From NCBI GenBank assembly GCA_025359725.1, contig JANYEX010000176.1:1-40292 (forward strand): 40,292 nt of DNA. The letters run 5' to 3'. Under the pieces are notes generated by a model that was not told the origin of the DNA, ran no database searches, and saw only the letters and a list, made by a program, of their open reading frames with translations. Numbering within the stretch: position 1 is the first letter of the stretch; the number at the start of each line of letters is the position of its first letter. Below are positions 1 to 40,292 of the stretch, piece by piece. The position numbers were made by a program, and so were the translations under genes. This stretch comes from Chitinophagaceae bacterium (GTDB lineage: Bacteria > Bacteroidota > Bacteroidia > Chitinophagales > Chitinophagaceae).

Positions 1-283
1 CAAAAACCCTTAAAAATGTTGTAATATTTTTTAGAAAAAGTAAAATTATTATAAATTTAGCTTTATTCAGCCTCTATTTTATTTGCCATGCAATGATAAG
101 CCATTAAAGAATTTGTGTAAGTTTTATTTAAATTGAGGTTATTTAAAAAGAAAAAGATAACTATTACCGATTCTATACAACAATGAAGGTGTTTAGGCTA
201 TCTAACACATAAATTTGCGTTATTACTTTTTTATATTTTGATAAAATAATCCTACAAGTTATTATAAACTGGATTTTTTGAAA
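1..283. other. AT-rich intergenic region at left edge
   Basis: I see no convincing gene in this stretch. It contains stop codons in all frames at short spacing and ends at the start of the PKD/T9SS gene. The only recognisable signal is a Bacteroidota-type -7 element at 210-217. Confidence 0.5.
192..217 (+). promoter_or_regulatory. Candidate Bacteroidota sigma-A promoter
   Basis: TAAATTTG at 210-217 fits the Bacteroidota -7 consensus TAnnTTTG. A weak TTTA lies about 18 nt upstream, where the -33 TTTG is expected. It would place a start site near 223 and leave a leader of about 60 nt before the ATG at 284. This is a motif match only. Confidence 0.35.
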
Positions 284-2980
284 ATGAAACGACTGATATT
301 ATTTTTATTATTTGGTTTGGGATTGCTAAATACAGTCGAAGCGAAGCATTTAAAAGGCGGTTGGATACAGTATGAATATTTAGGGTCTGGTGCTACTGCA
401 AATACCTCAAAATATCGAATTACTGTTAGACAATATGCAACCTGTGGCGGTAATAATGTTTCTCCACAAGATCCTCAGATTATTTTTGGCATTTTTGATG
501 CTAGTAATAATTCATTAATTGAGAATATTCTAATAGACTCTGTTGTGAATGGCGCAACTTACTTAAATAAAGAAAGTTACAATCCTTGCATCAATCCAAA
601 ACCTACAGTTTGTTACATCATAAAAAAATATGTAACAACAGTTGATTTACCTAATAATGACGCTGGTTATATTTTGGCTGTACAACGGTGTTGTCGTATA
701 AACACAATAGTCAACGTGTTTAATTCAGGGTTTGTTGGAATTACTTACTATAATAAAATACCTGGCGGGAGCTATCGTAACTGTAATAGCCCAAGTTTTG
801 TACAAAAAGACACAGTACTAGTTTGCTATAATGCGCCATTTACTTTTAACTTTAGTGCTACAGATACCGCTACTGCATTTGCTCCTGCGGATTCAGTTGC
901 CTATACATTCTGTGATGGCTTTGATGGTGCATCTCACGACAATCCTGGACCTGCATTACCTACTTCACCTCCTTATTCGCTTATTCCATACAATGCACCA
1001 TACAATGGCAGTTCGCCAATGGGTTCAGGTGTAACAATAGACCCACAAACGGGTATTATTTCGGGAACAGCTCCTAGTACTATCGGCGATTATGCGGTGG
1101 CAGTTTGTGCGCTGCAATTTAGAGATGGTATTCTGATAGCTTCTACAAAGAAAGAGATTCATATAACCGTGGGTGATTGTTCTTTAAAGGCTGCCGAGTT
1201 AAAACCTGCATACATAAATTGTAATGATTTAACCTTTAATTTCTTTAATGAGGCAGCTTCAAGCGATATAGTTAAATATTATTGGAATTTTGGCGATACC
1301 ATTAGCTCAATAAAATTTGATACTTCTTCTGCACCCACACCTACACACATATATGCTGATACTGGTATTTATAAAATTGAATTGATGGTTACTGCATCTG
1401 GGGGTTGTGTAGATTCTGCTAAATCTTTAGTACGTGTTTACCCCGGTTTTCAAGCAAAATTTGTAGTAAATAGTAGTTGTATTAAAAACCCTTATCAATT
1501 TATAGACTCTAGTTATAGTAAATATGGTAAGGTTAATAACTGGAGCTGGAATTTGGGGGAACCCGCCGCAGCTAATGATACCACACAAGACCCTTCTTAT
1601 ACGTATAAATCTGCTGGGCAAAAGACTGTTACACTAAAGGTAGCTAATGCTAATGGTTGCATAGATAGTGTTACAAAAATAATTATGGTATTGGATAATC
1701 CGAAAATAGTGTTGCCTTTTGATAGTACCCTAATTTGTAATACTGATACTATACAATTATCTGTTAGCGAATTGAATTCCATAAGTAATGCAACTTACAA
1801 ATGGACATCGCTAGATTCTTTATCTATCACCAACCCAAATACACCCAATCCTTTTGTGCATCCAAAAAATACAGCTATTTATTATGTGACTTTAAGCGAT
1901 AGTGGCTGTTTTGCAAAAGATTCTATTGTTATAAATACAGTGCCTACTATAAAGGTAAAAGCTGGGCCTAAAGATTCTAGTATTTGCCAAACTGACTCAA
2001 TAAAGTTGTATGCCCTTACACAAGGGACTACCATTGCGTGGACCAGTAGTACGTTTGGAGAAAAGATAGATTCTGTAAAAACACCTTGGGTTACACCGCT
2101 AGTAAACCCCACAAACTATTATGTAGTGGCTAGTCTTCGAGATAAATGTTTTGCCAAGGATACTATTTTAGTAAATGTATATCCTTACCCAAAAGTTGAC
2201 GCTGGTGGTAACGATTCTGTTTGTTTTGGCAATGGTATTACACTACACGGAACTGTTGTAGGGGATATATTTAAATGGTCTTCTTTGGATAAAAGCCCAA
2301 TAGATAGTTTAAATCTTATACCTTATGTTACTCCAGATTCTACTACAAAGTATGCGCTTACTGCCTATTATACAAAACAAAATACTTGTTCCAAACCCAA
2401 AAGCGATACAATAACCATTGGTGTTATCCCAAAAGTATTACTCAATGCGGGGGATGATACAACGGTTGTAGTGAACGAGCCTTTGCATTTGGAAGCCAAA
2501 GGAAATTCGGATAGTGTTACCGCCAGTTATCTATGGACAACAAAAGATGGCAGCCCTACTTTTATGAATAATAACGCAATCTATAACCCTGTAGCGATTA
2601 TTCCGCTTGGTACAGATTCTATTGCTTATTTTGTAAAAGCTACCCTAAAGAATCCAAAAGAATGTTATGCGATAGATTCTGTGAAAGTGCTTGTATATCA
2701 GACACCGCCAGAGATATTTGTTCCGAATGTTTTTACACCAAATGCAGGTACTTATAATATCTTTAAACCTATACTAGCAGGTATCTTGTTATTAGATTAT
2801 TTTAATGTTTATAATCGTTTTGGACAATTATTGTATACTACTTCTCAGATAGGGAAAGGATGGGATGGTACCTATAATGGGGTGCCGCAACAGCCAGGAA
2901 CTTATGTTTACACCGTACAGGGGCAAAACTATTTGGGTAAAACCTTGTTTGGCAAAGGTACAGTTGTGTTAATAAGATAA
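284..2980 (+). CDS. Secreted PKD/Ig-repeat protein with gliding-motility type T9SS C-terminal domain
   Basis: This is a large extracellular, probably adhesin-like protein of 898 residues. An in-frame TTG lies at 278, but the ATG at 284 gives a cleaner signal peptide (MKRLILFLLFGLGLL, cleavage near VEAKH), so I chose the ATG. Two PKD-like modules are visible around residues 330-395 and 415-475, with YYWNFGDT and NNWSWNLG at their starts and HIYADTG and YTYKSAG preceding the last strands. Ig-like repeats with regularly spaced cysteines follow. The last 90 or so residues (VPNVFTPN, FNVYNRFGQLLY, GWDGTYNG, PGTYVYTV) match the CHU_C/TIGR04131 gliding motility-associated CTD, which directs export through the type IX system. 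The repeated modules and lack of a catalytic motif suggest surface binding rather than enzymatic work. The substrate cannot be told from sequence. Confidence 0.85.
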   Translation: MKRLILFLLFGLGLLNTVEAKHLKGGWIQYEYLGSGATANTSKYRITVRQYATCGGNNVSPQDPQIIFGIFDASNNSLIENILIDSVVNGATYLNKESYNPCINPKPTVCYIIKKYVTTVDLPNNDAGYILAVQRCCRINTIVNVFNSGFVGITYYNKIPGGSYRNCNSPSFVQKDTVLVCYNAPFTFNFSATDTATAFAPADSVAYTFCDGFDGASHDNPGPALPTSPPYSLIPYNAPYNGSSPMGSGVTIDPQTGIISGTAPSTIGDYAVAVCALQFRDGILIASTKKEIHITVGDCSLKAAELKPAYINCNDLTFNFFNEAASSDIVKYYWNFGDTISSIKFDTSSAPTPTHIYADTGIYKIELMVTASGGCVDSAKSLVRVYPGFQAKFVVNSSCIKNPYQFIDSSYSKYGKVNNWSWNLGEPAAANDTTQDPSYTYKSAGQKTVTLKVANANGCIDSVTKIIMVLDNPKIVLPFDSTLICNTDTIQLSVSELNSISNATYKWTSLDSLSITNPNTPNPFVHPKNTAIYYVTLSDSGCFAKDSIVINTVPTIKVKAGPKDSSICQTDSIKLYALTQGTTIAWTSSTFGEKIDSVKTPWVTPLVNPTNYYVVASLRDKCFAKDTILVNVYPYPKVDAGGNDSVCFGNGITLHGTVVGDIFKWSSLDKSPIDSLNLIPYVTPDSTTKYALTAYYTKQNTCSKPKSDTITIGVIPKVLLNAGDDTTVVVNEPLHLEAKGNSDSVTASYLWTTKDGSPTFMNNNAIYNPVAIIPLGTDSIAYFVKATLKNPKECYAIDSVKVLVYQTPPEIFVPNVFTPNAGTYNIFKPILAGILLLDYFNVYNRFGQLLYTTSQIGKGWDGTYNGVPQQPGTYVYTVQGQNYLGKTLFGKGTVVLIR

Positions 2981-2989
2981 ATTAATTTG

Positions 2990-3748
2990 ATGAGTAAGAT
3001 TGTTTTAATTACTGGTGCTACTTCAGGCTTTGGAAAAGCGATGGCACAAAAGTTTGCCTCAGGCGGATATAATTGTATTATTACTGGAAGAAGAGAAGCG
3101 AAGCTTTTGGAAATTGCAGATGAAATAAAACAACAATATGGAACAGAAGTATTGCAATTAGTTTTTGATGTACAGGATAAAAAAGCAGTTTTTGAAGCAA
3201 TAGAATCATTGCCAGAAGAATGGAAAGCAATAGACATATTAATAAATAATGCCGGACTAGCATTGGGTAAGGATAGTTTTGAAGATGCCAGCCTTTCAGA
3301 TTGGGAAACGATGATAGATACAAATGTAAAAGGACTTTTGTATATCTCAAAAGCAGTTGTACCATTAATGATTGCCCATAAAAGTGGACATATAATTAAT
3401 CTGGGTTCCACAGCAGGAAAAGAAGTTTATAAGGAAGGAAATGTTTATTGTGCCACCAAGCATGCTGTAGATGCTTTAAGTAAAGCAATGCGTGTGGATT
3501 TATTGCCTAATAAAATAAAAGTTACCGCCATACATCCTGGTGCTGCAGACACAGATTTCTCTAACATAAGATTTAAGGGAGACGGAACTAAATCAGCGGC
3601 AGTATACGAGGGATATACCCCCTTACACGCAGAAGATATTGCCGATATTGCTTTTTATTGTGCATCTTTGCCAGCGCATGTTTGTATAAATGACCTTGTG
3701 GTTACTTGTACAGCACAAGCAAATGCTACACTACTTTATAAAGGGTAA
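2990..3748 (+). CDS. SDR family NAD(P)-dependent oxidoreductase, YdfG-like
   Basis: This is a short-chain dehydrogenase/reductase of 252 residues, cytosolic, with a classical Rossmann fold. The cofactor motif TGATSGFG lies near residues 8-15, NNAG near 86-89, and the catalytic set is S140, Y153 and K157 (YCATK). The arginine pair in TGRREAK after strand 2 is typical of NADP(H) preference. Overall spacing resembles the YdfG group (3-hydroxy acid / L-allo-threonine dehydrogenases), but the substrate is inferred only from family resemblance. The ATG at 2990 was preferred over the TTG at 2987. The gene begins 9 nt after the stop of the T9SS protein and may be co-transcribed with it, though no functional link is evident. 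Confidence 0.9.
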   Translation: MSKIVLITGATSGFGKAMAQKFASGGYNCIITGRREAKLLEIADEIKQQYGTEVLQLVFDVQDKKAVFEAIESLPEEWKAIDILINNAGLALGKDSFEDASLSDWETMIDTNVKGLLYISKAVVPLMIAHKSGHIINLGSTAGKEVYKEGNVYCATKHAVDALSKAMRVDLLPNKIKVTAIHPGAADTDFSNIRFKGDGTKSAAVYEGYTPLHAEDIADIAFYCASLPAHVCINDLVVTCTAQANATLLYKG

Positions 3749-3772
3749 GAAAATATTTCTTGGAAGAATTTC

Positions 3773-3792
3773 CTAGGCGAGTCCTAGTTTTT
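3773..3792 (+). terminator. Weak hairpin-T terminator after the SDR gene
   Basis: CTAGG and CCTAG form a 5-bp stem followed by five T on the plus strand. It overlaps the 3' end of the converging rnc gene. The short stem makes this a weak call. Confidence 0.3.
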
Positions 3793-4489
3793 CTACTGCG
3801 GCAATGGCTGCGGCTTGGCTGGCATCTTTTTTATTAAACCCTTTACCTTCAGAAAGGACTTCCCCATCTAAAACCGTGTTTATAATAAATACACGTCGGC
3901 TACCTTCTAGCTTCTCTTCGTGCAAATCGAAAGTGAGAACTTTGTTGTTTTTACTTGCCCAGCCAATCAATTTATTTTTCAGATTGATGTCTATCAATTC
4001 CAAATCATCTACAAACATGTGTGGTATGATGATTTGTTTTAGAATCCAAGTTTGGGTCTTTTTATATCCTTTATCCAGATAAACTGCGCCAACAATAGCT
4101 TCTAGGGTGTTTCCAAAGATGTGGCTATTTTTAAGGGCATTATCTAGCTTATTAAAAAGGGCAATCTTTTTGAAGCCCATTTTAACTGCAATATCATTTA
4201 ATTGCTGACGGTTAACCATCTTACTACGCATTTCAGTTAAAAAACCTTCACCTTTATATGGGTAGCGTTTAAAAAGATAATCAGCAACAACAGCACTTAA
4301 TATGGCATCACCAAGATATTCTAATCGCTCATTGTTTTCGTCTGGAGATTCTTTAAGACTTCTGTGGCTTAATGCAGTTCTGTACAAGACAATATTATCA
4401 GGTTTAATCCCAAGAATATTTGTAATACTTTTTCTAAAGGATTTGGCAACTGCATTTTTATTGCCGAAAAAAAAGTCTTTTACTTGCAC
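3773..4489 (-). CDS. rnc: Ribonuclease III
   Basis: This double-strand specific endoribonuclease processes rRNA precursors and structured mRNAs. The protein has 238 residues, the normal family length. The signature NERLEYLGD lies at residues 53-61 in the N-terminal catalytic domain. The second catalytic block reads GNTLEAIVGA around 126-135, with E130 as the metal-binding glutamate. The position that is Asp114 in E. coli is Asn here; as I recall, this is common in Bacteroidota RNase III and should not be read as inactivation. A dsRNA-binding domain fills residues 170-236, ending in DASQAAAIAAVEKLG. It lies 8 nt downstream of fabF in the conserved acpP-fabF-rnc order and is almost certainly in that operon. 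Confidence 0.95.
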   Translation of the reverse strand: MQVKDFFFGNKNAVAKSFRKSITNILGIKPDNIVLYRTALSHRSLKESPDENNERLEYLGDAILSAVVADYLFKRYPYKGEGFLTEMRSKMVNRQQLNDIAVKMGFKKIALFNKLDNALKNSHIFGNTLEAIVGAVYLDKGYKKTQTWILKQIIIPHMFVDDLELIDINLKNKLIGWASKNNKVLTFDLHEEKLEGSRRVFIINTVLDGEVLSEGKGFNKKDASQAAAIAAVEKLGLA

Positions 4490-4497
4490 AATTTTTT

Positions 4498-5751
4498 TTA
4501 GGATATATATTTTTTAACTATCACACAAGCATTATGTCCACCAAAACCAAAGGTGTTACTTAGGGCAGCGTTTACTACTCTTTCTTGTGCTTTATTAAAA
4601 GTGAAATTAAGTTTAGGATCTAAATCAGGATCATCAGTAAAATGATTGATTGTTGGCGGAACAATATTGTGTATTACACTCTTGATACAAGCAATTGCCT
4701 CAATCACACCTGCTGCACCCAAACAATGACCAGTCATAGATTTGGTACTACTAATATTCAACGTATAAGCATGTTCGCCAAATACTTGGGTTATTGCTTT
4801 CGCTTCTGCAACATCACCAATAGGAGTCGAAGTTCCGTGTGTATTGATATAATCAATTTCTTCCGGCTTCATTCCTGCATCTGCCAAAGCAGCAATCATT
4901 ACATTCTTAGCACCAAGTCCTTCTGGATGAGGAGCAGTTAAATGATATGCATCTGCAGTAGCACCACCACCAGCTATTTCACAATATATTTTAGCACCGC
5001 GTTTGATAGCGTGTTCATATTCTTCTAAAACCAATACACCCGCAGCTTCTCCCATTACAAATCCATCCCTGTTCTTATCATAAGGGCGGCTTGCAGTTTT
5101 AGGATCATCATTGCGTTCACTCATAGCTTTCATTGCATTGAAACCCCCAACACCAGCTTCACTGATAACAGCTTCTGATCCTCCAGTTAATACAACTTCT
5201 GCTTTTCCTAAACGAATAGTATCAAAAGCAGAGATGATTGCGTTTGTACTACTAGCACAAGCACTTACAACAGCATAATTAGGTCCACGGAAACCATGTT
5301 TCATGGAAATTTGCCCTGCTGCTATATCTAATATCATTTTAGGAATGAAGAAAGGATTGAAGCGTGGTGTACCATCGCCTTTTGCAAAGTTGGTAACTTC
5401 CTCTTGAAAAGTTATCAACCCACCGATGCCACTTGCAAAAATGACACCCACCCTATCAACATCAATATTTTCTTTGGTAAGATTTGCATCTAGTACCGCC
5501 ATATCGCTTGCCACTAAAGCAATCTGAGCGAAACGATCCAGTTTACGTGCTTCTTTACTGTTCATGAAGTTGGTGGGATCGAAACCTTTTATTTCACAGG
5601 CAAAGCGGGTTTTAAATTTCGTTGCATCGAAGTTTATTATCATGTCTGCACCTGATACCCCATTAATCAACCCATTCCAATACTCATCTATATTGTTACC
5701 CAAAGGCGTCAACGCCCCAATACCTGTTACTACTACTCGTTTCAATTCCAT
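4498..5751 (-). CDS. fabF: 3-oxoacyl-[acyl-carrier-protein] synthase II
   Basis: This condensing enzyme elongates acyl-ACP with malonyl-ACP in type II fatty acid synthesis. The protein has 417 residues, as expected for FabF. The Cys-His-His catalytic triad is visible: C165 in SACASSTN, H305 in NTHGTSTP and H342 in SMTGHCLGAAG. The N-terminus MELKRVVVTGIGALTPLG is typical of the family. It sits between acpP upstream and rnc downstream on the same strand, 93 nt after the ACP stop. That gap holds an inverted repeat that could adjust the ACP to FabF ratio. Confidence 0.97.
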   Translation of the reverse strand: MELKRVVVTGIGALTPLGNNIDEYWNGLINGVSGADMIINFDATKFKTRFACEIKGFDPTNFMNSKEARKLDRFAQIALVASDMAVLDANLTKENIDVDRVGVIFASGIGGLITFQEEVTNFAKGDGTPRFNPFFIPKMILDIAAGQISMKHGFRGPNYAVVSACASSTNAIISAFDTIRLGKAEVVLTGGSEAVISEAGVGGFNAMKAMSERNDDPKTASRPYDKNRDGFVMGEAAGVLVLEEYEHAIKRGAKIYCEIAGGGATADAYHLTAPHPEGLGAKNVMIAALADAGMKPEEIDYINTHGTSTPIGDVAEAKAITQVFGEHAYTLNISSTKSMTGHCLGAAGVIEAIACIKSVIHNIVPPTINHFTDDPDLDPKLNFTFNKAQERVVNAALSNTFGFGGHNACVIVKKYIS

Positions 5752-5776
5752 ACAGCTTAAAACCCATTTAAGTGAA

Positions 5777-5818
5777 AATCCGCCGTGATGATGGCTTTAG
5801 CCTCAAAACTGGCGGATT
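5777..5818 (-). terminator. Hairpin in the acpP-fabF spacer, possible attenuator
   Basis: Perfect 8-bp arms AATCCGCC (5777-5784) and GGCGGATT (5811-5818) enclose a smaller GGCT-tt-AGCC hairpin. Read on the minus strand, the right arm is followed by TTCACTT and includes a short T run, so partial termination or mRNA processing after acpP is plausible. ACP is usually needed in large excess over FabF. Confidence 0.5.
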
Positions 5819-5844
5819 GTAATATTGCTTGTGAGATTAATCAC

Positions 5845-6081
5845 TTACTTAGCGTTTTCTTCTAAGTAGGCAACTGCTTGACCAACTGTTGTGATGGTTT
5901 CTGCTTGCTCATCAGGAATAGAGATGTTGAACTCTTTTTCAAATTCCATGATTAATTCAACGGTATCTAGAGAATCAGCACCTAGATCGTTAGTGAAAGA
6001 AGCTTCGTTTGTTACTTCTGCTTCATCTACGCCTAATTTGTCTACGATGATTTTCTTTACTTTAGCTGCGATGTCTGACAT
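5845..6081 (-). CDS. acpP: Acyl carrier protein
   Basis: This small acidic carrier protein (78 residues) holds acyl chains on a 4'-phosphopantetheine arm for fatty acid synthesis. The attachment site is S37 in [11 protein letters not shown]. The start at 6081 ([10 protein letters not shown]) matches known ACP N-termini. An upstream in-frame ATG at 6192 would add 37 unrelated residues and would run through the likely promoter at 6108-6136, so it is rejected. It is first in the acpP-fabF-rnc cluster. The strong -7 element close upstream fits a highly expressed gene. Confidence 0.97.
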
Positions 6082-6107
6082 TGTAGTAATTTTTTTAGTT
6101 ACGGGTG

Positions 6108-6136
6108 CAAAAATATAGTTTTTGATTAAAATGCAA
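6108..6136 (-). promoter_or_regulatory. Bacteroidota sigma-A promoter for acpP
   Basis: On the minus strand TATTTTTG (6108-6115) fits the -7 consensus TAnnTTTG. A TTG (6134-6136) lies 18 nt further upstream as the -33 element. It predicts transcription starting near 6101, leaving a leader of about 20 nt before the ATG at 6081. Confidence 0.55.
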
Positions 6137-6255
6137 TGCTTAAAAAAAATTTTGTTTTCGAATGCACCGTAATTGTTGAAAAGTTTACCCAATTATCTTG
6201 CTTTTTAGCTGTTATTTGACTCTTTTAGCAATTTCTTTTCTTTAATTTACAAAAT

Positions 6256-6690
6256 ATGAATTTTAAAATTATTAAGTATCAGAGTAAAGAATACGAACAA
6301 ATGATAAATCTGCGGACAGAAGTACTCAGAAAGCCGTTGGGATTGGTTTACACAAAACAACAACTTGCTATGGATAAAGAGGATATTCTTATTGGATGTT
6401 TTAATACCGAAAATGCTGAATTATTAGCCTGTTGCATCCTTACTATTGCGGAAGAACACATAATGAAGTTGCGACAATTGGCTGTTGATAATAAATTACA
6501 AGGAAAAGGCATTGGAAGTAAACTAATTTCTTTTACAGAACAAGTAGCTAAAGAAGCGGGATATAATAAAATAGAGTTACACGCCAGAAAATATGCAGAA
6601 GCTTTTTATCAAAAGCTGGGATGTAGTGTTGTTGGGGATGAATTCTTTGAAGTTAATATACCGCATTTCAAAATGGAAAAATATTTATAA
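6256..6690 (+). CDS. GNAT family N-acetyltransferase
   Basis: This cytosolic acetyl-CoA dependent acetyltransferase has 144 residues, a single GNAT domain. The acetyl-CoA binding motif A reads QLAVDNKLQGKGIGSKL, with the R/Q-x-x-G-x-G core QGKGIG near residues 82-87. The C-terminal part (ELHARKYAEAFYQKLGC) is the usual motif B with the AxxFYxKxGF-like segment. It resembles the ElaA/YjcF-type small GNATs, whose substrates are mostly unknown. It is divergent from acpP and precedes the DUF5606-like gene by about 106 nt. No substrate can be assigned. Confidence 0.85.
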   Translation: MNFKIIKYQSKEYEQMINLRTEVLRKPLGLVYTKQQLAMDKEDILIGCFNTENAELLACCILTIAEEHIMKLRQLAVDNKLQGKGIGSKLISFTEQVAKEAGYNKIELHARKYAEAFYQKLGCSVVGDEFFEVNIPHFKMEKYL

Positions 6691-6796
6691 AGCATAAAAT
6701 AGGTTATAACCAGGGTTGAAGGAACGTCTAAATCACTAAAATAATTTTCATTCTCTGTAATTCCCTTTATTTTGTGCCAACTAAAAAATCAATTAG

Positions 6797-7225
6797 ATGG
6801 ATTATAGTAAATTAGTAGCGATCACTGGCTTCCCTGGTTTGTTTGAGCTTGTAGGTAAAAAAGGGGATGGGATTTTGGTAAAACACTTGGAAGATAATTC
6901 GGTGAAATTTATTTCTTCCCGCAGTAAAACTTTTACTCAACTAGAGGGAATAGAGATATTTACGATCAGAGAGAATGTTATGTTGGCAGAAGTATTTTTG
7001 GTGATGAAAGCCAATGAGGAACCATTGCCATCTGAAAAAGATACCGTGGCACTAAAGAATTATTTTACCAAGGTATATCCCGACCTAGATTTTGATCGGG
7101 TTTACACTAGTGATATGAAAAAGATGGTGCGTTGGTTTGCGGTTATAAAGCAGCAGAATATAGAAATAACACTTCCACAAAAAAAAACTGAAGAGGAAGA
7201 ATCTTTGGATGAGCCTGCTAAGTAA
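6797..7225 (+). CDS. DUF5606-like conserved Bacteroidota protein
   Basis: This small cytosolic protein (142 residues) resembles a family found almost only in Bacteroidota, recognised by the N-terminal YSKLVAITGFPGLFELVGKK and the central GIEIFTI segment. The first 50 residues look like a small beta-barrel-type domain. The middle (SDMKKMVRWFAVI) is helical, and the tail is acidic and disordered. No function is established. It stands alone, with its own terminator at 7252-7283. Confidence 0.75.
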   Translation: MDYSKLVAITGFPGLFELVGKKGDGILVKHLEDNSVKFISSRSKTFTQLEGIEIFTIRENVMLAEVFLVMKANEEPLPSEKDTVALKNYFTKVYPDLDFDRVYTSDMKKMVRWFAVIKQQNIEITLPQKKTEEEESLDEPAK

Positions 7226-7251
7226 AAAATTAGATTCAAATATTTCAAAAG

Positions 7252-7283
7252 AGTCGCACTTAATAACATGTGCGGCTTTTTTT
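7252..7283 (+). terminator. Rho-independent terminator after the DUF5606-like gene
   Basis: AGTCGCAC and GTGCGGCT form an 8-bp stem with one wobble pair and a 10-nt loop, followed by six or more T. This separates the upstream gene from the structured leader of the sigma-54 regulator. Confidence 0.8.
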
Positions 7284-7339
7284 AGTCCCGAAATTCCTCA
7301 GATAGCATAATCAATCCCAAAAAAAGTCCTTTTTTCTCT

Positions 7340-7443
7340 AGATTAAAATGAATTTAATGAGGATGAAAATCATTTTAATCTACCCTAAAAAGCCCATAAC
7401 AGTAAACTATCTTTACTTTTTAGGTATAAAAATAAGTTTACTG
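7340..7443 (+). promoter_or_regulatory. Cluster of inverted repeats upstream of the sigma-54 regulator
   Basis: Three perfect inverted repeats crowd 104 nt. AGATTAAAATGA/TCATTTTAATCT (7340-7351 and 7370-7381) has 12-bp arms. CCTAAAAAG/CTTTTTAGG (7384-7392 and 7416-7424) and CAGTAAACT/AGTTTACTG (7400-7408 and 7435-7443) interleave in the order a-b-a'-b', which is the topology of an H-type pseudoknot. They may be operators or a structured 5' leader. The last arm ends 45 nt before the GTG start. Confidence 0.4.
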
Positions 7444-7488
7444 CTTTCTTATTTTGTTATTTTACACGTTACTTAAAAAATTATTTCA

Positions 7489-8832
7489 GTGAAAACGATA
7501 CTAGTAATAGATGATGAGGATAAGCTAAGGGGGCTTTTGGTTAGAATAATCAGAGCTGAGGGTTTTGAGGTATTTGAGGCTGCAAACTTAAAGGAAGGCA
7601 GCAAGCAATTGGCTACAAAACAAATAGATGTATTGCTGTGCGATGTAAAATTGCCTGATGGCAATGGCGTTGATTTTGTATCAAGCACTAAAATTTTTTA
7701 TCCTTCAATAGAAACCATCCTTTTAACGGCTTATGGAAATGTTGCCGATGGGGTTCAGGCAATGAAAAATGGTGCTTTTGATTATATAACCAAAGGTGAT
7801 GACAACGATAAAATTATTCCTCTAATAAATAAAACTTTTGAGAAAGTTGCTCTTAAAAAAAGGGTTGAACAACTAGAAGAGCAGGTGGGTAAGCGATACA
7901 ATTTTGATAGTATTTTAGGAAGTTCAGTTGCTATTCAAGAGTGTATTAACCTTGCAAAAAGAGTTGCACCTACCGAAGCCACTGTTTTATTGCTAGGCGA
8001 AACAGGAACAGGGAAGGAAGTTTTTGCGCAGGCAATTCATAACAGCAGCAGCAGGGTTGGCAAGCCTTTTATGGCATTAAATTGCAGTGCTTTTGGTAAG
8101 GAAATACTAGAAAGTGAAATTTTTGGTTATAAAGCAGGAGCATTTACTGGGGCAATAAAAGATAAGAAAGGGTTGATAGAGGAAGCGAGTACGGGTACGC
8201 TGTTTTTGGATGAAATTGGCGAAATGCACGTTGAATTACAGAGCAAACTACTGAGGGTTTTAGAGACGAGCGAGTTTATAAAAGTAGGCGATACCAAGCC
8301 AACCAAGGTAAGTGTGCGCATTATTGCCGCTACCAACAGGGATTTGCAACAGGAAGTAAAAGAAGGTAAATTCCGGGAAGACTTGTATTACCGATTGAAT
8401 GTTTTTACCATATTATTACCAAGCCTTAGGGATAGAAAGAAGGATATACCCATGTTGGCGAATCATTTTTTAGAGTTATTTTCTAATAAAATAAACCGAA
8501 AGATTTGCAAGATGAATGCGGAATTTCAGGAAAACCTGATGAAGCACGAATGGAAAGGCAATATAAGGGAACTAAAAAATGTAATGGAAAGGGCAGTGAT
8601 ATTATCCGACGAAGATGAGCTTACTAACCAGAATCTTCCGCTAGAAATGCAATTACAATCTACGCAAGGCAATAGTAACCAACTATCTGCTTTCGATTTG
8701 GCTAGTGCCGAAAAATTACATATTCTCAGAATCCTGAATTATTGTAAGGGAAACAAAACCGAAACCGCCAAATTGCTCAATATTGGGCTAACTACACTCT
8801 ACAGAAAGCTAGAAGAGTATAAAATCGGGTAG
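7489..8832 (+). CDS. Sigma-54-dependent response regulator (NtrC/AtoC type), probable kdp activator
   Basis: This two-component transcription activator has 447 residues. A receiver domain occupies residues 1-115, with the acidic pair D8-D9 and phospho-acceptor D52 (LLCDVKLPDG). The AAA+ domain follows, with Walker A GETGTGKE (170-177), the sigma-54 contact loop GAFTGA (217-222) and Walker B LFLDEIGE (238-245). A Fis-type helix-turn-helix ends the protein (GNKTETAKLLNIGLTTLYRK). The start codon is GTG; no ATG gives the receiver N-terminus KTILVIDDE. It lies directly upstream of the kdp operon. The kinase at 15949 has no regulator beside it, so this protein most likely takes the place of KdpE (inference). 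Confidence 0.92.
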   Translation: MKTILVIDDEDKLRGLLVRIIRAEGFEVFEAANLKEGSKQLATKQIDVLLCDVKLPDGNGVDFVSSTKIFYPSIETILLTAYGNVADGVQAMKNGAFDYITKGDDNDKIIPLINKTFEKVALKKRVEQLEEQVGKRYNFDSILGSSVAIQECINLAKRVAPTEATVLLLGETGTGKEVFAQAIHNSSSRVGKPFMALNCSAFGKEILESEIFGYKAGAFTGAIKDKKGLIEEASTGTLFLDEIGEMHVELQSKLLRVLETSEFIKVGDTKPTKVSVRIIAATNRDLQQEVKEGKFREDLYYRLNVFTILLPSLRDRKKDIPMLANHFLELFSNKINRKICKMNAEFQENLMKHEWKGNIRELKNVMERAVILSDEDELTNQNLPLEMQLQSTQGNSNQLSAFDLASAEKLHILRILNYCKGNKTETAKLLNIGLTTLYRKLEEYKIG

Positions 8833-9153
8833 TTCAAATAGCCAGAAGTAGCCAGTTAATTGGTTTGGATAAATGCTACAATCCATTTGAGCTATATCTG
8901 TAAGATAAATTTTTAATACGATATTCTAACTAATATTTTCCCATTTTGGAAATGCCCCTACCGTTTTGGGGGGGTATTGTCATTATCTATTTACACAACG
9001 GAACACTCGCGCAAATATGCTATAACTTAATGTAGCATTGTGTTCTGGTGTGTTATACTGTCTGTAATAAAAACTTCGGCACTTCCTTTGACTAGTTTAG
9101 TATGAAATTATTTCAAAACGAAAATTTTTATTAAACAAGAAAAAACACCGCTC
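8833..9153 (+). promoter_or_regulatory. kdp upstream control region
   Basis: This 321-bp gap has no gene that I can support. It holds a nested dyad at 9001-9045: GAACAC/GTGTTC outside and ATGCTA/TAGCAT inside. It also holds a -24/-12-like promoter at 9077-9092. The arrangement fits an enhancer site for the adjacent sigma-54 activator followed by the kdp promoter. Confidence 0.5.
9077..9092 (+). promoter_or_regulatory. Candidate sigma-54 (-24/-12) promoter of the kdp operon
   Basis: CGGCACTTCCTTTGAC resembles the consensus TGGCAC-N5-TTGC. The GG at 9078-9079 and the G at 9090 are spaced correctly, but the -12 dinucleotide is GA instead of GC. The predicted start near 9103 leaves about 50 nt before the first mini-ORF. 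An activator with a GAFTGA loop is encoded just upstream. Confidence 0.45.
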
Positions 9154-9237
9154 ATGCTAACACTTATTTTAATTATTGCAGGGCTGATAGGTTTTGCTCT
9201 TTTTTACAAATCAATTGATGTTTTCGACAAAATTTAA
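9154..9237 (+). CDS. 27-residue membrane peptide preceding KdpF
   Basis: This mini-ORF begins MLTLILIIAGLIGFALFYKS and ends SIDVFDKI. It has one hydrophobic helix (residues 2-18) followed by a short polar tail, the same build as KdpF. It starts about 50 nt after the candidate sigma-54 promoter and ends 12 nt before kdpF, so it is the first cistron of the operon. I believe similar peptides occur in other Bacteroidota kdp operons, but I cannot verify this. It may be a second small stabilising subunit or a leader peptide. Confidence 0.6.
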   Translation: MLTLILIIAGLIGFALFYKSIDVFDKI

Positions 9238-9249
9238 AACTACACAATT

Positions 9250-9327
9250 ATGGCAGCATTATTTATCATTTCCATACTGGTGTTTATCTACATCTGTTAT
9301 GTATTAGTAAAACCTGAAAAATTCTAA
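9250..9327 (+). CDS. kdpF: Potassium-transporting ATPase small subunit KdpF
   Basis: This 25-residue peptide has one membrane helix (AALFIISILVFIYICYVLV) and the diagnostic KdpF tail VKPEKF. KdpF stabilises the KdpABC complex in the inner membrane. It ends 3 nt before the kdpA start. Confidence 0.85.
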   Translation: MAALFIISILVFIYICYVLVKPEKF

Positions 9328-9330
9328 ATT

Positions 9331-11082
9331 ATGAACACAGAAATTCTCGGAGTCATCCTTATGTTCTTGGTTACAGTTGGCTTAGCAATCCCTTTAGGTC
9401 GGTACATTGGCAAAGTTTATTTGGGAGATTCAACTTGGGCAGACGGTATTTTTAATCTGTTAGACAAATTATTTTACAAGGTTGGTGGCGTGAGTCCAGC
9501 CAAAGAAATGAATTGGAAACAACATTTGGTAGCACTGTTAACTATCAACTTAGTTTGGTTTTTATTCTCTATGTTGGTATTGATGACGCAAGGTTCATTG
9601 CCATTAAACCCAGATGGTAACCCGTCCATGAGTGCAGATCAGGCATTTAACACCACTATTAGTTTCGTTTCCAACACCAATTTACAGCATTATAGTGGAG
9701 AAAGTAACATGTCGTATCTGGGTCAATTGGTATTGATGCTTTTCCAATTTGTAAGTGCCGCAGCAGGAATGGCAGTTTGTGCTGCTGTATTTTTATTGAT
9801 GAGACCAAACTTTAAATTTCAAAAAGGAACGGATGGCTTGGTTATCAGCGGAAACTTTTACAGCCTTTTCGTTAAATCATTAACAAGAATATTATTGCCT
9901 TTATCTATTGTGGTTGCTGTGATTCTATTATTCAACGGCACACCGATGACATTTAAAGGCAAAGACCAAATTATCTCTGCACAAGGAGATACAATCTCGG
10001 TTAGTAGAGGGCCAGCCGCTGCCATGGTTGCCATAAAACAACTTGGCACGAATGGTGGCGGCTTTTTTGGGGCTAATTCTGCGCACCCATTAGAAAACCC
10101 TAACTACTTTACTAATATCGTTGAAAATGTTTCCATTATTTTGATTCCTGTAGCAATGATTTTTTCTTTAGGATTCATTATTAAAAAGAAACGTTTTGGA
10201 AGGATGGTTTTTGGAATAATGACTCTCGGGTTTCTTATTTTCCTATTACCAACTATTTATCTGGAGATGCACGGCAATCCTGCCATAAGCAAAATGGGCA
10301 TAACCCAAAACTTAGGAAGCATGGAGGGGAAAGAAGTGCGATTTGGCTCTGCTGCCTCAGCCTTTTGGGCAATAACTACCACCGTGACATCCAATGGTTC
10401 AGTAAACGCGATGCACGATAGTCTAACCCCTCTTTCTGGAATGTTTTGTTTATTGGGTATGATGGTAAACGCCTTTTATGGCGGTGTAGGTGTAGGATTC
10501 CTAAACTTCTACATATTTATAATCATTGCTGTATTCATCAGTGGATTGATGGTGGGCAGAACACCAGAGTTTTTAGGTAAAAAGATAGAAGCCAAAGAAA
10601 TGAAGATTGCAGCAATTATTGCCTTGCTTCATCCATTCTTAATATTGGTAGGCAGTTCTATTTCATCTTACTTATTTGCCCATAACCCAACCGAATATGC
10701 AGCTTGGTTGAGTAATCCTGGCAATCATGGTTTTAGCGAAATGTTGTATGAGTTTACCTCTTCCTCTGCAAACAATGGTAGTGGTTTTGAAGGATTGGGT
10801 TATGGCAACGGTTCTTCTGTTGGCGACAATACCCCTTTCTGGAATATTTCCTGTGGTATAGTAATGCTATTGGGTAGGTTCTTACCAATCATTGGTCCAG
10901 TAGCAATTGCAGGTATTTTGGCTAATAAAAAGTATGTACCAGAAAGTGCAGGTACTTTACAAACAGATACAGGCACATTCGGTATCATGATCTTCGCTGT
11001 AATCTTTATCATTGCTGCATTGTCTTTCTTCCCTGCTTTAGCATTGGGACCTATAGCAGAGTACTTTGGAATGAAACCCTAA
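9331..11082 (+). CDS. kdpA: Potassium-transporting ATPase subunit KdpA
   Basis: This is the potassium-channel-like subunit of the high-affinity Kdp pump, an inner-membrane protein of 583 residues with about ten membrane helices. The four selectivity-filter-like segments are visible: SFVSNTNLQHYSGE, GTNGGGFFGANSAHPLENP, TVTSNGSVNAMHDSLTP and EFTSSSANNGSGFEGL. All key glycines and asparagines appear intact. It directly follows kdpF. It should be followed at once by kdpB, but here a 713-bp stretch carrying a minus-strand toxin-antitoxin module intervenes. Confidence 0.97.
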   Translation: MNTEILGVILMFLVTVGLAIPLGRYIGKVYLGDSTWADGIFNLLDKLFYKVGGVSPAKEMNWKQHLVALLTINLVWFLFSMLVLMTQGSLPLNPDGNPSMSADQAFNTTISFVSNTNLQHYSGESNMSYLGQLVLMLFQFVSAAAGMAVCAAVFLLMRPNFKFQKGTDGLVISGNFYSLFVKSLTRILLPLSIVVAVILLFNGTPMTFKGKDQIISAQGDTISVSRGPAAAMVAIKQLGTNGGGFFGANSAHPLENPNYFTNIVENVSIILIPVAMIFSLGFIIKKKRFGRMVFGIMTLGFLIFLLPTIYLEMHGNPAISKMGITQNLGSMEGKEVRFGSAASAFWAITTTVTSNGSVNAMHDSLTPLSGMFCLLGMMVNAFYGGVGVGFLNFYIFIIIAVFISGLMVGRTPEFLGKKIEAKEMKIAAIIALLHPFLILVGSSISSYLFAHNPTEYAAWLSNPGNHGFSEMLYEFTSSSANNGSGFEGLGYGNGSSVGDNTPFWNISCGIVMLLGRFLPIIGPVAIAGILANKKYVPESAGTLQTDTGTFGIMIFAVIFIIAALSFFPALALGPIAEYFGMKP

Positions 11083-11121
11083 ATCCCTAAAGGGACTTGT
11101 GGAGAAATATGATTCAAATCA

Positions 11122-11467
11122 TTAGTGATTTATTGCTCCTTTAATAAAACGGAGAACATCCAACAAGTTCTGTTCAAATGACGGTAAGACATTAGTTTCA
11201 AGTCCAACATGTTTATGACGGGGAAATGTTTCAGAAACTTCAGGAAAGTGTGGGGAATTATCCCAACGGATAATTTAACTAGCATCAGGATTTAACCAAT
11301 GATAGGAACAATCACATAAAACATCTTTAATAATGATTTCACGTGGGAAGATAACAGATTCATCACGCAATACCAATTTGATTTTAGTTTTAGTCAAGTC
11401 TATTTTCTTGTAGCGAATCTTCAAAAGATTTGATGGTATCATTAAAACGCGAGACAGTGGATAGCAT
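11122..11467 (-). pseudogene. Broken TumE-like (DUF6516) toxin gene
   Basis: Translating the minus strand from the ATG at 11467, which overlaps the antitoxin stop as TAATG, gives MLSTVSRFNDTIKSFEDSLQ and then a frame change near 11400. The next frame continues KIDLTKTKIKLVL and reaches CSYHWLNPDAS. An in-frame TAA at 11275-11277 interrupts it, after which IIRWDNSPHFPEV, TFPRHKHVG and LDVLRFIKGAINH complete the protein. The order 'YHW ... RWDN-PH ... TFP-HKH ... VL-FI' is what I know of the TumE-type toxins (DUF6516). Two lesions, a frameshift and a nonsense codon, imply that the toxin is dead. It lies antisense inside the kdpA-kdpB gap. Confidence 0.65.
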
Positions 11468-11763
11468 TAGCTTAGTTTGGAAAGTCGATTCATTAAAATG
11501 TCTAAATGTTTTAATTCTGCGTTCCAGTCTGCACTATCTTCTTCCTTTTCAAAAAGAGGCTGAGGTAGGGAGTGAAAATTCTTACAGAATTCAGCATAGT
11601 CAATTCCATATTTATTTGAAAAGAAGGACATCCGCTGTGTACAATTGGCTACTTCTTTCAGTAAAGTTTCTTTAGCTTTCTCTATTGCAAAATCTTCAAC
11701 TGAATTAAAGCCCAATTGGAAAATGGTTTCATGAAGCACTAAAGATTGTTCGTTTACTAGCAT
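11467..11763 (-). CDS. Putative antitoxin paired with a TumE-like toxin
   Basis: This is an intact 98-residue, largely helical protein. The N-terminal half includes FNSVEDFAIEKAKETLLKEV. The middle NKYGIDYAEFCKNF is followed by an acidic stretch and then a SADWNAELKHLDILMNRLS helix. The pattern 'KYG-x-x-x-EF ... E-E-D-x-x-DW' resembles small proteins encoded immediately upstream of DUF6516 toxins. Its stop overlaps the toxin ATG, the usual TA operon arrangement. It is divergent from kdpB, with only 32 bp between start codons, so their promoters must overlap if kdpB has one. Family assignment is from memory. Confidence 0.6.
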   Translation of the reverse strand: MLVNEQSLVLHETIFQLGFNSVEDFAIEKAKETLLKEVANCTQRMSFFSNKYGIDYAEFCKNFHSLPQPLFEKEEDSADWNAELKHLDILMNRLSKLS

Positions 11764-11795
11764 AATTATTTATTTTTAAATTTAAAATTACACAA

Positions 11796-13823
11796 ATGTC
11801 AACAAAGTCAAACAAACTCTTCGAGCCAGCCTTGGTAAAAGAAGCTCTAAAGCATTCTTTTATTAAACTGAACCCGAAAATTATGTTTCGTAATCCCGTA
11901 ATGTTTACGGTAGAAATAGGCACGGCCGTAATGCTCGGCGTATGTATCTGGATTGTTTGTGGGGATAAAACGCAGGGAAGTCTTGCTTACAACCTGATAG
12001 TTTTCGGGGTATTATTTTTAACCTTGTTGTTTGCAAACTTCGCAGAAGCAATTGCCGAAGCAAGGGGTAAAGCACAAGCGGATAGTCTTAGAAAAACAAG
12101 GGAAGAAACACCCGCCAAATGGATTGAAGCAGGAAAGGACGTAAAAATAGTTCCGTCATCTCAACTTAAGAAAGGTGATATTTTCCTTTGCGAAACTGGA
12201 GATACCATTCCGATGGATGGGGAGATAATTGAAGGTATCGCTACCATCGATGAAAGCGCTATTACTGGTGAATCTGCTCCAGTAATCAGGGAGTCTGGTG
12301 GCGATAAAAGCTCTGTAACTGGTGGCACGAAAGTATTATCCGACAGAATTAAGGTAAAAGTTACCACTGAGCCCGGTGAAAGCTTTTTGGATAAAATGAT
12401 TGCCCTTGTAGAAGGCGCTAGTCGCCAAAAAACACCAAATGAAATAGCATTGACTATCTTATTGGCTGGTTTTACATTGGTATTCATTATTGTGTGTGTT
12501 ACCTTGAAACCTTTTGCTGATTATGCAAATACGCCAATCACAATTGCTGCGTTTATCTCTTTGTTCGTTTGTTTAATTCCTACTACTATCGGTGGCTTGT
12601 TAAGTGCTATTGGTATTGCGGGTATGGACAGGGCATTGCGGGCAAACGTTATCACCAAGAGTGGTAAGGCTGTAGAAACCGCTGGCGACTTAGATACTTT
12701 ATTACTCGATAAAACAGGAACTATTACCATTGGTAATAGAAAGGCAACCAACTTCTGGCCAGCAAGTGGTGTTGATCCAAAGGCTTTTATTGATGCTTGT
12801 GTGTTGTCTTCCCTAGCAGATGAAACACCAGAGGGTAAGTCAATTATAGAATTGGCAAACCTTAGCAAGGATACTTTTAATATTGAGGGCGCAAGGTTTA
12901 TTGAGTTCACTGCCGAGACAAGGTGCAGCGGTATTGATTTGGCAACGGGCTTGCGCATTCGAAAAGGTGCTTCTGATTCAATAAGAATGATTGCTGAAAA
13001 AGCAGGCAACTCTTATCCACCAGAAACTAATGAGCAAGTAAAAAAGATTTCTTCCAATGGTGGAACGCCACTAGTGGTTTCCCAAAACGAACAGATATTA
13101 GGAGTAATTGAATTGCAGGATATTATTAAACCTGGTATCCAAGAAAGGTTTGAACGCCTACGGAAAATGGGCGTAAAGACTGTAATGGTAACAGGTGATA
13201 ATCCTTTGACCGCTAAGTTTATTGCAGAAAAAGCAGGTGTCGATGACTTTATTGCCGAAGCGAAACCTGAGGATAAAATGAACTACATCAAGCAAGAGCA
13301 ACAAGGTGGTAAACTGGTGGCTATGATGGGTGATGGTACTAATGATGCTCCTGCTTTGGCGCAAGCGGATGTAGGAGTTGCTATGAATAGTGGTACAGCA
13401 GCAGCAAAAGAAGCAGGTAATATGGTTGATTTGGACAATGACCCTACCAAGCTCATTGAAATAGTAGAAATAGGAAAGCAATTGTTGATGACAAGGGGTA
13501 CTTTGACTACGTTCTCAATTGCTAATGATGTGGCTAAGTATTTCGCCATCGTTCCAGCGTTGTTTATTGCATCTATTCCAAGTTTGCAAAGTTTAAATGT
13601 GATGAAGCTACATAGCCCGGAGAGTGCTATACTTTCCGCAGTAATTTTTAATGCTATCATTATTCCTGCGTTGATTCCTTTGGCACTAAAGGGTGTTGCT
13701 TATAAACCAATTGGTGCAAGTGCCTTGTTGAGAAGAAACTTATTAATCTACGGTTTGGGCGGTGTAATCGTTCCTTTTATTGGGATTAAGTTATTGGATA
13801 TGGTAGTTAGTATTTGGTTTTAA
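11796..13823 (+). CDS. kdpB: Potassium-transporting ATPase catalytic subunit KdpB
   Basis: This P-type ATPase subunit hydrolyses ATP to drive potassium uptake through KdpA. The protein has 675 residues, the normal length, with seven expected membrane helices. The phosphorylation motif DKTGTIT starts at D305. The actuator loop TGES lies at 157-160, and its serine is the residue phosphorylated in inhibited E. coli KdpB (Ser162). IPTTIGGLL lies in the membrane domain, and [12 protein letters not shown] is the hinge motif. All key residues are intact. It is separated from kdpA by 713 bp and from kdpC by 252 bp, both filled by minus-strand genes. Confidence 0.97.
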
Positions 13824-13826
13824 ATT

Positions 13827-13865
13827 AATAATCTTTATAGGGTTTTAAACCCTATAAAGATTATT
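13827..13865. repeat. 39-nt near-perfect palindrome after kdpB
   Basis: The arms AATAATCTTTATAGGGTTT and its exact complement (19 bp each) are separated by one T. It starts 3 nt after the kdpB stop and overlaps the last codons of the minus-strand antitoxin-like gene. It can fold on either strand and could be a bidirectional terminator or an mRNA processing site. Neither side has a long T run. Confidence 0.85.
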
Positions 13866-14042
13866 TCCAACAAGTTTATATATGTATTCTTCAAATTCTT
13901 TCATCGTAAAAGTGATTCCTTTTCCCTGTTTAAATTCTTGTTGGGCGTCTTTTATTCTTGAATAGACTTCTTCTGATTCATAGTATTTATTGGAAGAATT
14001 TGTTCTACTCTCTTCATCCTCATTATCTATATTGTTACTCAT
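13845..14042 (-). CDS. Small antitoxin-like protein, orphan
   Basis: This 65-residue acidic protein has a disordered N-terminus (MSNNIDNEDEESRTNSSNKY) and a C-terminal segment with YSRIKDAQQEFKQGKGITFT and MKEFEEYI. The 'I-x-x-A-x-x-x-x-x-x-GK-x-x-T-x-x-E-x-E-x-Y' pattern is common in Bacteroidota antitoxins paired with RelE/ParE toxins. No toxin gene lies on either side, so it would be an orphan. I chose the ATG at 14042; a longer frame to 14171 would overlap kdpC with non-family sequence. It lies antisense between kdpB and kdpC. Confidence 0.5.
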   Translation of the reverse strand: MSNNIDNEDEESRTNSSNKYYESEEVYSRIKDAQQEFKQGKGITFTMKEFEEYIYKLVGNNLYRV

Positions 14043-14075
14043 AAATTTATTTTCGTCAAATCTAAAACAAATAAA

Positions 14076-14648
14076 ATGAAACAACACATTCTTCCCGCAT
14101 TGAGGCTTACTGGTGTCAGTATAGTGGTGTTTTGCGGATTGTATACATTGGTTATTCTTGGTTTTGCACAAGTGGCGCCTAACAAAGGCGAGGGTGAAAC
14201 AATCTCTGTAAATGGAAAAGTAAGGGGCTACGCCTTAGAAGGGCAAAACTTTACGCAGGATAAATATTTTAATGGTCGCCCTTCTGCTGCTGGTAATGGT
14301 TACAATGCCTCTGCCTCTTCGGGTAGCAATTTGGGGCCATCGAACCCTGCTTATCTAAAACAAGTTCACGATAGGATTGATACCTTTTTGATACATAATC
14401 CTACCATTACTAAACTAGATGTTCCTGCCGATTTGGTTACTTCTTCTGGTAGTGGTTTAGATCCTAATATTAGCGTTATGGGGGCTTTGGTTCAGGTAAA
14501 TAGGGTAGCCAAAGAGCGCAAACTTGCTCCTGACCTAGTACTTGCTTTGGTAAATTCTCATAAAGAAATGCCCTTATTTGGCTTATTCGGTACAGAAAAA
14601 GTAAATGTTTTGAAACTGAACATTGCTTTGGATGAGATGAAGAAATAG
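14076..14648 (+). CDS. kdpC: Potassium-transporting ATPase subunit KdpC
   Basis: KdpC is the periplasmic/membrane-anchored subunit of the Kdp complex. The protein has 190 residues, with one N-terminal membrane helix (residues 8-31) and the family segments NGRPSAAGNGYNASASSGSN, LGPSNP and the C-terminal LVNSHKEMPLFGLFG. The motif SGSGLDPNIS is the KdpC hallmark. It is intact. It lies 252 bp after kdpB, in contrast to the near-contact usual for kdpB and kdpC. Confidence 0.96.
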   Translation: MKQHILPALRLTGVSIVVFCGLYTLVILGFAQVAPNKGEGETISVNGKVRGYALEGQNFTQDKYFNGRPSAAGNGYNASASSGSNLGPSNPAYLKQVHDRIDTFLIHNPTITKLDVPADLVTSSGSGLDPNISVMGALVQVNRVAKERKLAPDLVLALVNSHKEMPLFGLFGTEKVNVLKLNIALDEMKK

Positions 14649-14664
14649 GCATAAGTTTTAAGTA

Positions 14665-14747
14665 GTAAGTCATAAGTCGTAAGTCATAAAGGGGTGCCCC
14701 AACTGATAAAGGGTATGCCCCAACTCATAAAGGTGACCACCGAATTG
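14665..14747. repeat. Short direct repeats between kdpC and kdpD
   Basis: GTAAGTCATAA occurs twice (14665-14675, 14679-14689). It is followed by three imperfect units of 20-21 bp: ATAAAGGGGTGCCCCAACTG at 14686, ATAAAGGGTATGCCCCAACT at 14706 and ATAAAGGTGACCACCGAATT at 14727. The first two units contain small GC-rich palindromes (GGGG-TG-CCCC). Confidence 0.7.
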
Positions 14748-14821
14748 AGTAATATCGTCTGTAAATGAATATTTTTAATCCATTTATTTTATTTAACCCA
14801 GCTTAATAATAACTTTACGAT

Positions 14822-15949
14822 ATGCCAGAAGAAGTAAGAAATAATGCCGAACACTTTTTAGACCTTATACGCAAAAGCAGGCGTGGGAAGTTTAAAATTT
14901 ATATAGGAATGAGTGCTGGCGTGGGTAAAACCTACCGGATGCTTCAAGAAGCGCATACACTGTTGCGTAATGGTGTTGACATAAAGATTGGTTATATAGA
15001 AACACATAACCGAAAAGAAACGCACGATTTACTAGATGGTCTGCCTCTTGTTCCCCGAAGGAAATTATTTTATAAAGGCAAAGAACTGGAAGAATTTGAT
15101 ATGCAGGCTGTACTAAACCTGCATCCAGAAGTGGTTATTATTGATGAATTGGCGCATTCAAACATTGAGGGTAGCAAGAATGATAAGCGTTGGAAAGATG
15201 TGATGGATATTTTAGATGCAGGCATTAATGTAATCAGTGCCGTAAACATCCAGCACATAGAAAGCCTTAACAATGAAGTAAAAAATATTACGGGTATTAG
15301 TGTTTCTGAAAGGATTCCCGATAGTGTTTTGCAACAGGCAGATGAGGTGGTAAATATTGACCTTACTGCCGATGAATTGATTGTAAGACTAAAGGAAGGA
15401 AAGATTTATACGCCTGATAAGATTCAGATTTCATTAAATAATTTCTTTAAAAGCGAAAAAATCTTACAACTCAGAGAACTTGCCCTGAAGGAAGTAGCTA
15501 GTCAGGTTGAGCGTAAAATTGAAATAGAAATACCTAGAAATGCCCAACTAAAGCCAGAACGCTTTTTGGCGTGTATTAGTAGTAACCACGAAATTGCGAG
15601 GAAAGTAATACGGAAAACTGCTAAGATGGCTTCCTATTACAACCGCAAATGGTTCTTATTATACGTACAAACTCCAAAGGAAGATGGGGACAATATTGGG
15701 TTGGCTGCGCAAAGAAAGCTCATCAATAATTTTAAGATGGCTACAGAATTGGGCGCAGAAGTAATTAGGGTTAAAAATAAAAGTATTGCAAAAGGAATTT
15801 TGGAAGCAGCAGAACAAAAACAAATTACAACCATCTGTATTGGCAAACCTCACCTAAATTTGATGAATGTAATCTTGGGTTCAGCAGTGTTTAATAAAGT
15901 ACTAAAAGCACTTTCTGCCTCAGAAATTGATATTATAATTCTTTCGTAA
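14822..15949 (+). CDS. kdpD: KdpD-type sensor protein lacking the kinase part
   Basis: This 375-residue cytosolic protein holds only the N-terminal half of classical KdpD. The KdpD domain (about residues 20-220) has a Walker A-like GMSAGVGKT (29-37) and a Walker B-like VVIIDELAHSN. A universal stress protein-like domain follows (about 245-375), starting RFLACISSNHEIA. The four-helix membrane sensor, GAF and histidine kinase parts of E. coli KdpD are missing. The next gene, a separate membrane kinase, overlaps it by one base (TAATG), so translation is coupled. I infer that the two together replace a single KdpD. Confidence 0.9.
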   Translation: MPEEVRNNAEHFLDLIRKSRRGKFKIYIGMSAGVGKTYRMLQEAHTLLRNGVDIKIGYIETHNRKETHDLLDGLPLVPRRKLFYKGKELEEFDMQAVLNLHPEVVIIDELAHSNIEGSKNDKRWKDVMDILDAGINVISAVNIQHIESLNNEVKNITGISVSERIPDSVLQQADEVVNIDLTADELIVRLKEGKIYTPDKIQISLNNFFKSEKILQLRELALKEVASQVERKIEIEIPRNAQLKPERFLACISSNHEIARKVIRKTAKMASYYNRKWFLLYVQTPKEDGDNIGLAAQRKLINNFKMATELGAEVIRVKNKSIAKGILEAAEQKQITTICIGKPHLNLMNVILGSAVFNKVLKALSASEIDIIILS

Positions 15950-17631
15950 TGAAACTAAAGGCTAAGTTAACATTAGGCATCGGCTTTCTCTTTTTGGTGA
16001 TATTGGTATTTGGAATATTAGGGATTGTCTCAATTAGCAGATTAAGCATAGACGCAGACAAGATTTTAAAGAATAACTATGAGACTTTGGTTTATGATAA
16101 CAATATGCTAAAGGCTTTGGATGAGTTGCCAGGAAACCAGAAAGCATTTAATTATTTTGAATCAAACCTAAAGAAACAAGAAAACAACATAACCGAATTT
16201 GGAGAGGGGGACGCAACCAGACTCTTAAGGACAAATTTTGAAGAGTTAAAGCGAAACCCTAACGATAGTAGCAACTACAGAGAAATTAGTCAGGCCATAC
16301 AGCTTATAAATACCATTAACCAGAATGCTATTTTACGCAAAAATGCTACTGCGCAACATACCGCCAACAGTGCAATTTTTTGGCTCACAATCATCTTTTC
16401 AATCCTAACTATTCTTTCTTTTACGCTTACGCTAAATTTTCCAGCTGTTATTTCTAAACCTGTAAAAGCATTAGCCGAGGGTATTAAAGAGATTGCCAAC
16501 AAGAATTACGGAAATAGGATTGTGTTGGAGCAAAATGATGAATTTAAGGAACTGGCAGATGCTATAAATACAATGGCTGGGAAGCTGGATGAATATGAGA
16601 ATAGTAATCTTGCTAAGATAAAATTTGAGAAAAGTAGAATTGAAACTATCATCAATCAAATGAAAGATGGCATTATAGGGATGGACGAAAACAACCATAT
16701 ACTGTTTTTAAATGCAGTTTCGGAAAAAATGTTGGGACTGAAAGAAAAAGAAATTATTGGTCAATATGCTCCAGATGTTGCTATCCAAAATGATTTGATG
16801 CGGAGGTTGTTACAAGACGAAAAGCAGAACGAACTAAAGATATTTGCGGATAAAAAGGAAAGTTATTTTAATAAGGAAGTAATAAGCGTGAGTAATGAAG
16901 ACCAACTGATAGGAAAAGTAATTGTTCTGAAAAATATTACGCCTTTCCACGAGTTAAATGAGGCAAAAACCAATTTCATAGCCACTGTTTCCCATGAACT
17001 AAAGACCCCAATATCATCTATAAAGATGAGTTTGAAATTGCTTGAAAATAAAATAACAGGCAATTTAAACGAAGATCAAGCCCAATTGGTAGATAGTATA
17101 AAGGACGATAGTAATAGGCTTTTGAAAATAACGGGAGAACTTTTGAACATGTCTCAAGTAGAAACAGGTAACATACAACTAAATATACAGCCTTGCCCCC
17201 CGTACGATATTTTACAGTACGCCATAGAAGCGGTAAGGGTTCAGGCAGACCAAAAGCACATTACTCTTACCGTAAATGCCGCTACCAACTTGCCAAAAGT
17301 GAAGGCGGATAAAGAAAAGACAGCATGGGTATTAATTAATTTCCTCACTAACGCCATTAGATATACCAACGAAATGGGGGAGGTAACAATAGATATCCAA
17401 AAGGAAAATGGAAAAGTTTGTTTTATGGTAATTGACTACGGAAAGGGCATTGAATCAAAATACATAAGTAAGATTTTTGATAGATATTTTCAAGTGCCTG
17501 GCACTATAAAAACGGGTACAGGTCTTGGTCTTGCCATCAGCAAAGAATTTGTAGAAGCCCAAGGCGGCAGCATACATGTGGATAGCGAATTTGGCGTTGG
17601 AAGCACCTTCTATTTCTATTTATTGAGCTAA
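15949..17631 (+). CDS. Membrane histidine kinase with HAMP and PAS domains
   Basis: This sensor kinase has 560 residues. Membrane helix 1 spans about residues 7-29, a periplasmic region 30-140, and helix 2 about 142-164. HAMP spans about 166-220 and PAS about 225-335. HisKA carries H349 in ATVSHELKTP, and the HATPase domain has the N box NFLTNAIRYT, the G1 box DYGKGIE and the G2 box GTGLGLAIS. It is translationally coupled to the short KdpD, and no response regulator follows. The likely partner is the sigma-54 regulator at 7489 (inference). The periplasmic region looks helical and gives no ligand clue. Confidence 0.9.
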   Translation: MKLKAKLTLGIGFLFLVILVFGILGIVSISRLSIDADKILKNNYETLVYDNNMLKALDELPGNQKAFNYFESNLKKQENNITEFGEGDATRLLRTNFEELKRNPNDSSNYREISQAIQLINTINQNAILRKNATAQHTANSAIFWLTIIFSILTILSFTLTLNFPAVISKPVKALAEGIKEIANKNYGNRIVLEQNDEFKELADAINTMAGKLDEYENSNLAKIKFEKSRIETIINQMKDGIIGMDENNHILFLNAVSEKMLGLKEKEIIGQYAPDVAIQNDLMRRLLQDEKQNELKIFADKKESYFNKEVISVSNEDQLIGKVIVLKNITPFHELNEAKTNFIATVSHELKTPISSIKMSLKLLENKITGNLNEDQAQLVDSIKDDSNRLLKITGELLNMSQVETGNIQLNIQPCPPYDILQYAIEAVRVQADQKHITLTVNAATNLPKVKADKEKTAWVLINFLTNAIRYTNEMGEVTIDIQKENGKVCFMVIDYGKGIESKYISKIFDRYFQVPGTIKTGTGLGLAISKEFVEAQGGSIHVDSEFGVGSTFYFYLLS

Positions 17632-18163
17632 AGAAGTAATTACAAAGCCTTATTTGTAAAATCCTAATAGCGCTTAACACAAATTGCTCCCTCACTTGTA
17701 TAGATCCCTTCTTTTTTACACAAACACATGCTTCTAATACAAAGGAACCTGCCTTTTTTGCCATATTAATTAATGATTACATTCTGAAATCATCTATACC
17801 TCCACTCAAGTATCAATTCTATTAAAAACTGTTACTATCCCTAAAAAGAAAGAATAACATTAAAGTCAGTCCAAAAGCATCATTCAATAAAACATATCTT
17901 TTTCTCTTTAAAATAATGGAAATTTTAAGCTTTTTTAAATGACACAGGTACTATTTCACCGTTTTGTTAGAAAACTATCAAAAAAATAAATTCAAAAAAT
18001 ATATATTTGTCTAAAATTGATTAGGAATTGAAAAAAAATATTGGAATTGCAACTTTTTCTTAACACATATTAATCAAACACATAAGTTTGCACTCCCGAT
18101 GCAGCTGTATGGATAAAAAGGTTTGTTTTTAAACGAGTTTTTTATTTTTAATTTTAAACATTT
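17632..18163 (+). promoter_or_regulatory. Intergenic region before kup
   Basis: I found no supported gene in this 532-bp AT-rich gap. A 7-bp hairpin TTACAAA/TTTGTAA (17640-17659) follows the kinase gene but has no T run. TAAGTTTG at 18083-18090 fits the Bacteroidota -7 element and is the best candidate for the kup promoter, with a leader of roughly 70 nt. No clear -33 element is seen. Confidence 0.4.
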
Positions 18164-20179
18164 ATGAACCCTAATTTAAAAAAAGTTACAGCTGCAGGTC
18201 TCTTAGTTACTATTGGTATTATTTTCGGCGATATTGGTACATCTCCCCTTTATGTATTTAGTGCAATTATTGGTTCAAATAAGATTGAACCTGCATTAGT
18301 TTATGGTGGGGTTTCTTGTGTTTTCTGGACGCTTACGCTGCAAACTACTTTTAAGTACATTTTATTAACGCTTCAAGCTGATAATAAAGGCGAGGGTGGT
18401 ATCTTTTCATTATACGCACTTGTATGGCGCTACCGTCATTGGCTTTATTTCCCTGCCATAGTTGGTGCGGGAACATTACTTGCTGATGGTATCATTACTC
18501 CGCCTATTTCTGTTGCCTCTGCCATTGAAGGTTTAAATGGCGTTCCCGGGTTAGAGTCAACAATAGTTCCTGGTAATTTCCTCACTATCAGTATCGTAAT
18601 CGCAATTATTTCCTTGTTATTCTTCTTCCAACAGTTTGGAACCAAGGTAGTAGGTAGTTCTTTTGGACCTATAATGTTTATTTGGTTTGCTATGATTATG
18701 TTTTTGGGTGGTATTAACATTGCCCATTATCCTCAAATTTTAGCGGCAATTAATCCTTATTATGCAATCGAATTGTTATCCGACCATAAAGTTGGTGGCT
18801 TTTTAATACTAGGTTCTGTTTTCTTATGTACTACTGGGGCGGAAGCATTGTATTCTGATTTGGGGCATTGCGGAAAAAAGAACATTCAGGTAAGTTGGAT
18901 ATTTGTGAAGCTATCATTGCTTGCCAACTACTTTGGACAGGGTGCTTGGATGTTACGTAGCGACAACCGCGACTTGTTTGTGGATGCACAACATGGTAAG
19001 TTTTTGGTTATGAAAGGTGTAACTGCATTAAATCCTTTCTTCGAGATGATGCCACATTGGTTTTTACTATCCGGTATTATTATATCAACCTTGGCAACCA
19101 TTATTGCTAGCCAAGCTTTAATAAGTGGTTCGTTTACTTTAATAAGTGAGGCTGTTAGTATGGGTTTTTGGCCTAAGATTACCATTAAATTTCCTACAAA
19201 CATCCGGGGACAAATCTATATTCCGAGTATCAACTGGTTGCTTTGGGCTGGTTGTGTGGGCATGATGCTCTACTTCCAAGATTCTGAAAAGATGCAAGCT
19301 GCTTATGGGTTCTCTATTACTGTGGCAATGTTAATGACCACTTTACTGATGTTCTATTACATGAAGTTTGTGAAGAAGTGGGCTCAGGTGCTTATTTTCA
19401 TCATCTTAATGGTGTTCTTAACCGTAGAATTCTCATTCTTCCTTGCCAACGTTTCTAAAATTAAGAACAGGTGGCCGTTCCTTGTTTTCGAGTTTACTTT
19501 AATATTTGTAATGTATATCTGGTTTAAGGCTAAGAAGATTACAAATAGGTTCTTGATGTTCGAGAATCTTTCAAACTTTATTCCTGCTTTGAAAACCCTA
19601 AGTGATAATCATGATGAGGCAAAATATGCAACGCACTTGGTTTACCTTACCAAGTCTAACAACAAAAGGGCTATTGAAAAGAGGGTGTTAGAGTCCATAT
19701 TAACCAAGAGACCTAAGCGAGCCGATGTGTATTGGTTTGTTCATATTGATAGAACCGATGAACCATATACGATGGAATATCAAGTAGAAGAAATAGAGCA
19801 TGATAAGATAATAAGAATAGAATTTAGACTTGGTTTCCGTATTCAACCGCGTATCCATTTGTTATTTAAGAAAGTGATGGAGGACATGGTAGAACATCAC
19901 GAATTGAATGTAGCTGCTAATGAGAATGAAAAGGCATTGAACAAACTTAACATCTCTGGTGATATTCGCTATGTAATTATACAACGCTTCTTATCCGTAG
20001 AAAATGAGTTCTCATTGAAAGAAGGGTTTATTCTTAATTCCTATTTTGCCATCGGCAAGATTGCCCAATCTGATAAGAAAGCATTTGGACTAGACTGGAG
20101 TGATACCGATATAGAGAAAATACCGTTGGTATTGGCTCCAGCTCAGAATATTCCATTAAAGAGAATAGGGGCTCACTAG
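18164..20179 (+). CDS. kup: KUP family low-affinity potassium transporter
   Basis: This proton-coupled potassium uptake protein lies in the inner membrane and has 671 residues, within the family range. The N-terminal signature GDIGTSPLYVFSAI lies near residues 22-35. GEGGIFSLYALV and the TTGAEALYSDLGHCG segment are diagnostic. About twelve hydrophobic helices fill residues 10-455, and a cytosolic C-terminal domain of about 200 residues follows. It lies downstream of the complete kdp set, giving a constitutive-type transporter beside an inducible one. Confidence 0.96.
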   Translation: MNPNLKKVTAAGLLVTIGIIFGDIGTSPLYVFSAIIGSNKIEPALVYGGVSCVFWTLTLQTTFKYILLTLQADNKGEGGIFSLYALVWRYRHWLYFPAIVGAGTLLADGIITPPISVASAIEGLNGVPGLESTIVPGNFLTISIVIAIISLLFFFQQFGTKVVGSSFGPIMFIWFAMIMFLGGINIAHYPQILAAINPYYAIELLSDHKVGGFLILGSVFLCTTGAEALYSDLGHCGKKNIQVSWIFVKLSLLANYFGQGAWMLRSDNRDLFVDAQHGKFLVMKGVTALNPFFEMMPHWFLLSGIIISTLATIIASQALISGSFTLISEAVSMGFWPKITIKFPTNIRGQIYIPSINWLLWAGCVGMMLYFQDSEKMQAAYGFSITVAMLMTTLLMFYYMKFVKKWAQVLIFIILMVFLTVEFSFFLANVSKIKNRWPFLVFEFTLIFVMYIWFKAKKITNRFLMFENLSNFIPALKTLSDNHDEAKYATHLVYLTKSNNKRAIEKRVLESILTKRPKRADVYWFVHIDRTDEPYTMEYQVEEIEHDKIIRIEFRLGFRIQPRIHLLFKKVMEDMVEHHELNVAANENEKALNKLNISGDIRYVIIQRFLSVENEFSLKEGFILNSYFAIGKIAQSDKKAFGLDWSDTDIEKIPLVLAPAQNIPLKRIGAH

Positions 20180-20190
20180 GTTAGGTAGCT

Positions 20191-20257
20191 AAGGTTGACA
20201 TTTTAATTATTTTCAGTATTTGGTTACTATCATTAGCTGAAATTGTCAACCTTTTTT
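20191..20257 (+). terminator. Terminator after kup
   Basis: AAGGTTGACA (20191-20200) pairs perfectly with TGTCAACCTT (20244-20253), and TTTT follows. The loop contains a further TTTCAG/CTGAAA pairing. Confidence 0.75.
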
Positions 20258-20295
20258 AATGCAATACATCTCCTATGTAGTCACTTGTCTGAAAA

Positions 20296-20547
20296 TTATT
20301 TTTCCCATAGGGTAGGCTCAGTGTTGCCTAACCTTTGAGTCTGTTTATCTTTAGCAACTACACTAGCTATGAGTACTGCTGCCAATATGAAAGATAGAAC
20401 ATTGATTGGGCGAGGTACTGTGAAGACGATACTGCTATTAGTTTTGGCGATATTTTGAATAGTATTCAAGTATCTACTGATAGACTCAAGTTGATGATTC
20501 CTTATTGGTAAAACACATAACAACGACGATAAAATCCATCCCCACAT
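20296..20547 (-). CDS. Possible small membrane protein
   Basis: This is an open frame of 83 residues on the minus strand in the gap between kup and the frameshifted gene. It shows one convincing hydrophobic segment (NVLSFILAAVLIASVVA) followed by a charged tail. I recognise no family, see no ribosome binding site, and cannot exclude a chance frame. It fills a gap otherwise without genes, which is the main reason to list it. Confidence 0.22.
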   Translation of the reverse strand: MWGWILSSLLCVLPIRNHQLESISRYLNTIQNIAKTNSSIVFTVPRPINVLSFILAAVLIASVVAKDKQTQRLGNTEPTLWEK

Positions 20548-20640
20548 GCAGCATTTAAGGTGTTTTGAACCCTAAAAAGGCTATTTATCACCAAATCTTG
20601 GTCTAATTCTGCCAATTTATACCTTTTTATTAAATCTAAT

Positions 20641-21340
20641 TTGTTTAAAAGCTTCCAAAAGCACGTTTCTCTAGGATTTATCTTGCGTGTTACGTCGTTT
20701 GTTGCTAACAATAAGAAGCTTGTTGCAAGTGTTTGTAATTTAATTGATGATAAGGGTGAATCGGATTGGGGAATGACCTCTTTGGAGGTGGATAACATAC
20801 TAGCACGAAGAACTACTTGGTCGCCTCTGTGGACGGCTCCCACGGAAAAGATGACGAAGAACAAAACGACTACGGCTATTAGAAACGAGAATCAATTGCT
20901 TTACCAACCAGCACTTGTGGTGGTATTTGATAGCTTTTTATTGAATAATGATGGCATTTCGACGGCGCATAAGGAAGCAATGGGCATTCACCAAAGGGTT
21001 AAGACCACCACGCCCGTGCCAGACCCTACCCAAGCGCCAAGGATAACTATTACTTACTGCGAGGCACTTGCAACATATTGTGAATATGCGCAATGCCGCA
21101 AATGGCAGAAAAGGGAAACCCAAAGGCGTTGGTTTTATGGAAATGTGGTATAAGATAGGCGACCCCGCACCAATGGGTTTGGGAGATGCTAACCTGAAAA
21201 TTAACATCCACAATTCTGGAGAGACAATCACATATTTGCTATCGCAAAAAGGGTTGACAGTTTATTTCTTTGCCCATTGGGTAACTAAAAAAGGTAGCTA
21301 TGGTCCTTGGTGGGCGTTCTTTAGCACAGTGATAGCGTAA
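20641..21340 (+). pseudogene. Frameshifted Bacteroidota hypothetical gene
   Basis: Two overlapping plus-strand frames together make one protein. The first runs to 21153 and contains ARRTTWSPLW, a middle segment ending AMGIHQRVKTTTPVPDPTQ, and APRITITYCEAL. The second, entered near 21065-21085, continues MRNAANGRKGKPKGVGFMEM, then IGDPAPMG, KGLTVYFFAHW and KGSYGPWWAFFSTVIA. The architecture is that of a Bacteroidota hypothetical family of about 200 residues that I recognise: a helical N-terminal part with a 'W-x-x-L', a Pro/Thr linker, then an Ig/FN3-like domain with 'KP-x-GV' and 'GPW'. No function is known. The true N-terminus is unclear. A single indel would explain the break, so a sequencing error is possible. 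Confidence 0.5.
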
Positions 21341-21457
21341 GTATGTAGTTATGAGTTATGAGTGAGGGGCTGTTTGGAAGATGAGACTTCGGAATAACCT
21401 CTTTTCTTTTTGCCTTATTTTCTATATCGAATATTTATATTTCATATTTCAAACAAG

Positions 21458-21491
21458 AAGCCCTTGAAGTAAATTCTCCAAGGGCTTTTTT
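21458..21491. terminator. Bidirectional terminator downstream of the GH16 gene
   Basis: AAGCCCTTG (21458-21466) and CAAGGGCTT (21479-21487) form a 9-bp stem. The plus side is followed by TTTT. On the minus strand it lies about 20 nt after the GH16 stop, so it can end transcription from both sides. Confidence 0.75.
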
Positions 21492-21513
21492 AATGCTCAA
21501 CATAATCCTACAT

Positions 21514-24500
21514 CTAGTTTACAACAAGCTTAATAGGACTGTATCCTTTTATCTTCAATAAATAAACTCCTGTAGCTGGCTTAGCAGGAAGGTTTAGAGA
21601 AAGCAGATTGCCTTGCAATAAATAACTTCCGGTAAACAATACATTACCCGTAACAGTTACTAGCTGAACATCGCTTTGTCCTGATACTGACTTGCCAAAA
21701 TTAATAACGAACTTAGAGCCATTCAATGGGTTTGGATAAACAGATATGCCTGCATTTCTTGGTGCAATAGTTACTGTTTTGACTGCAAAAAATTGTTTCT
21801 TTCCGTCATTATCAACCTGCACCAAACGATAATAGTTTACACCTTCTGCAACGTGTGTAGCTGTTACCTTATAATGATGACCGTTTGGAAGGTTAGAAGC
21901 TTTTACAGTGGCAATAGTATTAAATGTACTGCCATCTGTACTCTTTTCAACGATGAAATGGCTGTTGTTAAGTTCGGTAGCAGTTGTCCAATCAATTGAA
22001 ACATTACCGTCTGACAAAAGGCTTGCATTATAAGCAAAGAGGGTAACTGGCAATGCACTACAAACCAAACCAGCGGTATAGCTAACCGGATTGGCACTTG
22101 TGTTGTTCTCGCCACCAGCAGGAACCTGATAGGTAAAATAAATGCTAACAGGGGTGCTGTCTGCAATAGCTTGCGTGAAGGTAAAATCTTGTCCAACAGA
22201 AGTCATAGCATAACCAGGATAACCACCAGAAAGACCTTGCCGAACATAAATAAACACGTAAGAACAACCCGAAATAGGAGCTAAAGGATGGAAGATGAAA
22301 GTAAGTTTTCCATTACTTGCTTGTACCCTATAGCTGAAATCTCCATTGTTTAGCGTGCCACAGAAACCAGCACTATTGTCAATATCAACAACAACCTTTA
22401 TGATGGAAGAAATAGAAGAAAGACCGCTATTGTCAACCGCTTTTGCGGAAAGAGTATAGTTGCCAGCAGGAACGTTTGACCAATTGTAAACGAAAGGACT
22501 ATCTGTTAATGTACCCAATAATAAAGCACCATTATAAATGTCAACTTCAGTAATCTTACCTGTTACGTTAGTATCAACAGCACTTACATTGATAAAGATG
22601 TTGGCGGGTTCTACAAAACTTGCTTTATTAGCTGGAGAAACAATACTTATTACTGGGGGTGCGGTAGTAATACCTGTACAATTAGTACCTACTACATAAC
22701 TATGCGGGCTAGCACTAGAGTTACGCTCTCCACCAGCAGGCACTTGATAAGTAAAATAGAAACTGATAGGTGTGCCATTGGTAATAGGCAGTGTGTAAAT
22801 AAAATCAGAACCAACAGCCGTCATCGAAGTGCCAGGATAACCACCAGAAAGACCTTGTCTTAAATAAATAAGCGCATATTGAGAACCAGCAATAGGTTTT
22901 AGTGGATGCATAGTGATAGTAACAACACCATTATTAGTCTCAGCTTTATACTCATAATCTTTGCTCAAAGCTGTTCCACAATAGCCATCTATATTCGGTG
23001 CATTAACTGTAACATTTACTGGAATTGAAGTCGCAGATACTCCACTGCCATTAGTCGCTTTAGCAGTGATGGAATAATTACCAGCAGCTACACCAGACCA
23101 AGTAAAATTGTATGGACTAACAGTATCCGTACCAATTAAAGTCGTGTTATTATAAAATTCAACTTTAATAATGGTATCATTTACACTAGAAGCAGTTGCA
23201 CTAATGACTATACTTGCAGGTGCTGTGAATATAGCAGCATCTAATGGTGCAGTAACAGTAACGGCAGGTGCACCAGCCACACAAGAAGAACCTGTTAGGT
23301 AAGAATGTGGACTAGCACTAGAATTTCTTTCCCCACCAGATGGAACATTATAGGTAAAGTAGAAGCTAGTAATTGTTCCGTCAGAAATAAGTGCATTGTA
23401 TATAAAATCAGATCCAGAAGCTGTCATTGTATATCCAGGATAAGAGCCAGAACCAGTGCCAGTTCTTAGATACATGATAGCCGAAGAGCAACCTGCAATA
23501 GGTGCCAAAGGATGGAACTTATAATAAACTGTACCTGCATAAGTAAATACTTCGTAACTGTAGTCGCCACTTGTGGCAACACCTTTACAAGGAACAGGAG
23601 ACACATTTACTAATACTGGAATTGAAACAGTCGTATAACCATCGGTAGCTGTTGCCATTGCAGTTAAAGAATACTTCCCAAAAGCTACATTGTTCCAAGT
23701 AAAACTATAAGGAGAACTAGTGCTTGTGCCCAATAAAGTTGTATCACTATAGAAATCTACTTTAGCAATAGTACTGTTAGAATCAGCTGCATTTGCATTG
23801 ATTGTAATAGTACTTAATGGATTGAAAGTACTATTACTAATTGGAGAAATAATATTTATTGTTGGAAGAATAGGATTCTTTACAGTAATGCTAACAGGAA
23901 CCGAAGTTGTTACTAGCCCGCCATTATCTGTTGCCTTTACTGTAATGGTATAGTTACCCGGTGCAACACTGGTCCAAGTGTAAGCGTAAGGGCTGTTGGT
24001 AGAAGAACCCAATAGTAGGTCGTTTGCATAAAAATCTACTTTGTAAATAGAGCCATCACTATCGTTTGCGTTTGCCTTAATGACAATAGAAGCAGGAGTA
24101 ATAAATGTGGAATTATTTACTGGTGAAGTAATAGAATCCGTTGGTGCTTTATTCCCAGATGCAGTAATAAATATAATAACAGGGGCAGAAGTTAGTGTAT
24201 TACCCAGGCTATCTTTAGCAATAGCTGTAAGTGTATCTGCACCAATCATCGGACTATTCCAAACATAATTAAAAGGTGCTACTGTGGTAGAATCTAACAA
24301 AGTACTACCGTTGTAAAAAGCAACACTCTTTACATTAGGGCTAGTTGTAGTGTTTATTGTAACCGACGATGTAGAAGCAAGTATTGAATCATTTGTGGGT
24401 GAAGTTATTGCCACACTCATTAATGGAATAGGCGTTTTACCACCAGCAAAATAGATATTATCTATATAGAAATCAGCAACACTTGTAGTTGGATCTCCCG

Positions 24501-25839
24501 CAAACATAAACGCATCGTGCACAGACATAAAATCAAAGTTTCTACCTGAATCTGGATTGTTAAATGCAGATAAAGGTATAGATACCTGATGCCAGTTGCC
24601 ATCTCTGATCAATCCATATTGCTCAACACCTGCCGCAAAGTTTACCCAACTCTGCCAGAAAGCAGTAGTGATGCCAAACTTAAATTGACCTTTATAACTA
24701 CTTCTAAACTGAAACTTTAAAGAACCCGTATCGAAATTACTAAGGTTAACGTATCTATTAGTAACACCCATGCCAAACCAATCATTAGCTTTAGCTTCTA
24801 CCGCTAGTACATTTTTACCTTCGTAAGGAACGGGGTTTGCAATATTTGTAAGGTTATTCCAATAGTTTAAATTGGCATCATTACCTATGGTGATTGAATC
24901 TGTACAAGGAGTTGTTTCTGTATATACTCCAAAGTTTCCTGTGCTAGCATGTTGCGTTCCTACATACAATGAATCACCAGGGTTCTGATATAGTTTAACA
25001 TAATCAACCAACATGTCAGCAGGCATAGGAGCAGTAATTCCACTTTGAGCAAAAATGGAAGGATAATTACCACCAACTGCTAGGTTTAATAATAAGTAGT
25101 GTGGGGTATGAAAAGCAGTCCTGTTATCAGCAGTAGGATTACTGATATCAAATGAAAAATACAGTGCACTATCTATATACATGGATATATTAGTATTAGT
25201 CCACACCATTTTATAGACATGATAATCAGCAGATAAGTCATTCGGACTATCATAGCTAGAAACTGTATCACCTTGCGGACCACCATTATTCCAGTGCATT
25301 GCACCTGTAATATGTTTATTTCCCTTATTAACAGCCAACGCAGCTGCTGCACCCATTTCTAATATGTCTATTTCACCAACTTGTGGCCAGACCTCTCCAA
25401 CGGTACCTAGTGTCCAGAGGGCAGGCCATAAACCATTAGCCACATTGGGCATCTTTATCCTAGCCTCTACCGTTCCATACATAAAGTGAATACGCCCTTC
25501 TGTTTTTATTCTTCCAGAAGTGTATGAGTTTCCACCAAAACTTTCTTGGCGTGCTTCAATAACTAGGTTGCCATTCTCAATCCTCACATTTTGAGGTCGG
25601 CTTGTATAGTATTCTAATTCTGAGTTACCCCAACCCCAACCAGCAGACCTGTCCGATCCATTACCAAAGTCATAAGTCCAGTTGTTGTTGTTTAGTGTTG
25701 CGGAATCAAAATTATCTTGCCAAACGAGCGTCTGTGCATCTAGGGTAGCAATACATCCCGAGAGAAGTAAGGAAACTACTAAGAAAGTCAGTTTCAATTT
25801 TCCGTTTAGAAGATTGAGTACAAAAGGAAACTTTTTCAT
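21514..25839 (-). CDS. Multimodular GH16 beta-glucanase with Ig-like, CBM56-like and T9SS sorting domains
   Basis: This secreted glycoside hydrolase has 1441 residues. A GH16 catalytic domain (about 38-290) carries GEIDILEM, with nucleophile E156 and acid/base E161. A galactose-binding-like beta-sandwich follows (about 295-470). Then come five Ig-like modules of the Big_7 type (starts such as ITSPVNNSTF and APLDAAIF). Interleaved with the last of these are three repeats of about 100 residues (about 750-854, 954-1052, 1158-1257) with HPLAPIAG, GYPGxxM and FYFTYQVPAGGERN, which resemble CBM56 beta-1,3-glucan binding modules. The end (ISVYPNPLNGSKFVINFG to VYLLKIKG) is a type A T9SS sorting domain. 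Laminarin-like beta-1,3-glucan is the likely substrate (inference). The signal sequence contains a lipobox-like LLSGC at residues 26-29, odd for a T9SS cargo; cleavage after LDAQ is the alternative. A propeller-type regulator lies divergently upstream. Confidence 0.9.
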   Translation of the reverse strand: MKKFPFVLNLLNGKLKLTFLVVSLLLSGCIATLDAQTLVWQDNFDSATLNNNNWTYDFGNGSDRSAGWGWGNSELEYYTSRPQNVRIENGNLVIEARQESFGGNSYTSGRIKTEGRIHFMYGTVEARIKMPNVANGLWPALWTLGTVGEVWPQVGEIDILEMGAAAALAVNKGNKHITGAMHWNNGGPQGDTVSSYDSPNDLSADYHVYKMVWTNTNISMYIDSALYFSFDISNPTADNRTAFHTPHYLLLNLAVGGNYPSIFAQSGITAPMPADMLVDYVKLYQNPGDSLYVGTQHASTGNFGVYTETTPCTDSITIGNDANLNYWNNLTNIANPVPYEGKNVLAVEAKANDWFGMGVTNRYVNLSNFDTGSLKFQFRSSYKGQFKFGITTAFWQSWVNFAAGVEQYGLIRDGNWHQVSIPLSAFNNPDSGRNFDFMSVHDAFMFAGDPTTSVADFYIDNIYFAGGKTPIPLMSVAITSPTNDSILASTSSVTINTTTSPNVKSVAFYNGSTLLDSTTVAPFNYVWNSPMIGADTLTAIAKDSLGNTLTSAPVIIFITASGNKAPTDSITSPVNNSTFITPASIVIKANANDSDGSIYKVDFYANDLLLGSSTNSPYAYTWTSVAPGNYTITVKATDNGGLVTTSVPVSITVKNPILPTINIISPISNSTFNPLSTITINANAADSNSTIAKVDFYSDTTLLGTSTSSPYSFTWNNVAFGKYSLTAMATATDGYTTVSIPVLVNVSPVPCKGVATSGDYSYEVFTYAGTVYYKFHPLAPIAGCSSAIMYLRTGTGSGSYPGYTMTASGSDFIYNALISDGTITSFYFTYNVPSGGERNSSASPHSYLTGSSCVAGAPAVTVTAPLDAAIFTAPASIVISATASSVNDTIIKVEFYNNTTLIGTDTVSPYNFTWSGVAAGNYSITAKATNGSGVSATSIPVNVTVNAPNIDGYCGTALSKDYEYKAETNNGVVTITMHPLKPIAGSQYALIYLRQGLSGGYPGTSMTAVGSDFIYTLPITNGTPISFYFTYQVPAGGERNSSASPHSYVVGTNCTGITTAPPVISIVSPANKASFVEPANIFINVSAVDTNVTGKITEVDIYNGALLLGTLTDSPFVYNWSNVPAGNYTLSAKAVDNSGLSSISSIIKVVVDIDNSAGFCGTLNNGDFSYRVQASNGKLTFIFHPLAPISGCSYVFIYVRQGLSGGYPGYAMTSVGQDFTFTQAIADSTPVSIYFTYQVPAGGENNTSANPVSYTAGLVCSALPVTLFAYNASLLSDGNVSIDWTTATELNNSHFIVEKSTDGSTFNTIATVKASNLPNGHHYKVTATHVAEGVNYYRLVQVDNDGKKQFFAVKTVTIAPRNAGISVYPNPLNGSKFVINFGKSVSGQSDVQLVTVTGNVLFTGSYLLQGNLLSLNLPAKPATGVYLLKIKGYSPIKLVVN

Positions 25840-26199
25840 AATGAAAGCATTTAAAATAATTAAAAAATATTGCCTTTGTTTTTAGCAATAAGTGTTGTGT
25901 TATCAATCTTGTTTTGTGTTTATTAAGTATGTAGGGCAAGAATGATTGTAAATGATTTCATTAGAATAACATTAAAAATGAAGTGCTATATTCAATAAAA
26001 TAGCGAATAAAAATCAGAAATGTAAAGCTATCTTTTATTTGTCTCGTTATTCAATTACACTCACTTCATTACTACGTCTTACAAGAAAAATTAACCAAAA
26101 AAGGTTTTTACTACTACTATAGTACTACATCATTAGTAATTATATACTACATCAACTTGAAACTAGATATATTTACAACTCAACGTTGCCTAACTAAAT
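25840..26199. promoter_or_regulatory. Divergent promoter region of the GH16 gene and its regulator
   Basis: This 360-bp AT-rich gap has no supported gene. A 10-bp direct repeat TACTACATCA occurs at 26123-26132 and 26145-26154, spaced 22 bp or two helical turns, next to the palindrome TAGTACTA. It is a reasonable operator candidate. TATATTTA (26167-26174) is a weak -7-like element for the regulator. Confidence 0.4.
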
Positions 26200-29097
26200 A
26201 TGAAAAGAATACTACTTCTTATTTGTTTACCAATTTTCTCATTCGCACAGAACACTATTGGTTTCCCCGACATTATCAGTTATTCAAAACAAGCATACGG
26301 TGGTGGGCTTCAAAACTGGGACATTAAGCAAGATAAAAACGGTATTGTTTACTTTGCTAATAACGAGGGATTAATTTCTTTTGATGGTAACAACTGGAAT
26401 CTTTACCCCCTGCCCAATAAAACCATTGTTCGCTCAATAGAGATTGGGCAAGACAACAAAATATATGTAGGTGGACAGGATGAACTCGGCTATTTCTCTC
26501 CTGCAAACAACGGGCGTTTGCAATATCATTCACTTACACAGTTTCTGCTTCCAAAAGACAAATCTTTTGGGGATGTATGGGACATTATCTCATACAACAA
26601 AGACATCTTCTTTCGTTCACAAAACAAAATATTCAAGTTTGTAAATGAATCTGTGGCCACTTATAATGCTACTTCAGAATGGACGCTACTTACTATTTGT
26701 AATGGAAATCTATTTGCACACGATTTAAGAACTGGGTTGAAGCGTTTTGAAAACGACTCGTGGTCGCCTATATTTCCAACAAATGATCCTCTTGTAAACG
26801 ACCCTGTAACTTCTATTTTACCTATTCACAAAGACAGTGCATTGGTTACAACTCTAAAACATGGGCTGTTTATTATTTCCAAGACGGGAATTAATAAACT
26901 ACAATCAGTCAATAATCAATTGTTCCAAGACTCGCGTGTTTATGCTGCTACCAAAATAAACGATGAATGGATAGCACTTGCCACTAGTAATGACGGTGTG
27001 TATGTTATCGACCTCAAAGGAAATATCATCCAGAGTTTTTCTAAAACTGATGGCTTGCAGAATAATAATGTACTCAGCATCTTTTTAGATAACCAGAGTA
27101 ATTTATGGTTAGGGTTAGACAATGGGATAGACCTTATTACTTACAACAGTGCTATTAAGCAGATAAATCCTTTTTTGCAAGACGCTTCGGGTTATACTGC
27201 TACTATGTTTAATAATAGGTTGTATGTAGGAACTTCAAATGGGGTTTATAGCGTAGCGGTACAACCAAATACAGATTTAAGCTTTAGTAAAGGCACTTTT
27301 CAGCCAGTAAATAATGCAAAAGGGCAAACATGGGGGCTTACTACCATCAACAACCAGTTATTATTGGGCAATCATGAGGGTGCTTTCGAGATAAAAGACA
27401 ATACAGCAGTGCCTATTACCACCTATCCTGGCTATTGGAATTTTACACCACTAACGGGTACTTTTCCTACGGCGCAGATAATTGCTGGTAATTACAATGG
27501 TTTATCAATCTTTAATTATAAAAACCAACAATTTGAAAAAGCTTCCGAAATTATCTCTGGTTTCAACGAGTCCTCTAGGTTTGTTGCCATAGATAAATAC
27601 GATAATATCTGGGTTTCGCATCCTTATCATGGTGTATTCAGGATGAAAAAGAAGAACGATGGCACCTATAGCGTTACTAGTTATTCTGATAAGAATGGCT
27701 TGCCTTCTTTATTAAATAACCAAGTTTTTAAGATAAAGAACGAAGTGCTTTTTGCCACCGAAAATGGCGTTTATGTATATAATCAGCAGCAAGATACTTT
27801 TGAAGTATCAACTTATTACAACAAGTTATTGGGCAATCAAAGTATTAGGTACTTAAAAGAAGATGCGTCTGGTAATATCTGGTTTATACACGAAAAGTCT
27901 TTGGGTGTTATAGATTATTCTAGTAAAGAACCCACTATTTTGTATCTCCCCGAACTGCACAACAAACTATTAAGCGGCTTTGAGTTTGTTTATCCTATTA
28001 ATCAGAGTAATGTATTTATTGGTGGAGAGAAAGGATTCTTCCATATCAATTATGAAAAATATAAAAAGAATATACCCGATTTAAACGTTCAAGTTAGGGA
28101 AGTTACTATAATAGATAAAACCGACAGCCTATTGTTTGGTGGCTATTTTAAAGATGCAAACGAACTACAAACACAGGATGCTAGCAGCAAACCACACATA
28201 GATAATCACTGGAAAACAATTCGTTTTGAGTTTTCTGCTTCTTTATTTGGCTATCAATCTAACCTAGAATATAGCTACAGATTGAAGGGTTTTGATGATA
28301 ACTGGGGCGAATGGACAAAACGTACCGAAAAGGAATACACCAACCTACACACTGGAAACTATACGCTTGAGGTAAAGGTTAGGAACAATTTGGGCAAGGA
28401 ATCATCTATTGCCGCCTACTCTTTTGTTATGCGTCCGCCTTGGTATCTTACTTTTTGGGCGTATCTATTTTATTTTATTGTTTTTGTTGTCGGTAATTAT
28501 GTCGCCTATTTATGGCTAAAGAATAAGTTTAGGGCACAAAGAGGCAGGTATGAAGCCGAGCAAAAGCGTTTGTTATACATACATGAACTAGAAATATCTA
28601 ATTCGGAGAGCAAATTGGTTTCCTTACGCAACGAAAAGTTAGAGAGTGAAATAGACTTTAAAAATTCTGAATTAGCATCGTCTGCCATGCACCTGTTAAA
28701 GAAGGGTGAATTATTAACCAAGATAAAAGGCGCATTATCACAATTAATAAAAGAAATAGATAACACACATGCCATAACAGAGCTTAAAAAGATGGTAAAG
28801 ACCCTTAGCGAGGATGAACACATGGACGAAGAATGGGAAAATTTCTCTAACCATTTCGATAAGGTACACAGCGATTTCTTGAGCGAACTAAAAGAACTGC
28901 ACCCCTCTGTTTCGGCCAATGAGTTAAAACTTTCTGCCTATCTGCGCATGAATTTATCTACCAAAGAGATAGCGCAATTGATGAGTATATCGGTAAGAGG
29001 AGTAGAAATAAGCAGGTATCGCTTACGCAAAAAGCTTGCTTTGGCATCGGAAGTAACTCTGTTCGATTACTTAATCAATATAAAAACAAAAGGATAA
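26200..29097 (+). CDS. Propeller / Y_Y_Y / LuxR-HTH one-component membrane regulator
   Basis: This 965-residue transmembrane sensor regulator has a signal peptide (residues 1-16, ending SFAQ). A beta-propeller built from Reg_prop-type repeats (DGVYVIDLKGNI, DNQSNLWLGLDNGID and others) spans about 25-640. The Y_Y_Y domain follows at about 687-740 (YSYRLKGFDDNWGEW), then one membrane helix at about 748-772, a coiled coil at about 780-850, and a LuxR-type helix-turn-helix at about 900-945 (NLSTKEIAQLMSIS, ISRYRLRKKL). There is no kinase or receiver domain, so sensing in the periplasm is coupled directly to DNA binding. Such proteins commonly control neighbouring polysaccharide genes. Here it is divergent from the GH16 gene, so beta-glucan oligosaccharides are a plausible signal (inference). 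Confidence 0.88.
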   Translation: MKRILLLICLPIFSFAQNTIGFPDIISYSKQAYGGGLQNWDIKQDKNGIVYFANNEGLISFDGNNWNLYPLPNKTIVRSIEIGQDNKIYVGGQDELGYFSPANNGRLQYHSLTQFLLPKDKSFGDVWDIISYNKDIFFRSQNKIFKFVNESVATYNATSEWTLLTICNGNLFAHDLRTGLKRFENDSWSPIFPTNDPLVNDPVTSILPIHKDSALVTTLKHGLFIISKTGINKLQSVNNQLFQDSRVYAATKINDEWIALATSNDGVYVIDLKGNIIQSFSKTDGLQNNNVLSIFLDNQSNLWLGLDNGIDLITYNSAIKQINPFLQDASGYTATMFNNRLYVGTSNGVYSVAVQPNTDLSFSKGTFQPVNNAKGQTWGLTTINNQLLLGNHEGAFEIKDNTAVPITTYPGYWNFTPLTGTFPTAQIIAGNYNGLSIFNYKNQQFEKASEIISGFNESSRFVAIDKYDNIWVSHPYHGVFRMKKKNDGTYSVTSYSDKNGLPSLLNNQVFKIKNEVLFATENGVYVYNQQQDTFEVSTYYNKLLGNQSIRYLKEDASGNIWFIHEKSLGVIDYSSKEPTILYLPELHNKLLSGFEFVYPINQSNVFIGGEKGFFHINYEKYKKNIPDLNVQVREVTIIDKTDSLLFGGYFKDANELQTQDASSKPHIDNHWKTIRFEFSASLFGYQSNLEYSYRLKGFDDNWGEWTKRTEKEYTNLHTGNYTLEVKVRNNLGKESSIAAYSFVMRPPWYLTFWAYLFYFIVFVVGNYVAYLWLKNKFRAQRGRYEAEQKRLLYIHELEISNSESKLVSLRNEKLESEIDFKNSELASSAMHLLKKGELLTKIKGALSQLIKEIDNTHAITELKKMVKTLSEDEHMDEEWENFSNHFDKVHSDFLSELKELHPSVSANELKLSAYLRMNLSTKEIAQLMSISVRGVEISRYRLRKKLALASEVTLFDYLINIKTKG

Positions 29098-29127
29098 ACC
29101 CATATTCCCCTGGTTGATGGATAGTAT

Positions 29128-29185
29128 AAAAAGGTCTTTTGTTTTGGTTGTAATATTTTACATTCAAAAACAAAAGACCTTTTTT
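29128..29185. terminator. Strong bidirectional terminator
   Basis: AAAAAGGTCTTTTGTTTT pairs perfectly with AAAACAAAAGACCTTTTT (18 bp) around a loop of about 20 nt. A T run is present on the plus side, and the complementary A run on the left provides one on the minus side. It ends the regulator transcript and probably also that of the gene at 29272. Confidence 0.85.
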
Positions 29186-29271
29186 CTTTTAATAAAATTT
29201 ATACAAACCCTCTACTTTCTTAATCATCCTAGTGTGTTTCTATTTCTTATTTACCACTATTAACTATCCCC

Positions 29272-29952
29272 CTAGTTACTACAAATAACCTCTAAGGGTT
29301 CGCCAAAGTACCCTACGGTATCAGCACCATAAGTCAATACATAATACACGTAATAAAATACCCCAGGAGTTAGGTTGCTAAATATTTTCATTTTGCCAGT
29401 AGTAGAACTAGTAAAAATATTTATCATACATCCCAAAGGCATTTTCAACTGCCCGTTTCTATCTAGCGTAACTCCTTCGGGCATCAAACCTCCCTCGCAG
29501 ATGACGGCAAAATAACCAACCTTAGGGCCAAAAGATTTACAATCGACAATAAACTGACCTATTCTTCCTTTTTTAGACTTCAAACCAGTTGCCAATGCAC
29601 CAGCTAATATCAAGGCTGCATAATCTTTTTCGGCCGTTGTAGGCAATGGTGTTAACGCCAAAATGGTTATATCGCCCTTCGCAACCTTATCTACGTAAGG
29701 CGCGTACAATACAAGCCCAGCTCGCAACGAAGCCGTTGCGGTTATATAAGGTGGCTTTGCTAGGTCTCCTCCCGATGTTGCTATTGCTTGTGTTTTGGTG
29801 AAATCGGTTATCAATGCTTGCAACTCATCGGGTGTTAAGGGTTGCGTATCTGTAAAAAGTGGCCCCGTCATAGACACTTTTAGTTCATCACCCATAGCAG
29901 CCAGTTTGCCAATAGGTGTTTTTTTAATCTTTGCAACGCTTACTTTTATCAT
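29272..29952 (-). CDS. Hypothetical Bacteroidota protein
   Basis: This 226-residue protein has no signal peptide and no membrane helix. The N-terminal part (IKVSVAKIKKTPIGKLAAM, DELQALITDFTKTQ) and the helical middle (KDYAALILAGALATGLKSKK) resemble a Bacteroidota hypothetical family. Members start with a short helix pair and end in an FN3-like beta domain; here that is NLTPGVFYYVYYVLTYG near the C-terminus. No catalytic residues are evident. It stands alone, with the 21-bp repeat block immediately upstream of its start. No function can be assigned. Confidence 0.7.
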   Translation of the reverse strand: MIKVSVAKIKKTPIGKLAAMGDELKVSMTGPLFTDTQPLTPDELQALITDFTKTQAIATSGGDLAKPPYITATASLRAGLVLYAPYVDKVAKGDITILALTPLPTTAEKDYAALILAGALATGLKSKKGRIGQFIVDCKSFGPKVGYFAVICEGGLMPEGVTLDRNGQLKMPLGCMINIFTSSTTGKMKIFSNLTPGVFYYVYYVLTYGADTVGYFGEPLEVICSN

Positions 29953-30055
29953 AATAACTTTTTTTAATCATAAAATTCAATTTTTTTTTTAGAGCCTATA
30001 GCTTACCAGAGCAAAATATACAGTAACACACACTATAAAAACGTTATAATTACCT

Positions 30056-30310
30056 CAAGTCTTGCTTCTTTTGCCACAGGTAACGTTTCTTTTACCACAA
30101 GTCTTGCTTCTTTTGCCACAGGTAACGCTTCTTTTACCACAGGTCTTGCTTTTTTTACTACAGGTCACGTTTCTTTTGCCACAAGTCTTGCTTTTTTTGC
30201 CACAAGTAACTGTTTTATCGAGACAGGTAACTGTTTATTCGTTGCAGATAGCAGTTTTTTTGTTATCAGTTACAGTTACCTAGGCATCTGTAACAGTAAA
30301 ATTGCTACAC
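30056..30310. repeat. Array of 21-bp tandem repeats, degenerating to one side
   Basis: At least seven well-conserved 21-bp units run from 30056 to 30202, alternating between types such as CAAGTCTTGCTTCTTTTGCC and CAGGTAACGTTTCTTTTACC. About five increasingly diverged units follow, to about 30310. The period is seven codons, so every frame is preserved along the array. On the minus strand one frame reads heptads such as TCGKRSK, TCGKRNV and VTCLDKT, interrupted upstream by TAG and TAA at positions where CAG and CAA would keep it open. There is no ATG. Confidence 0.85.
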
Positions 30311-30778
30311 AGGAGGGTGAAAAGAAGACTGGGCAGGATAAACCGTGCCGAAGGAAAGAGAAATTAGGTGGGGGGTAACTTCGGCTTGTTTGATAAGCCT
30401 ATTGTTAGGATACGATGCTTGAAAATATGCTTTATTAGGTGAAAAAATAGGTAGCATCGTATGTATTTTTATTCAGGGTGTAATGTAACTGTAAATGCGG
30501 GTAACTATTTTTTTTATCTGATAATAAAAGTTTTTTTTGGGTAAAATATTCTTTGAGGTAATAAAATTAGCGAGGGTTATGGGTAATGATTTACCTTATA
30601 ATATTTGAAGTATTATAAGGGTTGGTAACGTGATAAAAGTTGGGTGAGATACTGCATATCTGATGAAGGGAAATTAAATAAGGGTTATTGTTGATTGTTA
30701 TTAAGGTATATAACAAGGTATATAACCTATGCAGTAAAAGACCAATAATTTTAAAAGATTACACAGTTTTAAAAGAAT
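30311..30778. other. Intergenic region before gldA with an inverted repeat
   Basis: I see no supported gene in this stretch. It contains the perfect 10-bp inverted repeat ATACGATGCT/AGCATCGTAT (30410-30419 and 30453-30462) around a 33-nt loop, and a small hairpin GGCTT/AAGCC (30383-30399). The rest is AT-rich. Confidence 0.5.
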
Positions 30779-30786
30779 TACATTTG
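30779..30786 (+). promoter_or_regulatory. -7 promoter element for gldA
   Basis: TACATTTG is an exact match to TAnnTTTG. It predicts transcription starting near 30793, about 15 nt before the ATG at 30808, and so supports that start over an upstream one at 30688. Confidence 0.5.
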
Positions 30787-30807
30787 TCGCATTCTATCTA
30801 CAACAGC

Positions 30808-31710
30808 ATGTCTATTATAATTGAAGGGTTAACTAAACTATACGGTACGCAAAAGGCAGTGAATAATATTTCGTTTAGTATAAATAAAGGCGAAATTGTT
30901 GGCTTTCTGGGGCCTAATGGAGCGGGTAAAAGTACGACTATGAAGATTATTACTGGATACCTTGCTGCTGATGCGGGTAAGGTTTCTGTTTGTGGAATAG
31001 ACGTAGCGAAGAACCCTATTGCCACCAAGAAAAAAATTGGTTACCTACCCGAAGCTAATCCCCTTTATTACGATATGTATGTGCGTGAATACCTTGCCTT
31101 TGTAGCGGGGGTACATGGTGTGGCAAACATAAAGGAAGCGGTAGAAAAAGTAATTGTACTAACCGGATTGACACTAGAAAGCCGCAAGAAAGCAGGACAA
31201 TTATCTAAGGGATATAAGCAACGTGTGGGGTTGGCAGCGGCATTAATACACAGCCCCGAAGTGTTAATATTGGATGAACCAACGAGCGGTTTAGACCCCA
31301 ACCAGATAATAGAAATAAGAAACGTAATAAAGCAACAAGGGAAGGATAAAACGGTGTTGTTTTCGTCGCACATACTGCAAGAAGTAGAGGCAATATGCGA
31401 TAGAATAATAATAATTGATAAAGGAAATATTGTAGCAGATGATAGGTTGCAAAATCTTACGGGCAGCAAAGCATCTAATAATGTAGTGATAGAATTGCAG
31501 GAAACAATAGAGGAAACACTCTTTGAAGGGTTGGTTAGTCCGATGAGAGCATCTGCTACCAAATGGATTTTTACAACAAATAACCCCGATTTATTGCGTA
31601 AACAACTGATGGAAGTAGTGATGAAGCATAACCTAAACATCGTTTCGTTATATAATGAAAGCAACATCAATTTGGAAGATGTTTTTAGACATGTTACAAC
31701 TAAGAAATAG
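30808..31710 (+). CDS. gldA: GldA-type ABC transporter ATP-binding protein
   Basis: This cytosolic ATPase subunit of an ABC transporter has 300 residues from the ATG at 30808 (MSIIIEGLTKLYGTQKAVNN). Walker A GPNGAGKST lies at 35-43. The segment IGYLPEANPLYYDMYVREYL is typical of GldA. The ABC signature reads QLSKGYKQRVGLAA, Walker B VLILDEPTSGLDPNQ and the H-loop SSHILQEVEAICDR. In gliding Bacteroidota GldA works with the membrane proteins GldF and GldG, but neither is adjacent, so the gene could instead serve another exporter. An earlier in-frame ATG would add 40 residues outside the ABC domain and would run through the -7 element, so it is rejected. Confidence 0.82.
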   Translation: MSIIIEGLTKLYGTQKAVNNISFSINKGEIVGFLGPNGAGKSTTMKIITGYLAADAGKVSVCGIDVAKNPIATKKKIGYLPEANPLYYDMYVREYLAFVAGVHGVANIKEAVEKVIVLTGLTLESRKKAGQLSKGYKQRVGLAAALIHSPEVLILDEPTSGLDPNQIIEIRNVIKQQGKDKTVLFSSHILQEVEAICDRIIIIDKGNIVADDRLQNLTGSKASNNVVIELQETIEETLFEGLVSPMRASATKWIFTTNNPDLLRKQLMEVVMKHNLNIVSLYNESNINLEDVFRHVTTKK

Positions 31711-31751
31711 TCCTTACTTTTACCCCGTTAAAACGCAACAATAGTATATAA

Positions 31752-33071
<1,320 letters not shown>

Positions 33072-33090
33072 CACCTGTTGATAACAAAAA

Positions 33091-33139
33091 GGTTGGTAGT
33101 TAATTATAAAATCTATAATTTTACTACCAATCTTTTTTT
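33091..33139 (+). terminator. Terminator after enolase
   Basis: GGTTGGTAGT (33091-33100) pairs with ACTACCAATC (33123-33132) with one wobble. The stem extends inward through TTATA/TATAA, and seven T follow at 33133-33139. It ends only 17 nt before the ATG of the next gene. Confidence 0.8.
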
Positions 33140-33155
33140 ATTAAAAGTATTTCTC

Positions 33156-33458
33156 ATGAAGAAAGCATTAAAGTTTATCACAAATAAATACGTTGTATCC
33201 ATACTTGGTTTTATAGTTTGGATGTGCTTTTTTGATCAGAGAGATATTTTCAATACAATAGAACAAAAGAAAACCCTTAATGATTTATTAGCCAATAAAC
33301 AATACTACGTACAAGAAATAGCCACTGCCCAACAAGAACTAACCGACCTTCAAAACAACTCTATCGCGCTGGAAAAGTTTGCACGAGAGAAATATCTGAT
33401 GAAGAAAGATGGGGAAGATTTATATATAATTGAAGACACAACAGAAATAAAAAAATAG
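33156..33458 (+). CDS. FtsB/DivIC-like septum formation initiator
   Basis: This small bitopic cell-division protein has 100 residues from the ATG at 33156 (MKKALKFITNKYVVSILGFI). It has a short cytosolic N-terminus, one membrane helix (about 13-30) and a periplasmic coiled coil (about 37-75). The C-terminal IALEKFAREKYLMKKDGEDL is typical of the FtsB/DivIC family, which links FtsL/FtsQ-type proteins at the septum. The frame extends upstream to 33078, but that part runs through the enolase terminator and does not match the family. It follows eno and may be expressed by read-through. Confidence 0.85.
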   Translation: MKKALKFITNKYVVSILGFIVWMCFFDQRDIFNTIEQKKTLNDLLANKQYYVQEIATAQQELTDLQNNSIALEKFAREKYLMKKDGEDLYIIEDTTEIKK

Positions 33459-33459
33459 G

Positions 33460-33480
33460 TTATCCACAATATTATCCACA
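33460..33480 (+). promoter_or_regulatory. Two tandem perfect DnaA boxes
   Basis: TTATCCACA occurs at 33460-33468 and again at 33472-33480, in the same orientation with three bases between. Both match the high-affinity DnaA consensus exactly. They lie just after the DivIC-like stop and about 60 bp upstream of the promoter of the next gene. Confidence 0.65.
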
Positions 33481-33509
33481 CTTCTGCGTTTTTATTGTAT
33501 CCTACCCGT

Positions 33510-33541
33510 TGAAACAAATATTGTTTCACTTTTTACCTTTG
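33510..33541 (+). promoter_or_regulatory. Palindromic operator and -7 element of the 33.5 kb small gene
   Basis: TGAAACAA-ATA-TTGTTTCA (33510-33528) is a perfect palindrome with 8-bp arms. It ends 5 nt before the exact -7 element TACCTTTG (33534-33541), where the -33 box should be, a classic repressor position. Transcription would start near 33547, essentially at the ATG at 33548, implying a leaderless or nearly leaderless mRNA. Confidence 0.5.
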
Positions 33542-33547
33542 TAGACT

Positions 33548-33778
33548 ATGCAAAAATTTTCGCAGGAGCAACTTATTCAGTACCTGTATGGGGAATGTTC
33601 TCCGCTGTTGAAATTGGCTATTGAAAAAGCAATGCTCGATGACTTGCCTTTACAAAAAGAGGTTAAAGCATTGCAACGAACCATCAAACAACTTAGCAAA
33701 CTGAAGAAACAGTCGCCTAGTAATAGTTCGGTAAATGCAATACTTCAGTACGCCAACAGCACACCCAAAAAGAAGTAG
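33548..33778 (+). CDS. Small hypothetical helical protein
   Basis: This 76-residue protein is predicted helical. The N-terminal part MQKFSQEQLIQYLYGECSPL resembles the start of Bacteroidota anti-sigma-like and zinc-finger-like small proteins. The C-terminus is lysine-rich (KQLSKLKKQ, STPKKK). There is no membrane segment and no catalytic motif. The well-formed promoter, palindromic operator and nearby DnaA boxes support it as a real, regulated gene. Function unknown. Confidence 0.7.
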   Translation: MQKFSQEQLIQYLYGECSPLLKLAIEKAMLDDLPLQKEVKALQRTIKQLSKLKKQSPSNSSVNAILQYANSTPKKK

Positions 33779-33785
33779 ATGGAAG

Positions 33786-33819
33786 ACCAGATATCAGTTG
33801 TAATTAACTGGTATCTGGT
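33786..33819. terminator. Hairpin between converging genes
   Basis: ACCAGATATCAGTT pairs with AACTGGTATCTGGT with one wobble around a 6-nt loop. There is no T run. It sits between the stop at 33778 and the converging VOC gene, so a bidirectional stop or 3'-end protection is likely. Confidence 0.5.
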
Positions 33820-33842
33820 AATAAATCCTAGCTAAAACAGAA

Positions 33843-34232
33843 TCACAATTCATATAATTCTATTAGTAAGCCATCAGGATCAGCGAAGAAAGTAAACTGC
33901 TTATTAGTAAACTCATCAAATCTTCTTGGCTCACACTCTACCCCATTTTTCTTTAATTCTTCAATTGATTGTATAATATTAGCTACTGCAAAAGCTATAT
34001 GCCTTAATCCTGTAGATTCTGGACGAGAGTGTCTTGGTGGTGGAGACAGAAAATAAAATAACTCTACAAGGTATGCACCATTGAGAGATAAATCTAGTTT
34101 ATAACTATCTCTTTCCGTTCTATATATTTCTTGTTCTATTGCAAAGCCCAATAATTCAGTATAAAAATATTTACTCTTATTGTAGTCGCTACAAATGAAG
34201 GCAATGTGGTGTAAGCTGCGTGATGAAAGCAT
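33843..34232 (-). CDS. VOC/glyoxalase I-like metalloprotein (YaeR/SMU1112c type)
   Basis: This protein of 129 residues has two beta-alpha-beta-beta-beta repeats of the vicinal oxygen chelate fold. Probable metal ligands are the histidine in LHHIAFICSD, the glutamate in LVELFYF, the histidine in LRHIAFAV and the glutamate in LLIELYEL. The length and the start MLSSRSLHHIAFICSDYNKS fit the YaeR/SMU1112c group, which resembles lactoylglutathione lyase but whose substrate is not settled. Downstream of it on the same strand is only the converging hairpin. The esterase remnant lies just upstream. Confidence 0.85.
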   Translation of the reverse strand: MLSSRSLHHIAFICSDYNKSKYFYTELLGFAIEQEIYRTERDSYKLDLSLNGAYLVELFYFLSPPPRHSRPESTGLRHIAFAVANIIQSIEELKKNGVECEPRRFDEFTNKQFTFFADPDGLLIELYEL

Positions 34233-34270
34233 GTGCCTATTTTAAAATGATATTCTTTTACTAATTTGAA

Positions 34271-34534
34271 CTACTCCATTATCAAAAACAAAACTGGAAT
34301 ATGAAATCTATTTGTCCAAGATTTTTCTGTATGACTATCACCTTCAAACACCTTGACCATAAAGTTTTTATCTGTATAGCCATCTGGCAACCAAACATCT
34401 ACATTTCGCGCAGCTACATAGTTAGATTTAAAATCCTTGAAGCTGACTATTCCGCCACTAGCAACCTTTATTTGCTGACTATACACATCCATAAAAAAAG
34501 AGAAAATGATAAACGATAAAAGCAAGCGTTTCAT
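34271..34534 (-). pseudogene. Alpha/beta-hydrolase esterase with its middle deleted
   Basis: The frame is open (87 residues) but encodes only the two ends of an esterase. It starts with a signal peptide (MKRLLLSFIIFSFFMDVYSQ), followed by IKVASGGIVSFKDF and ARNVDVWLPDGYTDK, the N-terminal strand of IroE/Fes-like alpha/beta hydrolases. It then passes directly into NFMVKVFEGDSHTEKSW, which contains the catalytic-histidine motif 'F-x-G-x-x-H-x-E-x-x-W' found at the extreme C-terminus of this family, and ends IPVLFLIME. The nucleophile elbow GxSxGG and most of the core are absent. An in-frame deletion of a few hundred residues is the simplest explanation, and the product cannot be a hydrolase. 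Confidence 0.6.
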
Positions 34535-34750
34535 TTATTATAATTTAATTTCAAAAGTAACTGAGAAACTTTAGTGCTGTAGTCAGTGAATTTTATGATT
34601 AATATTCAACTTAGTTGTGCAGTTTATTTGCAAGATTATATTTAAATCAACTACCTCTTTTTCAAAGTTTATCCTTTACCTTAGTTAAATAATTAACGAC
34701 AATGCGGCGGAAAATGTTAACCAAATTATTCATTATTTCAAATAAAGTAA

Positions 34751-35350
34751 ATGATAAAGGATAATATCTTGTACAAAATACTAGTGGTTGAAGATAATGT
34801 TGGCGACTATGTATTGGTTGAAAATATGTTGCAGGATGTTATTACCACACCTATCATTACTAACGCACCAGATTTTAGAAGTACCTGCAAAATACTTTCT
34901 TCTGATGATTCAGCTTTCGATATTGTGCTGCTCGATTTGTCTTTGCCCGACAAAAGTGGGCAAGATCTTATAACAGCCATGCTTGGATTGGTAAAAAACT
35001 GTCCCATAATTATCCTTACTGGATACGGTGATATTGCATTGAGTATTAAATTCATCTCGCAGGGAATCTCAGATTATCTCATAAAGGACGACCTTAACGC
35101 AACAACTCTTTACAAAAGCATCATTTATGCAATTGAGCGTAGAAATCTTAATGTTCAATTAAAAGAATCTGAGAAGGTATTTAGCGATTTGTTTTATTTC
35201 AGTCAGCAGCCAACTATTGTTTATGACCCAGCTAATTTTAAAATTGTTCAGGCAAACAAAGCCACACTTGATTATCTGGGTTATACCGAAGATGAATTTC
35301 TAGAGTTAACCATACTAGATTTAAAAGAAGATTCGGAAGTAGAGAGCTAG
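34751..35350 (+). CDS. Response regulator receiver plus half PAS domain (5' part of a split hybrid kinase)
   Basis: This 199-residue product has a receiver domain (about residues 8-125) with acidic residues E15-D16 in ILVVEDN, phospho-acceptor in VLLDLSLPDKSG and the K in LIKDDL. A PAS domain begins at about 143 (VFSDLFYFSQQPTIVYDP, LDYLGYTEDEFLEL) and is cut off at SEVES. Reading the other frame from 35343 continues the PAS as RARENLKHINDDNIII and leads into the kinase at 35430-36158. The break lies in AGAGAG at 35341-35346; one more AG would restore a single reading frame. It is therefore the front half of a receiver-PAS-kinase protein. Confidence 0.75.
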   Translation: MIKDNILYKILVVEDNVGDYVLVENMLQDVITTPIITNAPDFRSTCKILSSDDSAFDIVLLDLSLPDKSGQDLITAMLGLVKNCPIIILTGYGDIALSIKFISQGISDYLIKDDLNATTLYKSIIYAIERRNLNVQLKESEKVFSDLFYFSQQPTIVYDPANFKIVQANKATLDYLGYTEDEFLELTILDLKEDSEVES

Positions 35351-35429
35351 GGAAAATCTCAAGCATATTAATGATGACAATATCATAATCAACCGCCAAA
35401 TTTCTAGGTATAAAAAGAAGAATGGAGAG

Positions 35430-36158
35430 GTGATGGACATGGAAATTTTTAGTGAACCCATCGTCTTAAACAACAAAAACTTTAGGTGCATAGTGGCAGT
35501 GAACGTCACCGAAAAGATGTTGCATGAACAAAGAATGTTGAAAGCAATCATCAAAACGCAAGAAGATGAGCGTTATGAGATTGGCAGAGAACTACACGAC
35601 AATGTGGGGCAAATATTAATTACCGCTCTCATCAATTTAGGTATGCTTAAAAAACATATTAATTTTGATGGAATAGATTGGTTTGAGAAAACTAAAGAAA
35701 GCATGAACTTAGCGGTAAAGGAAGTAAGAAATCTCTCACACAGAATCGCCCCCAATTTTGCCGATGATACTACCTTTTTTGAGGCCACAAAAAGACTGTT
35801 CAGTACCTTTAATGCTGACAATACTTACGAGATAAACTTAGTTTTTGAGGACAAGGCAAAGCTATTTCCACTCAATGTAGATATTCAACTAAGCCTCTAT
35901 CGCATACTGCAAGAGCAACTGAAGAACATTATTAAATATGCCAAAGCGCAAACCATAGACCTAGAAGTATCCATCGATAATAATGTACTTTTAATGAGCC
36001 TGACTGATGACGGGACAGGGTTTGAAAAGAAAAATGTGAATGAGGGAATTGGTTTTGCAAATATCAAAAGGCGTGTAGAAATCTTATCAGGAACATTTGA
36101 GGTGTTTTCTTCTTTGGGTAATGGGTGCAGAATACAGGTGCGCATCCCTTTACAGTAA
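35430..36158 (+). CDS. HisKA_3 histidine kinase (3' part of a split hybrid kinase)
   Basis: From the GTG at 35430 this frame gives 242 residues, but the same frame is open from about 35343 and carries the rest of the PAS domain (ISRYKKKNGEVMDMEIFSEP). The dimerisation/phospho-acceptor region of the NarX/DesK class has the histidine in RYEIGRELHDNVGQIL. The HATPase domain follows, with LQEQLKNIIKYAKA as N box, DDGTGFE as G1 box and IGFANIKRRVEILSG as G2 box. The catalytic parts look intact. Because the receiver domain is in another frame, the product as sequenced would lack it, unless a ribosomal frameshift or a repeat-length change at 35341-35346 rejoins them. Confidence 0.75.
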   Translation: MMDMEIFSEPIVLNNKNFRCIVAVNVTEKMLHEQRMLKAIIKTQEDERYEIGRELHDNVGQILITALINLGMLKKHINFDGIDWFEKTKESMNLAVKEVRNLSHRIAPNFADDTTFFEATKRLFSTFNADNTYEINLVFEDKAKLFPLNVDIQLSLYRILQEQLKNIIKYAKAQTIDLEVSIDNNVLLMSLTDDGTGFEKKNVNEGIGFANIKRRVEILSGTFEVFSSLGNGCRIQVRIPLQ

Positions 36159-36235
36159 AAAATAATCTGGTGTTTAGTTATCGAATAAATTTACGGTCCT
36201 ATAAAAATAAAATTATTTCAGTAGATAAGCAAACG

Positions 36236-36272
36236 AAAACGGCCTCCTATATTATCATGGGAAGCCGTTTTT
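36236..36272. terminator. Bidirectional terminator between the kinase and lamin-tail genes
   Basis: AAAACGGC (36236-36243) pairs with GCCGTTTT (36264-36271), with inner TCC/GGA pairing. T-rich sequence follows on both strands. It separates two converging genes. Confidence 0.75.
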
Positions 36273-36291
36273 ATTTAGATACAAACTTGTT

Positions 36292-37443
36292 CTATTCCTT
36301 CACAAATTTCCCTTTCAAAACATTACTTTTCTCATCGGTTAATTCTATCACATACACTCCATTAGTAAAATTATTAGTCTCAAGAGTTAGTGTATTGCCA
36401 TTAAGAGTAACATTGTTTTTACTGTAAACCAGAACACCCGTAATGGTTGTAATCCTAATCGTATAACTATTGGTTAATGGCTTACTAAGGGTAATTTTCA
36501 AATTAGTTTTTACTGGATTAGGGTAGATAGAAATACCCCCAAGTTGTAAATCAGGATTCGTTAGTTTAACCACTGAACTATACTTAAAACTGCCATCATT
36601 ATCCATCATTTTCAAACGATAATATTGAACGTTTTGTAGAGGGGCTTCGTCTATATAACTATAATTATTGCTAGTACTTAACTTTTTAGAAGCAATAATG
36701 GCAATCGGAATAAAACTATTATCTGTATTGCTTTTTTCAAGAATAAACTTATTGAAATTTATCTCAGAAGCTGTTTCCCATTTTAGTAACGTATTGTTAT
36801 TTACGATAGTAGCCACAAAGGAAACCAACGTTATGGGTAATCCATTGCAAAGATTAACAGGACTACTAGCGTTCTGTGGAACAAAACTAGTAGAGGTAGT
36901 AAAGTCCGTAGAGTTGTCGCCAACATCGGTGCAACCACCACTCCCTCTTACCAAACACTTTTTATTGGTCATTCCTGGCGCTGGACTAGTCTCGTAACCA
37001 GAAGCAGTTGCTCCGTACCCAACAAGATCAATAACTGTCGTGTCGGCTATTCCTGTGCCAGATAAAGATGAAATAGTATTTACCAACGCAATAATGCCAG
37101 TCGTGGCATTCAGGTTAATAGTACCAATCAAATCCGCTGTTGGCAATGCTGCCCCCACAGTCCCGTTGCCAGATAGTTGAATCAAATAATAACTTCCTGC
37201 TGGCATAACTGCATTAATGGCTTGTACTTTCCAACCACTTGCTCCTGCACTTGAGTACTGTACAGAGCAGTTTGTAAGTGTTTGGGAAGTAGTAGTTGGA
37301 TTAAATAATTCGATAAAATCATTCTGATAGACTGCCCCCGAATTACTGCCTCCACCATAAACAGCGGCAATAACTACATGAGATATTTGTCCATTGACTA
37401 CTAAGAGGAGGAACAAAAAAGTAGATGTAAAAATAGTTTTCAT
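36292..37443 (-). CDS. Secreted lamin-tail domain protein with T9SS type A sorting domain
   Basis: This is a 383-residue exported protein. The signal peptide covers residues 1-19 (FLFLLLVVNGQ). A lamin-tail (LTD) Ig-like domain follows (about 20-170), recognisable from VYGGGSNSGAVYQNDFIELF, then NPTT, SGWKVQAINAVMPAGSYYLI and the IDLVGYG strand. A linker then contains the common Bacteroidota segment TLLKWETASEINFNKFILEK. The C-terminal sorting domain (ISIYPNPVKTNLKITLSKPL to GVYVIELTDEK) directs type IX export. LTD domains in such proteins are thought to aid surface binding or nuclease association, but no enzyme domain is present here. Confidence 0.85.
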   Translation of the reverse strand: MKTIFTSTFLFLLLVVNGQISHVVIAAVYGGGSNSGAVYQNDFIELFNPTTTSQTLTNCSVQYSSAGASGWKVQAINAVMPAGSYYLIQLSGNGTVGAALPTADLIGTINLNATTGIIALVNTISSLSGTGIADTTVIDLVGYGATASGYETSPAPGMTNKKCLVRGSGGCTDVGDNSTDFTTSTSFVPQNASSPVNLCNGLPITLVSFVATIVNNNTLLKWETASEINFNKFILEKSNTDNSFIPIAIIASKKLSTSNNYSYIDEAPLQNVQYYRLKMMDNDGSFKYSSVVKLTNPDLQLGGISIYPNPVKTNLKITLSKPLTNSYTIRITTITGVLVYSKNNVTLNGNTLTLETNNFTNGVYVIELTDEKSNVLKGKFVKE

Positions 37444-37571
37444 AACAATAAAGTTTTATTTAAAGTGAAGTAAAGTTGCTTTTGAATTTTGGTCTAATAT
37501 GGTAACAACTTGCGCTAAATGTGGATAACACGCAAGTGATTCAATGGTTATCCTAAATTCTGTGTGAAGAA

Positions 37572-37749
37572 TTTTAACCACAAGGTACACAAGGAATACA
37601 AAACACAAGGCATACTGAATGTGAACTATCCAAAAAAAATAGCAGCTTTTCTGCATAGCCTTGTGTCCTTTAAAGGAAATGCAATGCCTAGATAATATCA
37701 ATTATGCTTGCTGTACTTTCTGTAAATCCTTGTGTTCTTTGTGGTAAAA
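37572..37749. repeat. MITE-like imperfect inverted repeat element
   Basis: The left end TTTTAACCACAAGGTACACA and its continuation to 37600 is matched, in inverse orientation, by the right end (37721-37749, containing TCCTTGTGTTCTTTGTGGTA), with roughly 85 % identity over 28 bp. A second nested pair, ACACAAGGCATA (37603-37614) and GCATAGCCTTGTGT (near 37656-37669), lies inside. The element of 178 bp has no coding capacity and sits in a 388-bp gap. It could be a miniature inverted-repeat element or a structured RNA. Confidence 0.6.
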
Positions 37750-37831
37750 TGCCCCTTCCCAACACTAAACTTATTTAAGCCGATTTAATACACTTGCAGA
37801 TTACTTATTTTTAGGGCTTAATTTATATTCG

Positions 37832-40292
37832 ATGCAATTAATAAAAGTGCTTGTTTGGGTTTGTTTCTTTCCAACTTTGGGCATCGCCCAATTGCATACT
37901 TACATTTCTGGTAAGGTAGTGGACGAGAGCAATTTACCCTTACATGGGGCAACTGTACAGATGCTAAATAAGCAACGCAGCACGACCACCAAGGAGGATG
38001 GCACTTTTCGCATGGCTGTTAGTCCCAATAAACCTTTTGCGCTTATTTATTCTGCTGTAGGTCGGGCTACTGTACAAAAAAGTTACATAATATCAGCTGG
38101 CAAAGAAGAAAAAGTTGTTATCGGTCTGCAACCAACCGTGGCACAATTACAAGATGTTGTCGTGCAAGATGAACGTACCCGTCGCGATGCAGGTTCTGTA
38201 AGTATCGATGCTAGTAAATCGAACCTAAATCCTTCTCCAGTTAATGGTATCGAAAGTTTGATAAAGGTTTTTGTAGGGAGTAACAACGAGCTTACTTCAC
38301 AATACTCTGTGCGTGGTGGTAATTATGATGAGAACCTTATTTATGTAAATGATTTCGAAATATTCAAACCCTATCTGGTTAGTAGTGGTCAGCAGGAAGG
38401 ACTTAGTTTTATTAACCCAAACATGACTTGGGGAATTAAGTTCTACACTGGCGGATTCCAATCTAAATATGGCGACAAACTGAGTAGTGTTTTGGATATT
38501 ACCTATCGTAAGCCTACTAAGTTTGGCGGTTCTGCTTACACTGGTTTGCTAGAACAAGGGTTGGAGATAGAAGGTACTGCCAAAAACAATAAGGTAACGT
38601 ATGTGTTTGGCGCAAGAAACCGCACCAACAGAAATCTATTAAGTAGTCAGCAAACACAAGGAAACTATGTTCCTTCTTCTTCCGATTTGCAAGCCTTAAT
38701 TACCTATCAACCCACTGATAAATTGCAATTAGAATTACTCGCTAATCTCTCTGGCACCAAGTTTACTTTCTTCCCAATGTCTAGCCAGCTAACAACAGGT
38801 GTTTTTACCGCTCTTTATTCCGAAGATGTAGGATTGAATATTGATTTCTCTGGTCAGGAACGGGATAAATACAGCACTAACTTTATCGGATTGTCTGCTA
38901 CTCAAAAAGTAAGTAAAAACGTAAAGCTTAAATGGATGTTAAGTAGTTTTACCGATAATGAACTGCAAAACGAAGACATTACTGGTGCTTATCTTTTTGG
39001 CAATAGAGATCTTACACAAGGAAGTGCTACCTATGGGCTCATTGTAAATCCTTTGGGTGCTGGTGCTTACCAGAATTTTAGTAGAGATAAACTGCATATA
39101 AATGTGTTCAATGCAAGCCATAAAGGAACTTGGGAATTGGGTAAAAACTATATCCAGTGGGGTAGTACAATAGAACAACAAACCGTAAACGACAAGATAG
39201 ACGAGTGGCAACTAAACGATAGTGCTGGCTACTCGCTTCCTTATAATCCGCAAGTTTTAAACCTTTCCAATGTTCTAAAAAGTAATGACAACCTGAGTAT
39301 TACTAGGTTTAGTGGCTATGCACAAGATAATATTCAGTTGAAAAACAACAGCGATGTAGTAATGCAGTTTGGAGCTAGGTATAATTACAATACTTTAAAT
39401 CACGAGTTTTTAGTATCGCCAAGGGCAGGACTTTCTTTTAAACCAAAGAAATCTAAAAAGGATATTATCTATAAAATCTCTGCAGGCATTTACAACCAAC
39501 CACCTTTTTATAGAGAGATGCGCCGCTATGATGGAACGCTCAATACCAACCTATTAGCACAAAAGAGTTGGCAGGTAACGGCAGGCTTGGATAATAACTT
39601 TAAGCTGTTCGACCGCCCCGCAAGGTTCACTTCCGAAGCCTATTATAAATGGATGTGGAATGTAGTTCCTTATGATATCAATGATGTTCGTTTACAGTAC
39701 TTTGGAGAAAACAATGCTAAAGCTTATGCGGTAGGTATAGAAAACAGGCTATATGCAGAGTTGGTAAAAGATGCCGAAAGCTGGGTAAGTTTTAATGTGA
39801 TGGATACCAAAGAAAAGATTGATAACTTTAATTATTATCAATATCTAAACAAATCTGGGCAAGTAATCAACCAAAATACAAAAGACCAAACGGTTGCTAG
39901 TACCGTAAAAACAGATGTTGGTTGGCTAAGAAGACCATCCGACAGAAGATTTACGTTTGGCATGTTCTTTCAGGACTATATGCCCAACAACAAAAACCTA
40001 AAGTTCTATCTAAATATGCTCTACGGAAGCAACCTACCCTACAATATTCCTGGCAGTGTAAAGTATCGCGATGCCCTAATAATACCCAGCTACCTACGTG
40101 TGGACATGGGCTTTAGCACCCTATTGATAGATGGCGAAAAAGGCAAACTACGCAGTCATTCACCATTTAAAGATTTTAAAAGTATATGGGCATCACTAGA
40201 GGTATTCAACGTAATAGATCATGCCAATACCATTAGTTACTTACTAATAAAAGACTACCAGAACAGCACCTTCGCCATCCCCAATACACTTA
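37832..40292 (+). CDS. TonB-dependent receptor, truncated by the window edge
   Basis: The frame is open from the ATG at 37832 to the end of the window (820 codons). It begins with a signal peptide (MQLIKVLVWVCFFPTLGIAQ). A CarboxypepD_reg-like domain follows (about 25-105: ISGKVVDESNLPLHGATVQM). The plug domain is next (about 125-230: NPSPVNGIESLIKV, YSVRGGNYDENLIYVNDFEI), then a long beta-barrel. The last visible residues, LEVFNVIDHANTISYLLIKD, are typical of the final strands, so only the very end is missing. It is an outer-membrane receptor for active uptake. No SusD-like partner is visible upstream and the substrate is unknown. Confidence 0.9.
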   Translation, partial: MQLIKVLVWVCFFPTLGIAQLHTYISGKVVDESNLPLHGATVQMLNKQRSTTTKEDGTFRMAVSPNKPFALIYSAVGRATVQKSYIISAGKEEKVVIGLQPTVAQLQDVVVQDERTRRDAGSVSIDASKSNLNPSPVNGIESLIKVFVGSNNELTSQYSVRGGNYDENLIYVNDFEIFKPYLVSSGQQEGLSFINPNMTWGIKFYTGGFQSKYGDKLSSVLDITYRKPTKFGGSAYTGLLEQGLEIEGTAKNNKVTYVFGARNRTNRNLLSSQQTQGNYVPSSSDLQALITYQPTDKLQLELLANLSGTKFTFFPMSSQLTTGVFTALYSEDVGLNIDFSGQERDKYSTNFIGLSATQKVSKNVKLKWMLSSFTDNELQNEDITGAYLFGNRDLTQGSATYGLIVNPLGAGAYQNFSRDKLHINVFNASHKGTWELGKNYIQWGSTIEQQTVNDKIDEWQLNDSAGYSLPYNPQVLNLSNVLKSNDNLSITRFSGYAQDNIQLKNNSDVVMQFGARYNYNTLNHEFLVSPRAGLSFKPKKSKKDIIYKISAGIYNQPPFYREMRRYDGTLNTNLLAQKSWQVTAGLDNNFKLFDRPARFTSEAYYKWMWNVVPYDINDVRLQYFGENNAKAYAVGIENRLYAELVKDAESWVSFNVMDTKEKIDNFNYYQYLNKSGQVINQNTKDQTVASTVKTDVGWLRRPSDRRFTFGMFFQDYMPNNKNLKFYLNMLYGSNLPYNIPGSVKYRDALIIPSYLRVDMGFSTLLIDGEKGKLRSHSPFKDFKSIWASLEVFNVIDHANTISYLLIKDYQNSTFAIPNTL

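Follow-up and report, generated by a model that had tools for sequence, protein, structure and literature searches.

A small antisense gene between kdpB and kdpC of a Chitinophagaceae bacterium, most likely what remains of a YoeB-type pair after loss of its toxin

Results

A minus-strand gene occupies the kdpB-kdpC gap

The window analyzed here is a 40,292-nt stretch of DNA from a Chitinophagaceae bacterium (assembly GCA_025359725.1, contig JANYEX010000176.1; genome G000 in our set). Its plus strand carries kdpA (9331–11082, from the ORF list), kdpB (11796–13823, from the ORF list and related loci), and an intact, 190-residue kdpC (14076–14648, from the ORF list and the loci of relatives), which from gene order and general knowledge we take to be one operon. 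Between the kdpB stop at 13823 and the kdpC start at 14076 lies a 252-nt gap, mostly taken up by a minus-strand ORF at 13845–14042. This ORF has an ATG start and 65 codons and lies entirely inside the gap; a TTG start option for the same frame would give 108 residues and extend into kdpC. An earlier note on this DNA had described a small, 65-residue, antitoxin-like gene at the junction with no toxin adjoining it, and its strand, length, and location are confirmed.

It is very improbable that this frame is a spurious ORF in ordinary spacer. Such a reading would agree with the database searches, in which no curated family exceeded its cut-off: the top Pfam match, DUF2683 (PF10884; E = 0.033), scored 14.9 bits, below its threshold of 27, NCBIfam gave a single chance-level match, and PADLOC gave none. 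However, when the gap was simulated 2000 times with a first-order Markov model, an ATG-initiated ORF of at least 65 residues arose at a rate of 0.1% on the minus strand and 0.3% on either strand, and the frame has homologues at the orthologous site of relatives as well as a conserved leader. A chance ORF was rejected on the basis of this homology and the simulated rate of 0.1%.

The homology points to a specific origin. An antitoxin homology search gave matches at E ≤ 1 in 14 of 59 genomes, the window's own genome being counted among them. The top two matches of the 65-residue protein among the 58 relatives came from G010 (E = 1.1e-4) and G006 (E = 0.009), and both lie antisense in the kdpB-kdpC junction, immediately upstream of kdpC. 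These counterparts are full antitoxins of 82 or 79 residues, each with a YoeB toxin gene after it (PF06769, E = 1e-26 and 3e-24; TIGR02116 above cut-off). Aligned with YoeB-paired antitoxins, the window protein has only the C-terminal half in common with them, from approximately YYESEEVY onward. Identity over this partial length is 38% in the alignment, and 40–45% over 30–40 residues in the search; the first ∼19 residues are unrelated. The label "antitoxin-like" thus stands by homology to the G010 and G006 proteins and fails by curated family.

The gap is empty of any toxin gene, as had been claimed, and G000 (an assembly 96% complete, in 334 contigs) gave no YoeB match at E ≤ 1e-5. A YoeB-type type II module (PF06769, TIGR02116) consists, in the homologues at this junction, of an antitoxin plus YoeB. 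The window shows the antitoxin relationship (G010, E = 1.1e-4); unlike such a module, it lacks the adjacent YoeB/Txe toxin gene and the N-terminal half of the antitoxin. Since the genome has no YoeB match and only the C-terminal half is kept, we read the gene as a decayed antitoxin whose toxin was deleted. On this sequence evidence, it is most likely a toxinless remnant of a YoeB-type pair and not a stand-alone antitoxin insertion. The gene is single-copy, with no second copy in its own genome. A contig-wide pattern scan for a close homologue produced 44 pattern matches, none of them confirmed, in a collection from which very near records may be missing. A comparable relic is found in G025 (L061/L131), where a 391-nt gap holds an antitoxin match (E = 1e-7) and the junction has no YoeB match.

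The C-terminal half of such antitoxins binds the toxin. The retained half could therefore serve to neutralize incoming YoeB toxins, a use that would fit its alignment with YoeB-paired antitoxins, the retention of a promoter leader, and the wide presence of YoeB in the family (in 122 of 394 genomes), with none found in the window's own genome. We nevertheless consider this unlikely: identity to every antitoxin found is low, and decay alone suffices as an explanation.

A terminator-like hairpin separates the relic from kdpB

The 3′ end of the relic runs into a 39-nt perfect palindrome (13827–13865) with 19-nt arms and a 1-nt center, located between the convergent stops of kdpB and the ORF. The RNA hairpin that it would form has a predicted energy of −21.2 kcal/mol (z = −5.6). 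A terminator scan did not list it, and neither strand has more than a weak U tract. Its core recurs in G000, with 5 places at up to three mismatches. Among the four copies examined, including the window's own, two lie between convergent ORFs and two between codirectional ones. As only some copies sit where genes converge, we call the hairpin terminator-like only.

A conserved antisense leader carries a putative promoter element

The kdpC-proximal end of the gap is formed by a 27-nt antisense leader (14049–14075, minus strand) that is identical in G001 and G006 and carries two mismatches in G010 and three in G005. It is thus kept within two mismatches in four genomes and within three in a fifth, ahead of unrelated cargo. 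The window and G001, despite their unrelated cargo, have the same 36 nt between the kdpC start and the antisense ATG. Within the leader, TAGATTTG (14057–14064, minus strand) fits TAnnTTTG, the consensus of the Bacteroidota −7 promoter element. A TTG at 14082–14084, 17 nt upstream of TAGATTTG and inside the first kdpC codons, is present in the window and missing from G001, G006, and G010.

Searched as a pattern with up to three mismatches, the leader occurred in 5 of 13 genomes of the genus (G000, G001, G005, G006, and G010), once in each and always at kdpB-kdpC; a reversed control pattern gave zero matches. The G005 leader precedes a PIN pair and is separated from kdpC by a 75-residue ORF, and G007, which has the 75-residue ORF at its junction, has no leader. 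This antisense ORF is kept between G005 and G007 (L036, 5858–6085; L037, 1946–2173) and has no Pfam match.

The same element marks occupied junctions more broadly. An antisense TAnnTTTG within 30 nt of the kdpC start was present at 10 of 13 occupied kdpB-kdpC junctions versus 7 of 98 short empty ones; near the kdpB start, it was present at 24 of 31 occupied kdpA-kdpB junctions versus 2 of 71 short empty ones. Longer gaps without a cargo match had none (0/6 and 0/5), and the survey found no sense-strand copies. Fisher tests gave p = 9e-8 for kdpB-kdpC and 5e-15 for kdpA-kdpB, values that overstate the significance because the rows are related. The counts leave out the eight duplicates of genus loci, L126–L147, and L106, L111, and L120, whose contigs are shared with later loci. 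At L061, the element near kdpC is distant from the antitoxin start. Judging by the motif and how well it is conserved, the leader promoter probably drives transcription of the minus strand in the window's gap. On the plus strand, the gap has no TAnnTTTG, so kdpC probably relies on read-through from kdpB.

The kdpA-kdpB junction holds an interrupted TumE-TumA cassette

The first antisense gene of the operon (11467–11763, minus strand), at the kdpA-kdpB junction, is also real. It encodes a 98-residue TumA-like antitoxin (NCBIfam E = 0.0068, below the TumA cut-off) and is followed by a TumE toxin reading frame, identified by homology, with one in-frame stop (matched stretch 11128–11421, minus strand). 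TumE-TumA (PF20126) has been described as a validated translation-targeting pair (PMC10584680), and the words "kdp" and "potassium" are absent from the main text of that description. The kdpA-kdpB cassettes of the window, G003, Runella, and Larkinella resemble this pair. The window's copy differs from it in the in-frame stop of TumE and in a TumA-like protein that falls under the TumA cut-off. Both toxins are lost in the window: there is no YoeB, and TumE is interrupted, with its TumA-like antitoxin kept.

In the window's family, TumE was found in 2 of 394 genomes, with both copies at kdpA-kdpB. A phylum sample had TumE in 11 of 395 genomes (14 places); G000 and G601, the two TumE-bearing genomes from the window's class, have it at kdpA-kdpB, and the 12 places in other classes do not. 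In the family of G601, TumE was present in 51 of 190 genomes, at 63 places among the matches listed. There, kdpA and/or kdpB was seen at 31 of 62 TumE loci, or 30 of 61 distinct loci, one having been counted twice. The TumE frames of these 30 distinct kdp loci are mostly uninterrupted; the exceptions are G601 and one of the two G830 copies, which have stops, and G828, which has a fragment. In a TumE tree of 68 rows, 29 of them at kdp (L225, L238, L254, and rows below the length limit being omitted), most kdp copies clustered, the window and G003 stood apart, and six changes were counted, three of them forced. That most kdp copies group together indicates that TumE at kdp largely reflects inheritance.

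Tandem double TumE genes occur at kdpA-kdpB in L256/L238 (G852:C9) and L225 (G830:C73), the G830 contig stopping before kdpB. In L215 (G871:C63, ∼1500–3242), the potassium transporter gene kup (PF02705, E = 9e-122) is immediately preceded by an antisense TumE-TumA-like pair with one stop in its TumE; no other searched TumE or YoeB locus matched the same Kup. In L193 (G665:C41), an antisense TumE pair lies between a cytochrome c-like ORF and, as judged by eye, a possible respiratory complex subunit, which would be a further case of an antisense insertion within what may be an operon.

Both kdp junctions appear to be recurrent antisense landing sites

The earlier note had proposed a survey of kdp junctions for small inserts. 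Among 13 genomes of the genus, kdpC was found in 12 and a readable kdpB-kdpC junction in 11; the G009 contig begins at kdpC, and G012 has no kdpC match. We scored a junction as occupied when it matched our list of cargo proteins; no unmatched junction in the genus and named sets measured at least 300 nt. Six of the 11 readable kdpB-kdpC junctions were occupied, all of them antisense: by the window relic, by YoeB pairs in G006 and G010, by PIN pairs in G001 and G005, and by the 75-residue ORF in G007 (present also in G005). At kdpA-kdpB, two of nine readable junctions were occupied (the window and G003), both with TumE-TumA-type cargo.

Outside the genus, where many of the named relatives are metagenome bins, a set of 80 named kdpC loci minus 8 duplicates of genus loci gave occupied junctions at 4 of 69 readable kdpB-kdpC sites and 3 of 61 readable kdpA-kdpB sites. 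These loci belong to Ferruginibacter (L055), Parafilimonas (L061), Runella (L106, both junctions), Dyadobacter (L121, PIN), Larkinella (L111), and Cytophagales (L120); the YoeB of Ferruginibacter carries an in-frame stop. A further kind of cargo, an antisense 23S_rRNA_IVP four-helix protein, is found at kdpA-kdpB in G268 and at kdpB-kdpC in G174 (PF05635, E = 3e-38 and 1e-37), G268 having been chosen for its YoeB at kdp and G174 being an arbitrary pick. YoeB lies at kdpB-kdpC in G006, G010, G268, G123, Runella/G908, and G900. The claim that two insertions at the two junctions of one operon are unlikely by chance gains support, since double occupancy recurs outside the window in Runella/G908, G900, and G268.

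Across all kdp loci read, with duplicates removed, 44 junctions were occupied: 31 at kdpA-kdpB, of which 29 come from one family selected because TumE was present, and 13 at kdpB-kdpC. At all 44, every cargo match was antisense. In 150 kdp loci (1.35 Mb, some duplicates), the single cargo match outside the junctions was a YoeB in G150, ∼7 kb upstream of kdpC, a comparison that favors junctions because the queries were drawn from them and that does not include outside matches of the 65-residue query. The proposal of operon junctions as tolerated landing sites is thereby supported and sharpened: our survey suggests that both kdp junctions are recurrent sites, with a fixed antisense orientation and several kinds of cargo.

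There is a 4-nt overlap between the last cargo ORF and the kdpB stop in G001, G005, G006, G010, and L055; at the other kdpB-kdpC loci, that ORF ends 1–17 nt short of the kdpB stop, or farther. TumE commonly overlaps kdpA by 4–14 nt, with no overlap in the window or G003.

One could suppose that such pairs protect a rarely needed kdp operon from deletion by addiction, and uninterrupted pairs do lie inside kdp in many genomes. This would, however, leave the many cargo-free kdp operons and the fixed orientation unexplained, and the toxin is absent from the window and from G025/L061 and interrupted by an in-frame stop in Ferruginibacter L055. We regard it as quite unlikely.

Arrivals at kdp are few, and orientation elsewhere is mixed

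YoeB gave 194 matches in the 122 family genomes that have it. Among the 150 places in the matches listed, four are in the kdpB-kdpC junction (G010, G006, G268, and G123), against a rough chance expectation of ∼0.02, a guess based on 160 places. Placement relied on tblastn of 30 loci plus 14 more, none of the latter at kdp, with the rest assigned by eye from contig and position or by the absence of a kdpC match in the genome. A YoeB tree (33 rows of a short protein, many forks weak) required four label changes, which may be gains or losses, three of them forced by supported branches, and the kdp copies formed one group in 0% of 200 bootstraps. The tree argues against a single arrival of YoeB at kdp.

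Away from kdp, YoeB with codirectional neighbors was antisense in nine cases and sense in seven; the set comprised 30 loci, of which 4 were at kdp, 7 had neighbors on different strands, and 3 were unclear. For TumE (77 loci, one without a match), the corresponding counts were 12 antisense and 19 sense, with 8 of the 12 from genus g309. In both sets, the neighbor calls came from a simple script that finds ORFs. These ratios led us to reject a general antisense habit on the part of the cargo families. The bias at kdp is thus not a plain family habit, and the independent arrivals at kdp are few. The PIN toxin matched in 9 of 137 family genomes (15 places listed), G001 and G005 not being among the nine; 0 of 12 PIN loci matched KdpA, KdpB, or KdpC, and the other three lie off the kdp contig of their genome.

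Discussion

We think it probable that the 65-residue gene is what is left of a YoeB-type pair, decayed and without its toxin, at an antisense cassette site between kdpB and kdpC. In the genus, this site would consist of a leader with a promoter-like element, which in four genomes starts beside the first codon of kdpC, followed by interchangeable cargo (a YoeB pair, a PIN pair, or the window relic) whose last stop often overlaps that of kdpB. Strains probably swapped cassettes through homologous recombination within the conserved kdp sequences on either side, an exchange presumably preceded by rarer first insertions. The case for exchange rests on the common 27- to 36-nt leader, which selection could conserve too. 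The window's cassette appears to have lost both its toxin and the N-terminal half of its antitoxin, and a hairpin sets the gene apart from kdpB. Two sources would be left for any remaining effect: the half of the protein that binds toxin, and a short antisense transcript adjoining the kdpC start. We expect the effect on kdp to be modest at most.

It is useful to compare this arrangement with the noncontiguous operon of Staphylococcus aureus, menE-menC-MW1733-ytkD-MW1731, in which, as described in PMC7154746, polymerase collision and RNase III mediate mutual regulation between the polycistronic mRNA and the mRNA of the opposite strand. The kdp operon of the window likewise contains an opposite-strand gene with its own promoter-like element. 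It differs in that the inner gene is a toxin–antitoxin cassette or relic, that the cargo varies between genomes, and that the arrangement is known here from sequence. With a cassette in place, kdpABC would become a noncontiguous operon whose transcription traverses the cassette in the opposite direction, so kdp and cassette could each interfere with the other. In open-licence PubMed Central, searched by title and abstract, no account of toxin–antitoxin genes within kdp was found.

This geometry, together with the promoter element by the kdpC start, makes it plausible that antisense transcripts tune kdp expression, which was the other proposal of the earlier note. A fuller version holds that the antisense cassette and kdp control each other through transcription interference or RNase III processing, such that low potassium, with kdp switched on, shuts the antitoxin off, or that the antisense transcript lowers kdpC. 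We entertain it as a tentative possibility. The invariant orientation (44 of 44 occupied junctions) would be expected, as would the antisense promoter element next to the start of a kdp gene in many of them, and the tail-to-tail stop overlaps at many loci leave little room for a terminator. In addition, the TumE frames at kdp are mostly uninterrupted, one TumE pair adjoins kup, and operons of the noncontiguous type have been described (PMC7154746). However, the orientation bias may reflect nothing more than co-transcription and the loss of sense insertions. Outside the genus, 65 of 69 and 58 of 61 readable junctions are without cargo, and the cargo families differ. In the window itself, the toxins are dead and a hairpin stands between the gene and kdpB. 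A still bolder version would make the kdp junctions of Bacteroidota a dedicated antisense platform coupling potassium limitation to toxin–antitoxin pairs: with kdp on, transcription through the junction would silence the antitoxin and free the toxin, causing growth arrest under potassium stress, and the window's lineage would have disarmed both of its cassettes. We consider that version improbable.

The preferred reading, a decayed cassette at a recurrent site, places the window in a wider setting. Here is a conserved operon whose internal junctions have been filled repeatedly by unrelated toxin–antitoxin families, always antisense in the examined set and, in the window's genus, behind a common promoter leader. 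The resulting natural series of empty, intact, and decayed junctions offers a way to test how an operon is affected by a gene on its opposite strand and whether toxin–antitoxin pairs can be wired to potassium stress.

The region downstream of kdpC is variable as well. The window's kdpC-kdpD gap (14649–14821) contains short repeats, including two 21-nt copies; by eye, the corresponding gaps of G002, G005, G006, G009, and G011 contain repetitive ORFs, and the gap varies in length among these genomes. Beyond it (14822–17631), a 375-residue protein resembling the KdpD N terminus and a separate 560-residue histidine kinase, also judged by eye, replace the single KdpD.
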